Below are positions 1 through 64,000 of a stretch of DNA of 64,000 nucleotides, piece after piece. The stretch comes from Perkinsus marinus ATCC 50983 (Eukaryota > Perkinsozoa > Perkinsida > Perkinsidae). The notes below the pieces were generated by a model, which was given only the letters and a program-made list of their open reading frames with translations, ran no database searches and was not told the origin of the DNA. Location: assembly GCF_000006405.1 (NCBI RefSeq), contig NW_003208655.1, positions 124,001 to 188,000 of the forward strand, read 5' to 3'. The position numbers were made by a program, and so were the translations under genes. Within the stretch, counting starts at the first letter, position 1. Every line of letters begins with the position of its first letter.

Positions 1-957
1 GTTGGTAGCAGGAGTACTACTCGCCACTGGCCTTGTCCATCTATTGTCGGATTCTGTTGAGAGCTTGGCCAATTTAACAGAGTTAATGAACGGTTACCCT
101 TTCCCTTACATGCTTTGTGGTATAATGTTCATAATACTATTGATGATCGAACAGTCTGTCGATGTCTACCAGGTCAAGCGGAAAGAAGAGTCCCCTAAGC
201 TCTTCAAGGGTGATGCGAGTCATACACACCCTCATGATATCGAGTCTCAGTCATCGCAGATCTCCACATCATCTCAACTTACTTCTGCTGATGACGATGC
301 CTCCAAAGATATGCATCACCACGATGTGAACATGTCCGAAGCCTCGGCAATATTCATATTCCTAGCTCTATCGGTACACTCTATATTCGAAGGTCTCTCA
401 TTGGGTGCAAGTAACAATGCATCACAGATAGCCTCGACCCTTATTGCTATAGCAATTCACAAGGGTCTGGCTGCCTATGCATTGGGCGCATCTTTCATTG
501 AAGCCAAGGTCTCCAAGTGGCGAATGGTCATCTTTAGTGTTATCTTTGCATTTATGACCCCAGCCGGCATTGCCATAGGTTGGGGTCTTGAGGCTGCTGA
601 AAGCGATACAGGTAGTAGTAGCATTCAGATGGTTCCCTTCTGCCGTGTTTAGTGTAATCGAATTCGGTCTGCTTTTTGTCAGAGGTATTGAGCGGTGTCT
701 GTAGCGCCTTGGCAGCTGGCACGTTCCTTTACGTTGGTGCTCTTGAGTTCGTTCCTATGTCATTCAAACCGGGTTCCTCATATATCATCTGGAAGGTAGT
801 AGTGGGTGTAGCCATGCGTATGTGATACCGAATGTAGTGGTAGTAGTCTAGTGTATCCCTGCCTTTAGCTAGCTCCTCACTAGTTGGTATTCTCTCTCAG
901 TTCGTGGCGTTACTAGTCGGTTATGGTGCAATGAGTGCCTTGGCCATATGGACATGA
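1..957 (+). CDS. ZIP-family (SLC39) metal transporter, 5' partial
   Basis: C-terminal part of a zinc/iron-regulated transporter, a membrane protein that moves Zn2+ or Fe2+ into the cytosol. The reading frame enters the window already open, so the first hydrophobic helices are missing. Seen directly: the TM4 signature HSIFEGLSLG and TM5 motif AIHKGLAAYALG, which carry the metal-binding His/Glu residues, and a His/Asp-rich cytosolic loop (HTHPHD, HHHD) before TM4. I join three exons (to 611, 683-817, 869-957) using GT-AG introns of 71 and 51 nt. This restores TM7 (SALAAGTFLYVGALEF) and the final helix GYGAMSALAIW before TGA. Direct reading without splicing gives a false stop at 652. High confidence in family; substrate not determinable. 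Confidence 0.92.
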
Positions 958-1476
958 CCGTTGTCACCATTTGCAGTCGCCGTGACAACGCCACGATGAC
1001 ACTATCTGCTTCAGTTCCTGAGTTATCGAGATACTATGTTGATGACTATTCCTTGTGTCTTTGAAGGATGTGTTTGTTTGCTTCAATATCTAACCCATCG
1101 GTCTATTTTTCGTCTATATGTACCTTCTGATCATTTCCATAACCAATCTTCGCCTTGGGTTATCAGTTTTCATCTTGAGCTTATCGCAAAAATGGATGTG
1201 CTAATCACCCGTTAAAACGAAACAAGATGTTTATCAAAGATTCAATCTGGCCGAAATCCACATAAGTGAAGTTCCAATATCTTATTTGGTTGTACTCAGA
1301 ATTGAGAGATAGAGGGTATACAGATGATTGATGCTTCAACATAGAACAACATGAGTGGTTACTGAAACCACGTGTGATTTTCCTAAGTGCAAATCACTGA
1401 ATAAGAACTCGCATGACGTGGAGAAAAGTCGTCATTTGTGAGAAGTGAAACAAAATCGTGGGGGAAGTAATCAATT
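958..1476. other. Convergent intergenic region with small hairpins
   Basis: Lies between the 3' ends of the ZIP gene and the dienelactone hydrolase gene. No gene is seen. Two short perfect inverted repeats sit close together: GTGGTT (1355-1360) with AACCAC (1366-1371), and GTGATTT (1374-1380) with AAATCAC (1391-1397). They may form hairpins in the 3' UTRs of both transcripts. Confidence 0.5.
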
Positions 1477-2577
1477 CTACAACAGCCATTTCCTGTAAAA
1501 GTCGATGAGCTCGGCGATAGCCTGAGGGGACGTAATGTTGTGACGAATCAGGTGATGGGAACTACTCTGTCACTGATTTTTTTCTGATCGGGTTGCGACC
1601 AGTCACCGCGACCAGCCAGGAAGCCATGAAAGGTATCTTTGTACTTAGTCACCGTGACATTCTTAACCCCCGCCTCGCGAACACCTAACCACAGACATCC
1701 CTAGTGACAACTTCCCCACATCCCTACCCTCTTCAAAAGCAGCGAGATCGTCATCCTTAGTCTCGAAATACAGTGCTGGTAGTTTGGCCTGACCCCGATA
1801 TCATTTTCATCTAGACAAACAACTCTCGAGTTCACGTTAAGTCCATCCTCCTTAGTGAGGAAGCTCGGATGAGGGCCCGCATGGGCACGTAGTTCCGGGG
1901 GGTTGGTCCCCATGAGGACGCCGACCTTGGCCCCCCAGCAGTGACCGATAGTGCCTAACTTCTTAACTCCGCACTCTTCGATCATATACTTTGCCACAGC
2001 CCCTGAAAAAGGCTTGTCCTCCCCGCTGGTTGAAAGGTGATCCCTCACTGGCAGGCTCGACTTGAGCAGCCGGTGCAGCTGGACCGCCCAACCATTCGCC
2101 AATCTCCTTTTGGAGCTGAGACGGCATCATGATGCACAATAGACAAGTGACGCCAACTCACAGCTGGAGTGTTGGGAGGGAACTTATCAGCAGGCCAAGG
2201 CTTCCCATGGAAGAAGTCAGGAGCGACCACTAAGGCGTCCTCCAGGCCTAGCACTCGAGGTGGACCACCAAGCGGAGCCGCAGACTAACCTTCCGACAAG
2301 CGATCAGCTTCCTCGCAGGTATTACTGTGCATACCGAAAATGTCGTAGATAGCCAGAATCTGATAATAGCACCAGTGAGAGGGAAGAGGAAGGCTGGCTA
2401 CTTACCCCCACCCCATTCCTACCACTGCCAACAGTATAACACTTCAGCCCAGCTATAGTGGTCTGGCAGAATTCAACCACATAACAAACAGTAGCCGACA
2501 TGGTTTATTACAAAAGTGCCCTTGGGTTCATAGCCAGAGCCAGGGGCCTGGGTCTTATCAGTAGGGCAGCACGACAT
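1477..2577 (-). CDS. Dienelactone hydrolase family protein
   Basis: Cytosolic alpha/beta hydrolase of the DLH family, which hydrolyses lactones and esters with a Cys-Asp-His triad. It starts with the family-typical MSCCP. Seven short introns (about 43-50 nt) were placed by frame continuity. In order, the protein shows YEPKGT, the core strand ILAIYDIFGMHS, DALVVAPDFFHGK, the nucleophile elbow IGHCWGAK with catalytic Cys, the strand LPALYFETKDDD with the likely catalytic Asp, and TFHGFL with the catalytic His. The last exon encodes AIAELIDFYRKWLL and ends TAG at 1477. Exon order, length (about 240 residues) and all triad motifs fit an active enzyme. The physiological substrate is unknown. Two alternative donors are possible for the intron near 1800 (35 or 47 nt); I prefer the 47-nt one. 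Confidence 0.9.
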
Positions 2578-2940
2578 ACTTGGTGTGTTTGACCAGATTA
2601 TCAACAACAACAACCTCGGATGGATATATGATCATGCGATACCGAATCCTGTATCAAAGCTTCCATCTACTCTGTCTGCGATCTAACGATGAGTTACAAC
2701 ATTACATTGATACCATCGCGGCTGTATGGGCATGACCCTCACAGACCCAGGTTTACTGCAGCCCAAAGTCTATTGCTGCATCCAGGCTCCATAGTAGTAT
2801 ACGACCCTACACCCGTCAGTATCAGCTCCAGCACGCCATGCCTGACCTCACTGGTTCTACTAAACACAAGGTGAGATATGGGAAAGAAACCACAGTTCCG
2901 ATAATGAGGAAGTGAACAAGTGATGGTATGAGTAACGCTC
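2578..2940. other. Intergenic gap, no supported gene
   Basis: Separates two minus-strand genes and should hold the dienelactone hydrolase promoter. A 61-codon open frame on the plus strand (2689-2874) has no recognisable features and I do not call it. Confidence 0.4.
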
Positions 2941-3282
2941 TTATACAGTAACGCCCGGGAAGCAATCGGCAAAGGCCTGCTTAGGATGCTTACTAAACAT
3001 GAAAACAGTCATTCACAAGTACCTATTAAAGCGATGCCTACCTCTCAGCGTGAGAAGGAAGAAGCTTCTTCTGAGTGCACATGAATGTTTGCCTGCAGAT
3101 ACTACACATTAGAGTCTGGGACTGAAAGAGGGAAGGCACTGGAAAAGAAGGGAGATCGTCCAAGGCCTTACGGCAGCGTTGTTCTTCAGTTGAGAATCTC
3201 CACCCTTCCCAGAGTGCTTAGCCTGCCTTTTTGCATTATCAATACGCTTACGCTGAGCTTCACAAGCGTTAGTTCTTCCCAT
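2941..3282 (-). CDS. Small SERF-like/C2H2 zinc-finger protein (ZNF706/At2g23090 type)
   Basis: A 78-residue protein from three exons (3172-3282, 3042-3115, 2941-2992; 111+74+52 nt, in frame). The N-terminus is basic and Ala/Lys/Gln-rich (MGRTNACEAQRKR...NAKRQAKHSG), the 4F5/SERF-like half of this family. The second exon supplies the zinc finger CSICRQTFMCT and the third its distal half HAESKHPKQAFADCFPG. The order Cys-x2-Cys ... His-x4-His and the phrase SKHPK are typical of the eukaryotic family of small RNA/nuclear proteins represented by human ZNF706 and plant At2g23090. Function in the family is poorly known. The splice joins are supported by the motif crossing both junctions. Confidence 0.9.
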
Positions 3283-3589
3283 GGTGAATTCGGAGATCGA
3301 TAGACAATGAACTGACAACAACAACAGTAACTTGACAATACCACCACCGACTGAACTTTCATGGCGATGATAGCTTTGACGATGCAAGTGGCACAAATTA
3401 CACAGGATTCTCAGCGGAATAGAGAACCAGAAAGCTAAGAAATGTAGGGCTGGCGTTACAAGAGAGGATGCTTGAGAACAATGAGGAAGGCTAAATGACG
3501 TGAGCGATTGAGAGCGAGCGGGACACTCCGTGATTGAGGCGATTAGACTCGCGCGAAAACAGCATGGATTGGGTGATACGAGCTCAAGC

Positions 3590-3862
3590 TGAGAAACTCT
3601 CCATCAAGGCCTGTTTAATGTGACAGAGGCCTTAAACCACAACTCAACGGTAATGCTTTCGCGTGGAGAGCCGACCATACTCAACGAATTTGGCTCTACT
3701 ATTTTCCATTCCTTGAAGAAAATGCGTCTCAACAACAGAGCAGAGGTAGACATCCAATTTAAGACTTTGAAACTCCTAACACAACCTTTAAGGCACGCTG
3801 ACGGTCTCCCCTCCAATGTTCAGTACGAGGACAGCGACAGCTCTCCCCAAAGAAAAGCCTGA
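3590..3862 (+). CDS. Hypothetical open frame, uncertain
   Basis: An open frame of about 90 codons with mixed, non-repetitive composition (for example TILNEFGSTIFHSLKKMRL). It has no ATG at a sensible start, no recognisable domain and no visible partner exon. It could be an exon of a plus-strand gene or chance. It lies in an 800-bp gap between minus-strand genes. Confidence 0.2.
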
Positions 3863-4062
3863 TTCCAGACTTATTACGGTCTGATCGATGGAATCTCAGA
3901 ATTTGGGAGGCACCATATAGCTCAAGTGCAAGCAGCACATACGGCACATCCCCCGTCGCGCAGTCTTGATGGAAAGCTGATGTTCACTTCTCACCGGGCA
4001 CATGCAATTCCACACTATCGCAGATGATTAGGAATTCTCGACAGCCTCCAAAGACCCGCATG

Positions 4063-5914
4063 CTATGATGCCACTTGAAAACGAAAAACACTGTGGTGGT
4101 AATGTTCGGAAACACTCATGTCGTCAACGCATGTTTGTCGGGGGTAGTCGTACCAACACTGTTCGTTCTTCCGAGGCCGTAGCACTGCTTGGCACCCGCT
4201 TAGTACGGGACGGCCTCGGGCCACTTTAGAACTCAATGTAGGTCGGATAGGCTCCTTCACGAGAGATTCGGGAATCGGTAATTCCGGAGGGATGAAGGGA
4301 CGACCTGAGACACTTCGAATGCGGATCGAAATGTGAATAATGTAAACTCTCACCCTGAGTGTAAACTCTACGCTGTAAAGAGACGTGAACGTATTGGATG
4401 TGGCGAAGGAACAACGCCCATTGTTGTGGAGTCAAGCCAGCCTTATACTGCAACAATGCTTCCACCAGCGTGGCACTGTATAAATCGTCATTGTACCTAC
4501 CCCCACAACCTGGCAAGAACCCCCTAGCTCCTACAACCCCACTTGACGGGCCTAGACCATAGCCCAGATGATATCGCTAACAGCTGCTCAGCACTGAGGG
4601 ATCTCAGTCGTGGGTAAGTCTCCCGTACTAGTAGCAAGACCAGCCGTACCACATATGCTGGCAGTGTCGTATGTGACTGAGCACGAGTACTTGAAATGAA
4701 AACTCCAAACGCTGTGCGCTTCAATATTCATACTAACTCTCTAGAACTCACAATACTGAACAATGCGCACAACGCGTTGTGTTCAACCTGTGATGGTATG
4801 AATAAACCAGTATCCTCATAAACCACTACAGCCGCACTCTTACTGCCGGACTGCCATTCCCTTGAGCAATGAAACCCAAATTTGGCACAAGTTGGATCCA
4901 ATCGTCAACTTCAACGTATGCCGCGATAGAGGGAGATATCCGTTGTGATGCGAGATAGCGGAGGAAGGCTTGAGACTTGCTTGACGTGGTCCCACCCGGA
5001 GCCCTTGCGAAGAGGTTGAGGATTCGCACTGGGTTGGTATCGGTCGTGACCGTGCCAACTGTTGACAGCAACTGCAAAAGCATCACGCTCATACCTCCAC
5101 AATGCTCAAGACGACCTCACCACTCGGGTCTGTGCTCGTAGATCCTCCACTATACCTTCGCAATGCTCATGACCATCACCATTCACAAAGGATAAAGCAG
5201 CAAGGGCATCCATACAGAGGGCCAGACTAGATGGGACCAACCCCTTCCCTCTAAGGAGGGATAGCAGCTCAGAAGCACAGCCGATCTTGCAAGTGGCGAT
5301 CATGAACCGCACACTAACATCAGGCTCGTAGGAAGAGCACTGTCGCAGACGAGTCAGAAGGATCCTATCAAGAGCTCTTCTAGTCAGAGGCGAGAGGGCA
5401 CCAAGAGCAGCCGGCTGAGCCAGAGCTTCTACCAAGTTCAGGAGCTGAGACCAGCAACAAGGAGACAACAGCCTCGCCAGAGACGGCACCCACTTGGTCG
5501 ACATCCGAGTAGATTGCTTGGTACTCCACAGCACTGTGAGCTAAGGCCTGGGCTCGGGCTGGATACATACGGCATAAGGCAGCACTACTCTTGCTACTGC
5601 TACTTGGGACGAAGTACTCTAATTAAGCATTCCTCTGCTTGTGAGTGAAACAAGTAAAGCAAGCAACTACCACATAGTCGACTGAACTGAGCAGGTTCCA
5701 ACTGATCCAACTGTCGTTGGTCATGATCGCCCCTTATGACTCCCCTCTGAGCTCTACTGAGCATACCCATCAGATCCCCTCTAGAGGCGTAGCATGTCGT
5801 AGAGGGGTCGAACCTGAGCCGTATGCATGGCACTCTGCTACAGTATAAGCGAAAACACCTCCGCTGAAGCCTTAAGATAGACTCACACCTCTTACGAGCC
5901 GCCGCTGCAGTCAT
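4063..5914 (-). CDS. Hypothetical helical-repeat protein with mitochondrial-type leader
   Basis: Minus-strand frames at 5600-5914, 5106-5534, 4826-5092, 4524-4724 and 4063-4516 read as successive exons of one gene. The presumed start MTAAAARKRCESILRLQRR is Ala/Arg/Leu-rich with no acidic residues, like a mitochondrial presequence. Later parts are Leu/Ala-rich helices that resemble repeat units, for example PRLRSLSAEQLLAISSGLW and SATLVEALLQYKAGLTPQQW. This is reminiscent of the FAST-kinase/RAP and heptatricopeptide organellar RNA-binding proteins that are expanded in alveolates. I do not see a RAP domain at the C-terminus, so the family is only a suggestion. Exon borders are approximate. Confidence 0.4.
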
Positions 5915-6316
5915 TGGTATTCACAACTACCGCAAACAACGCTGTAGAACTAGGAAGGCCAACACATGCCATGTATGAGAAAAGCAGTCAGTGAAGTGCA
6001 GCAAGTGATAGGCGTATTACAAGGTCAGTATAGGATCAAGGAATCCATAGTAATATCTGCATACTACTCAACTCGACTGACCTCCTACACAATATATCGC
6101 GTCCTCCAGTCAGCAACCTTCCTACGAAGATTTAATACCGCAGGATGAGTCTCAGACTCTTGCCTAAGACACAAACGCAGTGACAGCCGCTAAAGTAGGA
6201 GCGCCTTACATAAACCTAGCGTAGTTTGCTTCATTGCCGATGTCTCGTAGAACTGCCTGGGACGTACCGATGCACTCATCGAACAGGGCAACTACAGTTC
6301 ATGTCCTAGGAGAGCC
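5915..6316. other. Intergenic gap
   Basis: No supported gene. A 60-codon plus-strand frame (5966-6148) has no recognisable content. The region should contain the promoter of the minus-strand helical-repeat gene. Confidence 0.35.
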
Positions 6317-6910
6317 CTAGCCGTAGTGCTTACTGAACTCCTTAAACTCGGGGCCATCAAAGTCAGCCTCAGGGCCGAACTGGATGGCCAGTCGTAGAGC
6401 ATCGATTTGAAAACAGCTATCCCCCTTGGTGTATGGTGTGATACCATCCACACCGAAGTCCACAAGATCAACAACGCGCTTGACCATGTAATCTGATAAA
6501 GTCGTAATACTCTCAGCAGAAGTAGCAGAGGAGCACAAGAAGACGCTTACTCTGGACACCATACTTCGTCAACCACGTGATCATACGCATGGTACCCACA
6601 TGGTAGCCTGCGTCGATTCCTCGAGCTTGCAGGTGGCTCGCCAAAGAACTAAAACGAATCTCGCATTATAGCGCCGCCTNNNNNNNNNNNNNNNNNNNNN
6701 NNNNNNNNNNNNNNNNNNNNNNNNNNNNNNNNNNNNNNNNNNNNNNNNNNNNNNNNNNNNNNNNNNNNNNNNNNNNNNNGGCAAGTTACCAGACATGCCC
6801 TGGGAGATCCCCTTCAAGGAAATATGCCTCATCCTGCCCACGACGGAGGTAATGACCATTCCGAGTTACCACTAGCCTCCCACAATACACGATAACTCTT
6901 GATATACTAG
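6317..6910 (-). CDS. Unidentified gene interrupted by assembly gap
   Basis: Exons flank a run of Ns. Upstream of the gap one frame reads RLVVTRNGHYLRRGQDEAY then FLEGDLPGHV. Downstream it resumes with SSLASHLQARGIDAGYHVGT and, after one intron, SITTLSDYMVKRVVDLVDFG and DGPEFKEFSKHYG before a stop at 6317. The composition is clearly coding but I do not recognise the family. It may be the 3' part of a gene that begins further right in the 7-8 kb region. The missing sequence prevents a complete model. Confidence 0.4.
6680..6779. other. Assembly gap (100 Ns)
   Basis: Exactly 100 consecutive Ns, the usual placeholder for a scaffold join of unknown size. It falls inside a minus-strand coding region, so exon content and true distance here are unknown. 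Confidence 0.98.
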
Positions 6911-6999
6911 GTCATAGGCGTGGTTTCGAGCCCACCGCACTGGGCACCACAACACAAGGGTAAAGCGTAAGAGTTTGCCAACACTAGCAGTGCCTCCTA

Positions 7000-9900
7000 G
7001 CACAGGGTTACTGAGCAGGCTCTAACTCTCCCACCGACTAGTAGCAGTAAGAGGACCACCAACACCAGCGACATCTGGCCCTAGTCTACGCACCTCTAAC
7101 TCGACTCCTATATATTGAGAGGAACAGTCTACAGCGGTACTATCTATAATACTATAGTGCAAGGGGGAAGGATAGTACACCATCAAATTATGGTGGTCCT
7201 CTGCTCGGACCAACATTTGCCCAGGAGGTCGATGCCATGGTCCTTGCCCATGACTCGGACCACTACTGCAGCATTGTGGGCAAAATGCTCGATCTCCTCA
7301 TCAAAACCCATCTCGACAGGCTCTCGAAAACCCACGACATTCTCTACTGCCAGAGTCTGGAACAAGCTGTCCATGTATCTAATGTCGAAAATTGCAATCA
7401 AAAGAGGCGGAGCGAAGCAGCAGCCTCACCTTTGGACAGCCTTTTTCAAGTCTACCAAAACTTCATTCGCCGATCGAGGATACTGAAAGACAACAGCTGA
7501 CTGCTGCAGCAGCTCCAAAGCCTCTTCCTAGTACATGCATAGGTAGTTGCGTTTCTTTCTCCTCTGGGTACAGCCGCTTAACTGGCGGCCCATGTCCCCA
7601 CAGGGGATTACACTTGGCTGGGAAATCAACGTAGGCCATGTAGGTCAGAGTCTGGGCTCCGGTGTCACCAAGAGGACCAGTCAAAAATGGGGTTACTGGC
7701 CGGATCCGAACGCCTGAGAATCTTAGGTTCACTCGAGTGGAACACAGATAAAAAGATACCCACCATGTTCAGCCTCGAGTTCCCTTATCAACCCATCATC
7801 ATTCCTGAACCCCACATGATAGAAACCATCGATCAACTTTGTCGATGCCGTCATCAAACGCACGACAAGCCAGCATCCAAAGGGCCCACCCTTTGCCACC
7901 ATAAACCTGATGATGACCGCATTATAGAGCAAGTCGTCATTACTACTCACCTCTCAGTTAAAGGGGCCGGAATAGAGCATGCTCCCACAGCCTCGATTGG
8001 AGCTACCAGTCTATAGGCCCGATACATCTCAGAGATGAACACTCTACGGTGTGTCTCAGTCATACCAACAAGGAGGTTGAGCTGAGGGTAGGTTGGTGAC
8101 AGGACTGGGAAGACATCTAGCTGGTCATAGGGATAGTCCGGCAACCACTCCAAAAAGGCCTGAACAAGTCGGAACTTTACAGACGCATGTGCTACCCTCG
8201 TATTACCTCATTAGAAGCGTTATCAAGGAGCTGTGTATGGGTAGTGAGCTTCCCTCTAGAGGACACCGGCTTCTTCTTATCACAATATGCAGGGGGTGGC
8301 TCATTGCACAGATCGAAGCTAGACAGGCCGATGGTGGTAGGGCACTCCAACAGTAGGGCCACGGGTTGGGCTGAGATCAGGGGCATCAAAACTACGCTCC
8401 GCTGCTTATCGACATCTACCCGGCTCAGGAAGAGCTATAGTCTCGTCGGTGGCCTGGCCATTGGCCTCAGGATAGGGCGATGCCCCCGACAGTTGCTGGA
8501 CTGACTTGAACGTTTTGAAGAACTTACCGGATAGTTGTATACGACCATCATCAACATTCCTCGTACGGACCTAAGAAGGACCACTTCAAGCCCACTCTTT
8601 GAAACCACGGCAGACTAGTTGGGAACAGCTACAATGCAAGTAGAATATAGACAGCCAGTAGTCCATAGAAAGATAATGAACCGTACCTGGGCTTGAATGC
8701 TCGATACCGCCTTGGACCCTCGACCGGCCCTCTTAGCCTCCGTGTGGACATCAAGTACGTCTGGTAACTGGGAGCTTATCTCATACCCACCAAAGGGCCA
8801 TTCAAGAGAGTATCTGAACAGAGGCGGCACAATCGCCTTAGTCACTGGTCTGAGGGGCCTACAGCCGGAAGAATGACGAGACAGTGAGCTGCCAAGGCCA
8901 GTTCTTCATAACCCCTTGCCCAACAGGCCGGCCCCCTTCACCATAGTTCTTATTATAAAATATATGCTGCCACACCCTTCCTACCATCACTGCTAGGGCC
9001 AGAGGAGACGGATAAGGGCCAGGGTCGTCTTGGGTACAGCAACTACCACCCAAAGTACAACAGACATGCCACTTGACGCCCCTACATCCTTCTATTCTCA
9101 GCCCAGGTCCGTATAAACTCTACCGCCAACAAGTAGCTGTCAGGCAGCTCAGCCGTACCCGACCATGCACAGATAACACTACGGAGTCTACTGTAGCTCT
9201 GAGCCAACACAAGTGCCTGAAGGGGCAGTCACCACCTGCCCAGAGGTAGTACTTTCCCCCTACCACTGCACTGGCAGGGTCGTCTCGACTAACAGCCTGC
9301 TTGTTGATGAGCAGCCCTGTATTATCAGAGAGAACTTGTGATGGGTCCGCAGGGAAGGGCGTGAGCTGTAGGAAGCAGCAGTGTACTCGTACTAGACACC
9401 CTTCAGGGTCAGACCCCGGCATTGGTCGGAACCTGATAAGGGCCACCCCTGACCATACGTTGATATACTCTATAACCTACCTCACTTTAAGTACTGTGCC
9501 GGGGGTATTAGACACGTATGCCTCTGAGAGCGAGGGACCTTGGTATCGCCTCAAGAAGTGCCTAATACCATGATCATCATCAACAACAGTGGGCATTGGG
9601 CCTCTCCCAATACTATTATAATCAACAAGACATAGTGATAAAGCACGGGCCGGCCTGTAGCCTCCGTTAGTCAAAGATGCCCACTAGTGCTGTTATGCTT
9701 ATTACAATAGGTCCGTAGAGAGGTCCTGTGCCATGGAGAGCTCCGTATCGTCCAAGCCATTGAGACCTTGGGAGTTGCATTCTGCTGACGTGGTGAGCTC
9801 CCCCAGGAACATATTAGACGTCCACAATACATGCGGTATCAACCATAACTACACAACAAGGCTTAGCAAGAGCCTAAAACCCTGCCCCACTACTACAGCA

Positions 9901-10300
9901 TCAAAACCATTCTGCCACTTAGGTCGATACAGGGAATCACTATACGAGGACGTGAGACTACCTACACCACACACCATCACAGTAGCAGCAGCAGTAGTTA
10001 GAGACCTTACAGGAAGTAGGCAGGCCTAGCAGTATACGCTGACTATGGTTAGTGAACCAGGACGATATTATACCTGCCAATGCTAGTCAGTGGTAGAGGA
10101 CGATATCAACAATTACTACTCGAGAGCTCCTCTATGAGCTGGTCCCGTAGGGCCTCATCAGCCGATGAGGGACTACCGCTGACAGCCGTGGCAGCAACGA
10201 CCACCATGATGGCACTGAACCTATACCAAGCCCTTTCAACACAGTGAACTCAACACCATCCAGGGCACTACGACAAAGCTCTAAGGAGCAACATACATGG
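7000..10300 (-). CDS. Probable poly(A) polymerase-like nucleotidyltransferase, many exons
   Basis: Consecutive minus-strand exons match the order of conserved blocks in canonical nuclear poly(A) polymerases, which add the mRNA 3' tail. Seen: VALIRFRPM (near 9440), comparable to the VPVIKF strand; [16 protein letters not shown] (near 9110), comparable to the RAIKLWAKRRGI helix; [16 protein letters not shown] (near 9000), comparable to the GGVSWAMLVARVCQLY helix; [12 protein letters not shown] (near 8780); and [12 protein letters not shown] followed by [15 protein letters not shown] (near 8080), which matches the MPIITPAYPQ-N ... S-T-R-V-I-EEF block. The catalytic GSY...DID segment was not found with confidence and should lie at 9.5-10.3 kb. 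Downstream frames ([33 protein letters not shown]) may be its C-terminal domain or a second gene. Boundaries are approximate. Confidence 0.45.
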
Positions 10301-10330
10301 CAAGCGGCAACATGACCAGAGTCAACGTAT

Positions 10331-13300
10331 TCACCATTGGCGGAAATGGGAATGTGGCTGATACAAATCCCAATCATCTACTAAATGGAACTTCATTAAG
10401 TTAATAGGATGGATAAAATGCTTTGGTTTCTTCCACCATGCCTCCCCTAGCTGTTTCCGATACCTAATAGACTCCACAATATCCTCATCATCATCATCAC
10501 AGGTCTACACTCCTTACAAGGTTTCTATCACTTCCCTGAGATCATCACATTTTTCCAAGTCCTTAGGGGCCAACGCTGGCTTCGGGGCTAGCGGTATCCA
10601 TTCCGGCCCATCACTCTTACTTCTCCGATCACCTACACCCCAGCGGCCTGTAATAATCACCTACAGGGTAGTACCAACCTGCCGCTTCCTCAGCCTCTAT
10701 TTGTATGATGTTCCTCCTAGACAACTGTGTTGCTGCTGCCATCACTATATCACATAATATCTCAGGTTCCACCTACATCACGACACCTCCACCCCTCGAT
10801 GCAAGGCCCCCAACCCTACTACCCCCTTGAGAAACTTATCCAAAGGGACATTGGGGTCGGTGGCCATCTTGGCCATGGCCCTCCTAGCCTGAGCTGTGAG
10901 CCGCAGCTCCGACTTGAGTTCAGTCTGCAGATGGCCCAACATGCGCTTCACATGTATCTGCCTCCACATCCCCACCCTGGTCCCCTCTCCCTACCATCCA
11001 CCTGACGTTTAGCATACTCCGTATAGCCGTCTATAAGGATAGCCGATATAATGATCCAGAACACTACACGTTGAGGTAAGAAGACCTGATACCCATCATA
11101 AGTACAGTCTCATACACACGGCAGCCCTACCGCTAGGCATAGAGCCATCACGCCAAGCACCACTATGATATCGGTCATCCACGGCACCTTCCACGATACT
11201 ATATTGCGAAACTGCTCGATCTTAGATATCACTTCAAACACCGTCATTTGTATCTGCACCATCATGCCCCCTAGTCCTCCCTCACTACTATATACTACTT
11301 TCGAGCCTTCCTCCATGACCTTCCTATACTTAGCCAACAACCCAGCACTGCTATTCTCACCATTATCCGAGTCGTCATAGGCCTGGTCCCGATCCTCTGT
11401 CCCCTCCGAAAGCTCATGGAGGGTCAGCTCGACCTGTCATACCACAACAGCTAGACCTAGCCGAACACTATAACCCTACATCAGCACTAGTAGCTTCCCC
11501 AACAAGGACTCCTTTCCATAGCCTCCGGCGTACCCAATGCTTATGCACTTGAAATGAGGAGTCCCATTTCACTCCTTCTCGAGAGAACGACTTAGCATAT
11601 CTTCCAAAGAAGATCGTCAACCCCCCCAAGACCCTTGCGTTACTGCCAGCCAAAGTGGTCACACTCCTTCCGCTGCACATGTATTCTCCAGGAGTATCTA
11701 AGACCAGGCTCTGACGGGACATAGGAGTGCCTCCATTACTTAACGCCGCCTATGATGGTTGAAGGCGCCCCTATGAGTGGTATTAGCTCAGTCATATTGT
11801 CAGGTGGGCATTCGTCTGAAAAATACTACCACGATTTCCATCTGGGCCAAACCTACACCAGCGTGCCTCCCCTCCCTTTAGATATTCATGAGAAAAGGTC
11901 TTCAACGCTCCTCCAAAGCCGTGTATAACTACATCAAGCAATTACCATATCCACCCAGACAGCCCACCCCTACCCTGGGCAGCAGCATCATAGCCCATAT
12001 TGGCAACCCCAGCTGCCCCTGTATCTCCTCTACGACTAAATCGGAATGGTGGGGCCGTCACCTTGCGTCGTTCACACTCGTATACATGTATACAACTAAC
12101 ACGAGCAACCCCGATTCAGTATCTACCTATCACCACCAACTCACATCTCCTCCCCAGTATCATCGTCATCCCCATCAGAGTCCTCTCCAGTGCCAGCAGG
12201 AGCAGTACCACTACGACCACTATCACTGCTAGTGTCGAAGACATATCGCCCACTCACTTAACCACCGATCCACGACGAGATGTGCTCAGCGTCGACATCC
12301 TAGACCGTCCTGTATCCACTACCAAAGACAACAGCTACGAGTTAGGCACTGGTTCCCTTCCGACCACCTCTAGCTGTGCGTTGGCTATACTGCCCATTAC
12401 GACCTCCCTGGTCCAGAGCGTGCCTCCAGTCAAAGTCATCCTTCGCTAGGAAAGTGAGTCCAAGAGGGCGAAGGTACCTAATGGAGGCTATAGTCCCCTT
12501 CAGAGGTACTCGAACCTACTTATTGTAGAAACGATGGTATTGTGGATGAGCCCGTAGTACGGCATACAAGACCCCGCTCAGAATCAGGCACAGTAACCAG
12601 TCAGTGAGGAAGAGCACACTCACAGTATACACCACATAGAAGCGTACCGTGCCTACTACACGATAACAGCATGCTGCTCTACTATCACTAATGCTACACT
12701 TAGGCTTTCGCCACTGCAGTATATCCACTATACCAGCCAACCACGGCTTGCATACTACCATGAAATGCTTCAACCTGCCGACCAATAACCACCGACCAAC
12801 AGACCCGACTAGGACCACCTCTGGACTTGCAATTTGAACATGTCCAGGCTGAACTCTGGACGGTGAGTAATACACACATTCCTCGATCGTCCAGATGATA
12901 TGCAAAACAACTACAACATAAGAAAAGTTACTAAACCTGCCCTAAGGGGCCTCCACAGGCGAGCCTACCTGTGTCCACCGCTGTGTCTTATAATATGTGC
13001 GGACCAGCAACTCCCCTCTATCCAGCTTATCCGTTACTTTAGGCTTCTCACTCCTAAGCTTCAGCTTCCATACTAATGTGGTGTTTTGCCTATGAAGATA
13101 CATACGGCAACTACACTGTGTATTAGGGCTACTTGAGGGCATGCAAGGGGAGCGTCGCCACGCCAAGGAGATCGTCAGCCGACAGCTCATCCTCATCATA
13201 CACGTAAAATGATAATGACCAGGAGGGATCATCGTGGAAGACGGGCAGTTGTAGTATCTACATTGTAGTGGGCCTATTCCGTATCTTTACTGGTTGAACC

Positions 13301-14443
13301 TAAGATACTACCTGTCGAAATTCAGGATTGAGCTCCTCGTACACTGTCCGTGTGCTACATTGTCGATTATCAAATTCCACCACGACGTAAGGGTCCGAAT
13401 TACCACCCCAGTCAGCCGCCAACTAATCATCGATTTTCCCCCTCTCACAGGTACCACACCCTTACCAAATTCTTAGCTGATATCACATCCACCAATATAA
13501 GGCCACATAACCTCAGCCCAGGCTGAGTTGTGCATCGTGGAGCCCCCTGACAGGCGAAGCGATGCTCCACTCAATACCACACCATCCTATACTCCATTGC
13601 CCCCCTCCTCTTTCGTAGGCTGAATATGTACCCCAGAAGCAGCTGCTGACATAGCTAGAGGTAGGCGGTCGAAGTACCTAACAATGATTCCCTAATAGTA
13701 ACCAACTACCATTACCATCGCTACTACTTCCATGACGTAGCTCTGATGAAGGCCCTTATCCACTGAGGTCTGTCTTCACTACGAGGGCTAGCGAATACCA
13801 ACGGCTCGATCTTCAAACCTGACCATTCACCCTCATCATACGCCGTGAGTACAGAGGAGGCCCCACCGGGTCTTTTAGCAAGATATACTGTGAACATGGA
13901 CATCGCCCTACTCTTCCTGCTCCTCCTACCTGTCCCCAACACCAATGACTGACCAAACACCCAGAGTTAGAAGTGCTCATATCCAATAGGTACTCACAGA
14001 GACCCCATCCTTTTCATCACCAACAGGAAGGTCTTCCCCCCGAGGGCATGCCTCAGCCGCCACTATAGTTGCCCCCGCCAGGCATCGAACCTGCGACCAC
14101 CACCATGACCATTCTGCACCACACCATCCCCCTGTTACACTAGCAAGCTGATGCTCCTTAACATCGCCAAGCTTAAACCATGAAACCACACCCCCTCTAA
14201 CCTCCACCCATCGTCTACTGAATATGCCCGTCCTAGGTCGCCTCTTGAACCTGTCCACACCCCGTTCCCTCACGACTACCACAACCACTACTATTACAAT
14301 GTACCACTCTTAATAAGCCCCGAGGGAGGCGTTAATATCGTTAGGTCCACTGTGGCCTCCTGCTGCTCCTGCTGAGGTGATACTTGTACAGCAGACCTAG
14401 CTGACAGCAATGTCGTGAGGTTCGACGAGTAACTGGTCATCAT
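10331..14443 (-). CDS. PH- and C2-domain protein with C-terminal membrane helices (MCTP/ferlin-like)
   Basis: A lipid-binding membrane protein read from many minus-strand exons. The N-terminal region contains a PH domain: SGTLFKRRPRTGIFSRRWVE and VVSWFKL, then after introns RPQWIRAFIRATSW as the C-terminal helix with its Trp. The SGTLFKRR join across the first intron (TT|GTAATAG...GGACAG|G) is strong evidence. Further on, WKLKLRSEKPK and DRGELLVRTYY look like the end of a C2 domain. Then come hydrophobic segments near 12.6-12.8, 11.2-11.3 and 11.0-11.1 kb (VLFLTDWLLCLILSGVLYAV, MTDIIVVLGVMALCLAVGLP, RVVFWIIISAILIDGY) with a basic stretch between. This matches the C-terminal layout of MCTP proteins. 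I place the start at the ATG-ATG pair at 14443 and an end near 10331. Upstream exons are possible: STWDDNVVEFN at about 14500 resembles a C2 strand. Confidence 0.6.
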
Positions 14444-14984
14444 CCCACAAGGTTGCTGATAATGATGGGTATCCTCCCAACTGTGTTAAACTCAACTACA
14501 TTATCATCCCAAGTCGAGTCCTGGAGTCGACTTGAACAAACAGCACTTAATAATTGCTATATACTTAGTAGCGGCCTTCAGCCCTGCACTGTAATAATAA
14601 TGACGAGGATACAGAAATACAGAAAAATATCAAATGGTTCGCAGACACCCTTGTTGCTTTGAGTGAGACGTTATGGGACAGTACTTCTATGCAACGCTTG
14701 AGCTGCACCAGCTGAACAATTCCTCAAAACTGGAGAGGAAGATGAGGAGGATAACTACTCAGCCTTCCACTGCATGCTTAACACCTTCACTACAGTTCAG
14801 AATACTCATCATTAACTTTACTATAGCTACGATAAGCATGCCGTTTCCCACAGAAAGTACCCAACCAGAATGTGATAAGACAAGCTGTTATTGTTACCAC
14901 CAGTGTAGTCAGGAAACTGGGACCAGAAGCAGGAGTCGGAAGAGGCGATAGGAGTACCTACAATTCACTACGCTCACAGTCACC
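14444..14984. other. Gap with possible 5' exons of the PH/C2 gene
   Basis: Lies between the C69 dipeptidase stop and the chosen start of the PH/C2 gene. On the minus strand one frame near 14470-14530 reads STWDDNVVEFNTV, similar to the P-x-W-x-E-x-F strand of C2 domains, so the PH/C2 gene may begin further upstream. Nothing else is recognised. Confidence 0.3.
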
Positions 14985-17449
14985 TCAACAAGCCACCCCT
15001 ACCCCATCCCTCGCGGCCTCATATGCCTCCTTGCCTGCTGGTCTAACATAGTGGTCCCCAGGCTTGTAAAAATCATCAGAAAAACCTATCATCCTCATGT
15101 ACCACTCTGGTTGAGGAAGACTTCCCTGGAAGTCCATACGACCATTGGGGAAGTTGTAATACCCATCATTATACCGAACCTGTCATCACTATAGGGACCC
15201 AACAAATCTCTACCCCTCCTCACGATGAGCTCATCTGCCAGCTTCCACCACTCCTCAGTGACGCGTCTCTGTACCCTCAACTGTAGACTGTTCAGCAGCT
15301 TAGTCTGCTCCTCAGGGTCACTTAACTTAGCCGCCTCTTGCTCCACACGGTCAGCCTCTGCCAGTACCCACCTGCCCCCAAACATGAGCCCATCACCACC
15401 GTTCCTCCCCCCCAGGGCCTCACCTCTGGAGCTCGTCCCGCTTTGGGTACACCATCTCCTGGCTCATATTCTGATAGTTGATATCCATCCAGTTAGCAAC
15501 AAAGTCAAATGCCCAAAAAGCTGTAGAACGGTTGAAGACCTACAAGAACCCTCTTCCCCTCATACACCACTACACACCTCCCTACCTGCAACGCCGGACC
15601 ATACTGTGTGCCAAAGCTAGGATCTACAGCGTTCGCTTGTGAGTAGAAGGGCACAAAAACTGAGGTCGCTGGGGCATCCAAGGCGTACCAAACCTACCCC
15701 AACCGTGAATAAAATGGCCAAGTCAAAGCACTACCTTAGGGAAGGGCTTCTGGCTAGTAGCGACCATGGTATAGCTTGTCCGATGTAGGGATATGGCTCG
15801 AGGGATCTCCCCCTTCACCTTCTTCATCAAAACCCCACTGACCTCATAATTGGGGTTACCGTACATGCCTGAAGTAGGCGTAGAATCTTCCCCATCTCGT
15901 CGTTGCCGCCCCTACTACTCACCCGCTAGGATTCCCTTGGTCATGTCGAACTCGGTGCCCTCATAATGGTCACGATGGAGATCAAAAATTTCATTGATAC
16001 TCACTGGCTTATCAACCGGCACGGAAAATGGGTAGTCGAGAGGGTTCTCGTTGTTAGGTACCTAACGTTGAGTAAATGCAAGATGACCAAGTCAAAACGC
16101 GACGGGGCCAACCTACCTTCTGTGAAGGTGCAACCCTGTCAAAAACTCTCCATTGCCTTAGCGAAGCGTAGCGCGGGAGAGGGAGGGGACTTCCTACAAC
16201 TCTGGCCCAGTCGAATGTGCCTTTACCTAAACACTATCGCCTACAACAGCCATCGCGAGCCCAGTATCAATACCCTACCATCCCATAAACCAATGTCTCT
16301 AGTCTTCTCAAAGAGGCCTTCCGAGTAAATGAACTCATCAGGAGCATTCTTCTTCACTTCCTTAATAATAGCATTATTGGCTATCACCGCGACATGGTCG
16401 TCTGGTACCTACATGTGGGGTACAACCACTTCATAATGTAGGGCACTCACCCTCTGGGCCACCCAAAAGGCCCCCTTCTTGCCATCACCCTGAATCTCGA
16501 ATACCCATGCCTCAGTGTCATCAATGATGGTGATACCCTCAGCAGACCCGTATCTGATACCATACATACCTCCCCTCAGCCTCCTCCCAGCCCACTATTA
16601 CTCCTCCCCAGCAAAGCCATACTCTTCGGCCAAAGTCCCTATCTTTTTGATAGCACAACGAGCCGTCTCGCAGCGTTCCATAGCGACGGCCATCAGAGGG
16701 GCAATGGTAAAAAGAGCCGTGCCTGATGAAGGGACCACCGTAAAAGCCCCTGCATTCATACCACACTCACCGTTTTTCCCAGTAATCTCATCCTTAAGGA
16801 AGACCTCCTGGACGCCTAAGGACTTCCTTTCAGCCGTGGTACTCTCACCAATCGCTAGACCCTACATCATACTCCGCTACGATCCGGCCCCACAGGTAGT
16901 CCTCCCACTCACTTTAGAGTTGATGAGAGGATATGACGACTCCCACAGTGCATGGGTCGGCCCTTCGCTCGGTATATACCCCAAAGCTCTGGACTCATTT
17001 TGACCTAAACAACTACTATCGCCATTACGATCTCCAACCCCCTTCTTACCCGGCAGAGGTTCGTATATGGCCGCTCTACCCTTGGTTACAACCCTAGGGT
17101 AGAGCGACTGGATATTATCAAAAACTGGTCTCGGGGAAGTCCCATCACCACGTGGGATGTATGCCATACGATTGTCGCAGTTGTTGCAGTCGTTAGCATG
17201 AGTCGCCACCGGGTACCCAAATGTAGTGGCCTTACGACCAAAGATCATACTTGTGCACTTGTCGCTGTTGCTATCGAGATATTCAGCACGTCTAAAACAA
17301 GATGATTTACTCGAGCGGAGGGAGCCTCAATCTTATTACTTCAGGGCCTCGGGGTCAACGTCTGAAGACGCATTAGCGAGGCTTCCGACAGTAGCCATTG
17401 CCACAGCTGCAAAAAGCAGGAGGGCAAGGCGGCGACGGGAAAATGTCAT
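14985..17449 (-). CDS. Peptidase family C69 dipeptidase, secreted or lysosomal
   Basis: An N-terminal-nucleophile hydrolase that cleaves dipeptides. It starts with a clear signal peptide (RRRLALLLFAAVAMATVGSL). After the first intron comes the nucleophile Cys in SDKCTSMIFGRKATTFGYP, then ATHANDCNNCDNRM. Later exons give LGYIPSEGPTHALWESSYPL, GECGMNAGAFTVVPSSGTA, TAERKSLGVQEVFLKDEITG, DTEAWVFEIQGDGKKGAFW followed by VAQRVPDDHVAV, EFDMTKGILAG, and HRTSYTMVATSQ. The C-terminal part (FWAFDFVANWMDINYQNMS, then a helical segment with TEEWWKLADELIVRRG) fits the long eukaryotic C69 enzymes. It ends TGA at 14985. At least ten short introns were needed; exon borders in the C-terminal third are less certain than the domain call. 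Confidence 0.85.
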
Positions 17450-17876
17450 AACGATAAGAAAAAAGTTCTTTCCTACTGACGGTGACGCCTAGTGATGCCC
17501 TCAGATATGCACGCATGCCCAAGCCCGAGCCCGTGTCAGTGACCACGAACAAGAAGCCAATAGAGAACAATCAGATAGCGAAGAATCCACAATGGCAAAA
17601 GGCCGTAATTACCATCCTAACACATTCCAGTGAGACGTACATACAGGTGGAGGATGCTCTAGAAAACAGCGCATTGCAAATCTCGCTCGCCCAGACTGAG
17701 CGCAAGATGTCTAAGCTTTTGACTCCATACCACGATCGTTGCAGTTCCTCGTCTCCACCTGTGATCTACAACACCTCCACGAGAGTACTGATGATGGTGG
17801 TATCGAATTATAGCGTTATGATGATAGTAGTAGCAGGAGAATGATATAATACTGGAGAAAGCGCATAACTCTACAC
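17450..17876. other. Intergenic gap with an unsupported plus-strand frame
   Basis: Promoter-side region of the C69 gene and 3' flank of the RAP1-like gene. A plus-strand frame of about 110 codons runs from an ATG near 17515 to 17844 (MPKPEPVSVTTNKKPI...). It shows no known domain and I do not call it a gene. Confidence 0.3.
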
Positions 17877-19634
17877 TCAGTCACTGCTATACCGACCGAT
17901 GTACTTCTCCACCTTTTCCTCATCAAAGCCTTCAGCCTCCATCCATGACAACACCCATTCATACCGCACCCCCGTCTTCTCCTGTAAGGCCTGTATTGCC
18001 TCCACCCTCTCCTGCGTCCTTCCTACATTACCAATGTAAGCATACACCCTCATAACCACACTCTGTGGCACCTCTAGCTCCTCCGCGACCTCCCTCAACG
18101 CCCGTGCTATCTCCATCGTCCTCCTAGATGACCCCTCCTCCCATTCCAGTATGTCAGCCACCCACTGTGCTTTAAAATCGTTTTCCGTTTCCACTCGCTC
18201 CATAAAGGCTATCAGCTCATTAGCTCGAGGGACAAAGTCACTCTCGCTCCTATAGGGCCGCTTCTGGGTCCTCTTCCCCAGGCCAGGTACCAGAGTTGAC
18301 TTCGACCGTCCACAGTGATTTCCATCTTCCCCCCTACGCAAGGGCACTCCAGATTCCAAGGGCTCATGCCGAGCCCCTGGGCCTCCTCCCTCCCCCACCA
18401 TCCCCTCTGGTGGTGTATCGCATATGATACTCTCATACGTGCTACTAGAAGAGAAGGAGGCTGATGACGCCTCCTGTCGATCCTCTTCAGTCCTCAGTTT
18501 TATCACTGGCTCCTCAGCATCGACAAACACCGACCCTTCCCACAGCTCGTCGCTCGTACCCGCCCCACTTTGCTGACTATCACCACCACTCGCCTGTCCT
18601 CTGGCCCTCCGGGGCTGCCTCTCCTCGACAACAGTACTGCGTGCTGATTCAACACTAACATCATCCTCTCTGAAGGACAAGAAGGACTCACTCAGTCGTC
18701 TGCTATCGAATGGCATCACAGGTGCCTCTGACCCCCGACGCCTCTTAGCCGCCGGCCTCCCCCTCCTTTCTCGCTCAGGGATGCCCCTCCCATGATCCCC
18801 CTCCCTCTGCCCTATACCCTGGCTAGACCCGCCTACCACAGCCCCACTGCTATTGGTACTGCTACTTTCCGCTGTATTAGTCGCAGCCCTCCTCGCCCTT
18901 TTCTTTTCCTCCGCAAGACGAGCAGCAAACTCCTGATACCGCGGCTCGATGAACTTCATCCATCTAGTCCGCATACTCTCGTGAGTATGGGGAGCAGCTA
19001 TATCTAAAATCCACATCACTTGATAGGTAGTTACTACCACCCTACCCTTGGCCTCAGCCTCCATCCATATCTTATTCCCCCTCACTGGCACAGTCTTCCC
19101 CTTCCTAGTGTACTCTGGTATCTTATTCACAATAAAGCAGAATATAGCAAAGTCGTCCTCCTCAGTATAGTTGGTATGGGCAGCATGGCGTCTAGAAGGG
19201 AAGCTGACTTTGTATGCTAGTGGTATAGGGTCCGAAGGCGTGACCTGACAAACGTCGCCCTACCACCCTCGACAAGGACCATCTCCTCACCACATAGTCA
19301 CTGCACCTCTCCAGGACTCCAGCTGCTACCGAGTTTGTTATGAACCTTACGTCCACTGCCATGCCCTACACACAAGTATGGAACCCCCATCATCATAGCA
19401 TCGACCACCTTGAAGCCATGAGCATCCTTGATCTGCCCAGGGTCGAGGAGGACCATGTCCTGTTCAGAAGTCCCCCTATCACCAGCCTGGGACAGAGTCC
19501 ACATGCCCCATTGTCCACAATGGAGTACTCACCCGTCTCAACTTCTCCTTACCAGCATTATCAACAAGCAGCTTCCTTATTCGGCCCCGGTCGTTGAGGC
19601 CCGGTGGAAGGATGAACTCGAAATTTTTGAACAT
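17877..19634 (-). CDS. RAP1/TERF2IP-like telomere protein (BRCT-Myb-RCT)
   Basis: Domain order matches RAP1, a telomere-associated protein. Residues 1 to about 70 read as a BRCT domain: MFKNFEFILPPGLNDRGRIR, then KLLVDNAGKEKLRRGTSEQD across a 61-nt intron, then KVVDAMMMGVPYLC. A Myb-like domain follows: YTEEDDFAIFCFIVNKIP, RGNKIWMEAEAK, and after an intron HTHESMRTRWMKFI. Next is a long Ser/Arg/Glu-rich disordered linker with a basic patch (RGRPAAKRRRGS). The C-terminal helical region (IARALREVAEELEVPQSVVM, EKTGVRYEWVLSWMEAEGFD) resembles the RCT domain. The protein is about 500 residues. The start at 19634 is the first Met of the BRCT; an upstream start is possible. The Myb and BRCT calls are good; RAP1 orthology is an inference from domain order. 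Confidence 0.65.
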
Positions 19635-20034
19635 AACAAGGTAGTGGGATGAGAGTGCGGAACTGCCTTGCCATGAACACATCAGCCTACCCCCAGGAAA
19701 TAGATAATGCTGGTCTAGTATATTATCCACCAGAGCATTCAATGGTCCAGTTTGGGTTTCGAGTGTCCCTAAGCCTCACTGCATCCCCACGTTGTGAGCC
19801 CAACATGAGCTGATGATTTCTAGTCAAGTTATGATCAGTGATGCCGCGTCCAACTACCGTCACCAACACTAATGGGAAATTCCCAACCGAGACTCTCTAG
19901 CGGGGAGTCACCCCCTAAGCGTGAGAGTCACGACTAGCGGCCCTTCCGACCAATGTAACCTGTTCCAACACTAATGCAACCATCTGCAGTGAAACTCAAT
20001 ATTAACGCGATAGTAATGTACTCAGAATCTGAAC
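19635..20034. other. Intergenic gap
   Basis: About 400 bp between the XPF stop and the RAP1-like start, both on the minus strand. No gene or clear element is seen. It should contain the RAP1-like promoter. Confidence 0.4.
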
Positions 20035-23000
20035 TCATTTTTTATCTTCCAAAGGGGTATTGACGAACTTATGGAAAGTCTTAGCTGCCGATGGTCCCTA
20101 CAACACCAACATCAGGGCAAACACCAGCAGTAGCCTACCATCAGCTCAGTCATCGTGTCACGGTCCAACTTCACCAACTTCTTCAGAGTGTTCGCCTTAG
20201 GGGAGTTGCGCAGAACAGTTAGAATGTGCGGCGTGATACCAGGGCAACTGACAGACATTGGTCGTACCAAAAGAAGAGAGGAGGACTCACTTGAGGAGTA
20301 TCTCTGAAGCTGAGGTCCTTGTCGAGGCCGGATTAGCGCTCCGTGCCTTCTTTGATGCCAGGTCCTCCTGACTGCTGGGGCCAGACTCAGTACCAGCAGT
20401 AGTAGTCGAGCCTTCTATCGTGTCATCAGGAACACTGCCCTCCACCCGCTTCTTCATAGCCTCTACTGGGTCGGGCTGCTGTACCGCCCTCACCTGAAGG
20501 GCTTGCAACTACCCAAACCACACCATCACCTCTTCACACCTTCAAAGCTACAAACAGATTAGCAGTACTCCTGTCCGACAGGGACCACATAAGGCGAAGG
20601 CTAGGGAAGTGCAGGACAAGGGCAACTGAGGAGGGTCACATATAGATGGTATCGGCCCCCTTGAGCGCCCCACGGGTACCCAGCCTAGATATCGTGTCAC
20701 TGTCGCTGATCCTAGCAGAGTTACCCTTCATCAGAGCACCAGCCTCCGTCTCCTGCACCTCCACCAAAAGGCAAGGGGCACGGTAATTGAAGGACATACT
20801 CACCGCCTGGCGGTACCTAGAGGATAGCTGAATACCCCAAGGGCAACAGCAGGAGGAAGCTCTCACAGTCGACCACTGCCCAGGCTTCCTATGAGGTCCG
20901 GAAGGGCCTTTCTCTCGATACATATGTCTCGAGAAAGGATAAAGTCCCCAACTGGGAGGGTATACTGCCAGACATGCGTTGAAGACAAACAAGCAATGGA
21001 ACAATTCCTCACCGGTAGCAACGTGAGGCCCTTCCGATGCAGCTCCAATGGGAGGTTGCTCCTCAGCTCTCTGACGTCCACAAGGACCGTCTGTCGCATT
21101 TCCCCCTCTCTTTTCCTCTTCCGACCCCCTGCCCGTGATGACGATGCTGCTGCTGCCCCTCCAACTGGGGTCTACCAACAAGTGTGATACACTATGCTAT
21201 CATATAGCCCACCATTAGCGGTTGCCACTCATCCTTTGGCTTGGACGTCGACACACTCTTCTCCATGCTGATGAGGTCATGGAAGGCCTGCTGCTCCTGC
21301 ACCCCCGACTGGGACAGTCGACGGGACTCATGGGAGTTCATCACTTGAATTATCACAGTGTGTACCAGAGGCTCTGATAAGAATACTCCCGAAGAGGCTT
21401 TTACCAACCATCAACTCTCTCACCTCCCCTTCCCTTCATATGAGAGGTGTATCGCTCCGCCACCCTTATCGGTAGTATCGTCGGGGCATCGTATAAGATA
21501 ACGACGTTGGGTTGGAACTCCGCCAGACGGGTGCTCATGTAGCCATCTCCCTTGAAGGCGTCCACGACATTCACCATAACACTAACGATACCAACTCCTC
21601 CTCTTCCTCCTTGGTGCATGGCTTACTTGATGCTCCCTTTCACAGGTTCTCCCTGCTCAGTAGTCCCAATGACCACATCCCTTAGGCCCTCTAGGGACCG
21701 GCTGCATACATTAGCACAACGGTCAGACATATTGTAGAGCTCCTCCTTAAGATGAGTAGCCTCTGTCGAGTGTATGCCTGCAGTAACGACTCAGTGCACC
21801 CATTCACGACCGATGCAGAATACTATGCCCACCTAGGGCCGATCCAGCGACCTTGGGCTTGAAGTAATCATTACTGCGCACCTCATAAAGGAAGCTCTGG
21901 AAAGACTGTAGGAGGGCCGCTTCCGGACCTATACGCCATAGGCCACAAGCCTCGGTCTATCACCTACCTCGATCCACGAGGGCTTTAGTCATGTACGATG
22001 AGGTCTGAGCATGGGTAACCACCGTTATCCTTATCTCTGCCGAACTGTATGATGGCAATGGAGAGACATTCTGCTGCTGCTCCTTGAGATGTCGAATGGC
22101 TAAGACATCGAGTTGAAGGGGCAGGAGTGGATAGGATGACCTTCATCATTGATGGCCTTCTGGAGCATGGCCCACTTGGGAGGTGGATCGATATGTAGAT
22201 GGAGACCTCTGGCGTCGATGTTGTATCTATCACGGTAGTAGTGAGGCGACCCATAGACAGGGCTACTCGGCACTGAGACGCATTATAGGGCAGTTGAATA
22301 CGACGCACGTCCGAGCATATAAGGGATATGATAGCCTACAGTCTCTGGCGTGCTTGGCTGATCAGTTGGTGTGTAGCTCCAGCGTTGACCCAGGGGGAAT
22401 CAGGATGGGCCGATATACTCTCCAGTAGAGACACGAAGAACTGACAACAAACCGTCTGTGATGATACTAGCATAGAGGAATACTCACCGCAGTTGCATCC
22501 CCTGACCTCAGCTTATGTGCGAGCTTCTCCAACGCATCAGCGTCTCGGATCATGTTCTGTGTCCGTCGGCCCAACTGGTCCCATACCTACCATGACCTCA
22601 GCCCCTACGCCCCCTCATGGTCACTACCATGGACAGCTGGGAACGCAACGTAAACCAGTTGTCGATGACTGCTAGGCCACGTAGTGATCCTTTAGGTAGG
22701 CCTTGAGGGAAGATGACTATACCTGACCCCAGCAACAGCATCGGAGATCAGTCCACTAGTCAGTGCTGTTGGTCACCAGCGTCGATGATGCCCTTGCTTT
22801 TGCTTATGTCCTCGAAGTTCGCCTCCAGTATAGTATTCAGCGTCTTCTCAGCCTCCGCGATTTGGGCAGGGAGTGGTACTACAAGAGACACACTGTCTCC
22901 TAGCAAGCCATACAAGGGCATACTGCTCAAGACCCTAACCCCAGAGGGAGCAGCAACATTAGCATCCCCTTCGGATGGCTTGAAGGTATCCATAACCTCA

Positions 23001-23823
23001 CTCCTGAACCGCGGTACCAGCACTATCGAGGTGGAGCCTATCTGCAGCTCCCGAAGGAGACCTACCACAGAGATTAGTACCGAGTAGGGCAGCCCCCAGA
23101 TTGCTGCTACTCTCGACATTCATGAGGGTCCTGCATCTGATGGGGTTGTCAGTGAAGGCCGCAATGAAGCCCCTGCCCTTCTGTTTCCTCTCCCGATACA
23201 GCTCACATGCGAACTGTTCACAATGGGAGCTGCCGTGGGCGTTGAGGACCACCACCCCCGCCACTATCTCTGTGGTGAGTCTATTCGTGAGTAAATCGGT
23301 TACCAGTATTCGACTAGTTATTGACAAACACCCTCCTGCTAAGTACCTAAGGGACGGAGACTACGACAACGCTACAGCCCTAATGGGCCCACATCTCGTC
23401 CCTCTGCGCTGGTGCGACATCGGCCGTGACAGGAGTAGCTCCAATGCACTCTGCCTCTCCTTCCCGGGCATTCATGATGAGGATCAGTGGCTCTCCAACA
23501 GGGCGACACGCTTGGAGTCGTCTCAGCAACGCTGACACCTACCCACCACAGTAGAACAAAACTACCGCGCGCCACAGAATTGCCCTCACCAGCTCGCACA
23601 CACCCAAGCCTTGGCCCATGACCACCAAGGCCCCTCCGCCTGCCCTCAGCTTGCTCTCTATATGCTCGGCAATACGGTGGTGATAGGACAGTGGTAGAAG
23701 GGCGATGTGCTTGCCAGATGAATCAGGTGATGGGGAGGGGGAAGGGCCGGCTGCTGTCGACATGGCATCAGTGGGAACTATCCTGCAACACTCAGCGGGA
23801 GTAGGGTAACTCAGTGAGACCAT
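20035..23823 (-). CDS. ERCC4: DNA repair endonuclease XPF
   Basis: Catalytic subunit of the structure-specific nuclease that cuts 5' of lesions in nucleotide excision repair and crosslink repair, as a heterodimer with ERCC1. N-terminal helicase-like part: LLPLSYHHRIAEHIESKL, SRILVTDLLTNRL, IVAGVVVLNAH, KQKGRGFIAAFTDNP. Middle: RLAEFQPNVVILYDAPTILP. Nuclease domain: TVLVDVRELRSNLPLELHRK and, after an intron, LPVGDFILSRDICIERK with LPDLIGSLGSGRLY. These retain the D...GD...ERKx3D catalytic residues. C-terminal tandem helix-hairpin-helix: LLKCPGITPHILTVLRNSPK, then GPSAAKTFHKFVNTP before TGA at 20035. Many short introns. Start chosen at 23823 (MVSLSYPTP), only 10 bp past the REEP stop; a second Met (MSTAAGPS) 60 bp later is an alternative. 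Confidence 0.92.
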
Positions 23824-23832
23824 GGACTGAAA

Positions 23833-24566
23833 CTACTCTGACGATGGAGTTCGTTCGGTACTACACGACTGTCTGGCTGTAGCCACTGCTGTGACGGAGT
23901 TCATCTCAACGCTGCTACCACCCATAATGTCCCTCATCCACTCAAACAACACTAACCGGCCCTAACAACAAGGATACATACAGACGATAGGTACTCCCTT
24001 ACCGGGCACTTCTCCATCTGCAGGTAGAGCACGAGGGCCACCTTTGCTATGTACCACAGAGGGAAGTGAAATAGTAGAGTACTCAGGCTTATCGACTCCA
24101 CCAATATAATGCCTCCGAGACACACCCAGTATCTGAGGTGCCAACTCCCGACCATGGGCACTCTATCGTTACTACTGTAGCCACCGCTCGAGCTGCTTGG
24201 CCCCATGTTCGGGATCTGCGTGATAATCCCTTATGGCCCTCATACTGCCCCTTGCAGGGTTCACTACCGCCACGGCTGTACTAAGAGCATAAGGGGATTG
24301 CTACTGCTACTGTAGCATCTGCTGGTGGCTCACCTTATCATAAAGGCACCCCAACCCACAAGTAGCCCTCCACCCATCATTGCTATCATGACTGAGGTTA
24401 TCAGGCCCGGCTCGACATCTAGTAGATCCGAAAGTTTACAAAGAAGAGGTACTTCCCGACAACGTTTATCCAAGGCATCAAATACATCCCCAAAAGAGCC
24501 TTCTTCCTCCTCACTACTATCATCGCTTACCGATGTCGTCCGTGATGATGGGGCTTCCGACATCAT
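23833..24566 (-). CDS. REEP5/Yop1/HVA22-type ER-shaping protein
   Basis: TB2/DP1/HVA22 family membrane protein that wedges into and curves tubular ER. An acidic Ser-rich N-terminus (SDDSSEEEEGSFGD) precedes ALDKRCREVPLLCKL, then a hydrophobic stretch GLITSVMIAMMGGGLLVGWG. After an intron come NPARGSMRAIRDYHADPEHG and KQLERWLQ|YWVCLGG. The join across the second intron recreates the family motif S-x-x-A-I...D-x-x-W-L-x-Y-W. It continues with LVESISLSTLLFHFPLWYIA and KVALVLYLQ, the paired hairpin helices. The last exon gives GRLVLFEWMRDIM and stops at 23833. All family landmarks are present. It is tightly packed between XPF (10 bp) and the TBC gene (104 bp). Confidence 0.9.
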
Positions 24567-24669
24567 CTGGGGGAAAAACCAACAACGACTCCACGTATAC
24601 AGTTACGACACAACAGCCCAGAGAAAGCAGTCGAAAATGTGGTCATCACAATAGTGAGGAGTGTAGTCA

Positions 24670-26182
24670 TCATCTAGGGTTAACAACTAGCTGTATTCCA
24701 TCCTCTCGAGTAGATGCAGCCCAGAATATAGCTGCACATGCCACCACAGCTCCAAAGCAACCCGCAGTGACCGAGAGGACTTTTGTGACATCTGTAGCAT
24801 AGCCGAAACACTTGAGGCGCTTACCTGACCACAGATGAGAGGATACAAAGAAGGAGCTGGGACAGACACCCTTCCCACCTCCAGAGAAGAGGCTTACAAA
24901 CCTCCGCTGATCCTTGATGAGCTCCTTAGCCCTTCTCTCCACAGCAATGGCCCTCTCCCTACCATCGCCCATTTGACACAGTAGCCTCTTGCTATGGATA
25001 CTGCTCCCACGGGGCATGCGTCGGGCCGCCTTCAACCTCAATAGCTTCGCCAAGGGGAACACCTCCCTCACACACAACCACACCATCCCTATCAGCCGCT
25101 CTAGAGAAGGCATATCCAAAGTTGACGGCAGATTTTGGCAGAACTGATGAAGGTGTGGCATGTCAAAGGGCTCCACATGGAGTATATCATCACGATGCAT
25201 GATAAGGAGGCAAGGGACGTAGTAGTAGATAATCGCAGGGTGGCTGACCAACAACGAGTCCATCAACCTCTGGGACATCTCCAATGTCGGCAGATTATGC
25301 GTCATCAAGGTGAGGACCCATGGGACAGCAAAGTGAGGGGATTCGATATCAGCTGCGACGAGGGCATGATACAGCTCAGGGTCAAGGGCCTCCAAGAGGG
25401 CAAAGGACAGGTCTAGACCAGGAAGAAGAGCATGTTGGAAAGGATAGAAGCACAAATCGGATAAGTAGAACAGACAGAGGTTCTCCAACATAGCGCTGCA
25501 ACGTCTGGTATCTGATGGGAGTCTTATACCTAGTGAATACCACTATCGTACTAGTTTCCACTTCTAACAGGGTTAGGGCTATATCATGTAGCCCTTGATA
25601 GTAGTGAAGATGCCCTCCATATTTCTTGATCACATTCACCAACACCACAGCCAAGGCCTGTTGCTTCCTTCTACGGGTACTCAACCGTACCGACCCCTTC
25701 CCTCTCCACGAGTTGCCGCTCCTAGCCACGTCCCTACTGATTATCGGATAGGACTTCTCCACCTCTTGTAAGGAGAGTATCTCGGCCTCCTCCTCCTCCT
25801 GGCCCCTCGACTCGCCACCATTCGATATCCCTAGCAGAGCCGACCATACACTGCGGCGTATTCCCGAATTGACAAACCCCATAGGGGAGTGGGCCAACAC
25901 TTGTAGCTCATAAAGGTCTATGGTAGGCTCTGTAGCTAGGGCTCGGAATATACGGTGTATCTAGGATTGGCAATCGTTCCACAGCCACGACATTCACTCT
26001 AGGCTAACTTGTATTTGCCGACGCTTCTTCTGTGCTCCTTGACCACACACCTCACGGGGACTTCTGTTAACACCCCGTAAGAGAAGGATTTCATAGGGGA
26101 GTACCTCAGTCTTGGAGGATGCCGCTGTAGAGGACTCGCTACTGTTACTGTCGATGGTCACACGTCTTCGAGGTGGGCTCAT
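24670..26182 (-). CDS. TBC1D20-like RabGAP with C-terminal membrane anchor
   Basis: GTPase-activating protein for Rab GTPases of the ER/Golgi. N-terminal Ser-rich exon MSPPRRRVTIDSNSSESS, then RRSVWSALLGIS, the arginine-finger motif YPIISRDVARSGNSW (I-x-x-D-V-x-R-S) and the glutamine-finger motif HYYQGLHDIALTLLEVE (Y-x-Q-G-x-x-D-I). After an intron (about 25500) it continues MLENLCLFYLSDL, LLEALDPELYHALVAADIES, then VPCLLIMHRDDILHVEP. A single hydrophobic segment near the end (VLSVTAGCFGAVVACAAIFW) is the tail anchor typical of TBC1D20/Gyp8. Both catalytic fingers are intact, so it should be active. An upstream Met at 26203 is an alternative start. Confidence 0.85.
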
Positions 26183-26300
26183 AGCAAAGGGCATCCTCCA
26201 CAAAAACTGAATATCACAAAAACAATATTCTACTCACAAGTCAACAAGTTCGTCGAAAACTCAAGATACATGTTCCCAGATTTTCTACAGTGCTCCAATG

Positions 26301-26839
26301 CTAGTATGCACACTGCAGTGCATGATGGCTAGTCGAATCAATATCTGGGGCTCTCAAACAGTCCCTCTTTAGGAATACCACACCACGGTCAATACCTCCT
26401 ATTATGATAGTAGTAGCATCATTGGCCTGGCATTCCACGTAGACGTCTTTCACAGACACTACATAGTCTAGGCCAAAGAGGGATACAACTCTGCTATACC
26501 CATCTCCAGGATGGCTATATAGTAAGAGCTCTTAGCAGAGGGCAGTTTAGACTTCTCACGAAGAAAGCTAGCGCAGACATCCAACCGTTAGAGATAGATA
26601 CACCTGTGTCTAACCTCTAAGACTCAAAGCCAATCCCCACTATTCTGCCTCAGCCGACGCCTAGGCCTCCTCCCCCCCACAATGGAAGGTACCCACTACC
26701 ACAACTAGCCTTTGAGTAATAGTCACAACCTTAGAAGACGTCGCAACTATAAGTCCCAACGACCATCCAGTATCAGCAGGACTACCTCTGTGGTCCTCGT
26801 CGGGCTCGACATGTGCTCTCTTACTCAGAGCCATCACAG

Positions 26840-26873
<34 letters not shown>

Positions 26874-26925
26874 CAGACATAGTAGACGATCCAGAAGTCA
26901 GCAGCATAGAGAGGACTACCGTCAT
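26301..26925 (-). CDS. Hypothetical secreted protein with poly-Ser tract
   Basis: Reading the minus strand from an ATG at 26925 gives a hydrophobic start (MTVVLSMLLTSGSS) like a signal peptide, then a run of about 12 serines encoded by a trinucleotide repeat. After an intron comes GSPADTGWSLGLIVATSSK and later exons reading VSLFGLDYVVSVKDVYVECQ and ANDATTIIIGGIDRGVVFLK, with a stop at 26301. I do not recognise a family. The consistent open exons after splicing and the good codon texture argue that it is a gene. Intron positions are approximate. Confidence 0.4.
26841..26873. repeat. (TAC)11 microsatellite
   Basis: Eleven perfect tandem TAC triplets. Read on the minus strand within the putative gene here, they encode a serine run (AGT codons), so length changes would not shift the frame. 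Confidence 0.95.
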
Positions 26926-27116
26926 CACCACAGAGATGGCCACCGTGCCACTTTCAATTCTGACTACTGCTTAACACGACAACAAGACTTAACAGAGTAT
27001 CTATAGTGGAGGCTTATCCTAGTTTAATAACTGACACTACTAGATACTCCTTAGACGAACTCAGCAAATACAAAATGATAGCTGACGATATGGTTACAGT
27101 AGAGAGGAAGCTAGCC

Positions 27117-28746
27117 CTATGCATTCAGGGACTTAGCGACTTCTGTTAGATACTCGGGAACCCCTAGAAACCATCCATGGTCAATGCCCTTCAATAACCG
27201 GGTATCAACACCTGCCCTTTGGCATCCAGTATACACATCGTGTACTGGCACTACATGGTCGTATTCAGAGAGGAAAACAGTCGAGCCTTGAGGTAGCTCT
27301 TGCGGGAAAATGACAGATTGCATCCAGAAGAAGTCTCTGTGAAGACAGCATGCTATCCCCAGCTCCTCCGATGCAATATAGCGTAGGAACCTCATAAAGA
27401 GGCGACGAGGCTTACGATAGAGGAAGTTGAGACAAACATCGGGCAAGTTGAGATAGATACAAACAGGGTCCATCAGTACTACTCTACTACGGTTAAAGAC
27501 GTCAGGGCAATGCCGTTTGAGCCATACCACAGGCAAGCTACCAAAGGAATGCCCTGCCAAGCATAGCCTCTGAGTATTGGTGACACCTTGGTCCTTCAGG
27601 GCCCTTCTCACATCAATAGCATACTCGTCATCAGGAACTACCTCTGCTAAAGGGTTCATAGATATCCACGGCATTTCGAATAGGAACTGTGTCTTCTGCT
27701 TTAACTTGAATATCATCGTAAGATACGTCACTAGGCCGATACCAATACCATGGAAGAAGACGAAAACCTCTTCCGAGCTCTCACCCTGGTCCACAAGGGT
27801 CTCTTCCAAGGCCGGGCGAGAACGATACCAATACCACACTCTACCACTACTATAATGATGATATCCTCTAAGACGCAGTACGACAGCACCAAACGCCTTG
27901 GCTAGGACCACCCCACAATAGAAGGACAATGGATGGTAGTTGGACACTATGGGGTCTAGAGTGTTACGTACAGTTGTCACCTGAGACCAACATACACAAG
28001 AATGCAAGTGGGAGCGGTAGTACGTCAGCTCTGCCAGGCTTCGGACTATACCCATACCTATCGTTAATCATCGCCTTAGCCTTCTCTACCCACTGCCATT
28101 CCGAAGAGGTCAAGTCCTGAAGTAGACATATGAAGCCGTGCTTGCCACCACACTCATCATTACAGCAGTATCCTTGTAACAGAAAGCCCATGCCAACATC
28201 TCGTTGAGGTTATCTTGTCGAAGGTCTTGCTGTGCCAAGCTTGGGTGAAACCTACAACAACGTATACGGAACCGCGAGTCCAGTAGGCCCCAAATACTCA
28301 TCACAAGAGGATACCAACGCACTAAATCCATTACTATTACTACCATCCCTTTAGTAGTCTCCACACTCCATCTGGATAGTACTTCCCAAGATCGAGCACA
28401 TTATCAAATACGAAGTCTCGCTGTTCACTAGATACCACAGGGACCACAGCGGGTGTAGCATTACGTAGTGCGAGGCGGCGACGGTACCTTACGAAGATGA
28501 TAGTGAGGCCTGCGAGGAGGGGTAGAGACTTCTAAGAGAAGAGGTACCATAGGAAGTAGCTGCCTTCAGCCACTGCAAACATTGGGACGACTCTAGCAGC
28601 ATACCCCATGAGAAAAAGTAATATTATTACTACCATGCATAGGCGATCGCTTCGGCCACCATCCACAGTAATACGAACCCTAGTAGTATATGAGGATGAG
28701 CCGAAGGAGCGGTAGCCTCCTCTAGTTGCGGAATACTCTCTGACAT
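27117..28746 (-). CDS. Alpha/beta hydrolase, membrane-associated, uncharacterised eukaryotic family
   Basis: Serine hydrolase fold with a complete triad. The final long exon contains the oxyanion strand VFVFFHGIGIGLVTYL, nucleophile elbow LAGHSFGSLP (Ser), acid strand VFLSEYDHVVPVHDV (Asp) and LKGIDHGWFL (His). Upstream exons were joined by frame: MSESIPQLEEATAPSAHPHI with a hydrophobic helix LLGFVLLWMVAEAIAYAW, then WLKAATSYG|LTIIFVRYRRRLALRNATP, then RCCRFHPSLAQQDL, DLTSSEWQWVEKAKAMINDR and TLDPIVSNYHPLSFYCG. This layout (membrane helix, F-x-x-C long insert, G-I-G elbow) resembles conserved fungal and protist hydrolases of unknown substrate. It ends TAG at 27117. Start at 28746. Confidence 0.8.
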
Positions 28747-28843
28747 TACTCTGATAATGTACCTCACAGTGGAACACTACCAAATCGACTACCAACACCA
28801 CCACGCATGAGTCGATAGAAACGTCTAGAAGGCTGTATCGTCG

Positions 28844-29615
28844 TCAGCCACCACCACGGTTGGAGGTCCGCCGTGGACGCTTGACTGGGTGCTCCTCTTC
28901 CTCTACGTCCTTATCCTCCGACAAGCCTAGGGGCCCAACCATATCCTCCTCATTAACCTCATCAGACCCCAACACATACTTCACCACGTTATGGGCCGCC
29001 TCGAGTGTCTAAAATAGTACCGTACTACAGGACCGTCTACCACCGTTACTACTACTACCTCCTCATTGACGTTGGGTACCGACTCAATAGCAGTGTAGAC
29101 GTATACATCGCTATTAGCACAAAGCCTAGTGTTGTTGAGGAGCTCACAGGAGCACTGTTGAGGTAAGCCGTGGCTATTCAGAAGGGACAAGGCCTATTGA
29201 TGAGGATGGCAGGTAGGAGGATGTACACCCTATCATTACCTTAGGTATTCGCTCTTCACGAAGCCTATTAGTATGCAGCTCATCCACAAGATACGAAGTG
29301 AGCTTCGTGAAAAGATTATCCCTAAGAGCACTTAATAACCACCCCACACAATCTCCAACAACCCACATTCTAAGTTTATCATGAGATGGCTCTTCCTCCT
29401 CTATAGGTTCCACAGCAGCTACCCTTGGTGAGCCTCCATCTGAACTCCCTGGACTGGGTGGTGACGCTAGTACTACTCTATCCTGACTACTACCACCATG
29501 GCCATCCCTACACCTCTACCACTACTACCTCTTCCAGCCTATTCCTCTCCTCACTCAGTATCTGCATCACCTCCCAATTCAACAGCTCATGCTCGCAGGC
29601 GTCCAATACCCGCAT
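28844..29615 (-). CDS. Possible RNA polymerase III subunit RPC9/CRCP-like protein
   Basis: The first exon reads MRVLDACEHEL and LLNWEVMQILSEER, very like the start of RPC9 (M-x-V-x-D-A ... LLSNYEV-x-Q-L-L). After an acidic, Ser/Pro-rich insert (SPPSPGSSDGGSPRV) come KLTSYLVDELHTNRLREE and PKALSLLNSHGLPQQCSCEL, which fit the HRDC-like YL-x-x-x-L ... E-x-x-x-LLN-x-x-P block. The C-terminus is unusual: acidic, then basic (HPVKRPRRTSNRGGG), and longer than typical RPC9. Stop TGA at 28844. The match rests on two short blocks, so this is a moderate call. Its start is 120 bp from the divergent REXO4 start. Confidence 0.45.
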
Positions 29616-29735
29616 GATTAACTACCACGACTAAGTACTATAAGGTGCTCAACAATCTTATGCCAACTTGCCAATCTTGCATTTCCTCAACGCAAATCTC
29701 AACGTCATCATAATCATCTCTCACTTCTTTTTCCC
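29616..29735. promoter_or_regulatory. Short divergent promoter region
   Basis: Only 120 bp separate the ATG of the minus-strand RPC9-like gene from the ATG of plus-strand REXO4. Both 5' UTRs and promoters must fit here, so it is a likely bidirectional promoter. No TATA box or other named element is evident. Confidence 0.5.
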
Positions 29736-31097
29736 ATGCCGTACAAGCCCCGTAGTGACCGCGGTCAGAAGGGTGGGCAGGGTAGTGGCAGCTCATCCTC
29801 TTGGGATAAGATAAAGCAAACCATCAAGACACGGCCTGGCAAGCGACAACAACATGAGGTAAAGGAGGTACGTCGATGTCAAAGGGCACTGCCTGGGCGT
29901 AGGTTAAAGTAGCCAAGGCCCCTCTAAGACCACGTCAGCTGATGGCTTCTGGCACCTTCCCTTCTACTAAGGATGTAGTAGCTATTGATTGTGAGATGGT
30001 TGGTACTGGGCCAGAGGGCAAGGACAGTATCTTAGCTCGAGCCAGTATAGTCAACTACTTTGGCAAAGTACTACCTACTGCATCGTCCCTCTACACTTAT
30101 CTCCTACTACTAGGTGCTACTAGATGCCTTAGTGAGGCCTACTAAGAAGGTCACTGACTACCGTACCCAAGTCACAGGGCTAGATGAGGCTACTCTAAAC
30201 AGGCTAGGGCAGTCTGCTGAGGAGGTCAAAGAGAAGGCTGCTAGTATATTACTTAACCAGAAGGTGGTGGTAGGCCACGCTATCCATCACGACCTCGATG
30301 TAAGCTCATGGCTCGCCTCCTGGCACCCATCCGGGCATGCTCTAGATCCTTGACCTCACCGGCAAGATCGACCCAATATTGATTCGTGACACGAGTACCT
30401 ACCCTGGCCTCCGACCCGAAAACCTCACCACTAAAGTGCCTAGTCTTAAGAAGTAGGGGTATCTCTGCTGCGGTATTTTCACTGGGCGTATTTGGTACAA
30501 TATAGGTTGACGGAGCTTCATCTTGACCGGAAGATACAAACTGGGACTCACAGCTCCGTCGAGGATGCTCGATGTACGTTAATGTTGTATAAGTTGAAGA
30601 AGGATGAGTGGGAAGAAGAGGTAGTAGTAGTGGTCGCAGTAGGTATAGTACTGACGTTATCAGGTTAGGAAGACTTATCGGATACGTGTCCATAAGCCTA
30701 AGGAGGCACTCAATAAGGAAGAGGTGGCTAAAGTGGTACCATCGAGGGAGGTGAAACCTAAGAAACGGCGGTTGTCCGTGGATGATGATGATGAAGTAGT
30801 GAAGGAAGAGGAGGAGGAGAAGGCAGATGATGACGAGGAGGAGGAGGAGGTGGGGTCGGAGGGGAGTATTATAGAGGAAAGGGCCGGAGGTAGGCATCTG
30901 GATAGTATCGTCAAGTAGTACTTCCCGTAGTTGCCGACCTTGGTGAGAGCGCTGAGGAGGTAGCCAAAATATGCGGTAAGAACTCTAACGAGGAGGCTGA
31001 GATCCTGGCGGCCTTTGCGGACCTCGCCAACATGCGGGAGGAATTTGCTTTCCAGAAACCCAAAGCTAACAAGAAGAAACGTAAGCAGCAAGCTTAG
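29736..31097 (+). CDS. REXO4: RNA exonuclease 4 (Rex4), DEDDh 3'-5' exonuclease
   Basis: Nuclear exonuclease involved in pre-rRNA processing. [10 protein letters not shown] start and basic Gly/Ser-rich N-terminus. ExoI motif [18 protein letters not shown] (D, E); [32 protein letters not shown]; Exo[13 protein letters not shown] with the H-D pair, then [20 protein letters not shown]; Exo[23 protein letters not shown] with His and Asp. All splice joins fall inside conserved Rex4 motifs. The C-terminal tail is Lys/Glu/Asp-rich. A final 41-nt intron (from the GTAGGC near 30892) extends the frame past an apparent stop at 30918 to NKKKRKQQA and TAG at 31097. Confidence 0.92.
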
Positions 31098-31207
31098 CCC
31101 TGTCTACCACTCTTCCCCCTTAACGTACTTGTTTCCTTCACATCTTGGTATTGCGTTGATAGCCTGGTGGCCTGCTACTCCTCCACAGCTCCTTCCTAGT
31201 ACTACCA

Positions 31208-31858
31208 ATGTCTACCTCCCAACGTTTTGCCTTCTCCTTTTTGCGGGATGGATTCAAGTTCCGCATGGGCAGACTCTACGACACATTCTGGTATTCGCAG
31301 AGTAACCTTAAGTGGGTACTAGTATTCGGCTACCCTGGTGAGCTCTCCTTCCCTCATCGTCTCTTCATTATTCATCCCATCAGCTCTTCTCTTCTGGGTG
31401 CGTTGGCGTGCAGACCATCAGTACAAGTATCGAATATACGTAGCTGATAGTAAGGTGACCCCTGATACTACCAAGAAGGTGCCCCTATGGGGTAAGGAGT
31501 ACGGTCAGTGGAGTAATGGCAAGCCCGTATATCAACAGGCTACAGCAACGGTTCAGGTAGTAGCCTCTTCTGAAGTACCTCTGTTGTTAGTGTTGGCTCT
31601 CGATAGGACCTGAAGGCTGCTGTCTACGGTGGTAAGGATAAGGTCCCGGAGTCGGTCAGGGCTGGTTGCCATGGACGCATGTTCGAGGATAGTGATAACC
31701 TAGCCCTCGCGGTAGGGTCGGGGCCATCATCACTCGATGGCTTTGTATGGTCGTTGTCTTAGGTGCGGTCCTTCTGTAAGAGGGACCCTATGATAGTGTT
31801 CTGGGATGAGGTAACTGCACAGAAGGAGGTGGTGGGGGTAGCAGCAGGCGGGCAATGA
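31208..31858 (+). CDS. Small single-pass membrane protein, unidentified
   Basis: Starts MSTSQRFAFSFLRDGFKFRM. The first intron joins YPG|ALLFWVRW, giving one hydrophobic segment (LKWVLVFGYPGALLFWVRW). The following exon is polar (VADSKVTPDTTKKVPLWGK, QWSNGKPVYQQATATVQ). Later exons read DLKAAVYGGKDKVPESVRAG and SFCKRDPMIVFWDEV before TGA at 31858. The size (about 150 residues) and one N-terminal helix with a polar tail are like accessory subunits of mitochondrial inner-membrane complexes, but I recognise no family. Three introns. Confidence 0.5.
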
Positions 31859-31978
31859 GACTGGTCAATGGCAGCATTATCGTTGTCGGTCTAGCAGTGG
31901 TTGATGCTCTTTTTCTTCATCCTCCATGTGGTTGTGTTTGTCACCGTATTCATCTCGTAGTAGGGGTGCTTAGTCGTG

Positions 31979-32707
31979 ATGCCAATTATAAAGGAGGAGA
32001 AACTCCACAAAAATCTCAAGTCGTTTGAAAGTGTGAAAAAAGAGGTAGTGGTGTCGGTGACAAGGAAGAGGGGATGTCGTATTTAGGTAGAAGCGAGTAA
32101 GTATGCTGACTGGAAGCATGCAACTGTCGATGCTGCTAAGAAGAGGGCTATATATTCCAGTGGCTCCTACAAGGAGTTTCAGGACATTGTGGCTACTTGT
32201 GGCCTCAACCCCATAGGGAGGAATGAGTTCAGTCGCCCCGCTCGGCAACAGACGCATAATAGGGCTCTCACTGGGAAGGAGAGTAGACCGGGAGAGGCCC
32301 TATCAGTTCGGGGGGACGTAGGGAAGGCCCCTAAGATCAAGGCAGTGGACTTCGAGAGGAACCTCAGGAGAGCCAAGACCGACTCAGAACGCGTGCAGTT
32401 GTTCAGCGAGATGGGGCCTGGTCAGGTAGTGGAAGCGTTGAGGGGCTCTGAGAGAGGAGGAGAGTATGTCGATGCGGAGGTCCTATTGTACGTTATGGAC
32501 ACTATACGGAGCGCTGTAGAGGCTGATGGTGATGGTGATGGTGGAGGGAAAGTCCTAAAGGGCATCATTGAAGGGCTCCTTGGGGATGTAACGGTGATTA
32601 GGACCATGAATAGGTTCCTCACCGCTGAGGAGAGGGATAGGATGCATGATACGTGTGTGAAGGCTGGAGTGGATCCTCCCATCCATGGAGTAGCATGTTC
32701 CGATTGA
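31979..32707 (+). CDS. CCDC103: Dynein attachment factor CCDC103/DNAAF19
   Basis: Axonemal dynein assembly and attachment factor, implying a motile flagellum. Two exons: MPIIKEEKLHKNLKSFESVK | VEASKYADWKHATVDAAKKR. Family landmarks are SYKEFQDIVATCGLNPIGR (human Y-x-E-F-R-D-I-V), a central disordered linker, FERNLRRAKTDSERVQLF (comparable to the F-x-x-W-R-R ... R-Y-x-x-L block), a helical C-terminal domain EVLLYVMDTIRSAVE, and the end motif FLTAEERDRMHDTCVK. Length about 215 residues, close to the family's 242. A short Gly/Asp run (GDGDGGG) is local expansion. Stop at 32707. Confidence 0.85.
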
Positions 32708-32841
32708 TACTCGGCTGAGTTGAGTTTAAGTACTCACATTGACTGATGGTGAGGCGTGGAGGAGAAGGGGCTCTTACCCATAACTAGCCCAAAGAGTTAC
32801 AGCAGTAAACTGGGCATCCTTCTGATCGCATTCACTGCCTC

Positions 32842-35800
32842 AATGAGTGTCAAGGTTTTGTCCATCTCTTCCTCTTTCTCCTCCTCCTCTTCTACCATGG
32901 GGCTATGCGTCAGTGATGCGTACCCGAGCAATGCTGATGCCTCCACCTCTCATCAGTTCACAGACCCAGTTTACTCCCTACCACTACTGCCACCATCTGA
33001 TGATGCCTCCACCAGTATCTATCGGAATATTGTCTGCAAGAGTACCACACTTCTTCATCATCATCGTAGAGGCATTAAGAGTCTATCAGATTCCCTCGTC
33101 TCGGTGCCCATGCTAGCCCCAGAGGTCACCACTCTACCTGCCTTACTCGAGTACTCATACCTCCTCTGCTGCTGCTGGTGCCCCATAACCCCTCTCAGGT
33201 TTGCTGGGGCCATGAATGGCCAGCGACCTTTCCTTGGGGCACGCCATGGCCCATCTTACTGCTTTATGACCTACCGTGATTTCTGTACACCCTCCTCCTC
33301 CTCCATCCCCCCCTAGGGCCTCCCCTCAGATATCCAGGTGTTACGCCTGGCCAGTGGTATCCAGCATTTGGGTGTATGCCAGAAGATAGCCTTCGATGAT
33401 GAGCCCTACAAGATGCTCTTTAGAATGGCAGGTAGGTGTACCAGAGCGCCACCTGCTACTTGAGCAATAGAGTTCAGGCATTTACGGTAGCAGCTGCATC
33501 AACTGGGTTATCACTGAGTTTGCATGTCACACTGCAGGAGTGACAGTAGTACCCTTGCATGAGGAGATGTCCCCAGCCCTGGTAGGCTGCCATAAGCCGC
33601 TATTACCTCCTCTCATAGCCTTGATAGGTCTCCTATATAATCTCTGACACACGTATGGCTCTACTGTTCGTCACTAAGCCTCGACTGGAGTCAGCCTTGA
33701 AATGCAGTGGGTCAGCAGCACACATCAAGTGCATCGTAGTAAGACCATCCCCACCGCCCACCTCTACTACTAAAGCGACTACAATAGGTGATCGATGTTG
33801 ACAACCGAAGGGAGATAGACCCATCTCTGCTGGCCCAGGCAGAAGCACTTGGTATCATGGTACTCACTCTACCCTATGTGAGGCCTGCCCCTCATCTACC
33901 ATCACTACCCCTTATCGACAGGTCCTTGCTTTGGGACAAGGCAGACCGTTCTCCCCTTATCCATCGACTCCCTCTGATGTGGCCTTGATAAACTACACGG
34001 GAGGTGGGTATCCCCTCACATCGTGTGCGAGATGGGCACTTGCAGGCTCGACAGGAGACCCCCTTGGGGTCATGATCACACATGGGAACTGCATCGCTTC
34101 TATAGGGGCCCTTACAGAGTCCCGTGAGAGTGGCAATAGCAGCAGCACCCCAGCACTTCAGCCCTCACCGCAGGACTGTGAGGCCAAGTCAGCTGCTCGG
34201 TTAACGCCCATACTCGTGCCAGGTATTGCCTCTATGCTCCCCCCATCCGAGGGTCTCGATAGGACCATCACTTACCTCGCCATGTACTCTGGTAGCTGTA
34301 TGGGCTTCATCAGCAGTTGCCAGAAGGAGCATACAGGTGCTGGTAGAGGGCTAGGGGTAGGCTCCCTTGACTTTGCTCTCACAGGATCTCAACTAGTCTC
34401 GGACATCACCGCTCTACAGCCGACAATCATGATCACCGAGCCTGTCGGTCTGGGTAGGGTACTGTTCTACTTGTGTACTTAACCCCTCCTCAATAGAGTG
34501 CCTCGTCAACACTGTATTGCCGAGTAGAGGCTCTAAGGGTCGCTGGCCCGCCTGGATACGACGCTCTGCTCGGCTCCCCATCCCTGTGAAACGGTCAAGT
34601 ACGTGTCTAGCCTCTCCTCTCGTTGCTGAGGGAACTGGCTAGGCCCCCCGACGGTGAAGTACAACCGAGGTGCATTAGGAGGCCGATTGCGATTGGTGCT
34701 CAGCGGTGGGCGCCTATTGCCTGGACACCTTCATCAGACCGTCAAGGTGCTTCTGCAGTGGACGTTGCCACATCACCTCCTCCTGGCAGGCCTTCTTACG
34801 GTGTCCTCTCATCAACTGCCTTACCATCCCTGAGTGTGGCGGTATCGCCCTCCTCACCAATGAGGCAGACTACCGCTGTGGGCTGGTCGGAGGGCCTATC
34901 GCAAGCCTCGACATGCGACTGGTAGCATCCATCGCTAATGATCTGAGGATCGCCTCTCCTCTCCTTAGGTTGACGCCTCAATGGAATGCGGCCTCCGAGA
35001 CTGCTGTGTGGCCCATGTTGATGTCCAGAGTTGTGAGCTGAGGCCTCGAGGAGAGCTCTGTGAGGGGAGGAGGGGGGGGGGCAGGGTCGCTATCAGGTGT
35101 TCTCTCTAGGTGTTAGAGGCAACAGCGTCTCTCCAGGGTACTTCAGAAGGCCGCAAGCTACACAAATCCGCTTCGGTACTCATCTTAGACGGCTCGTTTG
35201 GAGACCTGCTGCTCATTCAGATTCGGCTGGATGGTTCCACACAGGGGACGTGGTCGAGGTCCTCCCTGCCGGAGCTGTGAAGGTAAGACCCTCTACCCAC
35301 AGGTCACCACATGCTATGTTAGCTGTTCGACGAGAGGATCAGTGACCAGCTGGACCTCGGCGATGGACGGATGATCTCCGCTAGCCGGGTAGAGCTGGCC
35401 TATGAGAGGCATTGTGAGTGAGCCCCTCCTCTCCCTGCCGCTATAGTGGCTCCTCTATAGGCAAGGGTATTGAACAGTGTGTGGTGTTTGGCTCCTCTCA
35501 AGCCGAGACTATGATAGCCCTAGTGGTGAGCAAGGATTGTTGGCAGTAGAGTCCTCTGGAGCCTTCTATACAGGTACCATGCGTGGAAGCTGCTAAGATG
35601 TGGGCCACTGAAGCGGAGATACTCTTCCATGTTGACGAGCTCCTGGAGTCTGACTGGCTGAGAGATAGAATAATCAGTGGGTGTAGAGGAGACCGACGTT
35701 GGCAGCAGTCTTAGCCTTTTAGAGGAGATGGGGACACTACCGCTGGACGTCCTACCAAAAGGGCGCAAGTATCGGGTCCATGAGGTGGAGCTCATCAAGG

Positions 35801-35904
35801 AGCCCTTCTCGGTGGCCTGTGGGACCATTACGGCCTCGGTAGGCCGTCGATACAGACGGAGCGAGATAATGCTCCAGAATCGGGACAAGATAGAGACTGC
35901 GTAG
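32842..35904 (+). CDS. Long-chain acyl-CoA synthetase-like protein, probably catalytically degenerate
   Basis: ANL-superfamily protein with ACSL-type order. N-terminal PFLGARHGPSYCFMTYRDF, SGIQHLGVCQKIAF, VTVVPLHEEMSPAL, AAHIKCIVV, then the P-loop region VALINYTGG|STGDPLGVMITHGN, RTITYLAMYSGSCMGF, DITALQPTIMITEPV, ECGGIALLTNEADYRCGLVG, RPRGELCVRG, SPGYFRRPQATQ, AGWFHTGDVVEVLPAGAVK, GRMISASRVELAYERH and a C-terminal VELIKEPFSVACGT. Start is set at ATG 32842; 32897 (MGLCVSDAY) is an alternative. Functional lysines are missing: the P-loop P-K-G is P-L-G, the hinge D-R-K-K is not present, and the final T-P-T-x-K is ITASVG. Whether it still activates fatty acids is doubtful. Many short introns; some internal exons are approximate. 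Confidence 0.75.
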
Positions 35905-37200
35905 CCCTCTTTGATGAAGCATGAGGAGGGGGATAGTGATGGACTCAGGTTGCGTCGATTGCCCTTACTACTACCACCAGAGAAGTGCGCATATCAGCCT
36001 AATATTACGGAGCTCGTCACCCCTCGTAAAATGACGCTAAAATACGGTAAGGTGTCGTGGTTTCGCGCACGTCCTGTGACGTCCTGTACGGTTCTCATTG
36101 GTCAGGTGATGACATCTTTACTGGGAGTACGGCACTTTGCAGCGACTGGCGACGGCAGAGTGCCTCTACGCCGGAGACTCAATCGTATGGGGGGGACGAG
36201 CCCCATCTGAGTGTATAAGACAGCAGCTGCCTTATATGCAAGTTCCAGTCCGTTCCCCTCGTGTGTGTGAATATTTTAAAGTAATCCATTTTGAAGATTT
36301 TGTAAGTTTCCCTGTATGCGTGTGAACGGCTACCATCATGCCTGTGGTGGTGAGGCTCAAAGTCGCTAATCGATTGAGCAGCCATTACCTTCCATCCCAC
36401 TATCATGTATAACCGTCCTATATTGACATCGCCGTAGCTAGTTGAATCGTTCGGAAACTCTGACATACTCAATTCTATTCGTTATCAACGGAGGGGAGGT
36501 TCTAAGCGTCCATGGTGTGTTGTGTTGACAGGTAGTTGTCTACGATGCGGCCATCAATCGGTGCATGTGACATACGCCACACAGACATCACATCGTTCTG
36601 ACATGTTCGTAACTCGACTGACCTGCAATGCAGAAGCAGCTTCTGCATCGACAATGCCGAACTGGAATTCCAACAGCGTCGTGTCAAATAAAGCCCAATT
36701 TCACCCTAATGGTATAGACTGCACCGTTTGATCATGACGGAGTAGATACCCCTAGTGTTGTAGCGGGACATGAGCCCGTCTAGGGTGTATTCAACCATGA
36801 GGCCTTCAAGGGCAAGCATTCAACTTATCCGAATCGTGTTTCAGCGATGTCTCGGACGTTGACGAGAAGATTTTCAACCTTCACTAACGCAATAACACAA
36901 AACGACACAGCCGCAATCACACATGAAGCATACGAAACCAAGTGACATGGGAGTCATGAAGTGCGGAACAGCTCGCTAGCTGAGGACCAGGACTGCCGGT
37001 ATGGAATGCCCCCAATCGTAGAACGCTGTAGACGGACTGGGGACGGAGACGTTGGCTTCTGTAAAGAAAAATGGGCTACCAGAAGGCGCAGTACTACGGC
37101 CGAGCCTTCTGCTTACTCACCTTCGACTCCCCCTGTAAAACGCTCAGGTCGTGACTACCTCGGCTACCGGTTAGACTGGGCCTTGCGACCTAATAGGACT
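35905..37200. other. Convergent intergenic region, about 1.3 kb
   Basis: Lies between the 3' ends of the acyl-CoA synthetase-like gene (+) and the coiled-coil gene (-). Only short open frames without recognisable content are present. I see no RNA gene or repeat in it. Confidence 0.4.
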
Positions 37201-37234
37201 TCTGGGTGATAACAGCGTGATTCGCGCAAGAAAA

Positions 37235-39773
37235 CTACACTGCGTGAAACTGCATAGCTTGGTCGGGTTGAAGACGACTGACTCCCAAAAAGGCTGAGGA
37301 CGGAAGAGCGCTGTGACAAGGGATGGAAGATATTGCACACCTCGATCTACTCCCCGCTGATGGGAAACTAAGGCTTGACCCAATAGGAGTAAAGCCCCGA
37401 CCATTGACGCGCTGGACGAGCCGGCTGAGCTGCTTCTGCAGCGACTGAAGAGCTCTGAGACATGCTCTACACAGCACGGTGAACGAATCAGCCGACTTAG
37501 CGCCTTGTGCCTCAGTGCGTGTCCGTCGGCCCTTCTCTTCGCCACGTTGATTCACGCTGGAAGTATGTAATTGTCGAAGCAATAGAGAAACCTAATACCG
37601 ACGGACCATCTTAGCAAGCAGAAACACTATGATTACCTGACTCGCTAGAGAGCGGAAGTCGGCCAGATAGCATGTTTCTGATGCCCTGAGTGAATCACAT
37701 TCTGCAACCGCCGAAGCGGCCGCCGAAATCTGAAGCAACAGTTCAGAAGCCGTGGCTCCAGTCGGGGGGATCCTCACTTGCTCCTCAAGCAAAGCTTCCA
37801 ATTGTCGCCTCCTGTCCCTCTCATATGCCAACATGCAAGCCAATTCAACTTGGCGCGGGGACGTAGTGTCTGCGAAGGACATGTCATAAAATGAAGGTAA
37901 GGCAGGGCCATAGTCACCTGAGTTCTCATTGTAATTAGTTGTCGGAATAAGAAGAGATGAAAACGACTTATCTCGGCTGAAGTCCGCATCGGCAAGAGAG
38001 CCGACGGCTTGCCTCTTCACCTGTTTCCAGGACGTTATGTACGTCTATGGCCGCCTTCCACGTACTAGGCTTTCTATAAGGTCACTCTTAATACGGAGTT
38101 GCTGTTGTAGCTCATTGAGAGTCCTCATCGTCGCAGTGTCAATCTTGCACACAATCGTCCTCTAGCACAGAGGAGCCATCAAGCGTATCGCGACTCCAGT
38201 GAGGTCCGACCTGCAGATGTCTAACGCGTTCCTCTCGCTTCTTCAAGATCTGGTTCTCCTCCTCCAGTTCTTGAACTCGTCCGTCGAGGTAAACGAGGAC
38301 TTTCATCCACAGCTCACCGCCGTCACCATTCTCCTCGCTGTCAGGAAGTCCGACAGCGTACCGGTCTAGGAATTCTATTCCCGGCCAGAACCTAGACCGG
38401 CGGTCGGCTCCCTGGGGGTTCGCTGAACCAACCTCTCGAATTTGAGTTCCTGTTCTTCATGTTTGACTAACTTCTTCTTAAGATCTTCAATAACCTTGTT
38501 TTGTGTCGAATGCTCATTGACAAGGGACTCGGTCTGCATTCCCGTTTGCCTGTCACAGCCATTGCTTCTGCTTCAACGATCCTTGTCGGTCCCCACCTGG
38601 TAGCAACCTCTCGTTGCCTGGTGTCCTCTCGTGATGCGTCGTCAGCGTGTTCCGATTTGCCGTGCATCAGGATGCTGTTTTGAGCCGTTAATGCCATATT
38701 CGCTGCTTTCTGAAGTATCCAATACGTTCTCCATAAAGCCCGCGAGGGGAGTGTACGGAGGGACGTTCTAATCACTCACTAGATCTTCAAGCACTCGTGT
38801 GGTCGCATCCAAGCGTTTGCGAAGGGACCGGACTTCCTCCTAAGTGGAGTTCACAATCCAACCAACGACACATCATCGGAATGAACCCACGTCGGACATC
38901 GCAACCTGCCGTTTACCACTGCTCACTTCCGCTCTCAACGCCATATTCGATGCGCGGAGGGAACTGATGTCTGCGCCTTGTATCTAGAAGGCTCTCTGTG
39001 TGATGCATGCCTTAGTGAATTATTTATATGCTCATCACTTTCTCAGCGTGTTCAAGCTCGTGGCAGCGACTCTGGCTGCGTGCCAGCTGCCTCTGTAAGT
39101 CTTCGATCGTTGGTGCATCGGACACTGAAAGGGAGGTCTTGTTCTCTATCGTATAATCACAACCCCACTCAGCGTTGCGTCGTCACTTCGAGGTACTGGA
39201 AAACTCAGGGATGACGAGCGTTGCGGAAGTTCATCAGCAGGGGGTGGTGGAACGAGCAACGAAGCTCGTATGTCCAAACTCCCTACAGGAGGTACCAATG
39301 CAACCGAGGAGGCATCTTCCCCGACTCGTACCGCGGCTCCGTCGAGGGGCCCGCCTGCCTCCTGGAGTCGAGGCTGGACTTGAGGTCGGCAGGGATACTG
39401 GTGGAGAATCTGCGCAGAACTTCTTCCTTCAGATGAGACGTTCCCCATGATACCCGACTGTTTGTCTCGCCCTTCACTTTCTTCGGGCCTCTGTGAGATA
39501 GGACCGCGTCTGAAGTGTTGTTAGGGTGAGTCAGTCGTAGATCAGTTGCCAGACTATATATATAAGTTACCGTTTCTCGTTGTCCGAGGATTGAATGGGC
39601 AGCTCTTCCTGAAGGATGTCCTGTAGGAGCTGATCTGATGAAGTTCGGGAAGCTTGGGACGAGGGTGATGCATCCGACGATCCCGGCATGGGCTGACGAA
39701 AATCCCCAACGCAAATCGGCTTCTCAGTTTGAAAAGCCCCCCACAGAGAGAGCCTCTCTGAGAACAATCTCAC
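37235..39773 (-). CDS. Coiled-coil protein, unidentified
   Basis: Minus-strand exons, best read from ATG 39773 (MRLFSERLSLWGAFQTEKPI) through a Ser/Gln-rich region (SSDASPSSQASRTSSDQLLQ). After introns come heptad-like segments: DAPTIEDLQRQLARSQSRCH, ISSLRASNMALRAEVSSG, EEVRSLRKRLDATTRVLEDL, VIEDLKKKLVKHEEQELKFE, VELACMLAYERDRRRQLEAL and ACLRALQSLQKQLSRLVQRV. Leu/hydrophobic spacing every 3-4 residues and the high Arg/Glu/Gln content indicate long coiled coils, as in structural or centrosomal proteins. No named family is recognised. Exon borders are approximate and the gene may extend or stop differently at both ends. Confidence 0.5.
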
Positions 39774-40171
39774 GAGCTTCCCATATCAGTCCATAGATGG
39801 GCAACAGAGTCGAACAACTCAGTCGAAGCAGCGTTGGACTGTGAACTCAGATACCATCCTAAGTTTGTACAGAATTATTGTGATCGGCATGTGGGTGTCT
39901 CTCGAACCCTGAGGCCTACCCCACACAGACACGACACTAGTGATGACTCGAAACGTGATGGATTCAACTCAGTCGGAAGCCGAGGGGTCTGATTGTGCCT
40001 TAGCAGACAGGATCTGCTCGACAGAGACGCTGAAGTTGGGCTGATCTTTCTCATCATCCAGACTCTTAGTCGCAAAAGTGAGATAGCTTGTGTGGCCTCG
40101 CATTGGGAGCTGGTAACTGAAGCGGAGTATTCCGATGAGGAAGCAGCCAACGAAATCGAGGGCACGGCAGC

Positions 40172-41394
<1,223 letters not shown>

Positions 41395-41826
41395 CAGGGT
41401 GGACTGTATCAACTATGGATGGACCTTACTATACTAGTAGGGAACGTATGATTGAACCCAGACTGGGGGCTTCTGAGACCCCGAATATCTTAAGGTAGTA
41501 GTAGTACACGGAGGCCCCGAGAGTATCCAGATTGCTGGGTAGGCCACTATGGGATTATTGAGACAATGGGAACACAGGTGTCTCGACGACAACAACAACA
41601 GCTCGACACGCTGTTGTTGTTTGTACTATATAGTGGTAGTAGTAGTACGACTGTTAAACCAACGGAGACTTCCCTAGGACCTCCTAGCTATCACTAACAC
41701 GTGAAGTTGGCCATGTGCATATTATCCCAAGATGATCACTCATAGTAGAATTGTGATAGGGAATGCCAATAGGCCCGCCCTCCCACTGGTGAGCGCAACT
41801 ACATGGCAGATGCAAAACAAACGGAG
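41395..41826. other. Intergenic gap with a GC-capped hairpin
   Basis: Lies between TRMT61A and ispE. Around 41590-41620 an 11-nt perfect inverted repeat occurs, ACAACAACAGC and GCTGTTGTTGT separated by 7 nt. It sits in the promoter side of TRMT61A or the far 3' flank of ispE. No gene is seen. Confidence 0.4.
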
Positions 41827-43143
41827 TCATACAGAACTGGAAGCATCACCACCACCATACCATCCATCACTCTTTCGGAAAACAGGAACTATATCAGACC
41901 ACACCGTCGTACCAGGATACTTCGCCTTGAACTCATCCACATTCCTCGGGTCGCCGTAGCCGAACAAGCAGCTACCGCTACCGGACATGGATACGCCTGA
42001 TAGACCCATCACGCCCTCCATGTCCCTGGCCAGCTGTGCCAGTTCTGGTCTGATCTTCAGAGCCCCACGAGTGAGATCATTGAGTGGCAACGGAGCTGGG
42101 CCGGCACCACTCATATACTCCTTATACACAGCCGGAGTTGGAAGGCCTGAGAGCGATAAGCACTCACTAGCTGAACTCCTGAGGGCCCTACTACTACCGA
42201 AAGAGGGCTTCACAAACACCATGCCCTTGCTGCCACCAACCGCCTCGGGGCTCATGGGGAGGACCTCATCTCCAACACCACAACAGAGAGCCGCTCCTCT
42301 GCTGGCCAGGAAAAAGGGAAGATCGCTCCCTAACTGATCAAGGGGTCCAAAGTCCATCGCAATAGGCGACCAACGACTGTATTACTTCCCGGGACCACTC
42401 CGCCAAGGTATCGTCAGTCGCCCCGAAATGTGTGAGCCGATTGGCCGCCCATAAGACCGTGGCACCATTGGAGCTACCGCCTCCCAGACCGGCTTGATTC
42501 GGGCACCGTTTGGTGAGTGTCACTGAAACAGCATAATCCAATGAAAAGAAGCCTCCATAGACTCACCATGAAAGTGTTGGTCAATACCAGATTTCCGTCG
42601 GAACAGATCCAAAGCCCTCAGGACGAGGTTGCGCTCGTCGGTCGGCACGCTGGGATCGTCACAACGTAGCGTGTCCTTGCTATCATCAGTAGTGGATATG
42701 TGTACCCAGTCCCCAAGGCTTATGGTGTGGAACTGTGAGACCATAGTATGCATAGGATTGGGAGGATTAGTACGACCTATGGGAAATCTTCTCGACAGCT
42801 ACTTAGCAGTCCGATTACCCGTGATCTTTAGGAACGTATTGACCTTAGCCGGAGAGAATAATTTCATCCCTGCCCTCCTAACCACAGCTCCCACTAGTAC
42901 TGTTATACCCACAGTGGCTGCCGCCGGGACCATAGCAGACGACCATGAGCCGCCCAAGACCGTACTGATCCCCGACAGAGACGATCCACCCAAAACAGAA
43001 GCTGATGGAGTCTCTCCGGTCTTCAGTGAGGTCACAAACATCAGTGCCATCTGACCCACACTGCAGCATAATACCACGCAGGTCGCAAGTATGAGGATGC
43101 CTGGTAGGACCAAGGGCCGCCGCGGTTTGTGACGGTAACGCAT
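41827..43143 (-). CDS. ispE: 4-diphosphocytidyl-2-C-methyl-D-erythritol kinase (plastid MEP pathway)
   Basis: GHMP kinase that phosphorylates CDP-methylerythritol in non-mevalonate isoprenoid synthesis. The N-terminal ~90 residues are a leader with two hydrophobic segments (GILILATCVVLCCSVGQMAL and AAATVGITVLVGAVV) separated by a Ser/Gly-rich stretch. This is the tripartite type of presequence used for complex plastids. Mature part: FSPAKVNTFLKITG (substrate Lys), MHTMVSQFHTISLGDWVHIS, TLTKRCPNQAGLGGGSSNGA (ATP loop), ELGSDLPFFLASRGAALCCG with the catalytic Asp, and VSMSGSGSCLFGYG. Four short introns were placed by motif continuity. The usual R-x-D-G-Y-H is RTNPPNPMH here. Stop at 41827. Confidence 0.93.
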
Positions 43144-43300
43144 GGCTACTACAGTAACGCCTCAGCAGCTATCAAAGAGGCAGCTCCCACTAAGAACACG
43201 ACAACCACTGATCTGATCGGACAGCCCGACTAAGTGAAAATAAAATATATGGTCCAACCAAAGAAAAAAGTAGTCGCAGCGACTTGCTTCAGCTGATGGA

Positions 43301-46300
43301 CTACGGGATGATACCGCCCTGACTGACGACATTGGGCCCACTCCCTGTCGCAATTTGGCCACAAAAGACCGGTGTTAAGACCATAGTTACCGTCGATACG
43401 AGCTAAAGGGAAGGAGGAGTGCACCACTAGCCGAACCGACTCTTACCTTGATCAGAACGTGAACACTGGGACCCGCGGTGTCCTTGCAGGGATCGCCAAC
43501 AGTGTCACCAACAACTGATGCCTTGTGTGCTTCTGAGTTCTTACCTCCATGACTGCCAGTGATCTCTATGTACCTTAGGGGAAGCTGACGACTGGAGCTG
43601 CCACAGATGAACTATACTTCTTAGCGTTATCCCAGGCACCTCCGGCGTTGTTCAGGAAGAGGGCCATTAGAATGCCTGCTGCCGTCGAGAACATTAGGAA
43701 TGCCGCAATGACTTGTGCTCCCAGAGTGGTGTCACCACGGTACGAGCCGATGACACTGAAGCATCGAGGACCATCACCATAGGCAGACCACAGGAGTCTC
43801 CTACCGGAAGACAAAGCCGACCACGACCGGCGACAAGGCGGCCAAGGCCCCAGGCCGGATCATCTCCTTCAATGCTGATCGACTGACAATGGCTATACAT
43901 GTGTAGTAGTCCGGCTTGTCGCTCCAGTCCATGATCCCGGGCCGTTCTTTGAACTGTCGTCGGACCTGAGGGGGTCAGTCAACACCAGGACTGATAAAGA
44001 CATGTTCTCACCTCGGTGACGACTTGGGCTGCGGCCCTCCCCACAGCGTTCATGGCCCAGGCCGCGAACAAGAAGACCAAACAGGCTCCTAGAATGCCCC
44101 CAACAAATACTTCACATCGGGCAAGGTCGACAGACTCGAACCTGATAGGGCTGGTGCGGGGGGAAAGGGACCACGGGCTGTAGAGCTGCTGACCTCTTGC
44201 CAGTGTATACACTGACTTCATCCATAAAGGCAGCGAATAACAAAAAGCACGCGAGTGCTGCAGTGCCGACCGAGAAGCCCTTCGTGTTGGCCTTGGTGAC
44301 GTTACCAACAGCATCCAGCTTGTCGGTTATAAGGCGCACTTCATCCGACTGGATACATAGCATTGCTATCACCAACACAACCCTCGAGATCTATTTCGTA
44401 CTACCTGTTGGCTCATTTCAACGATGCCTCCAGCGTTGTCGGCAATAGGTCCGAAATTACTCATAGCCAAGACGAAGACAGCAGTAGATAGCATGCCCAT
44501 CGTGGCCACAGCAGTGCCAAAGAGTCCCGATATGCTAGCATCCGAGGCAGGTACCACACCAGCCGTCGCTGCCATACCTACGAGGAGGCTGCATGTGAGA
44601 ACATCACTAGAAACAGTACCCATGTAGTAGCTCGATACCAAGGCTATCGAGATGCACAGTACTGGGGCTGCCGTAGACTCCAAGCCAACTGCCATGCCTG
44701 ACCAGACCCCTTACAAGAGCATGCATGTAAGAGCCTTACCAGCTATGATATTGGTCGCTGGGCCCGTGGTCGAGGCATAGGCTATTGAACGGACCTTGTT
44801 GTGCCTATGGAAGGGTCAGGCATCATCAGCCGAGCCTGTGTAACTGACTCACTCATAGTCAGTGTAGTACTGTGTGATGATAACAAAGAGATAAGAACAG
44901 GCCATACCAACAGTACCACACCCGAAGAACCATGCCCAGGAATTAGTATTAGGAACCCAGAGAAACCATCGGCAGAGAATCATGAAACCGATAGTGGCCA
45001 AAAATAGAGTCACAGAGTATCTGAAATATTCAGCAAATTACCGCAGCGCCGCGAAATTCCAGAGTGCTTACGCTCGCTTCATTATCTTCATAGGGTCCTC
45101 ATCAGCAGTATCCTTAGCGCTGTGGGTAGGCATACCCTTCTTAGCCCGTATCAGCATCATGCCCATGGACGACACCAGCATGTCCATACAGTGGACCTGA
45201 TAGAGAGATATGGCACTCTGTAAGGAGGGGAACCTACCGCTAGCGGAAAGGCTACGAAGCCCGCAGTGACGCCTTTGTTCATTGACCCTTCATCGGCAAG
45301 GCTTCCGCCCAGTATCATAGCAGACAATATCTCAGCTGCGATCGACTCAAAGGTATCAGCACATTGACCAGCACAGTCACCCACATTATCACCGACCTAA
45401 GCCGAACAACGGTGAAGTCCACTACCATTGAGCCGTATAGCGCTGACCAGGTCGGCGATGGTAGCGGGGTTCCTAGGATCATCTTCTGGGATGCCTGCTT
45501 CCACCTTACCCACTAGATCTGCTCCAACATCGGCACCCTTAGTATATATACCTGGAAGCACAATAACGAGAGAATGATTCATAATGAGGTTGGACCTCCG
45601 CCGAGCTGAGCAAACATGGCAACCAAAGATGCGCCGAAGCCGTAACCCACCAAAAGGAGAGGCGCCTGTTGGAACCTGAGGCCAAACAACTAGAGAGAGG
45701 AAGAAGGTCGAGTATGGCTCACTCTAGGGTCGGATAGATAACCCTGAGAACGATCATGATGAAGGATAGGCCTCCTATGACCATGGCCACATTGACTAAG
45801 GACGCGAAGCCGCCTGCGCGGAAACATAGCTGGATGGCTGTGTTATAGCACCGTCTAGCCGCTGACGACACTCTCACATTAGCGCGCACCTGTTGAGAGG
45901 TATAATGAGATTCGATACTGAGGGATTGGTATTACCGACACCCACATGCCAGCATAACCAGCAAGAGCACTACAAAAGGCTCCTATCAGGAATGTACAAG
46001 CTGTGATGAGGGCCATGGACAAAGAGGATACTCTAAGGTTAGATGGTCGAAGCAGTGGCAGCGACGATCAGACTACCTAGTGGGCTTCCCGCCTCCAGCT
46101 GCACTTAGTACGGTATCGTCTCGGCTTATATAGAGGACGAAAAGAAGGAAAGCGGCCAGCAGAGATATCTTGGCAATGGTACCATATTGGACAGCGAAGA
46201 AGCCCTCACTGCCCTCTCTGATGGGCTCTGCGATGTTTTGCATGGCGGCATCTCCCTGACGAAATCAAGGCATGAGCATAGCCGCTGTTGTGTATACAAG

Positions 46301-46673
46301 TTACTACCTCATCATGTCTGAATACGAAGGCTGCCAACCAGAAGGCGAAAAATAGTGCATAAATGCTTGTGAGAAGGGCACTCACTGTAGCCAGTGTGGC
46401 AAAGTCGCTCGTGAACAGGCGAAAAATGAGCAGTAGGGCGAAATATCCCAACAGAAGACCTGAGGGGTGGCGGCGTCTACTAGGCTTCCCTTCCCTCCCA
46501 ATGCTACCGTATGTGATAGTCTTCTTAGCTCTCGGATCCATCTGGTTGTACACGAAGACCAGCCTTTCTATTTCGGAAGTGTACTGCTTACCCTTCCTCG
46601 AAGTAGGGTAATTGACCATAGGACCACCAAAGGCCTCTGGTATGGCCCCTAAGCCGTTCATCTCGATACTCAT
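43301..46673 (-). CDS. Membrane-bound H+-translocating pyrophosphatase, K+-independent type (AVP2/type II)
   Basis: Proton pump driven by pyrophosphate hydrolysis, in acidocalcisomes, Golgi or vacuole. [19 protein letters not shown] is a polar N-terminal extension followed by hydrophobic helices. Catalytic loops: [51 protein letters not shown]; later [46 protein letters not shown], and [19 protein letters not shown] with [11 protein letters not shown]. The last exon ([15 protein letters not shown]) stops at 43301. The Lys in G-N-x-T-K-A marks the K+-independent class. The variant [10 protein letters not shown] in place of V-G-D-V-A-G-M-G-A-D is normal for type II enzymes. At least nine short introns. 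Confidence 0.93.
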
Positions 46674-47300
46674 GGACAATAGTAAAAATTCTGAATGCTA
46701 CACCGGGAGGTACGATAAGATGTATGCGTCTCCTTCGCTCGTCTCAGAATAGTCTTCCTTACGCCTGATGAAGCCCTTCCACCTCCCATTTTGTTCAATC
46801 CCGAAGTCAACACCCATTTGTTCAGATAAGCACCATCATGACTGCATGAAACGACAACTTGTATCAAAGCTGCGAAGTGTCTCCGGCTAGGCCGTGCGTC
46901 CACATCAACTGAAAAGCCTAGGACCCTTGATATACGGTTGAATATAGAACAGTAAGAATAGTGAAAGAGTCTCTTTTGGAGAGATGAAGGTTTTCCGTTC
47001 CTCTCATATAACGCAGCACCTGCCCAACACAGGAAGCTCCACAATTTCGCTTCGGTGGACTCCAACTAACTTAGACGAAGGTGAAGTCCCTCAAGCTATC
47101 GGGTTATCACCCAGTAGCACGAGTACTACTGCCTCTGGCCTCTCCTGGCGGACAAGCGGATTCCATGCTCCATCGCGACGATTATGCAGACGATTGTGTG
47201 TGTTTTTGTCCAGTTCTGAGATAATTTACACGCGTATAACCGTTTATGAATGGCCTCTGGCCGTCAAAAGCACTACGACTGAAGAGATTTTCTCAAGGGA
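46674..47300. other. Intergenic gap upstream of the H+-PPase
   Basis: About 600 bp containing the H+-PPase promoter. Several open frames on both strands are present (for example 46984-47352 on the plus strand) but none has recognisable content. Confidence 0.35.
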
Positions 47301-47314
47301 GGAGCACAAGATCC

Positions 47315-48292
47315 TCACGAAAGGAAGGTCTCCGTACAACTTAGAGGGCTAGCAAGCGTACGGATCCCTCTAAGTAAGGAATCAAAGAAATCCCAAGTGA
47401 ACTCAAGGACTGACACATCATCGGTAATTGCATTGTCATCCGAAGGCAATTTATGTACATTTAGTGAACTAAAGACAGATATCTCACGATGAGGCGTATT
47501 GGCTTGGACATCGTCTTCGACTTGTGATACCTCGTATTTGGTGACCAAATTTTGGTCTGTCTGCGGATTGCACCTGCATTTCGTCACGCCGCCATCCCGT
47601 ACAACGTTGCGGTATTCTTCTCTGCGCATCCACTTCTTGTCAAGCATGATCACAGCCACTTACCCTTCAATCTTCAGGCTGTTTACCTCCTGCCAGTGGC
47701 AGGTTGCCACTCACTATTATGATACCTGTCGATCCAATTGCTTTGCCTCGCATTTTCCGATTGCGGCATGCTCGTCTGCCACACGTTCTTATAACAATCA
47801 GCTACGAGCTTGTCGAGGTTTACATTGCTAGGCTTGAGACCACTTATAGCAAGCCTGCTGATTACCATGTCATGACGAGTCATGGCTTGATCTAAGCTTG
47901 TTCCAACTTGGAACTTCCAAGTAGAGAAGCCTTCTGACTCAGGAGTTATGAGGCAGGGCTCTGATATCCGTGTTATGCCTCTGCAGCGGGTTGGAATTCT
48001 TGACCGGCCTGCCCGCCCACGTGACCGTAGGAAACTTCGCGAACATAACATCGGCCACCTGACGGCATTGATTAGCTTCTACTCGAGCAAGGCGTAGCCC
48101 TCCAGGATCGTAGTCAGGCGAATTAGATTGGCCAATACCGCGAGTGTGTTCCTCCCATGAACGTCCGGCAGGTTGGGTTGACGCCGTAGATACTGAGGGC
48201 TGAGATGCAGCATGAATATGTGAGCGCTGCAGGGAAAACACAGGTTGTTGAGTTTGAGTCAAACTGTTTGACTTACCAAGTACGATTTCCAC
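47315..48292 (-). CDS. Hypothetical protein, multi-exon
   Basis: Three minus-strand open stretches read as exons. The first is QPSVSTASTQPAGRSWEEHT with ARVEANQCRQVADVMFAKFP. The second is FSTWKFQVGTSLDQAMTRHD with SGLKPSNVNLDKLVADCYKN. The third is REEYRNVVRDGGVTKCRCNP with SVLEFTWDFFDSLLRG, which is acidic. Composition is protein-like but no family is recognised. The open stretch at the upstream end runs into a perfect palindrome, which carries a GTAAGT splice-donor-like sequence, so a further 5' exon is likely. Borders are approximate. Confidence 0.4.
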
Positions 48293-48332
48293 TGGAAATC
48301 GTACTTGGTAAGTTCAAATCTTGAACTTACCG
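48255..48332. repeat. Cluster of three palindromes including a 41-bp near-perfect one
   Basis: Central element: a perfect inverted repeat with 20-nt arms (48272-48291 and 48293-48312) and a 1-nt spacer. It is flanked on the left by AGTCAAAC/GTTTGACT and on the right by AAGTTCAA/TTGAACTT, each a short perfect inverted repeat. Both outer edges of the central palindrome read GGTAAGT or similar. No transposon end or gene is associated. Confidence 0.9.
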
Positions 48333-49213
48333 AATTCATGACTCCATCCAGACAGCTGCGCATCGATTCTACTATGGGGTTATCGGAGGTCCTGGGCTTA
48401 CCCTCAATGTCCGTACAAATCTACAGCAGAATGCAAAATTGCGCAGAGAGCATTCACACTCCCGTCATCCTTGTCTGTGCCGCTAGTAGCGTAGCGGCCC
48501 GCTACGATGAACAGCGTGTTCCTGACGTCGGAGAGTAAAGTAGTTGGTCAGGAAAGAACCGGAATAACGCAGATAAGCAACACAGTATACATGTTAACAG
48601 CTTGCGCTCGCTAACGCTGGCGGATTTTGGGAATGTGGGACATTAGCAGATTGCTAATAGCAATACTCTCTAACCTGCAGAAGGAGTCCTCCTGCGTGTC
48701 GGAACGCTGCTCGGACACGCCAATGGCGTGACGCCATTTAGTCAAACACGTCGAACTGTTCTATTCAATCAGGCAGACTCGCTGCCCGGTATCGTCTTTC
48801 CCCATCTCTTGTCCTCACAGATGTATTGTTGACCAGACGCAAGGTAGGACAAACATTGCCATCCTCCTTCATTGGATCAGGAGTAGGAAAAAAGTGACAT
48901 CTGATAACAAGGTTGCCGAACCGTTGAGCTTGCCTATACAAAGTTGAATTACACAAGAATAACTCGCTGTCTACAGTGTAGACAACGTGTTATTCTTGTG
49001 ACTCTACACTGTTGCATCAGTAAGTTGTTGGATACTTCCCATCCGTATTGGATCATCTACATAACGAGTCATTTTTCTAAAGCGACTGACACCAAATTAC
49101 AAATCAAATCATCTCAGACCGATATCAGCGGGAGTACTCGAACAGAAGACGTTAGAAGTAAACTCATAGAAACTCGAGAGACCATGCACAGGATTGACCG
49201 GCACGATAGGGGA
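48333..49213. other. Intergenic region rich in short inverted repeats
   Basis: No gene is supported. Besides the nested palindrome at 48952-49000, small perfect inverted repeats occur at about 48487 (GTAGCG...CGCTAC), 48643 (ATTAGCA...TGCTAAT) and 48696 (CGTGTC...GGACACG). It lies upstream of the hypothetical gene and downstream of dihydroorotase, both minus strand. Confidence 0.5.
48952..49000. repeat. Nested palindrome
   Basis: The outer arms CACAAGAATAAC (48952-48963) and GTTATTCTTGTG (48989-49000) are perfect reverse complements. Inside is a second perfect inverted repeat, TGTCTACA (48968-48975) and TGTAGACA (48977-48984). Could form a cruciform in DNA or a two-stem hairpin in RNA. Confidence 0.9.
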
Positions 49214-50568
49214 CTATCCATTGCTGAGTATCACAGCCCAAGGATTCCTTACTACCGACCTGATGAATGATACAGGTTCTGGTTGGGCAGAGCCTCGACG
49301 ACTTACAAATTGAGGAATCATTGATGGTCTCTTTACGAGTCTGATTGCATCGTCCGCTTTCAGCTCGATTCCGAAAAACTTGGCTCCAAAGACGCCTAAA
49401 TCCAGTGCTCGTTTATGGGACGCATGATGAAACGAGAGGATGTATACAGATGGAGATACGTACATGTAAAGTCTCTCAGCTTCTCAATACAACCCATACT
49501 GTCAAAGGTTTCAGCGAGATATGGTATAAGGTGGGCTTGAGTATAGACTCCGGCCGCAGCACCAATACCAACCTTGAACAGAGTGACTCTGTCAGAGTCT
49601 GGCATCATCTCACGATAATGATGAACTGACCTCCTTTTTGGCTCGAGGATGAGGGGCGGAGTCGCTGCCAAGGAAGAACTTGGGGTTACCAGATGCCACC
49701 ACTTCGCGGAGTGCCACTCGATCCGAGGGAAGCTTCGGCACGGGCTTGCAAAAGTTGTGATTGCAACCAACAACCTGAATGACAGTTGTCCTGTACTCGA
49801 GAAGTAATAGGTCTCGATGTCACCTCCGAAATCGTCAAATCCAAATGATGAGCAGTGATAGTCGCAGCAACGTTCTTTCCACAAGCCTTCACAGCCTCAA
49901 CCGCGGCCTTAGTCGTGCAGTGTTCCAACACTATCTTCAGCTTGGGATAGGATCTGTGCAATTTATGCAGCTGCTCAAGGAAGAGCTCCTCAGCTTCCAT
50001 TACACTCGCGCCAGGAACCTAGTTGATGACAATCGTATACAGTAGCCTACCAAGCAGCCTCGACCTCGGCATGCAGATGTAAGGAAATATCCAGCTCTTG
50101 CATCTTCTCGAACACGGAGGCGTACACGTCGTAAGACTCCACGCCCGACTCTGAACCAGTCGTGACCTACAGAAACCCTCAGCGCCGGTGGGGGCTGTTA
50201 GCCTACCCCTCTAGGATAGCTCTTGATGCCAATGACTCCTTGGCGTTTGGCGGCCTCGAGGTCGTCTATGTCGATGTCGGGAGATAGGTAGAGCATCATC
50301 AAAAAGGTGACGTTGGGATCGATGGCTTCTAACTCCTCCTTATACCTCAAGGCAAGGACACCATTGATAGGAGCCCCGCTATCAGCACTGAGTACTTTCG
50401 GGCCATCTCAGAGTTGGTGATAGGAGGATAGGTGTTGGGCATGACGATACAGCGATCAACACCTCCAAGGCGCACAGCTGGCACTGTGGCTTTGAGCATG
50501 CCGTCCTGCCTGAGGTGGACGTGGAAATCATCACAGTATGGTAGAGTGAATGATGGTTCAGCGGTCAT
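49214..50568 (-). CDS. pyrC: Dihydroorotase (PyrC type)
   Basis: Zinc amidohydrolase that closes carbamoyl-aspartate to dihydroorotate, third step of de novo pyrimidine synthesis. Metal and substrate motifs are all visible: MTAEPSFTLPYCDDFHVHLR with the H-x-H pair, CIVMPNTYPPI, GVIGIKSYPRGVTT with the lysine that is carboxylated, LDISLHLHAEV, LKIVLEHCTTKAAVEAVK, AATITAHHLDLT, KFFLGSDSAPHPRAKKE with the catalytic Asp, and GIGAAAGVYTQAHLIPYL. The C-terminus is DLGVFGAKFFGIELKADDA followed by LVKRPSMIP. It is the monofunctional short form, not a CAD-type fusion. Several short introns; the exact C-terminus (stop at 49214) is the least certain part. Confidence 0.92.
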
Positions 50569-51368
50569 TGCAATGAAGGGCTAGAATGATAATCGGCTGA
50601 ATCAGCCGTAGTGACAACTACATGGTAGCTCATTGGGGGTCGTAGGTGTAGGGTGCTTCTATTAGTGATTTTAGATGTATCCACATTCCCCAACCCATCG
50701 CTCATCATGTCCGATCTCCCGCTCAACATAGCCGAACGCTCCCGGAGGCTTTCAAGTACCGCATGAGGCGCGTTGAAGTTTGATTCCTAAGCGCATACAC
50801 GGTCTGACAGTCCCACCTATGAACTCAAGGCACTTCGAACGTAGGTTTAATCTACGAGTTCATCATCCCGAGTGCCTCATGATTCAAAGGTGTAACTCAT
50901 GATTCTCACCGGGCGAGCGCGAAACATCTCAGCCGTTTCAAAAGTGTAAGACGATCCTGCTTATGATTTTAAGTAGGATAGACTTTTCAAAGCGAGATGA
51001 TCGATAGAGTCTCAATTAGTCTGGGTGTGGTATTAGGTCGATCGGCTAATCATAAACCACCATTTTTCAACCATAGAAATTAAGACCTCGACGTTTACAG
51101 CTATGGACTTAGCACACAGTAGGATGATATTCGAACAGACACCTTGGTTCAGTGAAGCTGGAACTGACACTACTACTGAGTAGTGGTGACTGAATCCACG
51201 CGTAGTGACTACTCGTGGATTCATAGCTTAATGTTCATGGGAGGACTGTGACTGGCTCTGCGCTATTGATGGTCTGTTAAAGGCTCTTGGTAGTTCTCGA
51301 TAAGCCGTGTTCCCTTGGAAGGTATGTCACACTGCATCTCTTATTCTTGAACGTAGTTCACCCTGTAC
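50569..51368. promoter_or_regulatory. Divergent promoter region with nested inverted repeats
   Basis: Separates the divergent dihydroorotase and UTP7 starts. It contains inverted repeats TGAATCCACG/CGTGGATTCA (51191-51200, 51214-51223), CACTACT/AGTAGTG just before it, and an interleaved set around 50820-50875 (TGAACTC/GAGTTCA, AGGCACT/AGTGCCT, CGTAG/CTACG). No gene is seen. Confidence 0.5.
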
Positions 51369-53945
51369 ATGTCTACAAGCGGCGACACTTCTGGAGAGTC
51401 GCCGAAACGACAGCGGTTGGAGGCCGAGGAGGTCTATGTTGCTGTAGATGATTCTGGAGAAGTCAAGTTTGATAAGAAGACCTTCCGAGACATTGCTAAG
51501 AAATATAGGAAGGTTGAAGGTCTTGGGAAGAAAGGTAGTAGCATCACTGGGTGTGAGTACCTGGCTACTACATGCTGAGATGTCTAGTCATTTGACTGCA
51601 GCGCTTGAATTGGTCAAATAGAAACGCTTTATTAAGATGGTATGGTAGATAAAGTTCAGTCTAATAAAACTTGTGGCTCAGAAGGAAGTAGCTACCCTTA
51701 GTTCTAAACCGGTGCTTTGTATCATCGGCGTATCAGGAGACCAGCAATAGCAAAATCGAGATGAGCAGTAACTCTCCTTCCCTCCAGGTGTGAAAAAAAT
51801 GGCAAAGTCGCTGAAACAGAGAAGGGAGCTTCGCCACAAGTCCATGATACAAGAGGCCGATGAGGCTCAGCTTGTCGCCACTGAGGTGTCTCCCTCGCCT
51901 ACCATTCCGTTGACATGAGCTGCGTGTAGATATTCGCGACCAACGACGACGCCGGTGGCATCGATATGGACGATGGTGTTCGCAAGTCGTATAATCTCAG
52001 TCAGAAGGAATTAGCCTCGCAGGTACTCTTTCAAGTGCAGAAATCTATACCTCGGGTGTTTTATATGTTGTCTAGGTCGACATCGGCACTCAGCGCAAGC
52101 TGTTCGACTTTAGCCTTCCTGGAGGCCCCTTCACTGTCAATACTAGCACCAACGGCCGATACATGGTTACAGGCTCTCGCGGCGGTCAGTTCACGGTAGT
52201 ACCAAGTTGATCCCATGAGTATCTAGTTTGCTGTGCTTCTGCACAGGTCTTGGATCGCCACACTATGAACCCACTTTGCTCGGAACAGCTGGACGAGCCT
52301 ATATTGGATGTCACCTTTTTGCATGACCATACTCTTTTCGCGGCGGCTCAACGTAAATATACGTAAGTCCGTAATGTTAGTAGGAATGGAGGCAGTGATG
52401 GTATCAGGTATATATACGATTCAGCCACCGGTGCCGAGGTTCATTGCTTGAAGGACCATCTGAACAGCACTCATTTGGAGTTCTTGCCGAAGCATTATCT
52501 GCTGGTCAGTGGCTCCGAGACGGGAGAGATACGATATAGGGATGTGGTAGTGAAGGGTCAGCTAGGTTGGTGGAGAATTGCTCCTTGGAGTCTCCTCCAG
52601 CGACCGGGTGATGGTTCGAATTTTGAAGGACTTGGATCTTGCATTCCACTATGAGGGTTCTCTAAGAACCGTTCTTGCTTCCTCTGTCCATTTGCTCGAC
52701 GAGTCCCTTCGTTATGCATCAACATACTCTGGGATTTAGTTCTGGTCGAATACCGTGTTGACTGATGGTATGCCTGTGGGGCATTCTCAATTGACGCGGC
52801 ATCCTACTCGAGATCATACGTGGATTCTATCGGATGTTGGATTTAGAGATACCCCATTTCAGTCTACTGGTCAACACGTAGCCAAGATTGTTACGAGGCA
52901 GGGACCGATACAGTCTCTGAGGCAGAACCCTTCTAATGCTGTAGTGGTCACTGGTCACACCCGAGGCCACGTATGTATGTGGACGCCCAATCTCAAGGAG
53001 CCGGCTTTGAAGATGTTGGCTCACTTTGGACAGGTGAGCTCTCTGCTATAGGATGGCCATTCTATGCCCATGCGCAGGTCACCGCTTTGGATGTCACTAG
53101 TGATGGAAAGTATCTTGTTACTTGCGGTACTGACAGTAAATGGAAAGTGTAAGAAGTAGCGGCATTAGTCTGTTGGTGTCTCGAGCGCGAAGGCTAGGTA
53201 CGACCTGCGAAAGCCGTCTGAAGAGTTGCAGCGATGTAGCTTCTCGGGCCGAGCTCCTACGTCTGTGGACATCTCCTTTGGCGACGCCGACTTGGCCTTC
53301 GGCTTTGGCTCTAGTGTTTCGGTCTTCCGAGGGGCAGATGTCTTTAGGAGCGGGAAGGCACCCAGTACTTACTTGAAGAACAGTTATAATGGTCAGCAAG
53401 TGAGGCACATTATTTGTGATCGCAACCATGATCACTTATCGATACAGGTCTCTAGCGTACGCTTTGTCCCCTATGAAGATCTACTGCTTGTGGGCACCAG
53501 TGGTGGTTTCAATACTATGTTGGTGCCTGGCGCAGGTTACACACAGTTCGACTCCTACGTCGCCAATCCTTTCGAAACTACCAAGCAGCGACGCGAGACT
53601 CAAGTGCGTAGCTTACTGGAGAAGCTACAGCCCGATATGATCGCTCTTGATGCCAACTTTATTGGACGAGTACAAGCTCCGAAGAAGGTTCCTACTAAAC
53701 CACTATCTGATAGCGACGAAAGTGAAGCTGATGAGGAGTCATTCGCAGCCAAGCATAAAATGCGTGGGAAATCCAAGGCTGGCAAGCGTCAGCAACGAAT
53801 GAACAAAATGCGAGGAGAAGCGGAGAGGAAGAGGCGGGCTAGAAGAGCTGGTGAGAGCAAGGTGGATGTGGAAGAGAAGAGTCTGGAGACGGCTCGGGCA
53901 GAGCATGGCGCGCTGGCTCGGTTTTACGTAAATAAGAATGAGTAG
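51369..53945 (+). CDS. WDR46: SSU processome WD40 protein UTP7/WDR46
   Basis: Nucleolar protein of the U3 small-subunit processome needed for 18S rRNA maturation. MSTSGDTSGESPKRQRLEAE is a charged start. WD repeats include FDFSLPGGPFTVNTSTNGRY, TGSRGGQF, EPILDVTFLHDHTLFAAAQR, KYTYIYDSATGAEVHCLKDH, LEFLPKHYLLVSGSETGEI and GHTRGHVCMWTPNLKEPALK. The family-specific C-terminal block VRFVPYEDLLLVGTSGGF, FDSYVANPFETTKQRRE, VRSLLEKLQPDMIALDANFI is present, followed by a Lys/Arg-rich tail. Interrupted by about eight short introns. Ends TAG at 53945. Confidence 0.92.
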
Positions 53946-54368
53946 CTGTACAGGGCTACCACCGTAACACGTTTCGTTCCTCCGTTTCGCGAATCGAGTT
54001 GATGAAGTCTGATTGTACCACAATCATTGTAGGGGTAAAGTATGTGATTAGGGCGAAGTGCCGGCATCTGTTCCGGTCATCATTGCATTGCGTCAACATA
54101 GAGAAGGGCTTCATTCTCCGAATGAGCGTATGATGCGTGGGCCTCGCTTGCAATTTGGAGAGTCTCTCCCATGCAACAGTACTGCTCTACACTCGTATGA
54201 CTTGCGGGGGACTTCTGGGATCGGCTGGTACTATCTGAGTGTACCAATAACACCGCTATGACACAAGTGATACATGGTCATTTGTCTGATAGAAACTTTG
54301 CTGGAAGATGCCCATGAAATATCAGCACCCATCAGTGTGAGGGGTCGATCTAGCACCGAACACATGTA
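53946..54368. other. Intergenic gap before tRNA-Ser
   Basis: About 420 bp with no gene. Its last part shares the phrase CACCCATCAG with the region before the tRNA-like fragment at 54658, a sign of local duplication. Confidence 0.4.
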
Positions 54369-54450
54369 GACACTTTGGCCGAGTGGTTAAGGCGGCGGCC
54401 TGCTAAGCCGTTGGGCTATGTCCGCGAGGGTTCGAATCCCTCAGGTGTCG
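54369..54450 (+). tRNA. tRNA-Ser (GCT anticodon)
   Basis: 82-nt cloverleaf with an extended variable arm, as expected for serine. Acceptor strands GACACTT and AGGTGTC pair (one wobble), the D-arm carries GGCCGAGTGGTTAAGGC, the anticodon stem GCGGC/GCCGT encloses loop CTGCTAA (anticodon GCT, decoding AGC/AGT), and the T-arm contains GGTTCGAATCCC. No intron. Confidence 0.95.
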
Positions 54451-54546
54451 TCATTGTTCGTGTCTCGCGACGAATCCCTCAGGTGTCGTCATTGTTCGTG
54501 TCTCGCGACGAATCCCTCAGGTGTCGTCATTGTTCGTGTCTCGCGA
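54433..54546 (+). repeat. Three tandem copies of a 38-bp unit that includes the tRNA 3' end
   Basis: Units at 54433-54470, 54471-54508 and 54509-54546 are identical. Each begins with the T-loop/acceptor 3' part of tRNA-Ser (CGAATCCCTCAGGTGTCG) and continues with 20 bp of flank ending TCTCGCGA. The first unit is the tRNA's own 3' end, so the array arose by tandem duplication of it. Confidence 0.97.
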
Positions 54547-54657
54547 GCGCCGTATAGCTTCGTCGCTGTGTAGGAAGTTTGACGGAACTAGTGTGCATAT
54601 GGAGTATCACTCAACACCCATCAGTCTTTAGACAAGACCCAACATACAACATACACA

Positions 54658-54710
54658 GACGCTTTGGCCGAGTGGTTAAGACGGTAGTCTACTAAGCCTT
54701 TGGTTGCCGC
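54658..54710 (+). pseudogene. tRNA-Ser 5'-half pseudogene
   Basis: Closely matches the first half of the upstream tRNA-Ser (GACGCTTTGGCCGAGTGGTT), through the D-arm and anticodon loop CTACTAA (anticodon would be ACT). The anticodon stem no longer pairs and no variable arm, T-arm or 3' acceptor strand follows. It is a truncated duplicate. Confidence 0.85.
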
Positions 54711-55231
54711 ATTTATCATAGCTCAAACTCCCCAGAGCGGTGAAACAGTTCTTTCCTGCCTTTATCGACACCTACTCTGTACGTTATCTTCCTCGGGCTT
54801 CTCTAGATTAACCACCTCGAAGGACTCATAATACTAGCAACTGGCGACAAGCTAGAGGCAGCCTGCTTCAGGCAGATTCTTCGATCTAATGGGAGTTGCT
54901 CACTAAATTCACCATTTCATGGGAAAATATCAACTTGCTGCTGACTTTCACTACTTTGTTTGGGCTTTCCCTTATCGGTTTTAACTACATGGGATTCTTC
55001 TGAGTTTCCATTCATTTGGTCTGGGCTGTATTCATTCGGTTTCGGTTTCGGCCACATTGAATACACCTACGGAAAATTTCTCCCTCGTCTGCGTCAAGAC
55101 CGTCAAGTTCTCACGTTCCCTAGTCTCGAATTCACGTAATTACGCGGTATCTAATCATCCTCCGATGATTTCGATCATTCCCAAGCGGTACGACCATTCG
55201 TGACGAAATTGTTGTTTCCTGCCATACCCCC
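54711..55231. other. Intergenic gap
   Basis: About 520 bp without a supported gene, T/C-rich in places, downstream of the tRNA fragment. Confidence 0.35.
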
Positions 55232-55549
55232 ATGAAGCAGATCGCCCTGAGTCCCCAAAGGCTAAGTCCCATTTCCTTCCGCTCCTTTGCTGCCGCCGTT
55301 AATGCTCGCCAGCGGCATGGCCCTCTGGTCGAGGATCACGGGATCATGGCGGGTTTGGTGACCATTACAAGCCAGAGTGGATGCACGATCCTTCCTCCAC
55401 TCAGTGAGAGCCTTGCAGAACTAAGGCACTTCAGCGAAGATAAAGCAGCACTTGTACGAATGAAACTATTAAACAACAACTTGCTCAGTGGTCGAACTCA
55501 TATCAGTGGTGGAAAATCTTGGCACAGAATACGTGTGTTAGGCGAATGA
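55232..55549 (+). CDS. Hypothetical protein, possibly mitochondrial
   Basis: A 105-codon frame starting MKQIALSPQRLSPISFRSFA, rich in Ser/Arg/Ala without acids at the start, like a mitochondrial presequence. The remainder shows no recognisable domain. A second frame inside it reads GGFGDHYKPEWMHDPSS, so the true gene may be spliced differently. Low confidence. Confidence 0.3.
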   Translation: MKQIALSPQRLSPISFRSFAAAVNARQRHGPLVEDHGIMAGLVTITSQSGCTILPPLSESLAELRHFSEDKAALVRMKLLNNNLLSGRTHISGGKSWHRIRVLGE

Positions 55550-55669
55550 GGCAAGCTCAGTTGGTACAGGATGTTGTCATGCTCAATCGCAGTACAAAAA
55601 CCGGGAATCCCCCTACTTTAACGCTGACCTGATCAGCACATACATAGATATACTACATGTTCCCTCCGA

Positions 55670-57554
55670 TTAGAGAGCATCTTTTGATTCCATTTCTTGA
55701 CGTGAGTCCGCAGCAGCTGCGGAGACGGGAGTCACAATAATGATCGGATCCGCCGAACTGAGTGGCCGTTGTAATGCAGTGGGCTCTCCAAACTCTATGC
55801 TAGGCCGATGCATCGGACTGGAGACAGGCCAAACCTTGATTCCCAAGGCTGGGTCTGTGCGATGGCGTCGCGGAGGGGAAGTGGGCGGCACTCCAGCTTC
55901 GGATGAGGTCCTCAACTGACGATGACTAGCCTCATCATCGCTCCGGTGTAGTTGGGCCGAGTAAGTCCCCGAGGTAGCATCATCGTCATCAGTACTCGTG
56001 AACCAAGGATGCTCTAGAGCTTCTCGAGCTGTAAGTCTGCCATAGAGACACCAATGGCCACAGTGAAGATGGCACATGACTACTACCTGCTATCAGGATA
56101 GAGTGAGAGTAGTCGACTCCGGAGATCCCTGGCTTCCTTCGAGATACCACTGCCGAGTCCCTCCAAATCCATAGTACTGATCCGTCTCATGATCGCCCTG
56201 TTGTCGGGCGCTGCTGCAGGTGGTACGGAAGGCCGGAGAAGAAGATGCAGAACTACACCAGCGGCCCACATATCGGAAGCGCTGGAATACCTGAATAGTT
56301 GCGCAGCTCGGCAGATGCAGCATAACGCCAATGGCCGCCGCACCACCTGCCCTTCCTGATGCACTCCGGCGCTAGATAGTGTATTGAGCCGACGATCTGC
56401 TTGTCAACGACCCCAGACTTTCCTCTACACCTCAGGGCAAGGCCAAAGTCTATCAGTCGGGCCACCTCAGCTCCGTCTTCATCTTCGGCAATCACAATGT
56501 TCTCCAATTTTACGTCGCGGTGTACAACGCCGCATTCATGACATCTAATACGAAGGCTACCCCGTCGGAGATCGCGATGAACCTCGCGTCGTTTCCTACT
56601 GTTCTAAGGCATGTAGTAGATCTCGAACGAATTTCTTAGCCTCCGCTTCCTGCATAGGGGTCGCAGTCACCCTCTCTGAAGCCGTTGTTGGAGTTGCACT
56701 AGAAGTTGACATCGATAGAAGTCGCAGTGCTAAACTCAACGGTGACTTGGAGCTACTCCTGCTACTACTCGGACTTGCAGCAGGAGATGCTGGACGGGAA
56801 TCTCTGACTAAAACGACGATGCAGTACTCTACTCACAAGGGGGTCGAGTCCCGTCTCACTTGGTGGAAGCATCGGACCATCTATACTGGCAGGGGGAGGC
56901 AGCAGTGTATTCCCGAAGCTCGACGACCTCCTCGCTGCACGTAATACTGGTGACACGTGACACGGCTCCAAAGAGTTCACCTTGACCAACGAGCACATCA
57001 CCAATCCAGCAACAACCAGGCGCAGACTCACATGTAGGACTCTCGATAGTAGAGTGCCTGCAGCGCAGTATTCCAGGACTAATCGGGCGTACATGTTATC
57101 GAGATATACGGCCTTTATAGAGCATATGTTGGGATGAGGGCAGACCCTTGCGAGCATCCTGACTTCATTACGCCATTCTGAACGGCTCCTATCCATCGAT
57201 TTCACAGCCACCTGACACTGGAATCTGCACAACAACACCGCACCAACCTACCAACGAATCGTCTTCAAGGGACTTCCACAACTCCACAGTAGCACAACCT
57301 CCACCCCTGCCCAGGGGCACTTGCTCGCTGCATTTTTGATAGTCGTCATAAATGCTAGACTCGCTAATGGGAACTTCACCATCCTGGCTCACCGCACCAG
57401 AACTTCGATTTGATACGGCATCGTAGTTGTCAGCTGCCCAACGCTCCGAAGCACCATTTCGAGAGGGAGAGACCATTCGCGATGGGCCACCAGCCTGTCC
57501 CGACTGCCGCCTCTGGTGTCCTCTCTTGGAACAGAGTTCACCCCAGCATGGCAT
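55670..57554 (-). CDS. Serine/threonine protein kinase (CAMK-like)
   Basis: Complete kinase motif set from several exons. Ser-rich N-terminus, then glycine loop PLGRGGGCATVELWK, VAVKSMDRSRSEWRNEVRML (ATP Lys and helix-C Glu), PNICSIKAVYLDNMYARLVL hinge, HRDVKLENIVIAED (catalytic Asp), RLIDFGLALRC (DFG), GSIHYLAPECI (APE), ASDMWAAGVVLHLLL (helix F), and LTAREALEHPWFTS (end of C-lobe). The C-terminal tail is about 110 residues, Ser/Pro/Asp-rich with no EF hands, so it is not a CDPK. Best described as CAMK-group from the HPWF ending; no closer family is assigned. Stop at 55670. Confidence 0.85.
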
Positions 57555-57732
57555 CCTCGATAAACCCTAACAATAATTCGATACTTCACAGCGACCCCTA
57601 CGAATTGATACCAAACTCAACAGAAGGGAGTACTGAGTCGGTACTAGTGATAACAATAATGAAGATTCGTAAAGGAATTGACTCGTATGATCACTGTGGA
57701 CAAGTCGACACTCAACTGCCATCTTCGGGGAC

Positions 57733-57794
57733 ATCGACGGACTCATCAAGCTCGACGGACTGTAAAGTTTGCCGTCAAACCGTCATTCGTCAAT
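57733..57794 (-). promoter_or_regulatory. SECIS element (selenocysteine insertion hairpin)
   Basis: On the minus strand, 45 nt after the fusion gene's stop. Helix I ATTGACG (57794-57788) pairs with CGTCGAT (57739-57733), 7 bp. An internal loop follows. The quartet is TGAC (57785-57782) facing TGAT (57748-57745), giving the tandem G-A pairs. Helix II GGTTTGACGG (57781-57772) pairs with CCGTCGAGCT (57758-57749): ten consecutive pairs counting G-U. The 13-nt apical loop begins CAAAC, placing the conserved unpaired A's 11 nt from the quartet, the standard SECIS spacing. Confidence 0.85.
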
Positions 57795-57838
57795 TGCCGA
57801 CCATCACCACCAGAGACCATACAGAGTCAAGCTTCCAC

Positions 57839-59099
57839 TTAGAGTTCTTGTTTAATCATATCATTGATCTTCCCATCAGAGATGAGCTCCTGAAGTTCGC
57901 TGTTGCCACCAATGAACTTGCCCTTTATGAACACTTGAGGGAAGGTCTTTTGACCCGTGACGGCCTTCACAGCTTCCTTCACAGCCGCACCATTCTCCAT
58001 GGTATCAACCTCAACGACCTCCAAAGAGCTTGTCAACTGACAACAACCAACAAAATACTGCGATCGATCATACAACTAGGCCCTGTTGGTCTTCAAAGAC
58101 GTCTTACCTCCTTAAGACTTGCAAGAGATGCCTTGCAATGGGGACAATAGGAAAGGGTGAAGCCTACGGCAGTAGCTGGGCCATTGATCTTATCCTCGAC
58201 GAACTTCTTAGCCTGCTACCGCAAATGCATTGCTACGATCAGAAAACATGAGTGAGTACCTCTTCTGGGGACATGCTGGACTTTTTCTCCTCCGCATCTT
58301 CAGCCGAGGCAATCTTCTTACCTTCCAACCTACCCTCTATGCAGGCCTCTATATCGTCGGCGATATTAGCCTCCTTGGGATCCCAAAAGCACACGACCTC
58401 GCCACTGACAAAAAACGGCGCATTCTCCACACAAAGGGAACTGTAGAGAACTAACATACTTCTTATTGACGAGGAACTTGCCAAAGTTCCAAGGGATCGG
58501 CTTGGATTTTCCCAACTTCGGATCATACAAGCCTGAGTGGTACTTGAGGAACCTGTGACAGACACGATACTGACTCACTACTCTATGGGACAGGAGTTAC
58601 TCAAAGACCGGAGATGCTTTGTCGCCGTTGACATCACAAGGCTCTGCTAGTAAAAAGACCTTGTCCTTGACACCAGGATAAGGCTTGAGGATGTCCGTCA
58701 CGAAGTCATCGATATCCTTATTAGTCTTCATCTCCTGATTGAGGAATTGTCTGAACACCAACAGCATCCATAGATGACTACAATGAGAAACTTACCGGCT
58801 GGGGAAACCGACGATTTTGAAACCCCTGTCCCCGAATTTTTGGCCCAGCTCCCCGAAGAGCTTGTATTGGGCCTGAGTCAAGCCTCATTTGGATGCGACG
58901 TTGGCCACCAGCACGACGTCACCTGAGGAGAGGCACACTGACTTCACCAACAACATCAAGAGTAGAAGTACGTACCACGGAACTTCTCGAAGTTCAAGAC
59001 CTCGCCGTTAATCAGCGGGGCCGAGAGCTTATAGAAGTTGTCGACGGTGACGCGAGGCTTCGTAGCACCAAAGCCAAGCGCACTCTGCAATCCTCCCAT
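57839..59099 (-). CDS. Selenocysteine glutathione peroxidase fused to a glutaredoxin
   Basis: Spliced 313-residue protein. Residues 1-190 are a glutathione peroxidase: KLSAPLINGEVLNFEKFRG|DVVLVANVASKUGLTQAQY, where U54 is an in-frame TGA (58885-58887) at the catalytic position, then QKFGDRGFKIVGFPSRQFLN, PVFEFLKYHSGLYDP, PWNFGKFLVNKNGEVVCFW with catalytic Trp155 and Asn156. Residues about 214-313 are a glutaredoxin: GFTLSYCPHCKASL (CPHC at 236-239), EVVEVDTMENGAAV, KTFPQVFIKGKFIGG. The two domains join through SSMSPEE|AKKFVEDK across a 47-nt intron in frame, so the fusion is encoded by one transcript. Six introns. A SECIS hairpin lies just past the stop. Expected role: peroxide reduction with glutathione, the attached glutaredoxin handling the mixed disulfide. 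Confidence 0.88.
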
Positions 59100-60101
59100 A
59101 GTTGGTTACTTTTACTTTCGAGTTGGAAATAAAATAAACTCTAACAACGGTAAAGTTAACTCGATGCAGCTCGTATGCAATGCTCACAGTTATCACGGCT
59201 ATAGTAATACTAGCCTGAACACAGGATGGGACAGTTCTGTGGCCCTTCCTTCATTTCGTCTGTCTCAACACATCTCCATCGTTCCTCATTGGAGAGTTAC
59301 TTTCGGATCGCCAAACGGTCATTATACTATTGTAATATCTTCAAGCTTCTAGCCCATTTTCCTTGAACACAATGTGTAACCTGTGTGGTGTCCATTCCGG
59401 CCGCATACTGACACGGAGCGGCAAAGAATAACTAACGCTTCCAGAACTATCGGAACTCGCTTTTACAAAAATTCAACATTGAGATAGCTCGCTTGAAGGA
59501 GGAACCCCGAGCCGAGATCCAGAACCCCGATGCAAGTTCACAATAGCAAACTTCTCCCGGGTCGTTTTGAGTGGTCTTGTTCGAAAGGGATAAACTGAGA
59601 AAACGTAAGATGCGCGAGTGCGGCAAGATCTCTCCAGTCATTGTTGTGCTGAAAATACCAAAATCCACATCAATTTCGGCATTTCCTCGACTTACGTTTA
59701 AATAGACTTCGGTCCGAATTTACCTCTGAAGTCCCCCGTACGTTTCAAAGAGGTTGCTCATTTCTATCTCAAGATCTCACCGCATCTCGTTTTTAAGGTG
59801 AGTTCCCTCACACCTGAAGCTGTGGAGCTTGTGAAGCGTTCTTGGAGTTTCTCAAGTTTGTGAAGTTAGGGTTCTAACCTCAAAATTCTCTAATCTCGAG
59901 GGGTTAGTGCAGCGTGGCTGCTGTTGGTGACTATTCCTATGTGAATTGCTTCATTCGTCTCTGGTATGAAATCGATTCATCGTCGCCCGCAATCAGCACT
60001 AGCGAAATCACCAGTGTTACTTTTCAGGGCTCTCGGGTACTACTCGGTATTACTGCTGAAAGCAACAACAGTGTGTTACAGGACCGCAGTTAATTTACTA
60101 A
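59100..60101. promoter_or_regulatory. Divergent intergenic region
   Basis: About 1 kb between the start of the peroxidase-glutaredoxin gene (-) and PEX1 (+). No gene or recognised element is seen. It must hold both promoters. Confidence 0.4.
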
Positions 60102-63100
60102 ATGCCTACGGTTAAGCTGAAAGTGTCAGTGAGGAGTATAGCAACAGGAGACTACATCTCTCTTCATCCGAGTGATAGTTCATCACTCTTCAATGGGGTT
60201 CCTCCGGTCAATGGCCACTTCTGCCAAGTCTTGCAGTCCAGCACGCCTGGGCAGTATGTGGGCTGGGCAGGGCACGCGGCGTCGGTCAAAGGTGCTGTGG
60301 AGGTATCGAGGCCCTTCGCATCAGCTTTGGGATGGACAGAAGGTCAGTCTATCGAGCTTAGCCCTGTCTCTATCGAGAGCATACCCGAAAACACGGGCCC
60401 TATTGTGATACAACCATGCAGTAGCGACGACTGGGAAGTGGTAGAGCTACAGGCTGAGTACCTCGAATCGGCCCTGCTCTCCCAAATAGCGGTGCTCTTC
60501 CCTGGCCTCAAGTTCCCCTTATGGCCCGAGGGTGGAGGAAAGCCCATCTTTATGGAAGCCGTATGGGATGAAGATGAGCAGGCTGGAGGCACTCCCAAGG
60601 TGCCATTCAGATTGCTCTCTGAGTCTGATGAGCTCGCGATCGAGGCCAAGCCAAGGAAGCTGCTATTACCGGACATTCGGAATGAGGTCAAACGAATGTG
60701 CCGAGTTGTTTGTAGCGAAGAAATGTTTCCTACTGCTATTTACGACAAATATGGGGTCACTTGTGTGCTGCATTCAACTGCTGGAGTTACTACTGGTATT
60801 GCTCGGCTCGGTGATGATATTGTAGTACCGTCAATGGTCGACAACGATTTGGTGGACCCTGGGTACGTCCTGTTGCATCCCTTGGTGGCGGCTCATCATC
60901 CCGAAGTAATAGCTGAGGCTAGTGCAGTGTTGGTGAAGGCCTGTCGAGAGGAGCCCATAATACCATCTGAAATAGTTCTAACAACTGCAACGTATTGCGG
61001 TGATGTTTGTCGGGACTTCTGTGATACTGTAGATCGGCTCAGATGCTTGGTGATCCAAAATGGTGGTTGGATGAGGTTTCGGAGGCCTTCTGTGGCGGTG
61101 AACGGTAAGGTCACTCGCCGGGATGAGCCACCTCGGTCTAGGTCTAGTTGCCGTACAGTAGTGGTTGATAATGGAATACCAGAAATTCAATATTGTGATG
61201 AAGAGGGCATCCCAGCTAACCCTGTGGCTCGCAGCACCTCTGAGTATATCGACGTCAAGGTCACCTTCCCCGAGCAGTCTGTTTCTGACGTCTGCCTGGT
61301 CCTCCCACAAATGCTTTCCAAAACTGCACCGATCGGTCTCAACGGGACGAGCCTGAGGGATGGGGTCCACGTTGGGCTCAGTGCGAGGGTTGATGGGTCG
61401 ATAGTTAAGTCTCCGAAGCCTCGGAGTCCACTACTGTCCTATATCCCGTTGGAAACAGCCGGGATAATGAGAACTTATCGTTATCGACAGTGCTTTGAGG
61501 AGCCTCCGCCTTCCCTACGTAAACTAGCTGCGGAGGTATCATCTTGTATAGTTGCTGGTCTGTCTGGTAGGATGCCTGCATCCCTACCGGTGCCTGGGGT
61601 GGTCGTGACGGGTTGTTCTGGTAGTGGCAAGAGCACGGCGGCTCGCTATGCTGTTGGCGCCTTGTGCTATACGGTGGTAGAGGTGGACTGCGCCCAGCTG
61701 GCCTCGGCAGAGAGGTTCAAGTTTGCAGTGGTCAAGAAGGCCCTTTTGGGTGCATTCAAGTTTGCCTGCACCTACGACCCGCCGAGCGTACTGCTACTGG
61801 ATGATGTGGACGTGTTGCTGGGGCTGAGGCAGGATGGTAAACGACAGGGCGGACCGAGCTCAATATGCCAGGGAAGAAGTAGGGTGCTTGCCAGTATCTT
61901 GTGGGATGTGTTGAACTTCCATCTTCGGCCTACGCGGTCTCTGATAATTTTGGGGACAGCTGAAACTGTTGATGGCCTGGAAGGACTGTGTTCCTACATC
62001 GTGGCTCTGCCCTCGACGCTCGATGTGAAGGACCGTCTCGCCATACTGGGCAACGACCGAGGGGAGGGGTATACGTTGAAGGAGGTGTCGGTATTGGCCA
62101 GCTCTGGTGTGGATCTTCGTGATAGACGACGGGCCGAGGATAAGGGCATTGGCCGAGCCTCATTTCATAGACTGGGCTATCTGGGAGGGGCCAGCATCAA
62201 GCATGCGACAGAGAGACTTACTGATGCTATACAACTGCCCCTGAAGTACCCTGCTCTTTGTGGGGCTGTGCTCATACCGAAGGGGGCGATGCTGGTGGGA
62301 CCACCCGGCTGTGGGAAGACGGCGTTAGCGATGAGCGTTGCTGAGGAATGTGGCCTACCAGTGGTGGCTGTGCGGGGTCCAGAACTGCTATCTAAGTACA
62401 TTGGTGGTAGCGAGGCTCGGGTGAGGGAGACCTTTGCTAAGGCTCGAGCCAGGGCGCCTTGTGTTTTGTTCTTTGATGAGGTGGATGCCCTGTGCCCTGT
62501 ACGAGGGGCCGATTCTACTGGCGTGACTGACAGAGTTGTGAATCAAATGCTGACCTACCTTGACGGTGTGGAGGTCTCGGATAGCCCTGTGTTTGTGGTA
62601 GCAGCGACGAGCCGGCCTGATATGGTGGATCCAGCACTGTCGAGGCCGGGTAGGCTTGACATTAGTTTACTATGCGACATACCTTCCGGAAGGGATGATC
62701 TGATTGATGTCCTGGAGCATGCTGTCACCGCCTTCGAAGGTCTCGAGGAAGTCATCGCTAAGGCCCCATCTGACTGGGCCATGCGCCTGATAGGTCTGCT
62801 CTCGGGTGAAGTTGGCTTCACAGGGGCTGACATCAGAGCGGCCTTGGCTACGGCTCAATTGAGTATCGATGAAGAGGATCAGGATGGTTGGGGGGCCCTC
62901 GAGGATGCATGTACGAGGGGGATGTGTTCTGTTCTCGACAGCATTTGCTTTCTTCCTCAGTCGCTAAGCAGAGTGCATCGGCCCCTCATGACGTGCTGAG
63001 GAGGTACATCGATCAGTTTGCGGCCTATCGGCGGGATCAGTCCCATGAGGCAGACCCCTACCATCACCGTCATCTAGGCCCCTCTTTCGATGATGGGCTC

Positions 63101-63148
63101 TCGAATGGTATGGACCGGAGGCCTGGCAGTCGAGTGGCGTTAGCGTAG
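60102..63148 (+). CDS. PEX1: Peroxisome biogenesis AAA+ ATPase PEX1
   Basis: With PEX6 it extracts the receptor PEX5 from the peroxisome membrane. One long exon (60102-62910) and a short last exon (62961-63148), 998 residues. The N-domain has the PEX1 phrase QPCSSDDWEVVELQAEYLES. D1 is degenerate but keeps a P-loop (GCSGSGKSTAARYAVGA) and LLLDDVDVLLG. D2 is complete: VGPPGCGKTALAMSVAEECG, LSKYIGGSEARVRETFAKAR, VLFFDEVDALCPVRG, ATSRPDMVDPALSRPGRLD with arginine fingers, and a sensor-2 helix GFTGADIRAAL. The 50-nt final intron, supported by continuity into SAPHDVLRRYIDQFAAYR, avoids an apparent stop at 62999. Confidence 0.92.
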
Positions 63149-63229
63149 ACTGTGTACTGAGTGACTCTACTTTTACGTTTCGTTTTTTGTCTCTCGGGCT
63201 TTGCGTCAGCAGTCATTCGGCAATCCTAC

Positions 63230-64000
63230 ATGGGGTATGGTTTGGGGAGGTCTTTCGGAATTGCAGTATCTGCCATTTTGATGAGTGCTCACGAAAGGCC
63301 CTTTCCAGAGGGGGATAGTATACACAGCGATGACACGACCGCTGGTGGGAATAATGGGTTCATCGCGGAGGTCCTTCTACCATCGTTCCACAGGATCCTT
63401 CGCTAGTCACGCTGGCCACGATGACGTAGTTGCAGCCTCGTTCCGTGGGAGATTCCGGTAACTTTGGAAATGCTGTTAGTGATATGTGCACGTAGGGTAG
63501 GCACAGACGACATCATAAACATCACAAGAGTCATCGCCATCATCATCATGGTAGTGACAGTAGTATTTTCATCATCCCTGGAGGTGGTAGTTTCTACGGT
63601 GTTTATGATACACCAGCAGCACAGATAGCACGGCGACTGGGTGAGAATCAGGTCCGATGGAGAGGGATTCGTCTCTTTGACCGTCCCTAGTCCTCACAGG
63701 CTAGCCGCTTCAGATAGGGGTATCTGTCATGCCACCACAGCATCTAAGCAATGACGTACTAGGCCCCACGATTTCGGTCAAGCATGCATCGATGTTCCAA
63801 GCCGCTAGTACAGAGCAGATTGCGACAGGCGGGGGTGCCTCTGGGACGACGCCTGCCTCACTCAGTGTGAGCTAACATACCATCAGCAACCATAATATTG
63901 GTTTTTCAGGGCCTGCTTGGATGCTTTAGCCAGAGTGAATCTTCGACTACTAAACGGTCGTGCTCTTGGCTTTGGTGGTCACCTGGTGAAAGCAATAGCT
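63230..64000 (+). CDS. Hypothetical gene, 3' partial, His-rich
   Basis: From ATG 63230 a hydrophobic start reads MGYGLGRSFGIAVSAILMSA. Later open stretches appear coding: GSFASHAGHDDVVAASFRG, a His/Lys-rich run (RRHHKHHKSHRHHHHGSDS), FIIPGGGSFYGVYDTP, GPTISVKHASMFQAASTEQI, and at the window edge LNGRALGFGGHLVKAIA. They lie in different frames, so short introns are needed. I recognise no domain. The gene leaves the window. Confidence 0.4.

What the first reader, a model, noticed from the sequence alone, without database searches (positions are those of the whole stretch)
57733..59099. Selenocysteine glutathione peroxidase-glutaredoxin fusion with its own SECIS
The catalytic position of the peroxidase motif N-V-A-S-K-U-G-L-T is an in-frame TGA flanked on both sides by conserved sequence, and a SECIS hairpin meeting all core rules lies 45 nt after the true stop. 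The same spliced frame continues into a complete glutaredoxin with a CPHC site. GPx and Grx normally occur as separate proteins; a single polypeptide would couple a selenol peroxidase to a glutathione-dependent reductant. I do not recall this architecture being described.
Basis: partly seen in the sequence, partly recalled or inferred. Interest (0 to 1): 0.92.

Follow-up and report, generated by a model that had tools for sequence, protein, structure and literature searches.

The report
Selenium peroxidase fused to glutaredoxin
A single-celled organism that looks like the shellfish parasite Perkinsus carries a gene that appears to join a selenium-containing peroxide-destroying enzyme to a glutaredoxin, a small helper protein that works with glutathione, in one chain, a combination I could not find described.

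Summary
On the minus strand, 59099-57839, seven exons with six GT-AG introns give a 313-aa protein: glutathione peroxidase (GPx), charged linker, near-complete glutaredoxin (Grx). Its only in-frame stop is TGA at 58887-58885, the catalytic codon. A SECIS-like hairpin starts 43 nt after the true stop. Selenocysteine (Sec) decoding is supported genome-wide: tRNA-Sec(UCA), eEFSec pieces, and SelW-, SelT- and thioredoxin-reductase-like genes with TGA at the expected Sec codon and hairpins of one signature. SepSecS and selenophosphate synthetase were not found. A Perkinsus olseni 'Glutathione peroxidase 7' has the same linker and Grx but starts downstream of the TGA. No other GPx-Grx protein was among the 119 other hits listed, nor in the paper listings seen. 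It is the only GPx detected. The usual resolving Cys is missing, and the fused Grx has Leu for a GSH-activating Lys, so I infer a Sec-peroxidase with a dedicated tethered Grx. Splicing, Sec insertion and catalysis are inferred; no RNA or protein data were available.

The parts
58976..59099 (-). Exon 1: start codon, MGGLQSALGFG N-terminus, first part of the GPx domain
   Evidence: spliced model; in-frame stop just upstream
58796..58922 (-). Exon 2: NVASK-TGA-GLT catalytic motif and FPS segment of GPx
   Evidence: column conservation
58885..58887 (-). In-frame TGA, predicted selenocysteine 54 (the only in-frame stop of the spliced frame)
   Evidence: Cys in 119 of 119 other aligned hits
58601..58750 (-). 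Exon 3: GPx, contains the catalytic Gln (Q89)
58460..58552 (-). Exon 4: GPx, contains catalytic Trp155-Asn156 (WNFGKF)
58260..58404 (-). Exon 5: end of GPx, charged linker (about residues 189-208), Met209 that looks like an ancestral Grx start
58213..58259 (-). Intron 5 (47 nt, GT-AG) between the linker exon and the main Grx exon; reading through it gives VLTHVF and a stop
58108..58212 (-). Exon 6: Grx active site CPHC (Cys236, Cys239), Leu233 in place of the usual Lys
57839..58036 (-). Exon 7: rest of Grx (TFPQVFIKGKFIGG) and the true stop TAA
57731..57795 (-). SECIS-like hairpin: ATGA core starting at 57786, 12 nt, apical AAA, TGAT partner strand
   Evidence: Rfam SECIS_1 25.1 bits; MFE -21.2 kcal/mol, z -2.07, 9 of 200 shuffles as low; helix II of 10-11 pairs; shared signature

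Best explanation
The gene encodes one polypeptide: an N-terminal selenocysteine glutathione peroxidase, a charged linker of about 20 residues and a C-terminal glutaredoxin. UGA at codon 54 is decoded as Sec by tRNA-Sec and eEFSec, directed by the SECIS hairpin behind the Grx stop; because that hairpin lies behind the Grx exons, an ordinary mRNA able to decode the UGA would carry Grx as well (inferred). Peroxide oxidises Sec54 within the Sec54-Gln89-Trp155-Asn156 tetrad. The domain has no Cys where thioredoxin-type GPx carry the resolving Cys, so the selenenic acid must be reduced by GSH (giving Se-SG) or by the tethered Grx. The Grx, with Cys236 and Cys239, is proposed to take the glutathionyl group from Se-SG, or to attack the oxidised selenium directly, and so regenerate selenolate. 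Loss of the GSH-activating Lys suggests a domain specialised for its attached partner, possibly recycled through Cys239 rather than by free GSH. Shown from sequence: gene structure, domains, TGA, hairpin, tRNA-Sec, eEFSec pieces, the linker and Grx in a second Perkinsus protein. Inferred: splicing, Sec insertion, catalysis, intramolecular electron flow.
For: Spliced model and single TGA at the catalytic codon; both Pfam domains well above cut-off; SECIS_1 match whose signature is shared with the SelW-like, SelT-like and C232 hairpins. A pattern made from those four then found a new place that turned out to lie behind a thioredoxin reductase gene ending GGSC-TGA-G. Pattern count 26 matches (20 places) against 4 for the reversed pattern. 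tRNA-Sec(UCA) by Rfam and ARAGORN. Two ORFs whose best solved match is a Sec-specific elongation factor, E 5e-23 and 1.1e-05. P. olseni protein continuous through GPx end, linker and Grx, identical at 93 of 100, 20 of 24 and 89 of 99 aligned positions. One GPx match in the genome and one copy of the fusion. Q89, W155, N156 in 119 of 119 aligned hits; Cys in the resolving column in 103 of 119 but Val here. Lys in the genome's two free-standing Grx pieces but Leu in the fused Grx of both Perkinsus proteins.
Against: No RNA or protein data. SepSecS (PF05889, TIGR03531) and selenophosphate synthetase (TIGR00476, PF00586) were not found in exon-by-exon searches; SBP2 was not searched. The SECIS scores below Rfam's gathering threshold and its genome-wide E is 0.33. 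The 106-nt stretch round the hairpin folds no better than shuffles (z -0.42, 65 of 200 as low). The eEFSec gene was below the SelB model's cut-off, as were all 33 matches. The P. olseni protein is a gene model. The TrxR hairpin ends in a GATGATGATGA run, so its register is loose. Loss of the Lys could instead mean a weak Grx. For P0002-P0006 the alignment is out of register at the resolving column; they carry a Cys three residues before it.
Confidence: 0.82

Rival explanations
1. The locus makes mainly separate products: a GPx from a transcript retaining intron 5 or polyadenylated early, and a Grx from an internal start at Met209.
For: Met209 begins a stretch that reads like a Grx start (MSPEEAKKFVED); reading through intron 5 ends in VLTHVF-stop. 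Some P. marinus mRNAs carry a spliced leader (PMC2868825, abstract and passages), so a downstream acceptor might be used.
Against: On the minus strand of 57600-59099 the only hairpin meeting my loose SECIS rule lies behind the Grx stop, so a GPx-only mRNA could not decode its UGA unless it still carried that 3' end. (Rfam agrees, but it also missed the SelW-like and SelT-like hairpins.) P. olseni's model is continuous, with an in-frame linker indel. Exon 6 has no Met before CPHC.
Confidence: 0.1
2. The TGA is a sequencing error or a decayed codon: a Cys GPx or a pseudogene.
For: The five nearest GPx relatives (P0002-P0006) carry Cys at this position. SepSecS and SPS were not detected.
Against: It is the only stop in 313 codons and sits at the catalytic codon, with a SECIS-like hairpin after the stop. 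tRNA-Sec, eEFSec pieces and SelW-, SelT- and TrxR-like genes with TGA point to Sec decoding in this genome. The P. olseni gene model starts beyond the same codon.
Confidence: 0.05
3. A true fusion in which the Grx is passive or a scaffold (for example binding glutathionylated partners), with free GSH reducing the selenium as in ordinary Sec-GPx.
For: The Grx lacks the Lys that activates GSH in ScGrx7 and PfGrx (passages of PMC5382279; alignments). Sec-GPx do not need a Grx (established knowledge, recalled).
Against: CPHC and the TFP and GG segments are kept in two species, 89 of 99 Grx positions identical, which suggests constraint, though two close relatives are a weak test.
Confidence: 0.3

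Closest known systems
Selenocysteine glutathione peroxidases (GPX4/GPX1 type, Pfam PF00255)
   Same: Sec in NVASxUG, Gln/Trp/Asn, no resolving Cys, 3' UTR SECIS (family features recalled); PDB sequence hits include GPX4 and GPX1 chains
   Different: Carries a C-terminal Grx; FPS where 87 of 119 aligned hits have FPC and 11 FPS
Peroxiredoxin-glutaredoxin hybrids (Haemophilus HI0572, PDB 1nm3; proteobacterial Prx-Grx; a Grx-fused thiol peroxidase of Anabaena, seen as a reference title)
   Same: Thiol peroxidase fused to a CPYC-class Grx; 1nm3 is a weak hit of the Grx part, E 2.3e-05; listed as specific to bacteria in PMC2679010 (passages)
   Different: There the peroxidase is a peroxiredoxin; here a GPx with Sec, in a eukaryote. 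Another family, so the design would be convergent
Thioredoxin glutathione reductase (TGR)
   Same: A selenoprotein with a fused Grx domain; TGR chains are among the hits of the Grx part
   Different: Grx is N-terminal and fused to a flavin reductase, not a peroxidase (one search gives the Grx match at the chain's start)
Perkinsus olseni 'Glutathione peroxidase 7' (P0001)
   Same: Apparent orthologue: 90% identical, same linker and Grx
   Different: The annotated protein begins at residue 91 of the window protein, in exon 3, so the Sec motif is missing and the name does not mention Grx

Membership tests
Glutathione peroxidase | GSHPx domain and catalytic tetrad (U/C, Q, W, N) | tested here: met
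   99.8 bits over the whole profile; Q89, W155, N156 in 119 of 119 other listed hits
Glutathione peroxidase | peroxidase activity with GSH | not testable with these tools
   no assay available
Thioredoxin-type (2-Cys) GPx | resolving Cys in the alpha-2 region | tested here: not met
   Val101 where 103 of 119 hits have Cys; the Cys of the fusion are at 122, 170, 186, 236 and 239, besides the Sec codon 54
Eukaryotic selenoprotein | in-frame TGA at a conserved redox position | tested here: met
Eukaryotic selenoprotein | SECIS in the 3' UTR | tested here: met
   by core motifs, spacing and helix; the Rfam score, 25.1 bits, is under the 35-bit gathering score
Eukaryotic selenoprotein | Sec machinery in the genome | tested here: inconclusive
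   tRNA-Sec and eEFSec pieces found; SepSecS and SPS not found; SBP2 not searched
Eukaryotic selenoprotein | Sec shown in the protein | not testable with these tools
   no protein data
Glutaredoxin (dithiol, CPYC class) | Grx domain with CxxC and the TVP/GG glutathione site | tested here: met
   PF00462 52.6 bits; TIGR02180 GRX_euk 72.1 bits, below its 87.25 cut-off; TFP and GG present
Glutaredoxin (dithiol, CPYC class) | Lys two residues before the Tyr that precedes CxxC (GSH activator) | tested here: not met
   Leu233 in the window protein, Leu in P. olseni; Lys in the genome's two free-standing Grx pieces
Prx-Grx hybrid | peroxidase domain is a peroxiredoxin | tested here: not met
   GSHPx 99.8 bits against AhpC-TSA 21.5, below its cut-off of 26

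The most novel reading that the evidence does not exclude
A self-contained selenoperoxidase: the fused Grx has given up free-GSH activation (Lys to Leu) and serves only as the built-in resolving partner of the selenium centre, replacing the lost resolving cysteine with a whole domain and perhaps drawing electrons from the Sec thioredoxin reductase rather than from GSH, in a parasite genus reported to lack catalase.
Probability: 0.25. Interest if true: 0.8.

Novelty: new variant of a known kind. Interest (0 to 1): 0.62.

Why it matters
If true, joining a peroxidase to glutaredoxin arose again, in a eukaryote and with a selenium enzyme, and one can ask whether a tethered Grx can act as the resolving step of a Sec-GPx. 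Published work reports that P. marinus lacks catalase and relies on ascorbate peroxidase (passages of PMC6642578), and its ESTs include peroxiredoxins (passages of PMC2868825), so this enzyme would be one part of the peroxide defence, not the whole. The P. olseni entry is cut off at the UGA, so this part has probably been overlooked. The SECIS signature gives a simple handle on a selenoproteome for which my searches found no description.

Tried and rejected
Rfam at gathering thresholds missed the hairpin, and Rfam at E<=10 listed no SECIS for the SelW-like and SelT-like loci, so its model is insensitive here. I first took the second SECIS_1 match (C232) for chance; it shares the signature and its ORF ends ...CSTGA-TGA-CAT-TAA with no Pfam family at E<=1, so it stays an open candidate. 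The hairpin scan had no control; one search gives the rate in the window. SelB-model matches: C142 and C233 look like eIF5B (my reading); C267, C104, C51, C299 and C213 look like other translation GTPases (my reading); C120 was fetched but not looked at; C137 is eEFSec. Of the 20 signature places, one search gives 7 with 8 or more helix pairs (GPx-Grx, SelT-like, TrxR, C232, C274, C244, C72) and SelW-like with 7; four others also have 7 (L045, L046, L057, L062), of which only L046 was looked at, with no evident gene. C244 lies beside a retroelement-like ORF and C72 shows no evident gene; both set aside. Viral contigs gave 9 loci of 30-36% identity to the GPx part; not pursued. An N-myristoylation-like MGxxxS/T start (motif recalled) is shared by 3 of the 5 nearest relatives as annotated; not used. 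No structure prediction was run.

Literature: ten searches, seen as listings of titles and abstract starts, in four cases shorter than the number of papers found (20 of 22, 15 of 21, 15 of 21, 12 of 59); one search found 0 papers. Five bear on GPx-Grx fusions (6, 11, 12, 63, 70) and two on Perkinsus selenoproteins (7, 36). The library holds open-licence PMC papers only. I read passages, no whole text, of ten papers: PMC7539508, PMC6642578, PMC4342817, PMC6394959, PMC3281104, PMC2868825, PMC7409322, PMC2375036, PMC2679010, PMC5382279. PMC3281104 does mention a SELO homologue in Perkinsus. Protein searches: one search found 656 proteins, 120 listed; besides P0001 none of the 119 others listed has PF00462; the other 536 were not seen. 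Searches scored only 92 and 7 candidates (sharing 5-residue words) and gave 1 hit each (P0001; P0121, a Grx with no GPx part). Eukaryote transcriptome collections were not on hand.

Full report
What is there. The minus strand from 59099 to 57839 reads as seven exons with six short GT-AG introns (45-71 nt) that join into one 313-codon frame. The ATG follows an in-frame stop, and the frame has one internal stop, TGA at 58887-58885, in NVASK-TGA-GLT. With Sec entered as Cys, Pfam finds a full GSHPx domain (99.8 bits) and a near-complete Glutaredoxin domain (52.6 bits), both well over their cut-offs.

The organism. The window is one stretch of an unnamed 54.46 Mb, 347-contig genome. The best protein match is Perkinsus olseni 'Glutathione peroxidase 7', 224 aa, 90% identical. 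The window is therefore probably from a Perkinsus species other than, or diverged from, the annotated P. olseni; the species was not established.

The UGA as selenocysteine. Of 119 other aligned GPx-type hits, all 119 have Cys in the TGA column. Behind the true stop lies a hairpin matching Rfam SECIS_1 at 25.1 bits, under the gathering score of 35; genome-wide it is the better of two reported matches, E 0.327. The 65-nt hairpin folds better than most shuffles (z -2.07, 9 of 200 as low), the wider 106-nt stretch does not (z -0.42, 65 of 200). A loose hairpin rule hits about once per 10 kb of strand in the window and once in the gene region, here. More support comes from the rest of the genome. 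The tRNA-Sec model has 42 matches, 11 over the cut-off and four of them strong (68-73 bits); three of the four were checked and all have anticodon UCA (that model also rings in 14 of 14 control genomes, over the cut-off in 5). Two ORFs at C137 best match a Sec-specific elongation factor, 5izk, at 5e-23 and 1.1e-05. A SelW-like gene has CGG-TGA (Rdx 52.3 bits) and a SelT-like gene CQS-TGA (Rdx 39.3 bits on hand-joined pieces); the names SelW and SelT are recalled from the motifs. The hairpins of these two, of GPx-Grx and of C232 share ACGAATGA, 12 nt, AAA and a TGA partner. This pattern, made from those four, occurs 26 times (20 places) in the genome against 4 matches for its reversed control. 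One of the new places lies behind a thioredoxin reductase gene ending GGSC-TGA-G, as a Sec gene should; others lie beside no evident selenoprotein gene. Against this, SepSecS and selenophosphate synthetase were not found by four exon-wise searches. Intron-rich genes can escape that search, but the gap is real.

The fusion. Between the two Perkinsus proteins the GPx remainder (residues 91-190) is identical at 93 of 100 aligned positions, the linker stretch 191-214 at 20 of 24 and the Grx at 89 of 99, with a one-residue in-frame indel in the linker. The P. olseni protein starts at residue 91, in exon 3, as a gene predictor might do if stopped by the same TGA. One GPx match and one copy of the fusion were found in the genome, besides two free-standing Grx pieces 28-30% identical and one weaker match (E 0.07); such counts are lower bounds. 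In 5.8 billion proteins, searching the linker and Grx part found only the P. olseni protein among 92 candidates, and the Grx alone one Grx from a metagenome among 7 candidates. The GPx part groups with five metagenome proteins that carry Cys and no Grx (P0002-P0006; support 99/97; 60 of 120 sequences used, and the fusion is a long branch).

How it may work. Gln89, Trp155 and Asn156 are in place. The usual resolving Cys is absent: Val101 where 103 of 119 hits have Cys. For P0002-P0006 that alignment is out of register; they have a Cys three residues before, at the position of Asp98. A GPx without resolving Cys is expected to use GSH (established knowledge of Sec-GPx, recalled). The Grx has CPHC, TFP and GG segments, but Leu233 stands where yeast Grx and the genome's own free-standing Grx pieces have Lys. 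In ScGrx7 and PfGrx this Lys activates both the enzyme thiol and GSH, and the Tyr of CPYS was suggested as a further activator (passages of PMC5382279); here His replaces that Tyr, but the free-standing pieces share the His. The fused Grx may thus be specialised for its attached peroxidase. That is inference, and a weak or merely scaffolding Grx is not excluded.

What is known. Peroxiredoxin-Grx fusions are known from bacteria (passages of PMC2679010; PDB 1nm3), and Grx fused to a Sec reductase from TGR. The 2009 survey's table of Grx partner domains, as seen in the passages, has no GPx. The algal selenoproteome paper describes GST-MsrA and SelM fusions but, in the passages seen (12 of 16 places), no GPx-Grx. 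The P. marinus EST paper lists glutaredoxins, glutathione reductase, peroxiredoxins and thioredoxin reductase but no GPx in the passages seen. The listings of the five searches that bear on such fusions showed none (titles and abstract starts, capped at 12 of 59). Verdict: a new variant of a known kind, well supported as a gene, unproven as a protein.

Noticed in passing
L067 (C306:255402 -): Thioredoxin reductase gene ending GGSC-TGA-G-stop, with a SECIS-like hairpin about 55 nt further on: a likely second redox selenoprotein of this genome.
   Followed up: partly
L034 (C52:287000) and L035 (C60:194114): SelW-like (CGG-TGA) and SelT-like (CQS-TGA) genes with hairpins of the same signature.
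   Followed up: partly
L066 (C274:81757-81806 -): ORF of a membrane-like protein with two in-frame TGA codons (CSA-TGA-DG and GA-TGA-CWPV) upstream of a hairpin of the signature; no significant Pfam family. The membrane selenoprotein MSP of Ostreococcus (named in PMC2375036) comes to mind; not compared.
   Followed up: partly
L013 (C232:93127-93191 -): 408 codons, then TGA-CAT-TAA, with a hydrophobic start and end and a SECIS-like hairpin about 175 nt on: a possible selenoprotein with penultimate Sec, of no Pfam family.
   Followed up: partly
whole genome G000: SECIS signature ACGAATGA-N12-AAA...TGA: 26 matches (20 places) against 4 in the reversed control; four of the places made the pattern.
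   Followed up: partly
C60:794958-804745: 16 places in tandem scoring 36-39 bits with the tRNA-Sec model, below its cut-off; probably tRNAs of another kind.
   Followed up: no
L014 (C142) and L015 (C233): Two eIF5B-like genes about 84% alike over 1.5 kb (my reading of the translations).
   Followed up: no
window 60102-62999 +: 965-aa open frame with AAA-ATPase-like motifs, divergent from the GPx-Grx gene (my reading of the translation).
   Followed up: no
window 56083-57566 -: Protein-kinase-like pieces (HRDVKLENI, DFGLAL) just downstream of the GPx-Grx gene on the same strand (my reading).
   Followed up: no
window 54369-54450 +: tRNA gene, 62.5 bits.
   Followed up: no
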